Shown here one piece after another: positions 1 through 64,000 of a stretch of DNA of 64,000 nt. Within the stretch, counting starts at the first letter, position 1; each line of letters starts with the position of its first letter. The stretch comes from Xestospongia bergquistia (Eukaryota > Porifera > Demospongiae > Haplosclerida > Petrosiidae), in the NCBI GenBank assembly GCA_963965975.1, contig OZ014411.1, positions 8,433,501 to 8,497,500 of the forward strand, read 5' to 3'. The translations under genes and the position numbers were made by a program. Under the pieces are notes generated by a model. The model was not told the origin of the DNA, searched no databases, and saw only the letters and a list, made by a program, of their open reading frames with translations.

Positions 1-271
1 GCGTGATTTTTGCGAAATATGGCTACCTATTCCTATAAATCCATGGTAAGAGGGTACCATATATACAAGAAAATCTTGGAGGCAGCTGACGAAGTACTTC
101 ATTGTAAAAGAGAAAGAAGTAACCGACAGGATCCCTTTGCGTGATTATGCGTGGGTGGAGTAAAAGTTAAATTTTATGATAAAACAACAACCCACGAATA
201 CAGCGAAATTAAATCCCCCACAAAAATTTATACCCTTACGGTAGCATATTACAAATTTAAAAAGAACTGAC

Positions 272-2519
272 TTGAACTTTAATTTCAGCATCTTCAGGTT
301 TCTTGACATAGAAAACAATATCATTGTCAAACTGTGGGTCTAGAGTATTTTGTCTCACTGGAGTGACTACACTTTTACCCTCACAAGTCACTTTACAGTA
401 CGGATCAGCTCCTATCAACAACAAACAATAAAAATTTATAATTAACACAATACACTAAACGATCATTGGAATATTGGTCATTTCAATTAGTCAATAAACA
501 TAAAATAGAAACAGATAATTTCAAAGGTATACTATATATATAATGGTGACACAAGTATTCTAGTTGACCCATTGCACATTGAACTGTGCTTTCTATCATT
601 TCTGCTAAACAACATAGTACATTAGTACAAACTAGTTCTGTCTGTGTCAGTCATTTGTTTACAATATACTTTAATTTTTCTTGTGAAATACAATGTACAT
701 ATAGAAGTGTTCAAATAATATCCAAGGAGTATCAAATTAACCAATGTTCTTGAATGGGTACTTCATTAATTTATATTGCCTTTAATTTATTAGACTTAAT
801 ATTATTCATACACCATACATGTAACTACAAGACATGCTTGTATATATATTTATAAAGTGTAAGTGCATACCAACTCCAGTCATATCTTGTTTAGTTAATC
901 CTTGGGCATTATGAAGCTGAACAACCACTTGTCCTCGATATGGCCCCACACAACAGCAGCATAGGTACCCACAACAACCACGAGTTGGATGATCCTTCTT
1001 TAACTCTCTATAGAAAAGAAACATATAAAACTCAAAATACATAAATAGGTATGCTTCATCCTTCTATCTGTTCATCTCTTCAACACTGTGCATGTTATTG
1101 TCTACACATCAACCATCAGCAGCTGTTCATCTATCCATTTAACCACACTTACTTTACATGAGCATTTCGTTCAGAAAAGACTTGTAAAAGGAACTCCCTT
1201 TCTTCATTAGGTTCAAAGGTAGATGGCACTAGAACATATCTGCCTTGTCCCAATGTAAAACGCCCAAATACACTACGTCTGTTAGTGTAGGTCACACTAC
1301 CAGCCTCTGGTCTGATTGTATGGATACGATACCTACGGTTCTCCTCAACCTACAAAAAATAGATTGTACAGACACTTAAATTATATTACAAATTAGGTAA
1401 TATTAAAAAAACGTTAAATGAAGACAAAATATTGGAAAGGTGGGTAGTGATTCAATGTGATACATTTAAAACTTAAACACCATAGACAAACTAAAAACAC
1501 AGATTACAAGTGAGGGTGAACCTATGTGGTAGGCAGGCTGAGACCTAAAATGTAGCAGAACCTGTTGTGTAGGAGAATTAAGAACTTTTTCTCACTTTGA
1601 ATGACTGGTTATTCAATTGACAGTACTAAAGAATCCCAGTACAGTTTTTTAATTGTCTGAAAACTTCACTGGTTCACTTCATGCACCCACATCTTACACT
1701 GTCATCTTGTAGCATGTATTTTTGTAAGTTTTAATCTGCATTTGCTTGTTAGAATCACTTAGAGTAGTTAACATACATGAGATTACAGCCACACTATATG
1801 TGTATGGATTACCTTCATAACCAGGAAACCAATAGAGAAGTTCTTTAGTGGTTCTTTAGTGGCTGTTCTTTGAGTTCGTCGTGATCGCGATGTACGAGGA
1901 TCTTTCTGCATCAAAGAAACCATGACTTCTTCTTCTTCTCCCAATACAAAGGAATACTAATAAAGAAATAACAAGACTATTGAACAAATTAATTTTAGTA
2001 ACTAATTTTAGTTTGTTTGTATATCTTAAGGTTTTAGGACTTAGTTGTTAAACTAATAATGCTAAATATCACTACTCTATTTATATTATAATTGATATAC
2101 TAACTTGAGGGTTATGAAGGAATGTGTCATGATTATTGACACACCCACCAGCAGTCCGTCCTTCCCACTTGCTATGAAAGGTAGCATCATGCCAAGTTTT
2201 TTGAAGACTAAGAACTCGAGTGTTGACGATACGACAAATACTAGCATAAGTAAACCATTGACACCAATCTGAAAATTCCATCCTAAAGAAACAGTAAGAC
2301 ATAATCAAATCTATATTCCTGTACTTATAATATATTTATGTACATTTAATTGATACATAATTACATGTATAGTACATGTATAGTACATGTACTATACATG
2401 AATAGTACATGTGCTGAAGTGACTTTAATTCTTACCAAAATTCCCCATCATCTTCAACTTTAAGTTCCATCTTGTCTTTCTCACTTTTTGGAACACGACT
2501 CCATTCATCAGAACTACAT

Positions 2520-2568
<49 letters not shown>

Positions 2569-4730
2569 TAGTTATTGTAATAATAATAATATTCAATAAT
2601 AAGTAAAATTGCCAGGATATTACAAACAATATTCAATTACAAAATACAAATAATTGCTAGTTATGACACTAATATTCAAATACTTGCCTATCACTCCAAG
2701 CTCCATTCCATTCCTTTTTCCCCCAAGGATTCCTCATTTTAATCATCATAAGTTTCTCTTTGTTACCAAACAGTGCACTAAGACCAGTAGCTAGCTTCAT
2801 CTAGTGTTAGAAATATAAAACGTTTTAAGTAGCATAACAGATACACACATATGTACACCAAAATGAAGTTATCTTGCATAAAATAGAGGGTCAACTAACT
2901 TTAAAAATACAGTAGTTAATCCATTTTCTTTATACAGAGCTGAACAGTGGTTGGACAGCTCATTAAATATGATTACCACCATAAAGAATTACTATGTGTC
3001 ATGATTTGATGACATTATACATGTACAATATCTAATTTCTAATTTTATGGTACATTAAATTTGCTACCAGACAAATTTAGTAATTGCCAGCAAAGCTGTT
3101 CAACTAGCTTAGTGAAACAATTTAACTTAAATATACTAACCCTTCTGATATCAGTGATAGTGTAAGCATGACCTTTCACTAGACCACAGTCTAAGGGACT
3201 TTCAGGTGGCTCACCTTCCTTCAACTGAGAGAGAGACAGAGAGACAGAGAGAGACAGAGACAGAGAGAGAGAGAGAGAGACAGAGAGAGACAGAGAGAGA
3301 GAGAGAGTGAGAAAGACAGAGAGAGAGAGAGAGACAGAGAGAGAGTCATAACTTATATAGAACACAAGGGACTAACTTACCATAATAGAACAAGAAATCA
3401 TTGACTGATGTTCATGAGCTTCAAGTAGCTTCTACAAATATTATACAAAGGGAGATATGTCAACAGAGTAGAAGACAATGCTAGCTTAAATCCTGCTTAC
3501 ACCATAACTCAATTTAATCCAAATACTATTAAGATTATATGTGAATGACTAGTAAAATAGGTATGGCTACAAAAATTACAAAAACAATTGTGTATTTCTT
3601 TCTTACATCAAAAAGAGCTTTTTTAGATTCATCATCATCTGTTAGTCCACCATCATGAATTTTAATAGATTCACTAACTCCTCCAGTAAAGTCCACTAAA
3701 GCATCTGCAGTAAGTCCACCAGCTAAGGCTTCATAAGAACCAGCTAACCTAAATAAAGTTGATGTAAGTTATCACAATACAGAAAACACTATAAGTGATT
3801 ATCAAATTAATGAACATCATAAAATAACAGATGACATATGTACAAATGATGACATCACATTTTAGAGAACAAAGTTTGTAGGAATTACTATACACAGAAA
3901 TATACATGTACATGTACTAATGTCACTTCTATTATATTTATATAGTCTAATTCTTCTTTAAAAAGTGTTATTAAAACTAACTTGGCATAAGCCTTTTCTA
4001 ACAAGGCACTCCAGAATTCATTGCTATCTTTACTCTTCATAAACACAAGTTTTCCACCTCGTGTTGGGAGCCAATCATCAACAACAACATCCACCCACTC
4101 CCCAAATTGCCAGAAATGAAAATGAAATATACCACAGTATCGCTCAGGATGAGCAGGATCCCAGTCCTACAAATAAAAAGTACATAATAAAGAGAAACAA
4201 CATTGCTGTAGTTTTAAAATTTTAGAAGTGATAATATAATTTAATAAGGTAGTGTTGTAAGTGTATATGTCTGTATAAAATACCACACTTTTCATTCTGA
4301 ACTCATTATATTGATTTTACCTGTTCACGGACATCAACCACCACTTTATCCCAAAGTCTACGTTCCAAAGCTAGAGCAGAACAAGCTGCTACAAACCAAC
4401 AATTACCGAGTTCTCCTTGATTGAGATCACTGGGGGCTAGACCATGAACAATAAGACGAGGATCTTCACAGAGCTCCTACAACGAGTACATTCATAAAAT
4501 CCGTTACTAACAAAAGTAGCCATTACAATACATTTCATATAGCATGTATACATGTCTTGGATGTTAGGACTTACTCCAGGTCTTTTCCAGACAATGTCTA
4601 GATCATTTCGTCCACTATAGAAAAGTGAATCCGCTTGAGGTGGAAATTCAGGATCGGTAAATGGTTGTCCACGTCTCTGACAGTCTCTCTTCAACTTTTG
4701 ATAATTTTGATTGCGAAACTTGCGAACCAT
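272..4730 (-). CDS. CAPN5-like: Calpain-5-like cysteine protease with C2 domain (3' end off window)
   Basis: Intracellular Ca2+-regulated cysteine protease of the calpain-5/6 (TRA-3) group. Thirteen frame-consistent exons, in transcript order: 4575-4730, 4321-4476, 3982-4166, 3607-3748, 3381-3431, 3141-3224, 2688-2800, 2436-2513, 2105-2282, 1813-1956, 1153-1349, 871-1007, 272-411, totalling 587 codons. The catalytic triad is complete: Cys78 in [14 protein letters not shown], His249 in GLVKGHAY and Asn282 in RNPWG. Residues 1-320 are the protease core, about 365-495 the beta-sandwich domain III, and about 515-587 a C2 domain with the DPY Ca2+-loop motif. There are no EF-hands, as expected for this class. 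The exon 7/8 intron has a GC donor. The end of the C2 domain is not visible in 1-271, so the last exon(s) probably lie beyond the window. CAPN5 itself is about 640 residues. The start at 4730 fits family length; an extra 5' exon is listed separately. Family assignment is firm, orthology inferred. Confidence 0.9.
2375..2400. repeat. 26-bp perfect palindrome in a calpain intron
   Basis: Perfect inverted repeat with no spacer, centred at 2387/2388 and built on the TACATGTA core that recurs across the window. It lies in the 152-bp intron between calpain exons 8 and 9, next to two further partial copies of the same core. No function is assigned. Confidence 0.75.
2519..2568. repeat. (TAA)n microsatellite
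   Basis: About sixteen ATA/TAA trinucleotide units, lying a few bases upstream (in transcript sense) of the acceptor of calpain exon 8. Confidence 0.9.
3225..3345. repeat. (GA)n/(CT)n microsatellite forming a splice polypyrimidine tract
   Basis: About 120 bp of GA and GACA units. In the calpain transcript this is a CT-rich run ending directly in the CAG acceptor of exon 6 (3141-3224, which encodes the active-site histidine), so the microsatellite serves as the polypyrimidine tract. Confidence 0.85.
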
Positions 4731-5241
4731 GTCTAGGTTATAACATGTAATTCATACATTGTAGGTCATACAGTAGTTTTTATAAAGTAGCCATTAAATG
4801 TATAAAGTGGTCAGTTTTCACCTAGTTAACACATGTAGTGCAAAGCTATCATCATGAGTACACACATCACAATGTACATTATAGTTACACAAACTCAGGA
4901 TTATGAGATAAATACAGGTGTCTTTAAGATTTTTTTTCATACTTTCTACATGATTTATACTACCCTAATGACAAACTATAATAGTAGATAATTTTATTCC
5001 ATATAAGGATATTTTCACAAATAATATTCTATAAATAGAAGTATTTTAAAAATAGTAAATCTATAATTACACACAGTGGTTTAAGTTATTCATAACTATG
5101 GCAACCCACCCACCAGTATAACAATGTACACTAATTATGCCATTTATATGGACAGGAGTCCATACTGACAAAAGGTGGGGTGGATTCCAGACTTTTTCAT
5201 AATGTACTTTTGGAATGGCCTAATGCAAAATGCTTACTTAC

Positions 5242-5266
5242 GAAAATGCATCTTTTGTGATCCCAT
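5242..5266 (-). CDS. Candidate alternative first coding exon of the calpain gene
   Basis: A 25-nt exon would start with ATG at 5266 and encode MGSQKMHF plus one base, followed by a strong GTAAGT donor at 5241-5236. Joined to an acceptor AG just upstream of the 4730 start codon (exon edge 4732), it reads in frame into [10 protein letters not shown]. It would lengthen the protein by 9 residues. Frame continuity and the good donor support it; family comparison does not require it, and it could instead be 5' UTR or chance. Confidence 0.4.
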
Positions 5267-6756
5267 TATTTTGTGTAAACAAAGACAGTCAATCAGTGAG
5301 ATAAGCTAAAGCACATACAACTACAATTACAATAAGTCATTACTTAATAAGATAAGGTTAATAGAATATCAAATAGAAAGGAGGATTGTTAGAGTTGTTA
5401 TGCAATTTAGTTTGTAATAGAACAATATTATTTACATTTCACAACTTACTTCAATATTTTGACAGATCACTAATATATAGGATTGGTTCACTTGAAAGGT
5501 AAATTGATAGATATTCGTAGCTACATACAATATGTATTACCTCATATTACAATACATTTATGATTAGTAAACGTACTTAGTGCACTCTTTATCTTCGAAG
5601 TGTAGATATAACAGATCAATGGACTCAAAGCGGCAAGATAAAGGAAAGTAGGCACCACGCCCTCATGAAGTGAACGAAGGCTCAATACTGGTCCACGCAT
5701 GCGCAAACTATAACGTGTATTCATAGAAATAAAATTATAGCCATGCTGTTTTACAGCCTCCTTGTATCACCAACACAGCTAGCAATTGCTATGTTAGTTA
5801 TGTCCTCCAGTGTCTGCTGATCCACCCTATTTTTTAGAATTCCTGAAATCGACTAGCAAACATGCATGTTATGAATGTACAAAGTCAGGTATAAAATATT
5901 TTAAGGTTAAAAATTCAAATTAATTCAAACTTATGCTGTCACACAGGAGTATGTTCACTGAAGGTATTACTAATTATACAGCATGTACAAGTATAGCAGT
6001 GGTACAACAACACTTTCGTCAGAATCTCTTGTTCAAACTCTACCTATAATCCTGTTATTTGATAAGATCAGTCATAGATTTGTCCCTAAGTTTAATATAA
6101 TAATATAATATAGCTATGGAAGCTATGGTGAATCTCTTCAGACTATTAATATAACAAAGCATGCCAACCTTTATGTACTCACATAACAAAGACTTCAACA
6201 TCGTTAGTCAAAACTATTGTAACAAATAACATTTATGACATCAATTGTTATGTTTAATAGAACTGAGTGTCCAGTTGTTCAAGTACAACATTAGATAAGA
6301 TGTATATGTAGCTAACATATACATTTGTATGTATGTTTATTTGTATCACATTCAGAAAAATACATTAAAAGTAGGCAGTGCCATTTATAAACTTGTGGGG
6401 ATAGTGAAATATCAGAATAGACACTACTCTTCAATATACATTCCACAGAAAACAATACTTAATGATTCTATATCAGTAACACTAATGTATGTGCAAAATT
6501 GTATTTTGTACAATCAATCACCAGTAACATAGATTACTCCTGTTAATACAACAAAATCATTCAACAAGATCCATTCATGTTTTTCTATCAATCAGATGAA
6601 GGTACAAATGTACATGCACTTTTCATTTAATTAAAACAGCAGGCAATGTAGAAACAATCACTGTATATGTCATCTATTATATGTCTCACTACAATTGACT
6701 ACCTAACAGATGATGTGAATACTATGTGTATACTAACTATATGGTCAGTCTGAAGA
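5267..6756. other. Intergenic sequence upstream of calpain, no gene recognised
   Basis: AT-rich. Short ORFs at 5542-5724 (minus) and 6329-6532 (plus) show no family resemblance and look like chance. Apart from the NRF1-like motif I see nothing identifiable. Confidence 0.6.
5695..5706. promoter_or_regulatory. NRF1-like site, candidate calpain promoter region
   Basis: The reverse strand reads TTGCGCATGCGT, close to the palindromic NRF1 consensus, in an otherwise CpG-poor region. It lies about 430 bp upstream of the candidate first calpain ATG at 5266. Its role as a promoter element is inference. Confidence 0.35.
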
Positions 6757-7947
6757 AAATGATTTCAGGTCATTCAAGTGTATATGGACATCATAATGGC
6801 AAAGGTATTAACATAGTACCAAAGATCAGGATGTTGTACCTTCACAAAATCAGTATACAATTGAGAAGTTAATATTAGAAGTACCTGAAGATCTTATACC
6901 TACTAAAGAGAGATAAAATGAAGCCTCACCTCTTTCCTTATCTCCACTTCCAGAAGGTAGTTGACCCCTGTCCCTTGTTGCTAGAGATTTATTATATCCA
7001 AAACCTGTTTGACTGGTATTTTTAGCTTTGTCCTTATAACTTATTATTTATCTGGATTCTCTTCATATACTATATTTTACATTGCACTTTTTAAAAGCTT
7101 AAAGTTATGGCACCACTTCTTATAAAATTGAGACATAAAATTATGAATGTCGTATTAACTGTTGTTATATAAACAGTCTTAGGTTGACCCTATATAATTA
7201 GCTAATTATAGCTACGACAACACCCATTAACTGAAGAAAGTTATCCAAAGCTGGAGCACTTGAGGAACTAAAAGAGCTGTTATAAATTTAGATAATGAAG
7301 AAGAGTGTTTAGGTAATGATTATTTTTTTAAGCCCCTATAAAAATAAGATATGATAAAAATTATTATAATTAGTAACGTTGTTCTAGTTTACTTAAGTAG
7401 AACTGGTTTTATTCTTGGTCATCAAAAGTATAGCTTTAGTTTTAATTATTCTAACAGTCTTTTTAGTTCATCGATGATTGTAAACATAATTATTCATCGG
7501 TTCCGTTAATGAGATTCATAAGCGACACAATGCCGCCCCACAAGAGACTGAAGACAAAATCTGCAGTACATATAAAAAGAAATGAAAACCACCTTGGATA
7601 GGTTGTGTTGTGGGCCAGCGTTCTGCAATGCATCAGACCTCTGAGATGGTTACCAGCATACTCTTCGGAGTATCCGAAAGGCCGACTAGGATAGGGCTGG
7701 TAGTCTCCCTTTAAACGAGATGAGGCTGGTGTATTTGTGGTTCCCGGTTCCTGAATGCGACATTCCCTAAGAGCTGGAATCCCGTACGGCTGGTTTTAAG
7801 TTAGGGCGATGCTCCAGCCAGGATTACCTCGTCTTCGGACGAGGGTTACCAAGCCAGGTGGCGGTCCCAGCTAGCAATAGCAGGGAATCCTGGAGCCTAA
7901 GTGGAAGCCTGAGTGGGTGAGCGAGTAGGAATCGTTTGGGCAACACA
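6757..7947 (+). repeat. Long dispersed/tandem repeat, copy A (with GC-rich 3' part)
   Basis: The first block, about 6757-7300, is closely matched at 8184-8732, and the last block, about 7785-7947, at 8735-8896. The middle (about 7300-7785) is absent from the second copy. Copies A and B therefore look like a tandem duplication with an internal deletion in B or insertion in A. The 3' end, GGGCAACACA followed by a T-run, is shared by all three copies. No coding capacity was recognised. Confidence 0.75.
7560..7947 (+). other. GC-rich stretch with UUCG-capped hairpins, possible structured RNA or SINE-like unit
   Basis: Markedly richer in GC than its surroundings. Two perfect stems close a cUUCGg tetraloop: 7658-7663 with 7668-7673 (outer helix 7652-7657 with 7696-7701), and 7827-7833 with 7838-7844. 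A further GGCTGG/CCAGCC pairing precedes the second hairpin. The unit ends before a run of T (from about 7951), like a Pol III terminator. I could not match it to U1-U6, SRP, RNase P/MRP, 7SK or tRNA. It may be a SINE, the 3' part of a LINE, or an unrecognised RNA. Confidence 0.4.
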
Positions 7948-8183
7948 ACATGTTTTTTTTTTACTTTGACTAAATCTTTGCTTTATTTTAAACTACAAAA
8001 AATGTCAGCCAATCCAAAGTAAAGTTAATGTTAAGTTTTAGTAGCCGCCAGCTAATATTAGATGAACAACAATAAATAATAAAATAGAACTACGAATTGT
8101 AGAAGTTAGAGATATCAGAAATTCATGAAATGGGTGTTGCAATTACAGATGCCATGAATAATAGTATCTGACACAAATAATAT

Positions 8184-8896
8184 ATGATTTGAGGTCATTC
8201 ATGCGTATATGGACATCATAATGGCAAAAGCATTAACAAAGGTCCCTTCACAAGATCAGTGTACAATTGAGAAGTTAATATTAGAAGTACCTGGAGATCA
8301 TACACCTACTGAAGAGAGATAAAATGAAGCCTAACTTCTTTCCTTATCTCCACCTCCAGAAGGGAGTTGACCCATGTCCCTCGTTGTGACTGATAAGATA
8401 GATTTATTGTATCCAAAACCTGTTTATAATTAACTGCTATTTTTAATTTTGTGCTTATAACTATTTATTTATCTGGCTTCTCTTGATCTACTATATTTTT
8501 ACATTGCACAAGTTTAAAAGCTTAAAGTTATGCTACCACTTTTTATAAAATAGAGACATAAAATTATGAATGTCCATTATTGTATTAACTGTTATATAAA
8601 CAGTCTTAGGTTGACCCTATATAATTAGTTAATCATAGCTACAACAAGGTAAGCCAACAGCATTAGCTGGAGAAAGTTATCCAATGCTGGACCACTCAAG
8701 GAGCTAAAGGAGCTGTTATAAATTTAGATTTAGGCTGGTTTAAAGTTAGGGCGACGCTCCAGCCAGGATTACCTCGTCTTCGGACGAGGGTTACCAAGCC
8801 AGGTAGCGGTCCCAGCTAGCAATAGCAGGGAATCCTGGAGCCTAAGTGGAAGCCTGAGTGGGTGAGCGAGTAGGAATCGTTTGGGCAACACACAAG
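8184..8896 (+). repeat. Repeat copy B (duplicate of 6757-7947 with internal deletion)
   Basis: Closely follows copy A over both outer blocks, including the second UUCG hairpin (8772-8778 with 8783-8789) and the 3' end with downstream T-rich sequence. It lacks the first UUCG hairpin region. Confidence 0.75.
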
Positions 8897-9116
8897 GGTT
8901 TTTTTGGTTTTTTTTATTTACATATTTTTGTTTTTAAAAATCTATTTAAATTACTGGAACTGGCCAGTTTTTAAATGTAAAACAATATAGAATGTTAAGC
9001 TGGCTGGGCCCATCCATGCAAATTTAATATGAAATGGAATCAATAATGATACTTAGCATTTTTAATAACAAAATACACTCAAAAGTCATTAACAATATAT
9101 TACAGGGACATTTTCT

Positions 9117-9171
9117 TAAGTGGAAGCCTGAGTGGGTGAGTCAGGAGGGATCGTTTGGGCAACACACAAGG
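9117..9171 (+). repeat. Repeat copy C, 5'-truncated 3' end fragment
   Basis: Only the last 55 bp of the unit (TAAGTGGAAGCCTGAGTGGG to the CACAAGG end). A shared 3' end with variable 5' truncation is typical of retroposons. Confidence 0.65.
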
Positions 9172-11144
9172 TTTCTTTAATAAATTTACATTTATTTAAA
9201 CTACTGGGAAACTATATCTGTCAATAGAACTGGCACTCAGAAAAAACATTTCATGAATTTGCTGAAGTTGTATGGTATATACAAAATATGCAATTGATAT
9301 TACAAACATAAAACTGACAAAGAAAATTTCAGAAAATATTATTAGAATAAATTTTTTCATATAATAATTGGTTTGACTGGTTTAATAGATACGTTGAAAT
9401 CCTGATATTGAGAATCTAAATCTAATAAAAATTAAAGACATGATATTTAAGATACGTTAGTATCATTATGATTGAAGTCACAATACCTGACCACTAATAT
9501 AGATTTTATTTTATTTTGCAAGTGCAATAATGTTTACATTATTTATATTTTTAATTGCCTAGGTAGCCTGTAAAGAAAGACCATACTTAGTACTTTAATA
9601 TGAAATTAATAACATTGTTTTTCATGTTACTTTTATTTATGAAATAAATACATTTACAATTTGCTGTTCATTTTTTGCTGGTCAAGTTTGAAAAAAGATA
9701 GTAAAAAAATTATAGATTTCATCTCTTGATACTAGGATGTTACAATGTCATATACTACAATAAGAGCAATAGATATAAAAATGTACATGTTTATTTGTAC
9801 ATGTACATGTATTTAAGTAACAAGTCAAAATAAGTTAAGGTTCTATTTCCAGTGAGGTTCCCATTGGTACAGTTGTATACTTCCACCTACTTACAAATAC
9901 ATTTAATTATATAGAACTTGTAGATGTACCTTCACTGCATTTGTCTTGTTGCATTAAGTTCTGTGTAGACAGAATCGGACAAATAGTGTTGACAGTCTTG
10001 AGAATGCCATTCTGAGGGGACTTCCATTTAACAAGAAATCTTCAAAGACGAATGATAGTTTCAGTGATGGCTGTCGAGTACAACGCAAAGAGTACAGAAT
10101 TTGCCCAATGATTACTTATTCACCTTGTACATATTAATACTACAACTGCTATACTTTAAAACATAAAGATAATTCAGAGACAACTGATAGCTACTCCTAT
10201 TTTATCAACATACTCTTGTAACAAGACGCTAACAGAACTATAATGTCAACAAAAACATCCTTTATCAACAAACTTCCTGAACTAGAACTATTAGGTGAAC
10301 ACTGTAATAAAAGACTTCATGCGTATCTACAGCTAATAAACACCTTCAACCAGCAATCTAAAAGCTATCACACAATATCCATCTAAAAAGTCTTTACCAG
10401 TTAAAAACTGTTGTAATGCAACTGTACCAACGGACAGTATCGTGTTCTCAGCTTTAACTTAACAGAAAGCATATCATAAATAACAAAATACTGAACTTAA
10501 ATAGAGTAAAGAAAAGTAAGGTAACCACATAACAAAGAAATGCAAAGTAAATATGACAAGATCTAATTAACACACATACACTACTTAACAAGTCATTCAG
10601 TAAGACAAATACTGGTCATTCAGTAGGACAATCAACAAGGTGAAGTGTTGAGTGAACTCTGTTACACTGTCACCAAATGAAGATAGTGAGATAAACAAAA
10701 GTTTTTTCAACTGAGAAGAAAGCAACAACTACGACAACTACATCAAAACCAACTCAATTACAAATCAATATAGCTAAGAAAACACTTGCAAAAAAGATGT
10801 AATTATGTTTGTAGAGACTGTTTTAAAGATGATAATAATAGTTTTGAAACTTTTGAGTGGATAGTGTGATTCCTGTCTATTATGGACGTACCTTACACGT
10901 ACTATTCCAAAACTAAATGCATTACTTGATAACCAATTCTGTAATGCTGAGCATTACACTAAATAGTATAGTTGTCTGCTTGTCAAAATATTTTTTATTT
11001 ATTGTGTTCATTTCATATTACTAATATAAATATCACTGTCTCTTTTCTATGTTACAACAAATAAAAATCTTATCTCAACACTCTTCTTCATTATTGTTTG
11101 TTTCTTCCATAACACTTCCTTCCAATTTAAAACATGGAACTGTG
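9172..11144. other. Intergenic, no gene recognised
   Basis: AT-rich sequence with scattered TACATGTA palindromes (cluster at about 9780-9812). I found no ORF or exon with family resemblance on either strand. Confidence 0.6.
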
Positions 11145-11154
11145 CTCACGTGAG
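11145..11154. promoter_or_regulatory. CACGTG E-box palindrome upstream of the FEM1-like gene
   Basis: CTCACGTGAG, a 10-bp palindrome with a CACGTG core (bHLH-Zip type target), 31 bp before the ATG at 11186. A comparable palindrome precedes the GT92 gene. Use in vivo is inference. Confidence 0.35.
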
Positions 11155-11185
11155 AGATGCAATAAAGGGTTAAAAATTTGGACTA

Positions 11186-13267
11186 ATGGCTGTCGAATCT
11201 AACAAAGAATTGCGAATCTTATTGTCTTTACGTTGTCTTTGCAAGGCAAGCGCAAAGGGAGAAGTTATTAACGTAAAGAGTATCATGACTGATATAACAG
11301 ACAAGATCTCAGTCCTAGAGTATCAAGCTGAAATACATGATACCATATTTGTTACGAGGAGTCCTATACATGAAGCTGCCTATCATGGTCATTTGGAAGT
11401 AGTCCAGTACTTTTTAGAGAGTTATTCTCATCTTATTGACATTAATCAGGTAGCATCAGTTGATGAGTGTAAAAGAGATGTTAGAGATACTTTCATTCAA
11501 CCAAATCAGATCACACTCTTCATGGCTGCTTGTTGTGGGGGTAATCTTGACATAATTCGGTACCTAGTCAAGAAAGGGGTTGACGTTGATAAGGAGACTC
11601 CAATATGGGGGCAACCTATTCTTATTGCTGCAGCATGGGGTAAGCTTGGTGCTGTAAAATACCTTCATGCTGAACATGGAACACCTATCAATGGCGTAGT
11701 TGATGGACATGGCAGAAGTCCGTTATTATTAGCATGTGCCTCTTGTAATGCTAGATATGATGTAGTAGAGTATTTGTTAGCTCAAGGTGCTGATGTACAT
11801 CATAATAGCTTTGAGGGATACAGTGCTATCCACCTGGCTGCAGCTAGTGGAAAAGTGGATGTTATCCAACTTTTACTAGCAAATGGAGCGAGTCCTAGTT
11901 TTCAAGGTAGTACTTCTAATCCTTATAGTAAGGACTATCTTCCTTGTCCTTTGTATGTAGCTGCTGCTGAAGGACATAAGGCTGTAGTTGACATGATGAT
12001 GGATTTACCAGATTGTCCACTTCTATGTAAGTCAGATGCATACCTTGTTTTAGCTGTCTTACCAATGTTACGCTCTCGATTTCCTTACAATGATAATGTT
12101 CGACTATGGCGAGACAAGGAACACTGGAAATTAGCTTTACAATATCTTGAAGAAAGTCCAATGATGCCAGCTTATCCTCCTTTAAAAAAAGAGTATGGAT
12201 ATCGTAGTGAATTTGTCAAAGTCAATCAGCTTGTCCAGGTATGGGACACCACTCAGTTTAATTTATTGGACATGTACTATCAGGCTTTCATGATAGCAGA
12301 AAGATGCCTAGGACTTTATTTTGTGAGCCCTATTATTTGGAAACACAACATGGCACTATGGCTTGGTGCAAAAGCGATTATTGTCTTTAAAATTCCAGAG
12401 GCTCAATATTTAACACTTCAAAGCATAAGATTATGTCTTGGTTGGCTAAAGAATTTATTCTATAATCCTTATTATAATGGAAATATTATTGTGTTAATGA
12501 AGAATTTAAGAGGAACAATTCTTTGTTGTCAAGCTGCTTTGAAGAAAGTTGAGATAAATGAGTGGATATTTTTTCCATCTTACATTGACTTGGTGATAGA
12601 TACATTGGATATGTTTAAATGTCTTTATGACAAGGCTCTGAAAAACAACTTTCGTGTTGATGCTGTTTGTTGTTTTACTGCTGTTGATATTTTTCTAATG
12701 TTTGTATTGTCAGTGATATCTGATGTAGGACTCTCTTTAGATGGCATTCCATCTCTTAGTCTACAAACGAAAATAAAGGATCTGACCACCAGATTTCTCT
12801 ATCAGCCATTTGGGTCGACATTAATTCACCAATTTTGTATGTCTTCTTCAGATATTGTAGATGTTGTGAATACTTGTCAGTCAGAATATATAAACTTCAG
12901 AAAAGCTGTACTTCTGTCATTGAAATTACTTTTGTCTTTAGGTGGTAATAAAGCAATAAACCATTGTGACATGGATGGTGACAGACCTATTCACATAGCT
13001 GTTAAAAAAAAATACTTTGACATGTCATCAGAGCTTGTTACAATCCTTCTCGAAAATGGTGCTCATGTTGATGCAGTTGACAAAAGTGGTGCAACTGCCT
13101 CGGACTATTGTGCAAAGGACAGTCCTTCTCTACCGACTGATCCTCTTCCTCTTTTTTGCTGTGCAGCTCGAAGTGTTATATTTTACGATATACCTTATCA
13201 GAAAATTGATTTACCTGAACATATAATACAATTCATACAGTTACATGATAGATTAAATTGTCAATAA
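11186..13267 (+). CDS. FEM1-like: FEM1-like ankyrin-repeat protein, CRL2 E3 ligase substrate receptor
   Basis: Single exon, 693 residues. FEM1 proteins recognise C-terminal degrons and bring substrates to cullin-2 ubiquitin ligase. Residues about 58-290 hold six or so ankyrin repeats (SPIHEAAYHGHLEVVQYFL, SAIHLAAASGKVDVIQLLL and others). Residues about 300-520 are a helical segment matching the FEM1 TPR-like middle region, and about 597-640 a further ankyrin pair. The tail has a VHL-box-like BC motif PLFCCAARSV (655-664) followed by LPEHIIQFIQLH, in the same place and order as the SLKCLAARAV and cullin-2 motifs of FEM1B. An in-frame ATG opens the ORF, and the N-terminus aligns in length with FEM1. 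It is more divergent and longer than vertebrate FEM1 (about 620-670 residues) and intronless, so retroposition is possible. The family call is good; the A/B/C subtype cannot be assigned. Confidence 0.8.
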   Translation: MAVESNKELRILLSLRCLCKASAKGEVINVKSIMTDITDKISVLEYQAEIHDTIFVTRSPIHEAAYHGHLEVVQYFLESYSHLIDINQVASVDECKRDVRDTFIQPNQITLFMAACCGGNLDIIRYLVKKGVDVDKETPIWGQPILIAAAWGKLGAVKYLHAEHGTPINGVVDGHGRSPLLLACASCNARYDVVEYLLAQGADVHHNSFEGYSAIHLAAASGKVDVIQLLLANGASPSFQGSTSNPYSKDYLPCPLYVAAAEGHKAVVDMMMDLPDCPLLCKSDAYLVLAVLPMLRSRFPYNDNVRLWRDKEHWKLALQYLEESPMMPAYPPLKKEYGYRSEFVKVNQLVQVWDTTQFNLLDMYYQAFMIAERCLGLYFVSPIIWKHNMALWLGAKAIIVFKIPEAQYLTLQSIRLCLGWLKNLFYNPYYNGNIIVLMKNLRGTILCCQAALKKVEINEWIFFPSYIDLVIDTLDMFKCLYDKALKNNFRVDAVCCFTAVDIFLMFVLSVISDVGLSLDGIPSLSLQTKIKDLTTRFLYQPFGSTLIHQFCMSSSDIVDVVNTCQSEYINFRKAVLLSLKLLLSLGGNKAINHCDMDGDRPIHIAVKKKYFDMSSELVTILLENGAHVDAVDKSGATASDYCAKDSPSLPTDPLPLFCCAARSVIFYDIPYQKIDLPEHIIQFIQLHDRLNCQ

Positions 13268-16200
13268 GATATATATCTGTTATCTCTCTAGACTCTGGCA
13301 GCTCTTTACATGTGACTAAGAATACAGATATTAGAGTAGTAAGATTCCTACATTGTAATAGCTTTAGGACTGGACAAATTTCACGTGTGTTAAGTCAATT
13401 AGCTCTTTATGATCGTAAGTGGGTTGTACAATAGTTTTGGCCACATTATTAAGACAACCCAGACAAGAGCCAGTAGTGTAAATTAAAGTAAAGCAATGAT
13501 TTACAGAATCTTATGCTGACAGAGTCCTATGTACCACATATTCCTTCAAAATATTCCTCGTCCAACAATATTCTTACATTATTTTGCAAGAAACACTTCT
13601 TTATTGATTTCTCATTCATGTGATAGTTTGTAAACTTCCGTCATCTTCACCGGAAATAAATGTTCATGAATTTTGTAATTGCATTACGTCATTATTATAT
13701 AATAAGAGTAAACCCCTCTACTTTTACGTTTTAATTGACTACCCACTAAATTGCTCAATATCTGATACCTTGTTTACTTTGCCCATCCCTCCAGAATCTG
13801 ACCTGTCTCATAGAGTGTGTTGGGAACGCTCTCTAGATTTTCTCTTTATCCTGTCTTTGATTGTATTGTGATTCTTCTTCTTTTGTTTCTCGAGTTGAGA
13901 GAAGTTGGCGGTATACATGTTATGTAAGTTTAAAAAGTTCAAATATTTTATGCCAAAATGATATATAATTTTATCATTAGTACCCAATAATTGGCTATAT
14001 GGCTTACTATTAGTGATCACGACTCATGTTTGAGTTAGATTTTTATGATTGTAGGTTTGTCAATGTTAAAATATCACTAATGTAACATGATTTTCGTTCA
14101 GCATTGGCTATTATTAAAGTATATGGTACTTCTATTATAGAGCTGAGAATTTAATTGTTGCTATCACCTCTAGAGATATGTAGTGTTATAATGTATCATG
14201 TTGCTATGGTAGCATGTTTAGCAAATGATAAGATCTTGACTAACTTGATTGAATGTTTTGTGTGTGTGTGTGTGGAAAAATGTGACCTCTTTAGTGTTTT
14301 GTGCTGTTTGATATAATTACAGTACGTGTATTCCTGAGTAATTAATTGATCATAACTTACTCTCTATACTAACAATTCCTGTCAGTATTGTCTCTAATTT
14401 TCCCTGCAGTATTAACAGTTAGTTCTTAGTATTCAATTTGGTATAAAGGTTGAATGTCATCATAATTATCTCTTATTACATAGTTTTAGTTTCATAGTTG
14501 ACAAATTAAATGCCAAATAAGTTGTTTCCAGTTGACACACATGCATGAACTCACTTTCCTTGAAGTCTACATAATACTGTACATTGATACATTACATATA
14601 TGTACACATGTACTGTTATTGAGTGGTAAAGAGCCTTTATATATTTATATATCATATCAGAAGGTATATGTAGTCTGTTTAGTTGTCCAACTTAACCCTA
14701 TTACTTTAGTTGTAAAGAGCCATATCTATGGACTCAGCCTGTATGTGGTGAGCATCTGATGACAATACTACTGCTCTGTTGAGACAATCCTGTAATTTAT
14801 TACTAGTATATTCTCACTCAAAAGTGATTTTGATTTTTTTCGTCCCAAAAATTAAGTCATATTGTATTTTATGCAACGTGTCTGTGGCTCTTTGATTCAA
14901 GAAATGTTAATGATATTACTGTTTTGACAATGCATTGATATTTGTATCATACTAAATGTTGTTTGTTGTGACTGCCAATAATATTGTGATTTCATAATAA
15001 AGTTATAACACTATTTTTGTTATAACTGGCTTCATTGTGCTGTTCCTTGGATTGTATGTTATACACATTATAGTGTATATAATTATTTTGGAATTACATT
15101 GAGGATTTTTATAATGATTTCTTTTAAAGTCCCATTTGTAATTACGTTAGTGCTAATGATTCATACCATTCACTGATAAGTGACCACAATGGAGAGGAAA
15201 CAATTGTGTAGTAGGTTTTGTAGTTATAGATTTTACAAAATATGAGGAAGTCCAATTACCAATTATGGTCTCAAAAGTGATTTATAATGATATTATAACT
15301 GTCATCAGATAAGATGGTGTGATAATAGCATGTTCAGAATTACCTAATGAACATATCAGTTAGTTGATTATTTATTTGCATGTAATAGATACATGCAAGT
15401 AAATACATGTTATATTAGAGTTATACTTCTTTATTTTAGATACTGAAAGATTTATATCTTATTTTGTCTATCAGCTAGATACTTAAGTGCTTGCACTTAA
15501 ATTGAAATGTTTTGAGACATTATCAATCTTTGTCATGTGTTAACATTATTCATAAGATAAATAACTCATCTGTTATGAAATGCTCTTTATAAGACAATTG
15601 AATCAATTATATTTCTATGCTTATATCAACACTACCTACTTAACAATATGTTCTAATGTTTTGATAAAGTAATTAAGTGTTGCCATGATTTTTTATTGGA
15701 TTAATTACCTTGTCGATAATAATTTTCAATATCTTTAAAACTAGTTCGTTTCAATTGAATTTGTTGATTTAACTGTTGTGCTGTTTATCATATTGGAGTG
15801 ATGAATTACTAATTGATGTACATCCAACTCCCATAATGGTGCTTGTCAGCTTTCTTTGAATTTCTCAATTGTTCCATTCAATTATGTTTTGACACTATAA
15901 GTGTGTGAAGTACATTTACAGCAGGAAATTAACTTGACTACCTCTGCTATCAGGAAAAATTCATGGAACAATGAGTAAACGTAAATGAACCATTAAATTA
16001 GTATTATTAATTGAGTATGTATTTTAAATTGTGTTTACTTATGTCATTACTTTTGGAACACGTGTTGTGATAAATGTGCTTACAATTGCAGTGTATTACA
16101 TTATGTATGGCTCACCGAGTTTAAGAACAAAAGCTCTACTCATATCACCTCTGTGTCATTGTTTACCTCCTCAACAATTTGTATTTACAAATTATTCTTG

Positions 16201-16372
16201 CTTAGACACGTCTATAATGTTTTTGATGTTTTATATATAATATAAATATGAATAGATAAAGAATTCACACATATATGTCATGAATATAGTCATGCTTTTA
16301 AACAAATTTCCTGATTTTGTGCATGTTGTCCTACGTGTTCTCTAAATGTTTATTTACAAGGTGGTATTAATA

Positions 16373-16411
<39 letters not shown>

Positions 16412-17079
16412 GAGATTTATAGCCCATAGATTTTGAATAGGAGTATCAGTTTAGTAGTTCAAAATATATATATAGTCCTTGTGGCAGGTTAATATTTGAA
16501 AATATTGAACCTGACAACTTAAATAGCTAGTTTCTTCATAATTAGCAAAGAAAGAGGCATATATGGACCTAATGACAAGCTTTACCAGTTTTGTCATTAT
16601 TTATAGGATGTCTTGAGAAATTACATGTACATGTACTTCTGACAGTTATTATTAATTATTGAATTAGGTATCAATGTACATGTTCATGTGTATATATGTG
16701 GGTTTTTCATTTACTATTGTTATTTTTTCTGTCATTTTAGGTCATTGTTTGACTTCAATCTCAACTAACAAGTTTAGCTGTTCTCTACAAACTATATTGT
16801 CCACAGACATTCACTTCTGATCTCCTTTTCGCATTTCCTTATCTCAATTCTCAACTTTTTCTCTGTCGTACACATTTATCTGTCATAATTAACACTCCAT
16901 TACAGTAGTGCCTTGATCGCTAAGGTTTTGCTGATATTGTGGGTTGTATAGCTAATGTCTTACTTTTTGTTATCAGTTCAAATCTTGATTACTCAGAGCT
17001 GTTCTTCCCTTCTTTTCATCACTTCATTATCAACAGTTTTAACTAATTCTTAACTTATGACTTTGGTTCATAATAACAG
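13268..17079. other. Intergenic / probable 5' region of the DUSP gene
   Basis: No coding exon recognised. An ETS-like CCGGAAAT lies near 13651. An (AT)n tract runs at about 16369-16408 and a short (GT)n at about 14262. A pyrimidine tract ending in TTTTAG at 16740, and CAG at 17079, are possible acceptors for a 5'-UTR exon joined to the first DUSP coding exon. The first ORFs here look like chance. Confidence 0.5.
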
Positions 17080-17080
17080 T

Positions 17081-20000
17081 ATGGAGTCCGTACCATTAAT
17101 TCATCCTCATAAGCTGGCTAAAGATCTTCATTCACATCAAGAATATGTACTGTTAGATTGTCGACCTGTTCTGGCTTATAATTCATGCCACATCAGTGGA
17201 GCTGTCAACGTGAACTTTACAGGTAATGATATATGTATATAACAGTATATGAAAAAACATGTACTATACATTACTGCAGTTAATGACATATCTATGTGGT
17301 ATACGATAATAGGACACTTTTCTATGTTCACTATCCAGCTATCTCAATTATGTATTATAAAAGTGATGAAGTCAATAATTAAAATAGAAGCCATATTAGC
17401 AACTTGATTTGGTTAACTTTGTATGTTTTCTCTACTTGTTAAATACTCATTATATTGTGCTGACAAAGCAGGTAATAGATGAGTAATATCTCTGTAGTTA
17501 TGATAAGTACTCTTCACATGCTAGGTGGTTTTAGACCACACAGTAACTACATGTGTATTGAACTGTGTTAATTTGGTCACTAGTTTTGTTGTTTTCCATG
17601 GCTTTTAAAGGGAGAGTAAAAAATTCATGAATACTGATCATTTCATTGACTCCTACAATAAGCACTGTAATGTTGGATGTTGAGTGCCTACATATAAATA
17701 GGTACTGCTAGATGGCCAAAATATTTGGTCTAATACATATTTAGTTGGTGAAGTACATAATAACTTCATTTTATATAAAAATTGTACCTTACTGTCTTAT
17801 TTTTGGATTAGCTAGACTCAATAATGTAATTGAATGTTGTAATAATATACTATGTGCTAATATATTCATTATGATAATAGAAAGTAATTACTTATATTAA
17901 ATAAACTGTTTTACTTTGTAAAACCCTCTTTGTCGCACATTGGTAGATGGTTTGACAGTATTATTTAGCATGATATACTCTTTTGTGGAGATAAGAATTA
18001 AACAAAAAGAAGTAAAATTATGAAAACTGTTTGCTAAAAAAAACTATATCTTTAATCTTGTATGTATTTTTAGGATGATAAGTAAACAGTGTTAGTGTCA
18101 TAAGTAAAGAATTATTGTATTTTAGTGTTGTCTATACTTTCAAACTTTACTTATGAAGACTAGCTAATTGTACTAATACTCTTTTCAATAAATATGACTT
18201 CAAATAAGATATGATGTTCAGTTTGAAATAGTTGACTCAGAGTGTTGAGACTTGTACTACTTTAATAAGTATTGTTAAATTAATCTTATCAGTTATCACT
18301 AATAAATGACTGTTTATCTTTTCTATAGGTATGATGAAAAAACGATTTATATCTGGTAAAATAGGTCTGGCTGATTTAGTTACTACGGAAGAAGGCAGAA
18401 CTAGATTTCGTAACAGTGACACATCACCAACGGTAGTCTATGATGAAGATACCAGTGATATCAAGAACCTTAGTACCTCTCAATCTTTATTTCTGGTTGT
18501 GTCAGCATTGGCAAACATGGGCCGTGATATGTACATTTTAGAAGGTTAGTGATTTGTTTACAATGACATTGTCTTGTATATTGTCTTGGCATTTAAACTT
18601 CTCATTAGATTATTAGTCTGTTATATTGAAGTTTCATCTAGATGTTTTAATTAGTACTTTAAAAACTATTACATATACAGCATGCATATACATCTATATA
18701 GTTTACACATACAACATGGTACATGTATATTTGTTATTTGGTGTAGAGAAGCAGTTAATGCAAACATTGATAGCCAAGGTATAATATGCATTGTAGGTAG
18801 ACGGGTTGTATGAGATTGTCGTTGAGTTGACTAGCGTTAATATTGTGTTATCATTTTTATTCTGTATTTTAGGTGGACTGAGTGAATTTGGTGTACTTCA
18901 TCCTAGTCTATGTGAGATATCCGTTCCTAAACCACTTCCTAAACATTATCTTCCTCCTCCCCCCAGGGCATCTACACCAGGTAGATACATATTGTACTAT
19001 AACTCTACAAACATGCAGTAATAATGCATTGAGTTGTACTGCAAGTACAATGCAGTACATGTATACATGTAGTGTGTAATATATAATCTTTTGTAGGCAT
19101 GTTGTATAGACCTTTTTAAAATATATTAATAATTTTATTAACTCTAAAAGGTAAAGGTTACTTAATATTGAGTTAATGTACATATATTCACGCAATAAAA
19201 GATAAAAATCATGTTATATGCATGAAATAGATACTATAATTGGATCCATACATGTTGTTTTTCTAATGTAGGTATTTGAGTTATTAACTTGCGGACATGT
19301 ACAACTGTGTGTATAAACTAACTCTAATACCATGTATATCATTGATGTGTAGTATTGATTTTTCAATTATTTCTATAGGTATGCGTGATCAAGCTCTTGA
19401 CTGGCATACAGCACCTCCTGTACAAGTGTTGTCCTTCTTGGTCCTTGGGAGTGAAAAAGATGCTAAAAGTAAAATGGTGAGTCTTATTGTATGTGTATTA
19501 TTTATCTTGAATTGCATCTAAACATGTGTCAAGTAAATCTCAATTAAACAATTAATGCTCTTGTTGAGATCTTCAGTATGGCAATTTTATTTGTACCTTG
19601 AAGTGTAGCGTTCATTATTTTACTAATCGAGATCAAATGTTGGCATTCAAATCACACTTCTGCTACTGATGAATTTTATTAGCTTTTTACACAAGTGCCA
19701 TGATGATAACTATGCTGATCAAGCCTTGAACCTCTTATAATCAATCTCCTTTCTTGCTTAGCATTTTATTTAATACAATGTAGATAATGTGTATTTTGTA
19801 TGTACTACAATTTCCTTTGAAATGTTGCGTGTTGCATATCTAGGTAGCATTTGCATTGTTAATACCATACTAAAGTCTGTCTTGAAATGGCTAGCTATAG
19901 GTTTGAAGAACTTCCTAAAAAGACCCTGCTTATGTCTACAAAAACATCAACCAAAGCGGTTGTTATGTAGCAAATTTGGAGGAAACAGTTAAAAATGTGT

Positions 20001-23000
20001 TATTCGCCAACATGTACTATCAACAGCAACAAGTGAGAAATTTAAATGTTTGGAGATGTATTATTGAAATGCTAAATAGCCTCAGCAGTCTGCAGTTCCT
20101 CAGGATCTATAAATTGTAAAGATGCTGCTCTATTATGTACACATAAGTGATGATGCAAAAAATTGTAAAGAAAATGGCGCCAATTATGAATTCTTATTTG
20201 CATTCGAAAGTGTCCTTTACATTAATAAGGTGCTTTTCAATACTTTTAACATGAGAGACTTGTAATTTCAAGATATTTAACACACTGGACACTGTTTGTG
20301 TTAAATTGAGAAAGAGTGGTATTGATGTTGAGGTACAATACACATCATGTAACAAACAGTTAATAGAATATATCACTTTGATGGATGAAGTACATGGTCC
20401 TATGATGTTAGCATCTTCACACTTATTAATTCTTGGCAAAGTGACAAATTCAGTATTATTGTTTCTCTTTTTCATAAATGGAAGTACCATCACAATATTC
20501 CTAGGACAAGTTGTACAGTTATAACATGATGAGCTGGGGCACATGCGTGTACATGTATGTGTGTGAATGTCACATGTATGCATCCTGTAATTGCTAGCAA
20601 GGAGGAGTTATGTGCTATGTATGTCAGATACAAGTGGCCATTAAGTAATTTTTAACCTACTGCTGGAATTTTTCATCATCTCTATTATTATGAAGATGGA
20701 ATACAAGCCACTATTTGCTTCTATCCTAATCCCCTTGGTCATTGTCACTATGTGGTTATTGGCTGATAATTACAATCTGGGACATGTCAGTGCATTCCTG
20801 GGACACTTGGACAGAATAGTAATTTCTGGGAACAATTCAGGGAAATCTCAGACAGTTGACAACTATGTATTAGTCAGCATTATGTTTTTAATAAATCAAG
20901 ATTACATATAGGACAAGGAGATGTTTCACAAGTAGGATGTTGATGTAAAAGAGATTTATTGCTGTTTCTGAAATTTTAGCTGCAGATATAAAATGCTTAC
21001 ATGAGTGTTCATTAATGACATACAAAGTATGCGTTGTATCATGTCATGTCATGTCATAATAGAATGTGAGGAATCCATTCACTTTTTACAGAAGTTCTAG
21101 TTTATTACTTTCCTACGAGTAAGCAGTTTACTGTCTATGTAAAATTTGTGGAGTAGCAAGACAAACTAATTCTCTTTAGCTTATGAGTTATAAAACATCT
21201 CAACTTCAACAGAGAATATTTTTTTTAGAAGTCATATAAAATCCTATAAACAATTTTATTGGAATTTTTTAGGGGCATGAATTGAAGCGTTATCCATAAT
21301 GTTTAACAAGCACTCATCTCTGTATAAGCTAATTTTTTAAAAACTGGTTTTGTAAACAATATGTGTGACTGCTTTATATTTACTATATGTAAATGATGAG
21401 TATAAACTAATGAGATAGAAGAACAGGTGGGATATCAATACATATCAACCAGAAAAAAAACTTGCATAAATAGTTATGTTTTTTAAAATAATAATCCTCA
21501 CTCTGCCATGAAGATAAATTAAATTTAATTCAGTGTAACTAAACTAAAATAATACCTTTGTGTTGTATGATGTTGATTCTGTGGTGTACTTTTTTCAATA
21601 AATTTTGCCTCTACCCTATAATTATTTAAACAGTAATGTGAGATTAATTTGTATATTTTATTTGGTTGACCTTGTCTGAGATATTTCAAGAAAAGGAATA
21701 ATATGACCTTGTCTGAGATAATTCAAGAAAAGGAATAATATGACCTTGTCTGAGATAATTCAAGAAAAGGAATAATATGACCTTGTCTGAGATAATTCAA
21801 GATAAACACAAGAAAAATAATGGGCAGCAGCTTTTAGCGTTTTGGTTAAAATTTCTCCTGAACCAGGAGAGGTCTTAGAAATTGCTTGCACAATTATATA
21901 AAATATCCTCCTCTGTTACATGAAAAAATTCTGTTAAGCGCAACAGTATGGATAATCTTAGAGCAAGCAATGCTAAAACTAGAAACAAATCACAGATTCC
22001 TAGAATTGATAAGAATCCATACATCAGCATGATATAATATCACTATTTCTAAGAAATGTTATTATTATCAAATAGAACTCTTATATCTGTATACCAGCTC
22101 TACTTGTTAAGTGAATTCTTTTCATTCATTAGCCAATAATGCATATAGTTGCTGAGTGCGTTAGCATGAGGCATTTAATCTTATAAGGGTTCAGTGCTGT
22201 CTTAGACTGATCTCATGGGGAAATGTTTATATATAGGTCACTCTTAGGAATGTAATTATTTGCTTTTTAGAACACATAATTACAGGAATGTTTATTTTTC
22301 ATGAATAAGTAAATGAAGTTATTTGCTAATAATAAATGTGTGTATAAATGAAAAGCCATAAGTAGTATTGACAAATGTCAGCGGTATTTGTCAAAGCTGA
22401 GAAAAAGATAGTTTCACAATTTGTAAGAGTCACAACTTCATGTTTGTCATGAAACTTCTTTAATCGCCAACGTATTTGTGAAACAAACCTGAATACTTGC
22501 ACTCATTCTATCAGTTAACTCTCCATTGAAGAATGAAGAAGTCTTCCTTGACTTCATTGGAGATAAAGATGTCAAGATACCACATACAGAAGATAGCAAA
22601 CAAATGTCGCTTATATCATAGAAAGTTCTCTTTTCAGCCATTACTGGCGACACATCTGTGTATGTGGCATTGAGGCTTCATGCGCATATATTCCTAATAT
22701 ATCTAATAGATGTTATGTATAGGGCACTTTAAAAAAAAAGATTATTATTACGTCTAGTTATTCCTTCCTATGTCATGTTAAGTGAGGATGCTTGGAATGA
22801 AATTATGGAAATGTTGCATCATTGAAAGATATAAGCAATATTTCTTACTTCAAGTAATAACTATAAGTAACTTAATTCTTTCCCTATTCCTTGTTCCTTT
22901 TTGATGAAGCTACATTAATTACTAATATTACACTCCCAGCACAAGATACTCTGTCCTTACCAAGAAACTAGAAAACTTAGAAGAGGGTATCTTATCATGC

Positions 23001-26000
23001 AGAATATTGGAGGAGAGACAAGTTTCACTCACGGTAGTTTTGAGGGTGTATAACAGTGTTGTTGCAATTACATTAGAAAATGTAATCATTGCTTTCAATT
23101 ACTTTTGAATTTTCAATGTAATGATTACAATTACGATTACTTTGTTCATAAAATGTAATGATTACTATAATTTAGTCATACAATAATTATATGACTAAAT
23201 TACAATTACAATTACTCAATTAAATGTTCTGTTCAACTTAAATAACCTTTGTTAACATTTAGGAAAACCAAATTTTCAAAATTTTTTGGTAATAGGCGTG
23301 ATCGATCTGATCGTAAAATTTTTCCAGCTTGACTAAAGGCTCGCTCTACAGGTGCAGAAGTTGCTGGTACAGTAAACACTTTTCTTGCTACTTGAGCTAA
23401 GTTAGGGTACCGTTGTGCATTATCTTTCCAAAAGTTTAATGGATTTCTACTTGTCTCAAGAGCTTGAGGACTCTCACAGTCTAAATATGCTTGAAACTCT
23501 CCTTCCATATCTGATACTACTTCTCTTTGTGGTTGTTCTAAGAATGCAAATAATTTAGTCATCTTTGTTTTCTTTGGTTGTGGAGGTTCAGTGTCATTTC
23601 GGGGTTTTTCCTGATAATCTGTGACAAGTACATCATTTGTTGTAGGAATACGAGAAATTTCAGCTAGAACCATTGCCTTGACTTGAAGACGTTCTGCCTC
23701 TGTTGAGCACCATTTCAACTTAAAGTTGGGATTAAGGAATGTTGAAATGCAAAAAAGTGATTCTGTAGTTACATGTCCTAATCTTGTTTCGAGAGAGGCA
23801 GCAAGACTGGTAATTATACTACGACAATGTTTGGCTTTCTCTTTAAAGTTGTCCAAATTTCTCATCAATCCAACATAAGTTGGGACAACCAGGCAAATGG
23901 AGGCATATTCTTCACCCTGAAGAATGTCAGTAGCATTTTCAAAAGGTTCGAAAATATCAACAAATTCACGCAGTATATTTTTCTCATGGTTACTCAAGTG
24001 AAGCTCTCTCTTATCTAAAACTTCATTTATATCTACCTCTATTGCCCTACGAACCATTTTCAATTGGGAATTCCAACGTGTTTCATTTTTGGAAATGAGG
24101 GTTTTGTCAAATACAGACTCTAGTTTCTCTGTCGCAAGGGTAGATTTCTTGACATGGTTTACTATTTTAGCAACTTTTGCAATAGCTTTGTTAATTGCTG
24201 TGATGAGGCGAGACCATCTTTAACACATAGCTGGAGAGAGTGGGCAAAGCAACTGATTCGTTGTGGTAGAGTCTCCAATTGAATATCTTCTTCTGGTAAT
24301 TCTCCCTCTGACATTTCTTCATCCTCATCATTGTCACTACCTTCTTCATCACTCTGCAAAGTAAATCCAGGCAAAGAAACTTTGAAGGCTTTCTTCATGT
24401 TGGAGGCATTGTCTGTTACTATTTTGAAAAGCTTGTCTCTAATATTATATTCATCAACAAGTTCTTCATAATGAGAATATATGTTGTCAGCTGTATGAGA
24501 TCCCAGTATCTGCTTACAAGCAAGTAAATATGAAACCATTTTCCATTCAATTATAACATGGCAAGACACTCCAAGGTAAGCATGCATACGTCTGCTACTT
24601 CAGATGTCCAGTGTCATTGAGCAAAAATCAATCATCTCTAAACTAGAAAACGTAGAAAAAGGTATCTTATTATGCAGAATATATTGGAGGAGAGACAGGT
24701 TTCACTCACAGTAGTTTTGGGGGTGTATAAATATATAAAAGTTTAAAACTGTTTAGTTTTATTTACTAGACTATGTGAGCAAGGGATAATAGAGTTTATA
24801 AACATAAACCATTCCCACATAAATTCAAAAGTATATTCTGCATAATAGTAAGCGTTGGGTTTCTTGTATCAATGATGAAACAGCTACTGTAATAGGGGAA
24901 AGTAATGTGCTCTTAAAATAATGCAAACTGCCCAAAATTTAGCCGTTGAAATATTAATGCTTGTTTAAATAATGCAGACACACACATGCACAAGGTTGAC
25001 ACGGTTCACTTGGCAATTGTATTATATTATACCATGCATTAAGGTAGTGCATGTTAAATATCTACTGTTCATCAAAAGGCAAAAGGGTGATCCTCTGAAT
25101 CACAGTCACTCTCAGCTTCGTCCATTGCCTCACAGATTCCTGCCTCCACAAACCCACCATGCACAATTTCAGCCTTGGTTCTAAGATAGTCATAGGCAGA
25201 GATAATCCACCTGGCACTGAGGGGCTTCATCACAGAGAGTTTCATGTCTACTTCAATGTCCTCTGGCTGTTTTCCATCGTCCATTTGTTTTGACACCTGC
25301 TCAGAATACCACAATTGAAACTTAGATCTAAGGTGGTCTTTCAGGGGCTCGTTCAAGGAGATCGTTGGATAGAACTAGAGGTGCTAAAACATGCAGCTGG
25401 ACTGATTTAGCACGTGCAATCTAAATTAACGCGTGGGAAAAAATATTTTCTTAATAATGTGGAAGCCAATTTACTCTCATTTATAACATTAATAAGACAG
25501 TCGCATTAATTTTCCCAATTACTGTATTTGTTTGGCTGTTTGGTGCTTATTTTGTAGGATGTTGACATCCACATCTTCCTTCATTCCAGTATTAACTTCA
25601 CACTCTGCTAGCATCATAGTTTAAAGCACTTTTTCTATCCTGAGCACATTTTATATAATCATGGTCAATGTTATGATCATGAAGATTGTAATATAGTGTG
25701 ACAGGTGTGGTCAATACCTCTTTATCTCATTGTAACACTCCTATTCATGTCATGTTTTCATAAATTGACATTTTATTTGTTTGGCTTATTTTTAATATAC
25801 TTTCAATAATTTCAAATCACTCTATTATCAAGATTTTATGTAATTTTTTACATTTTTCAAAAAGTAAGTGACTTCAACTATTATGAGGTACAATGAGGTT
25901 CAAATTCTGTTAATTTGTAAAGTATATATTCTTTAATTTTCTTTAATTGTCATGCAACATTCAAAAATCAAGTCATGTTGTCTTGCAAGCTTGAATTTTG

Positions 26001-29000
26001 ACTTAACACTTTACTGAAACAATTTAAAGACTTGGTTTTTAAATCTGTCATACTTGTGAAATTGTGTCAGGCAAAGTCTACATATTATCAAACACTCAAT
26101 GGCAGAAAATGACTACATAGAGAAGATGGCCAGTAATTGTCCACTGAATATACTGGTATAACACATCTTTGCGTGCAATAACTGTTACTAGCATAGTACT
26201 CAACACACATAGTATTCATTTGAGCATTCTGCTGTATGCATTAAAGCATTCTTATATGATGGACTATCGTGATCCATCTGAAGAGCCTATATATAGTGGT
26301 GAGAAATATTTATCTCATGAACTTGTCTCCGATCAACTTGTAAAGGCCCTCTGCTCCACCCTCATTCAAGAAGTATAAGAAATCTAAGCATGGCTAGATG
26401 CACCTCTGCTGGAATCTATTTTGTGCCATGCAATACCTTAATGGCCAGTAATTGTCCACTGAATATACTGGTATAAGACATCTTTGCATCCAATAACCTT
26501 CAACAGCACACTCAACACACATAGTATAATTAGAGCATTCTGCTGTAAGCATTAAAGCATTCTTATATGATTGACTATCATGATCCTATATATATTGCTT
26601 AGAAGTCTTATCTCCTTATCTTTGATCAACCTGTAGGGGCCCTCTGCTCCACCCTCATTGAAGAGGTATAAGAAATCAAAGCATGGCTCCTCTGCTGGAA
26701 TCGATTTTTAACCTCACTGTGCGTGGGTGCATAGCGAGGGTTACTGTAGTCTGTCAGTGTGTGTGTGTCTGTTACCCAGGCAAATGGCTTTGAACTGGTT
26801 ATGACAGTTTTATTAACTTTTGGCAGTTATCTTTATCAATACATTGAGTGCAAACTAAAAATACTAGCACCATAGCTGTCATTGGAGAATCATTAACTTT
26901 TACTAAGAAGTTAGAAAGTATTGGACCTTTCGTCAATTAGAGTCCAAAGTACCCAGTAGACGCACTAAAAGGCAAAGCTTTTTCCCTTTCATTGAAGAGA
27001 AATGCGAAGTCATCAATAATCATCTTGCGCATCACGTGAGATTATGTCACTTGAGGAGGATAAGGAAGTCTCTGGATAAGACCGCAGCGAGGTTAAGCAC
27101 TTTAGTGCATTTCATGTACCATGCAATATCTTAATGCACTGATGACTTGTAGAGAATCGTTAGCTTTAAGACCTGGAATATTAACAGCAATACACATTCC
27201 ACTGAGAGTTTGAGAAAGAGTGACTGGAGTTTCTCTATACATAACATGTATTTTAACATCTGAAGAATAGTGTGTCTGGAAGAGTTTTACAACAAAATGT
27301 CTAGAAATTGTTGTATATGGTAGATTACTTGCTTAGGCTCAATATTTCAATGATTGTGGGTACCAGTATCACTTTTCTTTATAAACAATATAAAGAGCAT
27401 CATTATATGGATGGACAACCTCCATTTGTAAACTCATGATGTTCCTTGCAACTATTTAGCACTAAATTGGCACTGCATAGACAAATGATGGTGTCCAAGA
27501 GAACTGATGACAAGGATTTCTTAGAAGACTCATTAATTTCACTAATTGTGGGTCAGACTGTTTTTCTTAATACAACATACATGCAGTCTCTTTGTTTCAT
27601 TGTCTAGAATTGATGTGTTTCACAAATCTACAAGTAAATTTGTTAATCGTTTCTTTGTGGATAGCTTTTACCATCATTTCTTGTTACTGGTAATAGTGAT
27701 ATCAGTGTGGAGGAAAATCACTTGAGCAAGTTTTACTATGATCATTGCTTTCTGTATCCACACATTCAACATAGTATTTTTGGGTACAGTTACTTCCTGA
27801 GCATCAATTAATTGTTTGTCAGTGATGGGTGGAGCAAAACATGACGATGGAATTGTGATGGAGTCACTCTAAGGACAAAACTTTTTGTATTTGTGAAATA
27901 CTTTTACAATGGCATAATGATCCTGAATCTTCTTTTAAGTTGAGACTCTAAGCAGGAAATGGTCTACTTACTGCTTTTAGATCCAAAAGTTCTAAAGTTC
28001 TTGTGACAGTTGTTATTGGTCATTGTGCAAACAACTTGTAGTAAAGAAATCAGTTACAGTAAACTACAGCTTCTTTCTGAATCAACCAACAGGAAGCCAA
28101 ATAGTTAGACATACCTGCCTTTAACAGCTATCCAAACCACATAGTCAGTAAACATATGTCAATGTCTTTTATCTATTTCTGTCTCACAACTGAGAGGAAA
28201 TTAAATTGTTACTAAAATGCTTTTAGCATAGGTACAGTGTAGGTTGTGAAGATGCATGCATATCTAATGCAGGAATTGAAATAGCAATCTGATTGGCCAT
28301 CACAGTATGAGTCATTTATACACCTCTATCTTGGTAGATACACCTTTGGGCTGTGGATCTTGGTGCATTATCTTATAGTAGCTGCATTGACGTCAGTGTA
28401 TAACTTGTACATATTTCTAGATTAATGTTATTGGGGACAAATATTTAGATATCATGATATGCTATTTGCATGTGTCTATATAAAGTCGTCTGTTTTACAG
28501 TAATACTTGTATTGGTAACTGTTGTTCCTAAATGCTGTATTTCCTTGAATAGAGGCCTCCACCAAATAGAGGTATGGTCTCTAATTGAAGTTTGGATAAT
28601 CTGAGCCAAATAGGATGTAGAGGCCTGGTCTTGAATTGAGGCCTAGTGATCATACCCTCCCGACATCTAGCTATGTTATATTGTGTACTCATATTTCTCT
28701 TGTTATGATTGGGGAAAGAATATTTGTGTCCTGTGCAAATGGTTTTAAGATGGCAACTATTTTCAATGGATTGAAAGTGATGTCTGCTTCAAATTGTCTA
28801 AGTGCGAGTCTTTCTTTGTTTCTTTCAAGCTTACAGCTTTTGACTTTCTAAATGAATATCTCATCAAGCTGCTGTGAGAGACTTTAGTGTGAACATTATT
28901 TGATCATTGCTATAAATAAAGGGTTTCTCATTTAGAAGCCTCCCCTGTTTAGAGGCCTGGTCAAAAATCAAGAAATAGAGGTCCAGGTCTCTATTCAACA

Positions 29001-32000
29001 AAAAATTGTATGAACTTTAAACTGTTTGTACATTGTTTTACCAATTTTATTGTATGATAAAGTGATGGTGGTATGATAATTGTGTGTTTTTTTATATTTA
29101 ATAGGTATTTGATTTGTTCAATATTACTCATGTGTTAAATGTGACCCCAGCTTGTCCTAATCAATTTGAGGGAGAGGGTGTGGTCTACAAGAGGATACCA
29201 GTCAGTGATACTGGAACACAAAAACTCTCCAATAAGTTTTCAGAAGCTTTCCAGTACATTGGTAAGAAAACCACAGCAGTAGTATCATAATTGAATCACT
29301 GGATTACATGCACATGTTGTTATTATTATGATCTAGGTTTGTGGCTTACAGGTTCCTACTTTTTCTTATTGAAACAATCCTTAGTATGATAATCATTATA
29401 ACAATTTATTTGATGTTTCTTAGAATTCAACTTTATAAGTAGTTTTGTGTGATATATTGATAATACAGATCCCTTGTGGTTACTGTATATATTCTGACTT
29501 ACTCTACCAGGTTGATAATCATCTTTTTACTCATTAATGTTATAACTGTTACACATTTCACCAAGGACTGTTAGATGTGTTAGGTGTAGATATGTTAATC
29601 ACTACACTCAGTAATAATGTAATAATTATATCAATAAGGACTCTACAATGTAGATAAGGACTGTGTTCTCCTTATTACATACATACTATTTGATTTCAGT
29701 AAATTGAAATGGTTATAGTACTTGTCTCTCTAGTTTAGATTTTAATATTAAATAGTTTAATGGTAATAGTCATTGTATCCCTTGTCTATCAGAATACAAA
29801 ATCACAACAGAACAACTATATGATTAAAGGACTTAGACTATAAGACTAGGTAGTAATAACAGGGAAGGTCCTAGACCTGATATTATGTTGGTTATTGTAT
29901 CATTGATAATACAATCTTTATTGTGGTATGGGACTGGTATTGATGAACTGGACTTCTAAGTTATAAGGAAGCTGACTGTTTGAATTACAGCTGTTCAAAG
30001 ACACCACAGCCCTCCCAATATGACATCACATTGTCTCTGTGAGGCTCTCTGTATGTCATAACAACCACCTGTAGTTTACACTGCTACCAATAATACAGTG
30101 GACATAGTAGTATGTGTTAGTGTGATATCAAGATCTTGTAAATACTAATTTTAGTGAATTTGGTCCACAATCAGACACAGGTTACTGACTAGACTCATTA
30201 GTCTTGAGTGCACACAGATATACTATATATATTCCAAGTTTCATTGAAAGAATGTTAGATTTGACCACAACTAATGAATTAGTAACTTAGTGACGTTTTC
30301 ATACACAGAAATTTTGAAATTTTGATGTTTTAGGAGTTAATACTATTTTATTGATAGTACTTCATTTTAGTGTTTACCTAAGAATGAGGTATTTACTGGA
30401 TAGCTTCCAGTTAAAGTTACATTCCCTATAAGTTACCTTTGCTGTGTACTTTCAATATTAGAAAGAAGTGAGTATTTTAAGAATTATACTAACTAGACAA
30501 AGAACTGAAATATAGACTATTAGACTTTGTTTATTATACTATACAGGTTGACATGCCTCCAGTTGGCACTATCTAAGTTGACATAATAACAATTGAGGTA
30601 CAATAGACCATTGTATACACCTTAGTAAGTGTTAGAGTAACAGGTTTACTACTGTCAATACTGATGATAGTATTTGACATAATGGGTCAACTAGTTAACT
30701 TTCAATATTATTAGAAGTTTATTATAATGTACATTCTGGACAACATTAGCTTACATTGCTACTGTGCTCAAAGTGATCTAAGTTATTAGTCTGGATATAT
30801 TTAGAAGAGTGTTGATATTTATTGAGATAATTGAGGATACTACAGTGATCAAATGTTGGTTTTTATATTAGTCTATAGGTACTTAAAGAAATTATGATTC
30901 TTGGTATAGTGTAATGATTGTCAGTTATTACAGAGTAGTAAATTGTCATAATGTTAATATTGAAAGTTGCCCTAGCTATCACGCCATTTCCTAATTAGAT
31001 ATCAAAGTAGTATAATCAATAATTAACTAATTTCAAGTACATGTATTTTATATATGACTGTTTACATTTCCATGTACTTTTATATTTTGGGGGTTTATGC
31101 CATTTTTAACTAATACAAAGCTACAATCTAACTTTGATAATGATAGTACGAAGGCAAACTTGACCTCTCTTCATACAAAGAGATATTTTAACTTTTTCTA
31201 GTTGAATAGTGACGTCTGCTATTTCCTTGACTACTGCTGTCTGTCACGATAAAATATTGCCATAAAGAAGAGCAAACCTAAAATTTTAAATAATTTAATG
31301 AATTTTCAAGTTATGAAATGCATAATATAAACTTCCTCCTCTTTTAAGAAATGTTTTAAATAAAAGAATGCATTACAGTAGACTGTTGCGTACACTTTGG
31401 TGTTGGAGTGGTAGGAAACATAACTAATAGTAGTATTCAACCTAGTATATTACAACACATACATTGGACAATACTGGCTTACACAGCTAAGTGACCCTTG
31501 TAGCTATACATGTACATTGAGGATACTACAATGATCATTGGTGTTTGTATTAATGTAGGCAAGATACATGGACTAAATAAAATGATTGTCAGTTACTGTA
31601 TATTAATGAAGTATGTTATAGTATGGTTAGTATTATTAGTAGTATGTTTTGTTGTCAGAAGGTAGTGCTCTGAGCATTATTAGTCAACTGTAACAACATA
31701 AACATGACTATGTTTGGGTAGTCCCTGTCTGCTAGGTTATCTGATAGTGATAAGAGTAAATTGAAACCTCATTGCTTTGGTAAATTATTGTTCTATAGTG
31801 GTGCTGGTTAATTCTAGTAGTGTATATGCATGCTATAGGGATGGACTGATCCAAGCTTGTCAAGTGACTATTCTGATTGCCAATTTAATTGATAAAGACA
31901 AACTCGTTTGATTATGTTTGAGATTCCTCTTCATAATATTATGTCCTGTGTATTTGTACATTATAGCTTTTTTCATAAGATGTTTAGCCTTTGAATTTAT

Positions 32001-32879
32001 ATCCTGATTTAAAGAGGGCTGGTTTCATATTATAATGAGTTGTGTCACTGTGTGGATTTGGTCACCTTACCTTTTTTTCTCTTACAATTTTTAGAGGAAG
32101 TTCGTGCTAAAAATGCTGTTATCCTTATACATTGTATGGCTGGGATATCACGATCTGTAACGCTCACTATTGCCTACCTAATGGCTCATTTTAACATGTC
32201 AATGCAGGACGCATATCAATATGTGAAAGACAAACGTCCTGCTATTTCACCAAACTTGAATTTCATGGGCCAACTTGTTGAATTTGAGAGAGAATTACAG
32301 CGAAATCCTTCTTCAATCAAACTAGAGTTATCGAGTTATCTTCCTACAAAAGAGCAGAAGGAAGTATCAGATAAACTATTAGAAAAAATTTCTCGGACCA
32401 GTTCTACTAATCTTCTCTCTGGTGTACCCATCCTTGAATCACCACAAGAGAAAGATCATGTTGATACTGCTACTTGTACATCATCTGCTGTGCCTAATTC
32501 ACAACCTCATGCTCCATTTTTTCTAAAGCCTCTTAATCCCAAAGGAAAACGTGGCAAAAAACTCAAAGAAGCTCTTGAGTCAAGAGAGAAAAATGAAAGT
32601 GAACCAATCACTAATTCAGCTGCTGAATCTACTGATCTTCCAGATCCAACCTCTACATCTCAATCTACATTCATTGCCAACATTTCACCTGTACCACTAC
32701 CCACCTCAACAGACAAATCCCAAGTAAAAAGTGATCTCTCTTGCTCAGATGTTCTATCATCTCATGAAATTACCAAGTTATCTGTGAAAGGTGAGAAATT
32801 GAGTTTACGTGAACATAGATCTAATTCTCCATCATCATCTCCTGAACGATTGAAAGACTCGACTAACGTGTCTGACTGA
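17081..32879 (+). CDS. DUSP16-like: MAP kinase phosphatase (DUSP8/16-like dual-specificity phosphatase)
   Basis: Dephosphorylates the Thr and Tyr of activated MAP kinases; the nearest relatives act on JNK/p38. Exons: 17081-17222 (ATG possibly already at 17057), 18329-18544, 18873-18980, 19379-19476, 29105-29261, 32095-32879. All phases agree and give 501-509 residues. Numbering from 17057: residues 9-140 form a CDC25/rhodanese-like MAPK-binding domain containing the basic docking cluster MMKKRF (57-62), equivalent to LMKRRL of DUSP16. The phosphatase domain has general acid Asp231 (PVSD) and the signature HCMAGISRS with Cys262 and Arg268, so it is predicted active. The [11 protein letters not shown] motif closes the domain. 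The C-terminal 200 residues are Ser/Pro-rich and disordered-looking, as in DUSP8/16. The fourth intron is 9.6 kb and full of transposon debris. Class is secure; the exact paralogue is not. Confidence 0.9.
19477..21664. other. DUSP intron 4, first part, no recognisable gene
   Basis: Contains broken ORF-like stretches, for example around 19897-20080 and 20306-20524 (plus), whose frames are interrupted by stops. They could be the remains of a mobile element, but I recognise no family. Confidence 0.4.
21668..21804. repeat. 37-bp minisatellite, about 3.7 units
   Basis: Units start at 21668, 21705, 21742 and 21779 (each GACCTTGTCTGAGATA...). The period is exactly 37 bp, the units are almost identical, and the last is truncated. 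It lies inside DUSP intron 4. Confidence 0.9.
22966..23053 (+). repeat. Flanking direct repeat, left copy, beside hAT relic
   Basis: About 88 bp (ACTAGAAAAC ... GTGTATAA) repeated at 24641-24730 with few differences. It ends in GTGTATAA exactly where the hAT-type end CAGTGTTG begins (23054). Confidence 0.8.
23054..24640 (-). mobile_element. 5'-truncated hAT-family transposon relic in DUSP intron 4
   Basis: On the left it ends in CAGTGTTG, a hAT-like terminus, followed by ATTAC/GTAAT-rich subterminal sequence (about 23070-23215). It then carries transposase coding sequence on the minus strand (described separately). The N-terminal BED region and the other terminus are missing; the element stops abruptly near 24640, where the second copy of the flanking repeat begins. 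Confidence 0.8.
23233..24640 (-). pseudogene. hAT transposase, C-terminal two thirds, inactivated
   Basis: Two overlapping reading frames: 24162-24602 (RNase H-like core, [14 protein letters not shown] and [17 protein letters not shown]) and 23233-24200 ([17 protein letters not shown], then the dimerisation motif [20 protein letters not shown] ... LVFLNVN). A frameshift at about 24195-24210 separates them. An in-frame TGA at 24600-24602 stands where the family has Trp in the DIWSSRRM motif. The start and BED finger are absent. It cannot encode a working transposase. Confidence 0.9.
24641..24730 (+). repeat. Flanking direct repeat, right copy
   Basis: Second copy of 22966-23053. Here GTGTATAA continues into ATATATAAAAG rather than into transposon sequence, so it represents an unoccupied version of the insertion site. 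Confidence 0.8.
25072..25380 (-). pseudogene. DDE_1 (jerky/pogo/Tigger-type) transposase, C-terminal fragment
   Basis: About 94 residues that fit the end of CENP-B/jerky-like transposases: [14 protein letters not shown], then [18 protein letters not shown] and [12 protein letters not shown], and an acidic tail. The catalytic DDE core is absent, so this is a relic. It is a different superfamily from the hAT element next to it. Confidence 0.75.
26126..26707. repeat. Tandem duplication of a roughly 315-bp unit
   Basis: The sequence from ATGGCCAGTAATTGTCC at 26126 recurs at 26441 and runs in parallel to about 26707, with small indels. The second unit is interrupted by the TTAA-flanked element at 26708; its tail seems to resume near 27110 (CATGCAATATCTTAATG). 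Confidence 0.75.
26708..27096. mobile_element. TTAA-flanked MITE (piggyBac-like target)
   Basis: TTAA at 26708-26711 and 27093-27096 bracket a 389-bp element. Its ends read CCTCACTGTG (left) and CCTCGCTGCG (right, reverse strand), an imperfect terminal inverted repeat. No coding sequence. The inserted copy splits the second unit of the tandem duplication, giving an empty site for comparison in the first unit. Superfamily assignment rests only on the TTAA duplication. Confidence 0.6.
27097..28544. other. DUSP intron 4, unannotated part
   Basis: AT-rich, with no recognisable exon or transposase fragment on either strand. Confidence 0.5.
28545..28998. mobile_element. MITE-like element with imperfect 19-bp terminal inverted repeats
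   Basis: The left end TTGAATAGAGGCCTCCACC and the reverse complement of the right end, TTGAATAGAGACCTGGACC, agree at 16 of 19 positions. Related motifs (AGGCCTGG, AATAGAGG) recur inside. The element is noncoding and sits about 105 bp before DUSP exon 5. Confidence 0.55.
29262..32094. other. DUSP intron 5, no gene recognised
   Basis: AT-rich intron of 2.8 kb between the exon with the general acid and the exon with the HCX5R signature. I see no transposon or RNA gene in it. Confidence 0.55.
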
Positions 32880-33097
32880 TAAACTACTGACTAACTAGTG
32901 TACACGCCCACACATCATCATCACCTACACTATCTTCACGACAAGGAGTGACATATGTAGCATGCTGAATGTATTGTGTTATTGTACTGGGCTTTTATTT
33001 TTGATTTATTTTCTTGTTATACCTTGAAATTCATTAACTCCTTAGTGCATTTGAGTTATTAATAGTTCCCTATTATTATTGTATATTAACTGATACT

Positions 33098-33103
33098 AAT
33101 AAA
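33098..33103 (+). terminator. AATAAA polyadenylation signal, DUSP gene
   Basis: First canonical signal downstream of the DUSP stop codon, 219 bp after it. Confidence 0.55.
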
Positions 33104-33449
33104 CAAAGAAAGTAGTTATTATAATGACATCCACAAATTGTAATGTAGTGTGTGTAATATTGTTGTTTATCCCAATTTTTTCCTATACACACTGTACATG
33201 TGTGTACAGGAATCATAATTATATGTAGCATAATGTAAAATGAGTCTATTATGATGAATAATGTTCATTAATTATAAGTTTTTGTTGATAGAAAGTTCAG
33301 ATTTAGGTAATATGATCTGTTTTTAATGGTGTATTGTCATGCATGATATAAATTAAATGCAGCTGCTGTACGTTATCCAAGTATTTCAGGGATCATTGAA
33401 CTGCAGTGTATTATAAAAATGTGTTCCGTTTTTGTGTTCAACGTGTAGG

Positions 33450-33700
33450 TTATTGTTTTTGCTTTATAAACGCACACCCCCGGAAGTCCCACAAAACACC
33501 CCCTTGGCTTCCTTGACAGGTTATCCGCGCATGTGTTAACTTCGCCCCTCATTCCGTGACTGTGGGCCTCTTCTCTCAATCTCCTGACGTGTTTACTGAT
33601 TTAGTTGCAGGTGAAAAGTGATCGGTGTCGTGTACTGTGCTGCAACGTGAGCTGTCGTGACGGATTAGACATTTTAAGAAGCACTGTCGTCGTAAGTTAC
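33450..33700 (+). promoter_or_regulatory. Candidate promoter and noncoding first exon of the GAREM-like gene
   Basis: A CpG-richer island in AT-rich surroundings, with an ETS-type CCGGAAGT at 33480-33487 and a strong GTAAGT donor at 33692. The donor could splice to the acceptor at 39213, just ahead of the ATG at 39224. No other gene begins here on the plus strand. Inference from composition and signals only. Confidence 0.45.
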
Positions 33701-36700
33701 GGCTTACTATTTTTTTTGTAATCTAATGCATGCACAATCTGTTGTTTGTTTATTACGTTCATCAAATCAACTATACACAATTTTCCAACTACATACATTG
33801 TGCGAAGTACCAGATCTGAGACTGTGCCTTAAAGGCACGACCGTTACCACGCATGTCGCGATGAATCCTTACGAGATGTATCAAAGACACTTGGGAAGCA
33901 ATCAGCTGTCTGTCGTTTGTGATGTCGGCTATGTGAATTATATTTTACTTACACATTTAATAGTCTATATTGTAGAATGTCCAACGTATTGACAAATCCT
34001 ATCATAGAGTTGTGAATGTTCACCATCATATGGTGTGTAGATTACAATGAAATGTTGTGTATTATTTTATTTATGGGATTAGTTGTATTGCAAGGGATCT
34101 AGTTTTTCAAAGTGATTCAACATGACGTTGATATATATTGGTTAGGATCCAAAGTTGAATGTATGAAATCTATGATTTACAAGGCTTAACATTTATGATT
34201 TACGATGAAGGTACTGTTTGGTATAAGTGTACATGGCAGTCCCCTGTCTCTTTGGTATGTCACTCATTTGCACATCACAAGTACAATGTGGCATTTAAAC
34301 AAAGTTTTGAAAGCTATTTTATTCCTTTCATTGTATTGATCGTTTAAGTTATCCCTGGCTAGATTGGTCGACTATATGTATTAGCTTCTTTTTTGTTGGC
34401 CTGCTCTTACGTGCCATAAAACTAATAACTAATATAACAATACCCAATTATCTCATCTAAGACCTCTCTTGTTCTTGTTAGTCTTACAAATAAGCTAGAC
34501 TTGTTTTTCTACCACTTAATTGCATGCACCTTCTTTCTTTGCAAGGGTTTGGGCTCCTGACCAGATAAATTCAACTTTCTTATTGCTACCCAATCCTGAG
34601 TTACTGGCAGCTATTGTGTATCTACTAGGTTTTAAGATCATATCAGGACTGGTTTAGAAAGGAGCAAGACTCCACTAACAAAGTTAATCATCTTTGTCTT
34701 GGTTTAGTACTGCCCTGAGTTTTTATAACATTGTTGTTTGCCATTTTTCTAAGTAAACTTAATGTGGTTTGCTAGGCAACTAGAAATAGTTATTTTTAAA
34801 GCCTTATTGTCATTATTAGTGATAGGTTGTTGATTTATCTAGTATGTAAAGAACACTTCTTCACACAAGACGAAGTCAATGCCATGATTTTTTAACCAAT
34901 TTTTAATATCTTGTTCAATGAAGCGAAGCCCTTATCTCTCAAATGATCCACATGAAACAAACCAACTATAAATGCCATAGTTATGATAGCTACTTAATTC
35001 CTGCTTACATCAATGATGTTCATGTCTTAATGGTTACTGGTTTCTACTGTAAAGCCATAGAGATCAAAGTAGTCACTGATCTTTTATTACTACCTGGTAC
35101 CATTGTTGAGGTCTGAAGCCTTAGCATTCAAAGGTGAATGACCATTTATTATCACTGAATCATCTATAGGTCACATACAGTAGGACAGCACCTCAATGTA
35201 TCATAGGTCTTCTATAATGAAAGTCTCATTGTCATGTGTTTGACAGTATTCAAGCTAACCTTCTTAACAATCACAATTTTCATGTTACTTGTATGCATGT
35301 GTATAAAAACATAGTATATGGTCATTTTACATTTTAGTCTTTTGATGATATATTTTCTATAGCAGTCTTGTCATTTAATATCATTGTATGACATCAATAT
35401 CATTATAGTAGTGGAATGTTTGGTAGAGTAAAACATGTGTTTATAGTGTGAACAATTGATATTCATGAAGTGTTATAGATATTAAATGAAGTGTAGATTA
35501 TGATGAAATACAGTCCAGAGGAGGTGGACTACTTAATATGGAATGTTATAGTTTGTTTGGTGAATTGACATCTCTTGATTCTGTAATCTATGTAACACAT
35601 AAAGTGTTGATAAGTATTGTTTTGTGATAAGGATATGAAGCTTACATCTATATATAGTAGCAGGCAATATTGTGCTTATTATCGTCTGATATTTTCTAAA
35701 AAGTAAACAGTACATTAATATGTGTGCTGTATTGGTTCCAAAATAGCTGGACATTTAATTGGACATGACTTGGGATCTGAAATAATTTCAACAGCTTTCT
35801 TCAAGTAGTTTTTTTAGATGTTTAGCCAATTCTTGAAGAGTTGAAGTAACCTCAGTTTTGTTCATAACTGTAAATGACAAAGAGATGCTACATATCTTGG
35901 TACAAATTGATGTGTATATTTTTTTCTGATATGGTTTAGTGAAGGTGACCCATTTTAGATAATTTTTTTTGCCTACAATCAATACAACTTTTCAATTGTT
36001 GAACTTGGCTTTGCCAATTTGATCTCTTGTGAACATACATCATATATGTGGTGTTTACTACTTGTGTGTACAAGTAATCCTATTTGAATTAAGTATTGTG
36101 TGTTATTGTTAGGTAAATGAAGCTATTAGAATGCATTACATTTCGTCTTATGACCTGAGTTTTGTTGTTGTTTAAGCTAATGATATTACAACTAAATTAA
36201 TCACTGTTGTTGTTGTCACCTACAGTAAATCTAAGAAGTATCTTTACTGTGGACTATGGGTGGTCCTGGATCATGGGGCCATCCTTCTATTGGTGATAAC
36301 CTTAATTAAACATCTTCCTTGGTGGATTTACTCCTATGGGAGTTTAAAACCACACTGGTGAATAATGAGTGTAACACAAAACACCAAGTAGCAACTGCTA
36401 AATAATAACTGCCTTATGAATACTCTTGCCTCAACTTCAGTGAGCATTTTACACAGTGTAGTCACATTTGGACTAAATACACATTTAAGATTGTATGAAA
36501 AATACATTGGTATGTTTTGTACATGCATGATATAATGAGTGTCTTGTGTATACACAATGATCATAAATGAATATCTTGTAGTGCTTGGCAGATGACAACC
36601 ATTTTTAAATTAAACTGTTCAGTTTTTGTTTTTGATAGCTTCCAGTTCTTTTTATGTTAGAATGTGTTGTGGAAAATGAAATCTTATCCTTGCAAACGAG

Positions 36701-39213
36701 GTGTTATAGACAACAGTGGCTCAGCACAACCACCTCGTACAATGAAACCTTGTTTGTTTCAAGAGAATTTTGTCTGTCAGTATATAACTTCTAATGTAGC
36801 TGTAGGTATCCCAATTAAGCAATAAAATAAGTTTTGAAGTTTCCACTTTTCTTTATAGCACAAACATACAGATGATCATGAAATCAACTTGATATGTAAG
36901 GACTTGAGAATTACTCTCAGTCAAAGAAAACAATCATGGAAAGACTAGACAGTCAGTGATTAGGTCAATAAATGCCAAAAGTTAAAGTTTGGTTGACAAT
37001 AGCTTTAAAAGTTATCAGCAAAAAAGTTCACAATGAAGTCTTTGTCACAGAATCTGTGACTTCTGTTAATTGAATTGAAGTAGTGATCTCATGAATTCCT
37101 AACTACTGTCCTGTCAGTATATATAAATATGCTAATATCTTAGTGTATAATGTCCTCAATATTATAATTGGAGGTGTGTTGTTAAATCATTAATTACAGG
37201 CTGTTGTGTAGTAATTCTTAGTCTGTCATTGTGGGGGTGGATAATTTATCTTCTATAGTAGATGGTTTTATGATGTTACATGTTGTGTACTATACATACT
37301 AATTACTACTTGTTTATTTTAATAAATAAGAATGGCATGATGTAAGCTTGTCTACAGTATCTGGTGACTAGAACATGACTACTATAACATATCTATCTAT
37401 CTATATATATATTAGCATATGGATATAAGTGGGAAGCAATGCTTTCCTAATAATTGTTTTTTCATGTACTTCTTCATTACATTCCAATTATTCTATGACC
37501 CATATCATACAACCTGTGTATTATGTTAATGGAACATAGTCAATTGTTAATGTCATTAATAAAGTCTACCAGTTAGATTGTTTAGTGTACTGTGAAGTTT
37601 AATGTACTGCATTCTTTGATATATGTATCTGTCTGACTGTAGACCATTCTTATGACTTTTCTATTGAGATTTATTATTTCAATTAAAAATGTGAGTATTT
37701 TGTTTAGTACAAAAAACATAATTCATAAAGTAATTGCTTGTCTTTGAAATACACGAGCAGAACAACCATTGCAATCTAATTCAGAATGAGTTGTATTTGA
37801 TTAGCTTATACATGCATGCTTCATATTTGAAATATATTTCATCATTTTCTTACACATGTCAATCATTTATATATTATATGTTCATCAGGCCAGATGATGG
37901 TGTTTACTATGACTATATTCCATATATGGTCATACTCTGAGTACAATCACCCCATGATCACGTTATCTGTTGTTAGTATTAATGAGATCTTACATTGTCA
38001 CATGCTTAATTTCTTGTATTCTTTACACACATATTCACCTTGTTGTTAATAATATATTGCCCTGTCTTTCCATTAATTTTAAATAATCTTGCTCGTGATG
38101 ATCAGTAAATTATGAATTTTTTAATATGCAACTTTAGAATGGATAATACCCACTACAATTTCTGCCAGACTTTATGACTTGTGTACTGGCTACAGTTGAT
38201 CTAACCTTGTTTGTAAGGCAGTCCCTTTGGTGATGTTTACATCTGTTGCTCAAGTCTGAAGCCTTTTTAACACAACCAAATTATCAATACTTTACTCAGT
38301 GTGTACTGATAAGCTTCTATAATTATATAACACAAGTATGGCCCACCTTTTTCTTGTGGTAGATTATGCTGTTAGACTGTCTGTGTAGTGGCTTCTGTCT
38401 GCTTCTGAGAAAGGTCTAGTAAGTGCTATTGACCAGGAGGATACAATTCTGTATTTTAAAATATGGCTTGTGGCTTTCCATTTATTGTAATTTGTCAGTT
38501 ACAGTTTTTATTACTTTATGTGAATGTCATCAACATTTACCATGTTATGAGGTACTTGTACTAACATTGTAGTGATAACCATTGTAACACTGACAATGGT
38601 TTGATTCATACAAGATAACATTATGATAAGTGGAAACAAGAAAATCACTTCACCTGGTGTGTTTTAATTCCAAGTATTGGTTTTCTGTTGTAATGTTGAT
38701 GTGGCTTCAGTAATACTAGTGTGTTTAACAATGTTATGTCTTACCTGTTGGCCATAATTACCCTAGGTTTTCTTTGAATTGACTATTAAGTGCATGCTTT
38801 TCCCATTGACAGGGACCGATTACAATTCTTAACAATTTATGTTAACATTGTGTTAAGTTACTTGTTACAACTTTTCTAATAATAGACCAACCCATAACAC
38901 ACCTCTAATCCACCCAATATTGTGTCTTAAGAGTGTTTGGTTGGCTTTGTAAAGCTACTAATATGACAATGAATTTCCTAAACATTTCAAATGGATTGTT
39001 TTGCACACAATGCAATCATTGACTGTCCATGTCCAATTTCTTATATTAATACACTAACTATATTCTGATATATAGAGAAATTAAATAGGGTTGTAAATGA
39101 TTATACATTGAAGGTCAATTGCCAACTAAGTATTATCACTAGTATTAATAATCTTATTTAGCATATAATATTACACACTTAACTTTGTGCTATATTTTCT
39201 TTCTCTCAAATAG
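33701..39213. other. Probable first intron of the GAREM-like gene, no other gene seen
   Basis: 5.5 kb of AT-rich sequence with scattered short chance ORFs. No transposase, RNA gene or conserved exon recognised. Confidence 0.5.
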
Positions 39214-39223
39214 TGCTAGCAAT

Positions 39224-42200
39224 ATGAGTCAGTCTGACAATGAATCTTATGAAGTAATTGATGGGAGGTATTCTCCATCAGTACACCATCGTGTCTCCGA
39301 TAAAAGACGTGCTATGACACATACTGGTTTTACAGATACAAGAAAGTCTTCCAGTCGTTCTCCTATACCTCAGGACATCGACTTTCGTCCACCTTACCCA
39401 ACACCAAAGTCACAAGCTGTTCGTTCTCCTGCTATTCAAACAGGGTCTTCGTATCTCACCTATGATCGCATTACATTGTCGCCTGTTGCCCCTGATTATG
39501 AAATAACATCAACTTCTCCCCCTCATCAAAATGGATATCACAATTCTCCAAGTCCACTCTCTGATACACCACCTCCTCTTCCTCCTTTCAGACGTCTACC
39601 AACTAGGTATGATTTATGGGGTTATTAATATTATATGGAGATTCATTTAATATAACATGCCTCACCCTTCTCAAACAAGAATATGGTATTACTGATGTCG
39701 TGACAATATTAGCATAGTCTGACCTAACTCTAGAACATTGAGAATTGAAAGTAGTACTCTTAATCATCAGACATCTTTGCATACTGCATAGTCTTACAAC
39801 AAATTACCATTATTATCAGCAAAAATGATGTTTGTATCATTAGAGAACACAATGCACACAATCTAAAACTGAAAATAGATGCATTAAGAGATGTATGTAT
39901 ATATAAGCATACATGTATATTATACATAGTACATGTAGTAGATATTATGTGTTGCTTACATTAAACGTACATGTACATGTATATGGTGCAATTACATCTA
40001 CATGTAGTTATGCCATATATATTTACATGTAGTTTTCCTGTGTACATGTATAATACATTGATAATCAGAAGAAGTTAATATATTACATGTATAACTTACC
40101 AATTTTCTTATAGGTCATGTAGTGACTCAACAGATCATCTTAGCCAGACACCACCTTGCTCAGTGCCTCAAAATACTCATAACGGCCACTATTCTGTTCC
40201 AACATGTAACCGTCCAAGCAGCAGTCATCATGTCCACTCAAACTCAAGTTCACAGGACACTGAAGGCAGTGGTTCCGGCACTGTTAATCCAAGTTATAGC
40301 CGTCAATCTTCCACAAAGGCACGCTCAAGTTCAATGGATTCTTTCCCACCAGCCATTCATCCTGATACCTATGTACGTGATTCAATTGAGATGTCACTAA
40401 GTGTTTTTGCTGAAAACCACAAGAAAGATCTTCCAGTTCAAGTTGTTGTCACGAAGGGATTTTATGGAGCTGATGAGCGCACTTCGATCTCTGAGGGTGA
40501 CATGTTCAACATTCACTTCTTTAAGCAGACGAAAGTGGTTAAAATATCAGACACTAACAAATATTCTTATACGATTCCTCTTAATTCATCACTTGAATTT
40601 GGTCTCATCTATAATCTCCCCCCAGGTTTTAAACAACCTGATTCAAAATATCACTTTAAAACTGTTGGAGAAATATTACAACTAAAGACATTGCCTAAAG
40701 TAGTTCGTGCTATGAAAGCTTTCAAAGGGAATGGACCAGACACGTCAGTTGAACAGTACGACCTCCTGTTACTGAAAGAGGTAAAGCAAAAACGAGGTCT
40801 GAAAGCCTCTCGTGTTTTAAAATGTGTTCATGCTGGGAGTGGTGTTAAAAAGACTCTTAGCGAAGACTGTGCTGGCTGTTTCAGTGTCCGTTCTCAAGAT
40901 GTTCGACTCTTTCTTCCTGAGATTGTTGAACATATTGATCTCCCCCAGTCGGCCATATTGTATTATGGAGGTGGGGCACGTTTAGATCTCCCTCCTCACC
41001 TGATATCAAGTGAAGTAAAGATTCAAACTATGGAAATAGAAGAGTCAATGGTTGCTACAAGTATTTTGGAAGAAGATGAACAACATATGATGCGACACTA
41101 TGAAAACACACCATCCATCCCACTAGTTGACATACCAACTGACTTAGACATTGAAGTAGCTGTTATAAAACTAGCTGAGCAAGACACTGATCAGCTCTAC
41201 TCCGAGACTCGACAGCTACTCGAGAAGTTCAACCCAAGTCAAGTATCATATTTGAATTTGAAAAACAGTGTCACAGCCAGTGCACAGTCCACTTTCTTCA
41301 AAGCGATACGACAGGACCAAAATCGGCAGATTGGCATTGAAATTTTACGTCCTGAAAATGCTTTCAGAACTGCATCTAGTCAGTCATCACTAAATCGACT
41401 ATCAAATGGTTCTGACTCTTCTCGTCGACAGCTATGTACTCCAGCCGAATGTGCTAATGCTGAGGAGGTAAATTGTCGTCTGGAATCTTTAGAATCAAAT
41501 GCACACACTGTTGAAGGTAGATTAAACAGGTTTGAGTTAAAGATGCAAGGCCTTGAGAAGGACAGACCTGACCATGATGGATTAAAAAAAGATTTAATGG
41601 CTTTGAAAACAGAAATGTACAAGATAAAGAGAGATTGTGATGACGTCAGAAAGGCAGTCACTGGTAGGCAATGATTAATGGTTGGGTACAGTAATGCATG
41701 ATGGATGTGTGGATGATTTGATGGATAATGTACATTGTACAAGATTAACAAATTGTATATTAACAGTATTTGTGTTTTTGCTTACATAGACATGAAAGAT
41801 ACTATGTCAAAATTGAGCTCTAAAACTGAAAAACTTGTTCGTTCAGTTGATAGTCTACAAGCTGAAATTAAGGAACATCAGTGGGATCTTAAAGAAAATG
41901 AGAAACCAAGTAACACATATATTCAAATGTTTCCTGCAGGTAAAATGTACTAGTATACCAGTAGTCATATTTACAATTTCCTATCCTCAGGTGAAAGCAA
42001 CAGTTCAGCTCACTTGAAAAGTGGTTCTTTATCATCAGCTGAAAAGGAATCCCAGAACAAAATGTCCCTTGCAAAACTCGATTGTACACAGGTGACTTGA
42101 TGGACTGTATAATTACAATTACATATGTGCATAATATACTTACACACTTAAGCTATTTTTGTACGTAGGAACTATACATATATGGATAGTCAACAGCTCA

Positions 42201-42627
42201 ACCCCAAGGGTTGATATTGAGCTTGAATGGCCACTAGCTAGCCTCAGGCATATATTACATTATAATGTGATGTGGAATGATAATGCAGTGCTGTACTTGC
42301 TATTATATCTTTTTCAAAATGCTTTCTCTGCTTATTTACATGCATGTTGTTTTACAATACATTTACATTCTTATTTTGTATTTTTGATAGGTATGTCAGC
42401 TGTTAGCTGCTATGGGTTTAGGTTCCTATGAATCTAACTTCACTAAGGAACAAATCACAGGCGAAATACTTGCCGAACTCAATGATGAGACGCTTAAAGA
42501 TGAATTAGGCATATCTTCAAAAATTCATCGTATTAAGTTAATGAAAATCGTGACAGGTCGTCATTCAGCAATGAGTGTTTTAAATGGTGAAGATCCATAT
42601 TATGTACATCTGGGCCAACAGAGCTAA
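39224..42627 (+). CDS. GAREM-like: GAREM-like CABIT-SAM adaptor protein
   Basis: Exons 39224-39606, 40114-41663, 41790-41939, 41991-42091 and 42391-42627 join in frame to 806 residues. Residues 1-210 are Ser/Pro-rich, with a PPPLPPF proline run (possible SH3 target). About 216-440 resemble a CABIT domain, the all-beta fold of Themis and GAREM. About 579-690 are heptad-rich (ESNAHTVEGRLNRFELKMQG and following) and likely coiled coil. The last exon (729-806) is a SAM domain (VCQLLAAMGLGSYESNF ... LGISSKIHRIKLMKIV). GAREM1 (about 876 residues) has an N-terminal CABIT and C-terminal SAM and links receptor tyrosine kinases through GRB2 to ERK signalling. The coiled coil before the SAM domain is not a feature I know from GAREM. 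Cytoplasmic; function inferred from architecture. Confidence 0.75.
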
Positions 42628-42652
42628 GAAGTACTTGTATATAAAGACATAC

Positions 42653-42658
42653 AATAAA
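42653..42658 (+). terminator. AATAAA polyadenylation signal, GAREM-like gene
   Basis: Canonical hexamer 26 bp after the stop codon. Confidence 0.65.
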
Positions 42659-43194
42659 AAGTAGTAGTTTTCCAGTGACTACGTGAAATATGTTTTGTTG
42701 TTATTCATTTAATGGGTTATATATGATTATATCAATATTGAAACACAGATTGAAAAATATTTGGTTTAAAATTTATAATAAAAAATCCTTTATACTTTTG
42801 TTGAGATTTTTTTTCTTTGAATGTTTTGTACATTCTTCTTTTATATTTTTGTCTGTAAGACAAGTTATTTGTTCAGTATTTTTTTGGTTGGTGTGTGTTT
42901 TGAACCTTTAAAAATATATTAGCAAAATAATAATGTTAACCTACAAAACTTTGAATGTACATGTATACTGTGACTGTATGAAATATATAAAATTGGGACT
43001 GCCAATTAGTATTATCTGGCTATAATTGTAACAGTTAAATAAATTTTAGTCACCATATAATTATAATGTTATGGTTAAAGATGTATAAGCAAGACTATGA
43101 GATAATGAAGTGTTGAGAGGTCTAGCTGAAGCCTGGCCCAAGAGTCTATCCAATAAATATATTATTTGAAGTGCCATATGAAATAGAAGAAACG
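42659..43194. other. Spacer between convergent genes
   Basis: Separates the 3' ends of the GAREM-like gene (plus) and the GT92 gene (minus). It is T-rich and contains no recognised element. Confidence 0.6.
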
Positions 43195-46100
43195 TCAGCA
43201 GAATTTCTTTTCAATTTTTGGCATAATAGTAACAATATAACGTTTCATCACATCATCTTGTACCCATTTCTTGACAGAATGTACTCGATGTCCTAAAACT
43301 TTACGATAATGAAACGACATTCCTATTTCTTTAGGTACCCTCACTTCTTTCTTAACTCCATCATACCAATTCTTAATATCATGACAATATGCTGTAATAG
43401 TTGTGTCCAAATCTACCATCACTTTAGGATGAACGACCTCAGGATATTCGTTTCTTTGTATTCGTTTAAAATAGAATGGAATATATTGTTCTTTACATTT
43501 ACTACCAGTAACAATAGGCGAGGTTTTCTCAGAGAAAAATGTATTACCAAATTGCAAGCTAGCATATTTACTGATATCAGTGAGGTTCTTTAAATCTTCT
43601 ATCATTCCATGCCAAGTAGGATGTTTCTTTGGAACAAGAAATTCATCAATGTCATGCAAAGACATATATCTAGCTCTATGAATGTTACGATATATACATT
43701 CTGTAGCACTTGCAGCCATACCAAACTCATGAATGTTTTCTTTCATTCTCCAGTCGATGACTTCAACCAGTCCTTCCTTTATATAAGGTAACATAGACTT
43801 GTAGATATCTTCTACACGTTTCAATTGATTAGAAAAAAACATTGTAATGTAAGAAGCACCCATTGCTCTATTTAACTCTACAAATGCAACTAGAGATTCA
43901 GGTGTAACGTCATTAAATAATGCTTTCTGTAAACAAGTAGCAAAAATATTTTTTCGCTCACGTTTGTCGTAAAACACAGGCATGGTTGGTGAAAGAGTTG
44001 ATTCCTTACAATGTTGATGTTTAGTGATTTGTAAATAGTCAGGACGTCCATCAGAGACTGTTAAATCTATTCGCAATGCATGATTAATAATGTGTTCATG
44101 CCAATTTCTCATTATTTGACCATTTTTTTTCCAATGTTTCACTGGAGTACAGAATTTACTTCCATTAAACATTACCACTCTTGCATATAACTGAGGTACA
44201 TCAGGCTCAGCTTCATCATCATGTAGAACTAGGATGACTACAGAGTTACCAAATATGGGACGAGTATCATAAAATGTCATTCGACGTACCTATAAACAGT
44301 AGAGATATAGTTCATAAAATAGAGAATACAAATTGCAATGCTTAAATCATCCATCCTTGATCAATGCATAGCAACTTTGTGCCCATACATATTCAGTACA
44401 TGTATAACTGCAAACTTTTAGTAGTCATTGTACCCATATCAGGTCCATGTACTATTTGTACATGTACATAAAGTTGTATGACTTTGGATATGATTATATT
44501 TAGATTTGAGTAGTCAAGAAAACATTTTTGTAGCATCATAACCTCTTTCAGTCTACAGTCTTTGACATTATAAATTGAAATTGAAATCACTACTGAGATA
44601 ATGTCATAACTAAGAACATACGAAGACACAGGATTTACCTCATACAGTAAAAGGATACATTATATTATTGATGAGTGTAGCTTTAATCTCTAAGTTCGTC
44701 TATCCTGATTTCAAAAAATAAACTTTAGCATTAGTACTGTATACATAATAATATAAAGCTTGTAACTTTGTAGTCTTATTTATGATACTGATCTAGAAGT
44801 CTTTTAAGCAACATTGTGTTCACTAAATTTTTAAACATTTTTCTCTCCTCTTTGTTTTTTTGTGTTGCCAAATGTTGAGTCACATTTTTTCTGTGATAAG
44901 ACAAAACACATGACCTTGTGTGACTGTTGTTCAAGATTCTAGTAAAACAACTTGCATTCCTATGTATAATCAAACTACACACATGTATCTAATATAAGGT
45001 TATAATTTGTTGCTTGTTAGTTTCCTCGTGATAAGGCATTAAGTAGTTTTTACTAACCACATTGTAATCGGAAGTCAAACTCCTGCCTAACCACATTCAT
45101 ACATATACATGTATAAATGTATGTTCATAGTCTCTATCTAAAATTACACAAGACAAACAAAGTATTTAATAAATGAGGATACATGGTCTTTTTTTTACTC
45201 ACAAGTACTTTAACTTTTAATATTGTAAGCCTTAGATCCAGGCTATTTAAGGATGTTAGCAAACACTGTTTATTAACTTTACTAGTTATTGATATTTTGT
45301 CAGTACCGTACAATGTAGTCTGACAAGCAATCTGTGTACAACAACAATCTTAGTTTGCCAGTTGCAAGAATGATAGATTAAAAGTGGGTGTGGCAAATAA
45401 CAGCAAACAATCAAGACTATTAATCTCATTCCAGGATTGCTACACCCCAAGATGAAAACATTCTGGTAGATTGTTTCACTTTTTTTGGTTCAATTATCAC
45501 AATTGAGATACTTACACATCCTATATATAATAGTTATAAAAGAATATGATATTAAAGTTAGTTGAAGCAATAAAATACAAATCAGAGCGGCTAGATATTT
45601 GATAGCTACTTTTGTTAAATAAATGGACTGGAAGTGAGTTATTATTGACAGGGCTCTGCATTACTAGATACTCATTCTACAAAATCAAGTCACTAGCTTT
45701 TATAGGTAGTCTCTGACAATGACCTACTAAGCTTTGCTCTATTCAAGTAACATCGAGAAGAGTCCTCTAAGAAGACATCTGAGCCATGAAAATAACACTC
45801 CATAGAGAAGTATCATTTTTGGTGTATTTTATACATTGAACTCACTCAATAATATTTCTTCTGAAAATCTAATTAATATTGTTAATTAATCATTACATTT
45901 GAACCAAGAAAGTGAAGCAAATGACCAAACTGCTATTTTGGTCGGGGATTTAGCAGTTTAAGGACAATTAAGATGTACAGTTACTTCTTTTGACTTATTA
46001 ACTTACTAGTGTTCTTCCTTTATCAATTTCTATCCATAATTTGTCAAGGGTAGACGGATAATAAGGGCTAGCATCGTGAATAGTTGATTGTCTTGTATCA

Positions 46101-46360
46101 AAGTTCTCTTTTACTACAGTTATTGAAGGTGGTGCTTGTTGACTGTCAGTTTTATTAGCTGTTCTCTCGGGACTTAACGTTGATACTGAAATGTTAGAAA
46201 GTGATGTTGATGTCTGTCCACTACTTATAACATATGGCAATCTAACTATTACTCCTGGAGTCCATTTCAGCTTTTTAGAGAAAAATCCACAATAGAGTAA
46301 GAACAGACATATCCCAATGATCACTATGTACGTATATCTATTTCCAAGACCAAGCCTCAT
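43195..46360 (-). CDS. Family 92 glycosyltransferase (GT92/DUF23), type II membrane protein
   Basis: Two exons, 46007-46360 and 43195-44289, join at phase 0 to give 482 residues. A short cytosolic tail is followed by a signal anchor at about residues 11-27 (YIVIIGICLFLLYCGFF) and a Ser/Thr-rich stem, the layout of Golgi glycosyltransferases. The catalytic domain carries a DXD-type motif HDIDEF (Asp331, Asp333). Upstream blocks (NRAMGASYITMFF, EGLVEVIDWR) fit the GT92 fold. Characterised members such as worm GALT-1 add beta-1,4-galactose to fucose on N-glycan cores; substrate here is unknown. The intron (44290-46006) contains no recognised element. The gene is convergent with the GAREM-like gene. 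Confidence 0.85.
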
Positions 46361-46459
46361 CGCCTAAACTATATTCAAAAGTTATTTTTGATGTTCTATT
46401 TATGGGCGGAGATCATACAGGAGCATAGTAGATCCGTAGATAGTATAGACTACGTAACC

Positions 46460-46473
46460 GGATCACGTGATCC
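46460..46473. promoter_or_regulatory. 14-bp E-box palindrome upstream of the GT92 gene
   Basis: GGATCACGTGATCC is a perfect palindrome around CACGTG, 100 bp upstream of the GT92 start codon. bHLH-Zip factors bind such sites; use here is inference. Confidence 0.45.
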
Positions 46474-47202
46474 CATAGAACTGAATGAACATTCCAAAAC
46501 GCACCTCTGTGTCCAAAGAAATCAATTAATTTTTATTACCTGACATTGTAAACTGGACACACACTTACCTGTATTGTATTACTCTATAAAGACATTAGTG
46601 TTATTTTTATTTATCAACACATTGACTATATATATATATTTTTTACATTATATTATTAAAAATAGTCAATAATACAGACATTCACTTTTAAATTAGTTAT
46701 TTTTCGATGAAAATGGCATTAAAAGTACTTTTGTAGCTCTTTCTTCTTACAGCAATGTTACCACTAAAAGTTTTAGGACAAATTATTTAGAACAAATAAG
46801 AACACGTTGGTTTAGACTGTTTTTATGTTAGTAAAGTCGCGCTATTCTAATGGAAAACACTAAAAACAATGTAAGATATAAGTCCAATTTTGGGACTATA
46901 GCCATTGTTGTAAGTTATGTAGACATAAATTACAGCTTGTCATCTAAAGACGAAAGATTGTTGGTTTAGCTTGTTCTTATTTGCTATGGCAATCTCCTGT
47001 CATAGTTATGCAAGATACAAAATACGCCTAGACTAAATAATTATTCATAATTAATCTCCTTTCAGGTGGGTAAGAGACTGTACCACAGATCAATTCCCAA
47101 GTCTTTAATTGTATCTCTTCCAATGCAAAGTAAATGTATTATATTCATGCTCCTTTCCAAGTTTCCATTCCTTGTATGTGCTAAGAGATTCCATTCCTTG
47201 GG
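46474..47202. other. Intergenic, no gene recognised
   Basis: AT-rich, with an (AT)n run near 46628. Nothing identifiable. Confidence 0.6.
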
Positions 47203-48574
47203 TAGTACCATAGAGGTCTGCTAAAGTAAATACTCCTCCTCAATATGACACAGGACTTGAGTTAGAAATTCATGGGCATTCTTCTGTTGACCTGGAGACC
47301 ATCTTAGAATAACATCTATAGAATATATGGTTTGCTAGTGTTATAATTTTCCATTATTGTTAAGATGATTATAGATTTCTATTGGTTGTATCGTCTTAAC
47401 CATTTCTACATGTAGAGTCCATTTAATCCTGGAGGAAGACTTGAATCTGTCACCAACTCTCAGTAATCCAAAGTGACATAACATTATATGCATAATCTTT
47501 TATATCTCTTTTGTTATTCATATATCTATAAATTTATTCATAAATATACTGTTATGATAAAGACATAAGCCACGCCTGCTTATGAAATTAAGTGCCTGTG
47601 GGAAGGAGCATAGAGTACATAACCGGGATTGGAAACGCCCACGTACTTCTGGTACACTCATCTCACCTGACAAGCATAAACAGCATATAAATTACACTGC
47701 TCTTCTATGTAGTATTTTTGAATTTTTACTAATTTTTGCATTAAGAGAAAGATTCCATTTCTTGGGATTATTGCCTAAATAATCAGATAAAAGGTCATTT
47801 ATTAGATTGGTTGCAGACGTTGATACAATCTCCCTGGTTCAGGCCTAGAGCACCATTTAAATAGGAGGTCTGCAATATCTAACACTTGTGTGGTAACTGG
47901 TGTACCAATTTTAAAACCTACATCTGAAAGAGCTCCTTAAATGTATAGTAGTGACCTAAGTCACCTAACATTATCAGTAAAATTAATTGTCAGATAAGTA
48001 ATAATTACTTCAAATAAGTATTTATTATAAAATAACACTTAACTAAAGTAAAAATTCAAAAATACTACATAGAAGAGCAGTGTAATTTATATGCTGTTTA
48101 TGCTTGTCAGGTGAGATGAGTGTACCAGAAGTACGTGGGCGTTTCCAATCCCGGTTATACTATCTATGCTCCTTCCCACAGGCACTTAATTTCATAAGCG
48201 GGCGTGGCTAATGTCTTTATCATAACAGTATATTAATGAATAAATTTATAGATATATGAATAACAAAAGAGATATAAAAGATTATGCATATAATGTTATG
48301 TCATTTTGGATTACTGAGAGTTGGTGACGGATTCAAGTCTTCCTCCAGGATTAAATGGACTCTACACGTAGAAATGGTTAAGACAATACAACCAATAGAA
48401 ATCTATAATCATCTTAACAGTAATGGAAAATTATAACACTAGCAAACATCATATTCTATAGATGTTATTCTAAGATGGTCTCCAGGTCAAAAGAAGAATG
48501 CCCATGAATTTCTAACTCAAGTCCTGTGTCATATTGAGGAGGGGTATTTATTTTAACAGACCTCTATGGTACTA
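47203..48574. repeat. Large inverted repeat, 528-bp arms
   Basis: The left arm 47203-47730 and right arm 48047-48574 are close reverse complements of equal length, separated by a 316-bp spacer. Homology stops sharply at both ends. It may be a foldback-type transposon or an inverted segmental duplication; no transposase or target duplication was seen. Each arm contains a stretch readable as PGQKKNAHEFLTQVLCHIEE (plus strand in the right arm, about 48484-48543), which resembles the QQDAHEFL box of ubiquitin-specific proteases, in a frame bounded by stops. Confidence 0.85.
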
Positions 48575-50275
48575 TTGATATACTTATTGAATGACAATGA
48601 CATCAGTGCTCACAAATTAACTGAAGCTACAATAACTGTTACTAGTAAGATCACACATAAAATTATCTATTTATAACATTATTACTAAGTTGAATGTTTT
48701 GATTATGGAGAAAGGAGCTAATCGAGCTTACAAATTGTTCCACATGTACATGTATATAAAACAGTACAAGTACCTAACAACAATACATTATATATCATGT
48801 ATTGAATAGACAGTCAACAACTCATTTCAATGTGATTTTTACCAGAAGAAGAAGGAGCTTTAGGTCCAAGATTATTAATACATTTGTACAAATACAATAC
48901 ATTTCCATGTATTATTACTGAAATAAATAATTATAATGAATATACGAGAGCAGCAATTAAACAAGCTACAGTCATTTCTACCAGTTCTTCTGCTAATTTA
49001 GACTTCACTAGGTAATTGTCCTGAAATTGACAAAATTCAAAAATAGCTATTTAACAAAATATTAGATGAAATATCAACAGGAGATGAAAGTACAATTGAA
49101 GAGAGAATCAACTTTGCCACCTTGTTACATCCAAATGAACTGAGGCAACAAAATAGTATGAAACAACAACATTGTCATTAATTAGTACATGTATGTAGCA
49201 CATTAACAGAACTACCAACAATGGATTGGATATTAATGTTGCATGTATAAAGTCATATTTATGATGTTTTAAATAGATCTTAAACAACACAATGACATGA
49301 AATCAAATGACACAGTGTGTAACATTGAAATAAGAATCTATTATTTTGCTATACCATACAAAAACGTTCAATAACAAGCAAGCAGTCACAGTGTCTGCTA
49401 CAGGTTCATAAAGAAACAAATGACTTATCTTTCTTGCTTAATGATAAGGTCAGAATAGTTCCAGATCAGATAAAATCATATTAAATCCTATTATAGGTAG
49501 TAAACAGCTATGTCATTCTTATTGCCAATGAAGTACACCACACAAAGTGAGTGTGAATAAAATAACAATTGATAATTACAGTATGGGGTGCTATTTGTTC
49601 AATTTTAGCCTACTTTCTGAACATAGCATTGATCATGTTGTTCAAACTTATTACAGAAAGGTATAGCATGTTGACATGTCTAACTTATATAGTATGCATG
49701 TATATATATAGTTCCTGATGTATGAAGACTATTGGTTTAGGAAATTGCCTATACGTCAAATGGCTGATTGGACAATGATGGCAAGTTTTGTCATATAAAA
49801 CCATTGATGTTAATACTAATTCTATGCACACAAATGTTGGGTTCAATATGTATCACCTTCTAGGTTGTTGATTTTCAACAAAGACACTCCACTATACTTC
49901 CTCACTCATATAATCAATTATCTGAGCTTCTTATCTCATGTTAGTGAAGTACAATTTAGCTCATATGTATTGATGATAAGTACATGTACATACTATATGT
50001 AGTCAATTCATAAATCAGTGATACACATGCATATACTCGCACTAGAGAAAGGTCAGTCACTTCTGTGGGCTGATTGGAAAGTTGATTTATAATGGGTAAG
50101 GCCATAAATAAACCAATATTAATAATCAATTCATGACAATTACATGCATAGAATACTGCAGCACAAAAAATCGGTTGCAACTGTGGATTCTTGGCAGTAA
50201 AAGTTAATACAATGAATCACTTAACTGTTACTTCAAACTGTATATCTAAATGTAGATGGCACTATACATTTTAAG
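48575..50275. other. Intergenic, degenerate sequence
   Basis: No gene recognised. A stretch near 48847-49010 stays open in one plus frame for about 55 codons without family resemblance, possibly the remains of an element. Confidence 0.4.
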
Positions 50276-51246
50276 TGAAGTGGAGCCTGACTTGTGACAG
50301 GTACTGAACAAGTACATGAATATCAAGTGTAAATTAATATGATACAACAATAGGAGGATATCCCTAGATTTCACTATGAAACATTACATGAGCTACAAAA
50401 CTCAAAATTATTGTGAATTTATAAACCTGTAGTGTAACATGATGTGATAATCATATGGTAGAAGGTTGGCTATTATAATACCATTAGGAGTAATAGTGAT
50501 GAGAGCATGAACTCCAAAAGCAATGTAGCAGAGGAAAAAACAAAATCTGTAGTGACAATATCACTTTCACCAACACCAAAACAAAAAAGAGTCTTGAAAG
50601 CTTCGAATTCAAACAACAGAGGAAAACTCACTAAAAGATTTATATTATTCCAATCTATTCCAGAAATTGTATTCAAAGTTTTGACAGACGTAGTAATATT
50701 GATAAGTTAAACAATATACACTTAAATCAAAGCTCATCAAGAAACCAGAATAAATCAACTTGTTCAAAGGCTTCTCAACCTCACATTTACATTTGCCCTC
50801 AGAGTGAGAAGAAACACAAGCACAAGCAAAGTCTTCACAAGCATATTAAATAATCCCACTGCTAGGATGATAGCAAGACAAACATAATTATGTGTAAGAA
50901 AAAAGAATGTATGTTTAGCTCCTATTATATCAAACAAGTAAGCAACATCTCAATCAACATCATAATTTAATTTCAACATGAAAACAATAATATTACAGTT
51001 CTCAAGAGTGTAAGGCATGTTATGAAACATTAGACAATCTTTAAACACAATACATACATGTATATACAGTGATAATAATGCTAAATGTATACATGATGCT
51101 ACCACTAACATGTCCAATATTAGTTGTACTTGATATAACTTACCTTTAGAGTTTTATCTATGAAAAGATGAAATGAGAGTTGGAACAGATTCAATGTATG
51201 TAAGAGCAACAGGGGAAAATGAAACAGATGATGAGTAGACTGTTTA

Positions 51247-51516
51247 CATTGGCGGATTTAGGGGGGTGCCTGGGGTGCACTGGCACCCCCCTTTTATTCT
51301 ATAATGATATTCATAGTCAATCATTCAGTCACACCTGTGGTACATAATTATTACTTTAAGTATATTCATAGCAAATTCTTGCAGCCACACCTTACAGTTA
51401 AAAGGGTGTGCTATGAAAATAAATAACTATGAATTTTATTAGGGTTAAAATTTTGCCACGCGAGCTACGCGCGCGGTCTGTGCATCCAATATTTTTACAC
51501 TCTGGATCCGCCAGTG
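51247..51516. mobile_element. 270-bp MITE nested in repeat copy 1
   Basis: The ends are CATTGGCGGATTTAG and, on the reverse strand, CACTGGCGGATCCAG, 12 of 15 positions identical. A GTTTA duplication flanks it at 51242-51246 and 51517-51521. Next to the left end is a small hairpin-forming GGGGGTGCC/GGCACCCCC region. A copy occupies the same site in the second repeat, so it inserted before the repeat duplicated. Confidence 0.75.
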
Positions 51517-51579
51517 GTTTACTTCCATTGTGGAGGAATTGATTTTTCTTAGTGAATCAACATGAGAAGTCTAAAGTCT

Positions 51580-52034
51580 CAAGGATCAAGCAAGAAAACT
51601 TCACACAGCACAGCAACTATAGTTGTTACATGTGACAAAAACAGCAAACTAATTTGAGTAGAAAAATGTAGCACATGCTGTGATCATGAAAAACAACATA
51701 GGCACTTACAAATATCACAAACAAAACACACTGAAATTGCAGGTCAACTATCGAAAGGTATTCTATTTGACAGAATCTTAGGTGGTATCAGGGGCAGTGT
51801 TTTCACAAAAATTGTAAGGATACACTTGTTAACTAGAAAAGACATTGTCAACATTGAGAACATTGAGAAAGCTTATAGTCTCAAGGGAATTGAAAAAGAA
51901 GTGAACGGTCATGCAATAACAATGAATATGATTGTACATGATTATATTATTGTAAGCAAGATGAGCTCCTTTATAACAACAGAACAGGCTGGTTCCAGTG
52001 ACAAAAGATTGATCTATAAAGGGAAACAATTATA
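51580..52034 (+). pseudogene. MULE transposase N-terminal relic
   Basis: Interrupted frame reading CDHEKQHRHLQIS, then QLSKGILFDRILGGIRGS and LLTRKDIVNIENI. These align in order with HHNSHSIKLSHLPI, KLHDGVSIERILDDVRET and LLSRQDILNIQRRL of the open MULE frame at the right edge of the window. Stops interrupt it (for example near 51653) and the DDE core is missing. Confidence 0.6.
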
Positions 52035-52104
52035 GTGTTAATACACAAAACTTGAAAACAAATTTTGAATGCTGTAAGCTTGTGATAAATAATACATGTC
52101 CAAT

Positions 52105-52787
52105 CTGGGTTTTATCTACTAGGGGGGGTCTGGGTTTAATCTACTAGGGGGGGCAGTCCCCCACCCCCCAAACTCAGTAACTTCCCCTAAAAAATTTACA
52201 GCGATTAACATTTTAATTTTAAAAATGTATAGTATTTAAATTAACAATAAATTCAATAACACATCATCATCATCACAAAATCATCAAGATTGCAGGTGCT
52301 ATTTATATAAACTAAGTTACACCTGAGGCGATAAAGACTACTGAAGTGTACAGTAGTACACTATTAGTATACTACTGTACACTTCAGTAGGCTATACTTT
52401 ACTTGCAGCTGTGACAGTATAATAAGAAAAATTAATAATGATAAAAGATTTCCAAATTTATCAAAATTGGCAGCAATACTGGAAATATTACCTGCTACAT
52501 TTGAGCAATCATTTAGTAGCATGAAATTAATAAAAACAAGATTGAGAAGCAGGATGGGAGAAGAAACATTAGAGCATGCAATGAGAATATGTAGTGAAGG
52601 ACCTGAACATTTAACAGATGAAGAAACACTGGAAGAAATTATCGCAAATTACAAAACAGTCAAGAAAAGAAAAATAGCATTGTAATTAATAATTTATTCT
52701 CTTTAGTCATGTTATTCAATAAAGCTAAAAGTGCATTGGAAGTCAACTTCTCCCCCCCCCCCAAAAAAAATTCTAGATAGAACCCTG
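52105..52787 (+). mobile_element. Short hAT deletion derivative with transposase tail
   Basis: The left end CTGGGTTTTATCTACTAG and the reverse complement of the right end, CAGGGTTCTATCTAGAA, look like degenerate terminal inverted repeats, each followed by G-runs. Frame 52434-52685 encodes the hAT dimerisation tail: FPNLSKLAAILEILP, then FSSMKLIKTRLRSRMGEETL, of the ZMYM/52K-repressor type rather than that in the DUSP intron. Its left end overlaps the 1.95-kb repeat; copy 2 keeps only that left end. Confidence 0.6.
52338..52390. repeat. Perfect 20-bp inverted repeat (hairpin) inside the hAT derivative
   Basis: CTACTGAAGTGTACAGTAGT at 52338-52357 is the exact reverse complement of 52371-52390, separated by 13 nt. 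Confidence 0.85.
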
Positions 52788-53085
52788 CCAATCCATTACA
52801 AGGTATCATATCCAACACTTGCTTAAGTGAGTCAAGGATAGTATTAGTCATGCCCACAAACTTGTAAGCCATGAATTCATGGACTATTCTAGATCAAATT
52901 TTCCTAACAAGAAAAGTAACAAGCTAGTTTCTGGCAGCTATGTGTGAAGATCTTGGATAGTAGTAAGCTTAGTAAAATAGGAAATAAGCCAAGAGTAAGC
53001 TTAGAGGCTACACTCTATGTATGGGTTGACAAATGGGACATAAATTATTCACTGTGTATGCACTCAATTTTAACAAATCATTCAG

Positions 53086-53330
53086 ATTTTCTCTCTACAA
53101 TTCAGATCTCCTATTAACAATTTGGACCTCCTGTTTATAATTTGTAGCTCTTATTTTATAATCCATGCCCAGATCTCCTATTTATAATTTAGACCTCCTA
53201 TATTTCATCATAGATAGTAGAGTAGATGATTTCATAATTCAGATCTCTTGTTTATAATTTGGACTGACTATATATAATTCAGACATCCTATTTATAATTC
53301 TGATCTCCCTTTCATAATTTGGACACCATC
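53086..53330. repeat. Degenerate 20-24 bp minisatellite upstream of the FMO gene
   Basis: About ten imperfect units of the type CAGATCTCCTATTTATAATT alternating with TTGGACCTCCT variants, ending about 170 bp before the FMO start codon. Confidence 0.7.
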
Positions 53331-53501
53331 ATAGCACATGGCTTTTTGTCCCCCTTAGCACCCCATAATACGTTTTTATCGTCGACGACTTAATAGATCC
53401 GGGTGGATCGGAAGCCATAAAGCTTAACGATATAGCCCTGCAGTTTACATAGCATTGAATCCTTTGGTCTCAGAAAGTTGTTGCATGCACAGTAAGCTAG
53501 C

Positions 53502-55184
53502 ATGACTTACCACGATGTGACTGTTTTGGGAGTTGGGTGGTCAGGCGTAGTGGCCGTTAAATACATGAAAGAAGAAGGTCTAACTGTCTTAGGGCTGGAG
53601 AGAAGAGATGACATTGGTGGACTCTGGTATTACTCGGATGATCCTAATGAGAAAACGGTCATGAAGTCAACGCGAACGACATCTTCGTCGACCCTCACCG
53701 AAATGTCCGACTATCCTATGCCAGAAGAAATTGGGATATTTCCTCACCACTCGAAAATACTAGAATACTTGCGTTCGTATTGTGAGCATTTCGATCTATA
53801 TCGTCACATACGTTTTAACACAACTGTAGTAAAGGTAGAGAAGAAAGATGATTTGTGGCATGTCACTGTGTCATCTGGAGAAACCTTTACTAGTAAGTTC
53901 CTGGTTCCTTGTACTGGTGAACCAATAACAGATGATCCCCGTGATTCCATCTTCTCCAGCTTCGAGGGCAAAATTTATCATGCAAAAGAAATAAAGGAAC
54001 CAATAGAAGAGCATCGAAACTGTAAGCTCTTAGTTTTTGGTGGAGGAGAAACTGCAGCTGATATTTGTGCTGAGTGGTACAACCACACAAGTTGCATCTA
54101 CTGGAGTGCACCGAGGGGCCAACATTTCTTTCGACGCTACTCTAAAGTTTTGCCTTGGAAAGAACCACAAGCCCTAGACAAAGCATCATCCCAGTTGTTA
54201 ACAACTATTGCTCCTTTTCATTATAGCAAACCAGGCCTCTCCTGGATGTGCAAGTGGACCACAAATGGATCGTTGTTAGCTTATCAGGGCCATGGTATTC
54301 CAGAATGGAGAAACGAATCTGAATTTATGCATCTTTTCATTAACAAAAATGGTCATGTGCTCGATATGATTGACTATGAGCGATTTGTTCCAAAGGGTGC
54401 CATTGAGTGTTGCAATGGAAAAGAAGTCACCTTTGCTGATGGCTCCAAGCAGGAATTTGATGTTGTCATTGTGTCTACTGGGTATAAGGTAGCCCTTCCA
54501 TACCTTCCAGAGAAATATACCAATAAAACATTTCGTGAGCGATACAAGCATGTCTTTGACAACGATGACCCAACTTTAGCATTTGTTGGATATGTTCGTC
54601 CAGTTATTGGTTCAATGCCTTCTGTTGCTGAGACCCAAGCACGATGGGTAGCCAAAATCTTTAGTGGCAAAATTGAATTGCTATCAAAAGAGGAAAGACT
54701 TAAAGTAACTGAAGAAGACGCAAAGTATTGGAAGGAATACTTTAAGGCATCCTCACAGCGTCTAGATAGGATTGTTGAGGAGGTTATGTATGTCAACAAA
54801 ATTGCCAAGTTAGCCAAAGTCTATCCCAACTTATGGGATCTCTTCAAAAGCAACATCTACCATTGGTATGTTGCAATAATTTCTCCATATAACACAGCTC
54901 TTTATCAGCTCAATGATCCCAAACAAAGAGATCAAGCTATTGCTACCTTGGAGAGGCATCGCAAAGGAACAACAGCAACACTACATCTCATGCTTATTTT
55001 ATTCTTACGTATTATTTGGTTTGATTGGTGGTGCGTTAAACTTGAGTATCTCAAGTATAATATTCAGACCTCCAAACATTGGCCTGCTGTGAGAGATGCA
55101 GCACCTGTGAAATTTGTGAACTGGGTTTGGTGCTTGCCAAAGGCAGTTGCTTTTGATAACAAGACAACACTGCCTCCATTGTAA
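53502..55184 (+). CDS. FMO-like: Flavin-containing monooxygenase (FMO)
   Basis: Single exon, 560 residues. FMOs use FAD, NADPH and O2 to oxygenate soft nucleophiles such as amines and sulphides, usually at the ER membrane. FAD-binding GVGWSG lies at residues 10-15, with Glu33 and the DIGGLW motif (37-42) after it. The FMO signature region is FEGKIYHAKEIKE (154-166), a variant of FxGxxxHxxxY/F. The NADPH-binding glycine motif is FGGGETAAD (179-187), and STGY replaces the usual ATGY near residue 327. The ARW block (TQARWVAKIFSG) and the FMO C-terminal helix region (YVNKIAKLAKVYPNL) are present. A hydrophobic stretch LMLILFLRIIWF near residue 505 fits the usual C-terminal membrane anchor. Length is close to vertebrate FMOs (about 535-560). 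It has no introns. AATAAA lies at 55296-55301. Confidence 0.9.
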   Translation: MTYHDVTVLGVGWSGVVAVKYMKEEGLTVLGLERRDDIGGLWYYSDDPNEKTVMKSTRTTSSSTLTEMSDYPMPEEIGIFPHHSKILEYLRSYCEHFDLYRHIRFNTTVVKVEKKDDLWHVTVSSGETFTSKFLVPCTGEPITDDPRDSIFSSFEGKIYHAKEIKEPIEEHRNCKLLVFGGGETAADICAEWYNHTSCIYWSAPRGQHFFRRYSKVLPWKEPQALDKASSQLLTTIAPFHYSKPGLSWMCKWTTNGSLLAYQGHGIPEWRNESEFMHLFINKNGHVLDMIDYERFVPKGAIECCNGKEVTFADGSKQEFDVVIVSTGYKVALPYLPEKYTNKTFRERYKHVFDNDDPTLAFVGYVRPVIGSMPSVAETQARWVAKIFSGKIELLSKEERLKVTEEDAKYWKEYFKASSQRLDRIVEEVMYVNKIAKLAKVYPNLWDLFKSNIYHWYVAIISPYNTALYQLNDPKQRDQAIATLERHRKGTTATLHLMLILFLRIIWFDWWCVKLEYLKYNIQTSKHWPAVRDAAPVKFVNWVWCLPKAVAFDNKTTLPPL

Positions 55185-55301
55185 CAGACATTGCAAAATA
55201 TATGTATTAAATATTTTCTAACTAGATCTAATGTGTATTGTTTTGCTAGTTTATTCATGATTAATTAGTGATGTTAAAATAACTGTTACCTAGGCAATAA
55301 A

Positions 55302-55830
55302 AACCACAGCAGACATATTCTCATTGTCTACAACAAAAGAGGTGAGGTAGGAGGAAAATTGTTAGTATAATTTGATAACTACCTAAAGTGAATAAATGCA
55401 TCTGAGTATTAGTTGCATACCATGTTGCTAAGAGTACCTCCAATGAAATTCCTCATTAAACTATAACTACTACTCTTTCACACTTCAGATTATTAACAGT
55501 TCAAATGTATGATTTCTGTCCATTACACTAATTCTTAAATTTTACTGAGTGTTTATGTGACTGAGATGTAGTGGTAGGAAAATCCAGATTAGCATATAGA
55601 AAATAAATGAATTTGTCTTCTATGTTAATAATAAACATTATATACTTACTGGTATTAGCCATTGTACCAAGAGTTTAATCCAAATTGGTTTTGTTGTATG
55701 GACAAAAAATGATTGTGTGCACATGCCATTGCTGTCCCTATATTATATTTACATGTGAATGTATACTTAAAATACTATTTTGTCAATTGCTTTGACTTTG
55801 AGTAATTTATTTAACTCAATTATGTATTGT
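55302..55830. other. Intergenic, no gene recognised
   Basis: AT-rich sequence after the FMO polyadenylation signal; nothing identifiable. Confidence 0.6.
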
Positions 55831-56407
55831 GAACTCATACAATACTATATAGCCTGTAGCATAGCTTGATTTTGAATGCATTCTTTCCTTAATGATCTGT
55901 AAAGTTTTAATTATAATCAAGGGTGAAGTTATACAATGCTATGTACACTATCTGTAGTATCCTACGCCCACCTAAAAAATTAAAGGTCAAAATCTATGGT
56001 CACATCATGGTGAGAGGCACGCCCTAGCTTGGTTGTCAAACAAGCAACATTGATTGATTTTTTATTAATTAAGATTAGTAACTACTTTTGTAGTTTAAAC
56101 AGAGAAAACAAATAAATGTAAGCCTATAGCTATTTGAGTTTTGTGTAAAATATAGTAAAAAGATCATAGGAGGAAGTTATATGTTTTGTGCACAGGCTTT
56201 AGGAAGCCAGACAAAGCGTTTACAGTATAGTGGGTGTGACCATAGATTTTGACCTTTAATTTTTTATGGGGGTGAAGGATGCTATAGATAGTGTACATAG
56301 CATTGTATAACGTTACCTTTGATTATAAATAAAACTTTACAAATCATTAACGAAAGAGTACATCAAGCTATATGTATGCTACAGGCTATATAGTATTGTA
56401 TGAGTTC
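55831..56407. mobile_element. Foldback/MITE-like element with about 172-bp inverted arms
   Basis: The arms 55831-56003 and 56236-56407 are imperfect reverse complements starting and ending GAACTCATAC...GTATGAGTTC. The spacer is 232 bp and noncoding. TTGT stands immediately outside both ends, a possible short target duplication. Confidence 0.75.
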
Positions 56408-58831
56408 TTGTCCAACTTATATCATTATCAATAGCCAACCTTCATGTTGGGACTAATTCTATAGATCCATATAAGCATATGTGCTACAGAATTGTCAAAG
56501 GATATTGTTGGAACTTTTATATTAACAGTTGATTACCAAATCAGTCAATTCAGTGTCTACTTCTCTGGTGAACAGGAAGATTCCTCTTCTTGAAGAAGTC
56601 TTGCAAAACACTTATATCTTGTGCTGAACCTTTTGCATTGAGTAACACAACGCATTCATTTAGGATCAATCAAATCTCTAGAGTTGCCAGTGTAGTGAGA
56701 GCAGGCTTACCAACAGCTCCTTGAATAAGGAGAATGGTGAAAAAGTGTTGCCATCAATCAATATATTGGTATAACATTATTATACCATAACATTTATAGA
56801 ATGTATAGATCGCATGCATGTACAAAAGCTTTACATTTAACTGTAGGTCAAACCTCAACAGTAGCTTTATTAAGGTATAATTATGAATACAAGTACTTCC
56901 CACAACAACTCCACAACTAGAAGACAGTTAATGATTATTTCTATATTATGTATGATTTTTCATGAGGAACACGCCTTTGTAAATCTCATTTTGAGTGCTT
57001 CTATAGATAATTATATAATCTTGTAGTCTATAGTGATTGTTTGTTTTAAACACTAAACTTGCTATGGTAAAAACCCTTTACAAAACATTTGTATAGCAAC
57101 CGTTGAAGACTTTACACGCAAGATGTATTGTTACAGTATAAAGACTAGAATGTCCTCTAACAATATTCAGCAAAACATGCAGTAATAATAATGACCAGCT
57201 GATTGAAATAGCATCACGTACAGTCGATCATCTCTACTTACAATTCAACACCTGTGGGAAAATAGTGCTTAATGATGTCTGACACCTTTTACTGCTAGCC
57301 TATAAATGACGCAAGAAGCAATACAATTTTTCCTAAAGGAACAAGCCCAATTAAGTGGATCTAAATGACAAGTTTCACATCTTGTTGATGCCATAATTGG
57401 AAAATATCTCAAGACTCTTATTTAAACTCACATATTGGTTCAATTTCTTATTGTCTGCCTGGTGCTATAGCTACACACTCACTATCGGCACCCTTCCTTT
57501 GTAGTGCACCATTTGCTGCTCTCAACCAAACAAATGAAGATACATGGATTCCACCCTATTGCAGTTGGTGAAACTATAGGAGATTGGTTAGCCGGCTATA
57601 TGCTGTTCATGAGACCTTCCTGATTTATTCAGACACAATGGCCAACTAGGTGTGAGATATGCTCCTTAGTTGCCCTTACTTAAGTAGTTTCAAGACATAA
57701 TATATAGCTGATATGTATAGAGCACACCACACTATACTTTTTAATAGTTTGCATCTATAGTATAAATTTAGCTGTATGTTAATTGATGAGATATACACTT
57801 AGTGACATTGTGTGAGTGTGTGATGACTTTCTTATTCAACTAGATTTGCATGTGTGTGTGTGCTGTAATTTGTGCTAGTTCATAAAGTTTGAATGCAAAT
57901 TTTTTTAAAGATTAACATTGTAACCCTTTTTTCAAAAATAATTACAAAACTCATGCTATCAGCTAATAATAACAATTATGTGAACACACTTTGTTATTAT
58001 ATTAACAAAAATGTGAAGACTTTATTAAAATCTAAAAAATTTAAACACTAATATTACATTTGTGACATGTTACTATATACTTTGCACATCATGCATAATC
58101 AATTATACAAACTCCTTTATCTGAGCAGAATGATTTAAGTTGTTTTCACCCTCTATATAATACAGCTGATATATAATGGTCTGACTAAGCTAACACAACT
58201 AACGATATAACAAAAAAACTGAACAAAGAAAGATATACAACTGAACAAACAAGCACACACAATACTATGTGGCCCTATGTTCATAGGACAAAACACCTAA
58301 AACCCAAAGTTTACCAGATTCCTCCATCATTAAGATAATACCAGGGGTGTGTAACACCATTTGGAATTATTCTATGGATAAAAACACAAGAGTCTAATTT
58401 TAACTGACAACAAGTAAATATTTTTAAATAAAAATAAGTAAATGTAGCTAAAGATGGATAATATCAATCCAATACAAAGAATGCAAACAAGATAGTAGTG
58501 ATAGCAATTGCATCATCCCTCGCTAACAATCAAAAACCACTCAATTAATATCAGTGATATGTTCTTGCATTCTGTTCCTAACTTGTATATATGTCATAAT
58601 ATCATAACTGGTCAATTAATAAATGTACTTTTCTTTGTATCACATGACCCACATCTGTTGGTGTGGTATTCCTATTTAAATTAAAATCAAACAAACAAAT
58701 ATAACAAACTTGTCTAATAGATGTAACAGAATATAGATAGACATAATATTGATTAAAGTGTAATTACAGGTTTACTTTGTAAGTAAAAATTAACTGACAC
58801 GATCAATTTTTTATAAACCACTCTAATAAAA
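56408..58831. other. Intergenic, no gene recognised
   Basis: 2.4 kb of AT-rich sequence without a recognisable exon, RNA gene or transposase. The left part may be degraded repeats. Confidence 0.5.
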
Positions 58832-59784
58832 TTAGTCTGTTGATGTTGTCATTTCTCTTCCATAATGAACTTCTTGATCTAAATATCTTTCATAATGTTC
58901 CTCAGTTATCAAATGTATATTGATTTCATTGTCTCTGACTCGGAACTTGTAACATTTGGCCAGTATCAGGAACATAATAAGTATTATGAGAATAATGACA
59001 CTCTTTAATACATAATAGTAAAGATTCTGACAGTGTATTTCTCCTTGGCAACTAAATGGATACTTCCCACTAAAACTTATAAAAAAACCAACTCCAAATG
59101 CTGCATTCCATAGCCCAACCAATAACCCTCTCATCTCATGTGGACACTGAGCTATTGTGAACAATAATGATGTTAGAAGAATAAAGGCATAAGAAACCCC
59201 ATACAAAATTTGGGGAACGATGATTGCTTCGTATGAAATGGTATGTAAATTAAAACTGTTTCTACAAGCCAACATGACAATATGGTATAATGTAGTTAAT
59301 AAAGCAAAAACAAGTCCTAGACCAATTCTCTTGAGCATACTAGGAATGAATTTATAGAAACATGGATATATCAACAACTGATAGAGAAGAATAAGAACTC
59401 CAGCTACTATTAAGTATAATGAATCATTCACGATAATGCAAGAGATGCTTTTGTTTTGAATAGAAAAACTAAACAATGTCAATTCCGTTGCACAGCAAAG
59501 ACCCACTACAGAGATTAATAAGGGAATTAACCTTAAGACTGTTCTAACATCTTCTACTTGCTCCACTGAAAAAGGTCCACCATATTTTTGTTTACCTAAG
59601 TCTAGACGTGAAGGATAGTCTTTCTCCCAGTAGGTTAAAGCACTACGATTTCTTGGATATTTGTTTTTTCTGGCATAATTTAATACTTGACCAATAAGCT
59701 TGACTGGATTGACAATGTGTGAAGTAGTATCAAGCAAATGTTCAAAGAGATAGTTAGTTATTAATACTACAGACACAGCAATAC
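58832..59784 (-). CDS. POT/SLC15-type peptide transporter, last exon only
   Basis: C-terminal 316 residues of a proton-coupled oligopeptide transporter (MFS fold). The exon opens with a hydrophobic segment (IAVSVVLITNYLF), then the cytosolic loop typical of this family (NPVKLIGQVLNYARKNK, then YGGPFSVEQVEDVRTVLR), followed by five or six transmembrane segments. The last block (MRGLLVGLWNAAFGVG) matches the conserved helix 10/11 region. It ends with TAA at 58832-58834. The 5' splice boundary at 59784 (CTTCAG then GTATTG, two bases of a split codon) is flush with a repeat. Exons for helices 1-6 are not in the remaining 4.2 kb, so they lie beyond the window or are lost. SLC15A4-like is my guess. 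Confidence 0.8.
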
Positions 59785-59785
59785 C

Positions 59786-61745
59786 TGAAGTGGAGCCTGA
59801 CTTGTGACAGGTATGAACAAGTACATGAATATCAAGTGTAGATTAATATGATACAACAATAGGAGGATATCCCCTAGATTTCACTATGAAACGTTACATG
59901 AGCTACAAAACTCAAAATTATTGTGAATTTATAAACCTGTAGTGTAACATGATGTGATAATCATATGGTAGAAGGTTGGCTATAATACCATTAGGAGTAA
60001 TAGTGATGAGAGCATGAACTCCAAAAGCAATGTAGCAGAGGAAAAAACAAAATCTGTAGTGACAATGTCACTTTCACCAACACCAAAACAAAAAAGAGTC
60101 TTGAAAACTTCAAATACCAGAGGAAAACTCACTAAAAGATCTTATATTATTCCAATCTATTCCAGAAATTGTATTCAAAGTGTTGACAGACGTAGTAATA
60201 TTGATAAATTAAACAATACACACTTAAATCAAAGCTCATCAAGAAACCAGGAAAAGAGAATAAATCAATTTGTTCAAAGGCTTCTCAACCTCACATTTAC
60301 ATTTGCCCTCAGAGTGAGAAGAAACACAAGCACAAGCAAAGTCTTCACAAGCATATTAAATAATCCCACTGCTAGGATGATAGCAAGACAAACATAATTA
60401 TGTGTAAGAAAAAAGAATGTATGTTTAGCTCCTATTATATCAAACAAGTAGGCAACATCTCAATCAACATCATAATTTAATTTCAACATGAAAACAATAA
60501 TATTACAGTTCTCAAGAGTTTAAGGCATGTTATAAAACATTAGACAATCTTTAAACACAATACATACATGTATATACAGTGATAATAATGCTAAATGTAT
60601 ACATGATGCTACCACTAACATGTCCAATATTAGTTGTACTTGATATAATATACCTTTAGAGTTTCATCTATGGAAAGATGAAATGAGAGTTGGAACAGAT
60701 TCAATGTATGTAAGAGCAACAGGGAAAAATAAAACAGATGATGAGTAGACTGTTTACGTTGGCGGATTTAGGGGGGTGCCTGGGGTGCACAGGCACCCCC
60801 CTTTTATTCTATAATGATATTCATAGTCAATCATTCAGTCACACCTGTGGTACATAATTATTACTTTAAGTATATTCATAGCAAATTCTTGCAGCCACAC
60901 CTTACAGTTAAAAGGGTGTGCTATGAAAATAAATAACTATGAATTTTATTAGGGTTAAAATTTTGCCACGCGAGCTACGCGCGCGGTCTGTGCATCCAAT
61001 ATTTTTACACTCTGGATCCGCCAGTGGTTTACTTCCATTGTGGAGGAATTGATTTTTCTTAGTGAATCAACATGAGAAGTCTAAAGTCTCAAGGATCAAG
61101 CAAGAAAACTTCACACAGCACAGCAACTATAGTTGTTACATTTGACAAAAACAGCAAACTAATTTGAGTAGAACAATGTAGCACATGCTGTGATCATGAA
61201 AAACAACATAGGCACTTACAAATATCACAAACAAAACACACTGAAATTGCAGGTCAACTATCGAAAGGTATTCTATTTGACAGAATCTTAGGTGGTATCA
61301 GGGGCAGTGTTTTCACAAAAATTGTAAGGATACACTTGTTAACTAGAAAAGACATTGTCAACATTGAGAACATTGAGAAAGCTTATAGTCTCAAGGGAAT
61401 TGAAAAAGAAGTGAACAGTCATGCAATAACAATGAATATGATTGTACATGATTATATTATTGTAAGCAAAATGAGCTCCTTTATAACAACAGAACAGGGC
61501 GGTTCCAGTGACAAAAAAATTGATCTATAAAGAAAAACAATTATAGTGTTAATACACAAAACTTGAAAACAAATTTTGAATGCTGTAAGCTTGTGCTAAA
61601 TAATCATGTCCAATCTGGGTTTTATCTACTAGGGGGGGGGGGAGTCTGGGTTTATTCTACAAAGGGGGGGCAGTTCCCCCCCCCCCAAACTCAGTAACTT
61701 CCCCAAAAAAATTTACAGCAATTAACATTTTAATTTTAAAAATGT
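59786..61745 (+). mobile_element. 1.95-kb repeat, copy 2 (degenerate MULE-like element)
   Basis: Direct copy of 50276-52228 with few substitutions and indels. The same ORF fragments are seen at 60014-60397 (a longer open frame than in copy 1) and 61336-61530. It starts one base outside the transporter exon's splice boundary and ends within the left end of the hAT derivative seen in full at copy 1. Confidence 0.75.
60757..61026. mobile_element. 270-bp MITE nested in repeat copy 2
   Basis: Same length, ends and GTTTA flanks (60752-60756 and 61027-61031) as the MITE in copy 1, at the equivalent position. Confidence 0.75.
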
Positions 61746-62006
61746 TTAAAGGGTAACTGAAATGCGTATTTTGAAATTTTTTAAACTTGTTTATTCGTTA
61801 AATAATAATATGATAACATGTAAACCTTACTCCTTTTCTTGAAATTGAACTTTATTTTGAAATAAAACGAAGTCAAACCTTGCTCAATCACAAGTCAGCC
61901 ATCTTCTTCCTGTTTAAGCAGCAAAATCGGTGAAACGCATTATGACATCACAAGATGAACGATGAACACTATTCAACACCTGGTAAGAAGTGTGAACTAT
62001 TAGAAA

Positions 62007-62390
62007 ATGCCTAAGAGATGCGTTGCTTTCGGTTGTGGTAATACTAACAAGGATGGAGTGAGTCTATTTTCATTCCCTAAAGATCCAGTACTCAGTAAAA
62101 AATGGACTGAGCAAGTAAAGAGAACCAAGGACAAGTGGTTAGGACCAACCAACTACTCATTTTTGTGTAGTTGCCACTTTACTGAAGATTGTTTCCAGCC
62201 TGATGTAGTTGTTGCTGCTAGTCTAGGATTATCTAGAAGAATGAAACTGAAATTTGGTGCTATCCCAACAGTCTTCAAGAGACCAGTTAGCGAATATCAA
62301 ACTAAGGAGGCATCACATTTAAAGAAGTCAAAATCAACAAGTAGACATGAACGTTACAAAAGAAGAGAGAATTTGAAGGTATATATATGA
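62007..62390 (+). CDS. THAP-domain (C2CH zinc finger) protein
   Basis: The ORF encodes a complete N-terminal THAP DNA-binding domain. Zinc ligands are Cys5, Cys10, Cys54 and His57 (SCHF); Pro25, Trp33 and Phe58 are at the conserved places, and GAIPTVF matches the AVPTIF box. A basic segment follows (HLKKSKSTSRHERYKRRE). THAP domains occur in host transcription factors and in P-element-type transposases; nothing of a P transposase is seen. The ORF may end at 62390, or splice at AAG/GTATAT (62380) to an exon after TTTAG near 62429. That exon has an acidic frame (LVDVPDEESNLADDKSES) ending at TAG, but it does not join in phase. The gene model beyond the THAP domain is therefore unsure. A GCCATCTT (YY1-like) motif lies at 61898-61905. 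Confidence 0.75.
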   Translation: MPKRCVAFGCGNTNKDGVSLFSFPKDPVLSKKWTEQVKRTKDKWLGPTNYSFLCSCHFTEDCFQPDVVVAASLGLSRRMKLKFGAIPTVFKRPVSEYQTKEASHLKKSKSTSRHERYKRRENLKVYI

Positions 62391-62950
62391 GCTATCACTA
62401 CTGGATTATAACTGTTTGAATTGATTTAGGTTGGGAATCCTAGTAGATGTACCAGATGAAGAGTCCAATTTGGCTGATGATAAGAGTGAGTCCAGTATGG
62501 CTACAGATGAAGAATTAACAAGCCATTAGGTACAGACCGTTATCATTTCGAATACGTCCGCATACCCCAGTATATCATTGTGGGCAGAGGGCACGCCTAT
62601 AATAATAAAGACGTGCCTATTATAATTATTCGCTCACGCCTATTATAATTATTCGTATTATAACTATTCGCACCTCCACTGATACTATAATTATTCGCAC
62701 CTCCACTGAGTCTTGTGCTATATACTGATAACTTTATCTTTGCTGTATTAACTGAATCTTGTGCTACTGATAACTCTATCTTTGCTGTATTACTTTCAAT
62801 CTTACTATATTAATTTACTTTTATTGCCCTTAACTGTTCAATAATCAAGTATCAATTATTTCTGTAATATTTTTTCCTTTTAGTTCTTGTATCACTACTT
62901 TATTTATTATATTTATACTTTTTTGCATTAAAAAAGTTGTTTTAACAACT
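62391..62950. other. Noncoding spacer with short degenerate repeats
   Basis: Repeats of CCTATTATAATTATTCG (about 62609-62660) and CGCACCTCCACTGA (about 62669-62709), and a duplicated ACTGATAAC...CTTTGCTGTATTA (about 62723-62790). Possibly the 5' terminal region of the MULE element that follows. Confidence 0.5.
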
Positions 62951-64000
62951 ATGTCAACCTCACGTTTTCCATGTTCATATTGTCCAAAATCTTTTTCATT
63001 TAGAAGTGGACTATCTCGTCATATGAAAAAAGACCACACTGAAGAAAAAACTGGAACAAACGATAGTCTTGGTTGCAGCGAATGTGACTCCAGGTCGGTT
63101 TGAATAGACTGTTTTGTGTAATTGACATAATTATTTAGGTTTCCAACAATCTTTGCTTTGATATCACATCTTAAAAGTGAACACAATATGGAAATTAATA
63201 TTGACAAGTTCTGCTTTGATAATTTTGAAGAGTTTAGCACATGGAAAGCAGGGGAAGAGGAGAAATGTAAATCCCATTATGTACAGCACTCATCAAGTCG
63301 AATATATGGAGCTACTAAATATAGGTATCTATACTGCAACAGGTCAGGAAAGGTAAGGGTTCGAGGAAAAGGTGAGCGACAACTTAAGAGCCAAGGCTCA
63401 AGTAAAGTAGGATTATCATGTATTGCATATATGAAGGTAATGGAAGACACAATACAAGGAGCTATTACTGTTGAGTATTGTTCACATCATAACAGTCATT
63501 CCATTAAACTTTCCCACCTTCCTATTCCTCCTGATATTAAACATCATATAGCAGCAAAATTACATGATGGAGTATCAATTGAAAGGATATTAGATGATGT
63601 GAGAGAGACAATGACAAATGGTGAGATTGGACGTGAACAATTACTTTCACGACAAGACATACTCAATATTCAACGACGACTAAATTTAGAGAGTGTGAGA
63701 AAAGATACGAATGATCTCTTAAGCACATGTGCTTGGGTTGAAGAAATGGCAGGAATGTCATACAATCCTGTACTTTTGTTCAAACCTCAAGGCATAGAGC
63801 AGTCAGAAACAATGAATGACCTTGCCAAGGATGACTTTATACTAGCATTACAAACTGAGTTTCAAAGAGATGCAATGATGCAATATGGCAGCAAGGTCAT
63901 TTTAATGGATGCAACACATGGCACCACTCAGTATGACTTTCAACTAATATCCATACTTGTAATAGATGACTTTGGAGAAGGATTACCTGTAGCATGGGCC
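62951..64000 (+). CDS. Mutator-like (MULE) transposase with C2H2 fingers, 3' end off window
   Basis: Exon 62951-63093 starts with ATG. A 45-nt intron (63094-63138, GT...AG) joins it in frame to 63139, which stays open to the window edge (334 codons so far). The first C2H2 finger is FPCSYCPKSFSFRSGLSRHM; a second (CSECDSRFPTIFALISHLKSEH) is split by the intron. A WRKY-GCM1-like zinc module follows (YRYLYCNRSGK, then EYCSHHNSH), then the MULE helical region (GVSIERILDDVRETM) and the start of the DDE domain, MDATHGTTQYDFQLISILVI, with the first catalytic Asp. There are no stops or frameshifts, unlike the related relics at 51580 and 61276. It could be a live element or a domesticated gene. Confidence 0.85.

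Follow-up and report, generated by a model that had tools for sequence, protein, structure and literature searches.

A dispersed family of predicted structured RNA genes with a U6-type promoter in the sponge Xestospongia bergquistia

The animal RNAs known to be made from type-3 RNA polymerase III (Pol III) genes form a short list: U6, U6atac, 7SK, RNase P, RNase MRP, Y and tRNA-Sec. Judged by its sequence, the locus described here appears to be one copy of a gene for a structured RNA of about 350 nucleotides with a promoter of the U6 kind. It resembles the 7SK RNA gene in having a type-3 promoter, a similar length, a structured product and a T-run at its end. As outlined in PMC8406779, GATC is the HEXIM contact motif of 7SK, and in mammals functional 7SK is single-copy; the RNA of the present locus, in contrast, is without GATC, and its gene occurs in hundreds of copies. 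The Class I RNAs of dictyostelids are outlined in PMC7919456 as products of dispersed multicopy non-coding RNA genes that share an upstream element with other ncRNA genes; their 5′ and 3′ ends are joined by a stem with compensatory changes, and they are lineage-restricted and of unknown function. The present family is likewise multicopy, with a common upstream element and a stem joining the ends. This likeness is drawn from descriptions of the genes. Class I RNAs have a median length of about 60 nt and 18–39 genes per species (PMC7919456), whereas the present RNA is about 350 nt long with hundreds of genes. With Y RNAs and nematode stem-bulge RNAs the locus shares pairing ends and, in this genome, the promoter class; those RNAs are about 70–240 nt long and have GGTGGTCC...GACCAC ends, which are missing here. 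SINEs are also short, with hundreds of dispersed copies, some of them truncated, but the promoter of the present gene is external rather than internal, and it was duplicated together with its flanks.

The gene lies in a window of 64,000 nucleotides, the whole stretch of DNA that was analysed. Copies were sought in the 146-Mb genome (21 contigs), and all comparisons were made within this one genome; they were assigned to subfamilies A and B and to an older group, C. The features of the window copy and of two partial copies beside it are as follows.

About 7506 to 7962, plus strand: whole gene, from the promoter through a run of ten T (T10)
7506 to 7519, plus strand: distal promoter element TTAATGAGATTCAT, with an ATTCAT core common to 15 of 16 compared promoters
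7537 to 7570, plus strand: proximal, PSE-like promoter element; a CCCACAA box at −34 from TATA, followed by AAAATCTGCAGTACA
7571 to 7578, plus strand: TATA box, at the distance from the start that U6 genes L029 and L030 also show
7600 to 7952, plus strand: predicted RNA, about 353 nt, with its start placed by the U6 rule and low diversity over 7599–7953
7602 to 7610, plus strand: 5′ strand of the closing helix, GTTGTGTTG, complementary to 7941–7949
7658 to 7673, plus strand: hairpin ATACTC-TTCG-GAGTAT, a perfect cUUCGg
7818 to 7893, plus strand: 3′ domain, closed by helix CCAGGATT/AATCCTGG (7818–7825 with 7886–7893); helices 7–10 of a 61-pair model
7827 to 7844, plus strand: hairpin CCTCGTC-TTCG-GACGAGG, a perfect cUUCGg
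7870 to 7881, plus strand: hairpin GCTA-GCAA-TAGC with a GNRA loop
7941 to 7949, plus strand: 3′ strand of the closing helix, CAACACAAC, with matched ends and covariation
7953 to 7962, plus strand: T10, predicted Pol III terminator, a T-run common to A and B copies
8733 to 8905, plus strand: partial copy, 3′ part only, B-type end, 96% to 7788–7960
9117 to 9178, plus strand: short partial copy, 3′ end only, B-type end, 87% to 7898–7959

The first-pass annotation had described a GC-rich unit at 7560–7947 with two perfect cUUCGg hairpins, one nested in a further helix, a T-run after the unit and three local occurrences that share their 3′ end. These elements were all recovered. The GC content of the RNA is 53%, against 28–37% in 1-kb steps over 6001–10000; the hairpin at 7827–7844 is enclosed, together with a GCC/GGC arm and the GCAA hairpin, by the CCAGGATT/AATCCTGG helix, and the three occurrences are 7788–7960 and the two partial copies. 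The GCAA hairpin had been overlooked, and the bounds need correction, as 7560 falls inside the promoter and 7947 inside the closing helix. The partial copy at 8733–8905 carries neither promoter nor 5′ part. The upstream flank is duplicated within the window, with 8184–8729 matching 6759–7293 at 82% over 568 columns, and this second flank copy leads directly into that promoterless gene fragment. Elsewhere in the window, the remains of a hAT transposase, recognised by its C-terminal dimerisation domain, were found on the minus strand at 23233–24587, and a near-perfect tandem array of a 37-nt unit (3.7 copies) at 21667–21802.

The promoter at 7506–7578 consists of ATTCAT, CCCACAA, AAAATC..CAG and TATA at near-fixed spacing, as in the U6, 7SK-like and Y-like genes of this genome, and the upstream block of the U6 genes is identical in kind. 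The genome was searched with a degenerate PSE/TATA pattern designed to exclude the common form of the family, which gave 18 places, against 1 for the reversed control. Two of these (C2 near 4.78 Mb) were known family places, L088 and L089 were family remnants, and C14:210687 was left out; the remaining 13 were U6 genes (L029, L030 and the masked L098), the 7SK-like L090, and nine Y-like promoters in eight loci (L062, L091–L097). Together with types A, B and C of the present family they make up the 16 compared promoters. In 15 of these, ATTCAT lies no more than 140 nt upstream of TATA (shuffled expectation 0.08 each). A CCCACAA-like box is present in every one, at −34 in 15 and at −33 in the other, and the TATA box and its distance to the start are common to them as well. 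As U6 starts 29 nt past the T of TATA, the start of the RNA was placed at 7600. All copies inspected for a T-run (46 A and 10 B) have four or more T no further than 12 nt from the 3′ end. External PSE and TATA elements at a fixed spacing common with U6, and a T-run terminator directly after the RNA, mark type-3 (U6/7SK-type) genes, and both are found here; it is thus very probable that the locus is a type-3 gene of a structured RNA, which Pol III would transcribe. Counted against this reading is the PSE/TATA stretch within subfamily B, which varies (0.19) in the PSE-like tail, and the element therefore seems less constrained there.

Several other genes were met in the course of these searches. 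The 7SK-like gene L090 (G000:C8:830130-830670, minus strand) stands behind a promoter of the same type, and the Rfam search was silent on it; we take it to be 7SK-like from its GATC motifs and a CCCGAAGCTG.GCGCTCGGTCGA block known from vertebrate 7SK, and not from a model. A HEXIM gene lies at C15:1731966; other animal-type genes of the genome include Ank, CABIT, THAP, FMO-like, DSPc and Glyco_transf_92. The nine Y-like genes (L062, L091–L097; C2, C13 and C14) also have this promoter type. On C14, near 1.06 Mb, three of them are grouped in 2 kb, and several are much longer than usual Y RNAs. The Rfam Y model gave 25.3 bits for L062 and 26.4 bits for L093, both below the cut-off of 38 bits, and L092 reached 29 bits with a nematode sRNA family, again below cut-off; the other Y-like loci were named by resemblance. 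Three RNase P RNA genes lie about 8.6 kb apart at G000:C5:8258235-8275789, and a weaker one (59.9 bits, C5:7906790) could be MRP.

A DNA search with 7560–7947 returned at least 42 matches, 40 of which covered the whole query at 98–100% (best 40 of 418 candidates scored). A 36-nt pattern from the 3′ core, with up to three mismatches, was found at 329 places in the genome (reversed control 0), and a promoter pattern with up to two mismatches at 299 (reversed control 10). Contig C1 has 61 exact promoters and 80 exact 3′ cores; 57 of the promoters are followed by such a core at the expected spacing, and 57 of the cores have such a promoter. We estimate that more than 200 copies genome-wide bear a promoter. 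Across 53 distinct copies, conservation follows the anatomy of the gene. Diversity was 0.47 over 7400–7500, 0.16–0.17 over 7501–7552, 0.0115 over the PSE/TATA stretch (7553–7580), 0.075 over the spacer (7581–7598), 0.0096 over the RNA (7599–7953) and 0.24 over the 3′ flank (7963–8060). Since L001–L028 were chosen by core similarity and L032–L061 by exact promoter match, the values for the RNA and the promoter, respectively, are biased downwards.

These copies bear on the strongest rival to a host gene, namely a repeat of a selfish or hitchhiking kind. In this view a type-3 Pol III gene is carried by a non-autonomous element or a duplication unit, the RNA would serve the element or nothing, and the copies would be alike through youth or conversion. 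The several hundred copies, some decayed (among the C copies) and some truncated at either end or both, are what such a repeat would leave, as are long upstream stretches common to the window and other copies (6042–6800 in L027 and L052; 6224–7272 in L053). The B-type 3′ end, present at 175 places (control 0), points the same way: among 100 places listed, C3–C8 hold 69, of which 60 are no more than 1 Mb from a contig end, where 15.3 would be expected; for C1 and C2 the figures are 5 of 22 (1.9 expected), a count that leaves out the nine listed places on other contigs. Against it, no common outer ends of the copies were found, similarity fading gradually, and the sole inverted pair seen is not a boundary. 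That pair (5989–6004 and 10141–10156) resembled the terminal repeats of a DNA transposon, but homology with L027 runs beyond the left arm. Moreover, promoter and RNA are near identical between copies whose flanks differ by up to 0.47, which is unlike a young repeat. We rate the selfish repeat as rather unlikely, and lean towards a host function.

The copies also differ in their ends. Subfamily A starts with GGTTGTGTTG and ends with CAACACAACATG; subfamily B and most of the older C copies start with (GCC)AGTGTGTTG and end with CAACACACAAGG. When any start was allowed to go with any end across the loci examined, 72 matches were obtained, comprising 56 A-A, 16 B-type and no mixed pairs; the loci partly overlap, and two of the 16 B-type matches (L063, L075) have damaged 5′ ends. 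The ends thus differ between subfamilies, yet within each they are complementary to one another. In a comparison of 46 A with 10 B copies, the body differed by 1.3%, as compared with 42% for the spacer, 40% for the 5′ end and 23% for the 3′ end. Body diversity among the ten B copies, five chosen by their 3′ end alone and five by similarity to an older copy, was 0.014. Bodies so alike between promoters and ends that differ suggest conversion of the transcribed tract, and it could be argued that conversion alone, with no function, accounts for the uniformity of the copies. Conversion by itself would not leave the spacer drifting and yet spare the TATA box, the terminator and the matched ends, and we consider this account improbable.

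Folding alone is mildly unusual, and the strong evidence beyond chance comes from the copies. For 7560–7960 the folding energy had a z of −1.58 (9 of 100 shuffles as good), for the A-type RNA at 7599–7953 a z of −2.33 (1 of 100), and for a B copy a z of −1.68. Covariation was examined in 20 sequences picked for diversity (5 A, 4 B and 11 C) on a structure of 61 pairs made by hand from the minimum free energy fold, the consensus and the A/B ends, which therefore leans towards the data. In this model 97.0% of cells were paired, against 36–44% in slid controls. Double-change cells numbered 16, against 6.4 ± 1.7 in shuffles (0 of 500 as high) and 0–4 in slid controls, and the covariation score was 0.058 against 0.036 for shuffles. 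Of the five measures, two did not exceed the shuffles (3 double-change pairs; 22 further pair types), and one slid control had 4 double-change pairs against the 3 of the model. The pairs that covary belong to the closing helix, where U-A changes to G-C on both strands, to columns 190–196/207–213 and to the GCC/GGC arm. RNAalifold on the same 20 sequences gave an unfavourable covariation term (+1.24) and a different pairing for the 5′ end. The loop at 7658–7673 is UUCG or UACG, and GUAA in L075 and L079; that at 7827–7844 is UUCG in 8 of 53 copies, and most of the remaining 45 have CGAAGA or CGGAGA. Covariation is thus present but modest.

Known families were then considered. No Rfam model reached its gathering score anywhere in the window, and over 7400–8000 there were two chance-level matches only (E 5 and 6.3). 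The models for 7SL (SRP RNA), RNase P RNA and U6 had no match at the locus, and genes for these RNAs were located elsewhere in the genome. 7SK was rejected on the lack of GATC in 7600–7953 and on the separate gene L090; the Rfam 7SK model also had no match at the locus, which is a weak test as it misses L090 too. The locus could also be a very divergent form of a Pol III RNA already known, with RNase MRP and telomerase RNA as examples; length and promoter class would fit, and models often miss these families. Hundreds of copies are atypical of both. RNase MRP has a conserved ACAG-type P4 strand, and the RNA contains no ACAG and has no Rfam match better than E 5; for telomerase RNA, CTAACCC and CCCTAAC were absent and CCCTAA occurred once, unconserved, so that no telomere template was seen. 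We hold a divergent known RNA to be very improbable. Protein coding was rejected as well: a 96-aa antisense frame has no Pfam match at E 1 and extends into the drifting spacer. An antisense open frame of 96 aa or longer runs through the gene in L017, L048 and L058, probably as a by-product of the GC-rich body.

The first-pass annotation had offered two identities, an undescribed structured RNA and a SINE or the 3′ region of a LINE. Dispersed short copies and local partial copies with a common 3′ end would suit the second. No exact A or B box is present inside the gene, however, and one-mismatch matches numbered 3 for A and 0 for B, against shuffled means of 3.63 and 1.42; the external promoter travels with full-length copies, and truncation of partial copies affects either end or both rather than the 5′ end only. 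A SINE or LINE tail is by now largely refuted and retains next to no credibility. The first identity has held up, given the U6-type external promoter, the terminator, the conserved body, the matched ends and some compensatory changes between copies, the absence of which had been named as grounds for abandoning it. Its statement that no known ncRNA family could be matched stands too, and no description of this RNA was seen among the titles and abstract starts listed by a literature search. Novelty here rests on Rfam release 15 and the literature, and an entry in the Dfam or Repbase repeat libraries may exist. The family appears to be a real and unusual one of multicopy type-3 Pol III RNA genes, and not a SINE.

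The best explanation overall, in which we place somewhat more belief than doubt, is that the locus is one gene of a several-hundred-copy family encoding a structured non-coding RNA of about 350 nt. The two ends of the RNA would pair in the closing helix and its interior would form arms capped by UNCG and GNRA loops, both supported by comparison of copies. The closed, U-tailed RNA might bind La-type proteins, and with hundreds of near-identical genes, gene dosage would probably make it very abundant. Tentatively, it may act as a non-catalytic scaffold or decoy RNP in the manner of 7SK, Y and viral VA RNAs. Copies would spread as DNA duplications, with selection and gene conversion keeping the RNA body uniform. 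A bolder version is speculative and, in our estimation, unlikely: a new major animal RNP RNA from hundreds of complete, dispersed type-3 genes, partly clustered at contig ends, with a body kept uniform despite subfamily-specific promoters and ends by conversion possibly templated by the RNA itself, an idea suggested by the uniform tract reaching no further than the closing helix.

With ends that match and loops that are exchanged between copies, the structure can be tested directly, and the promoter grammar read from these genes also exposed a 7SK-like gene absent from the Rfam search results. If the proposal is true, the type-3 list gains an RNA encoded by hundreds of genes, and Rfam annotation has been missing an abundant RNP.
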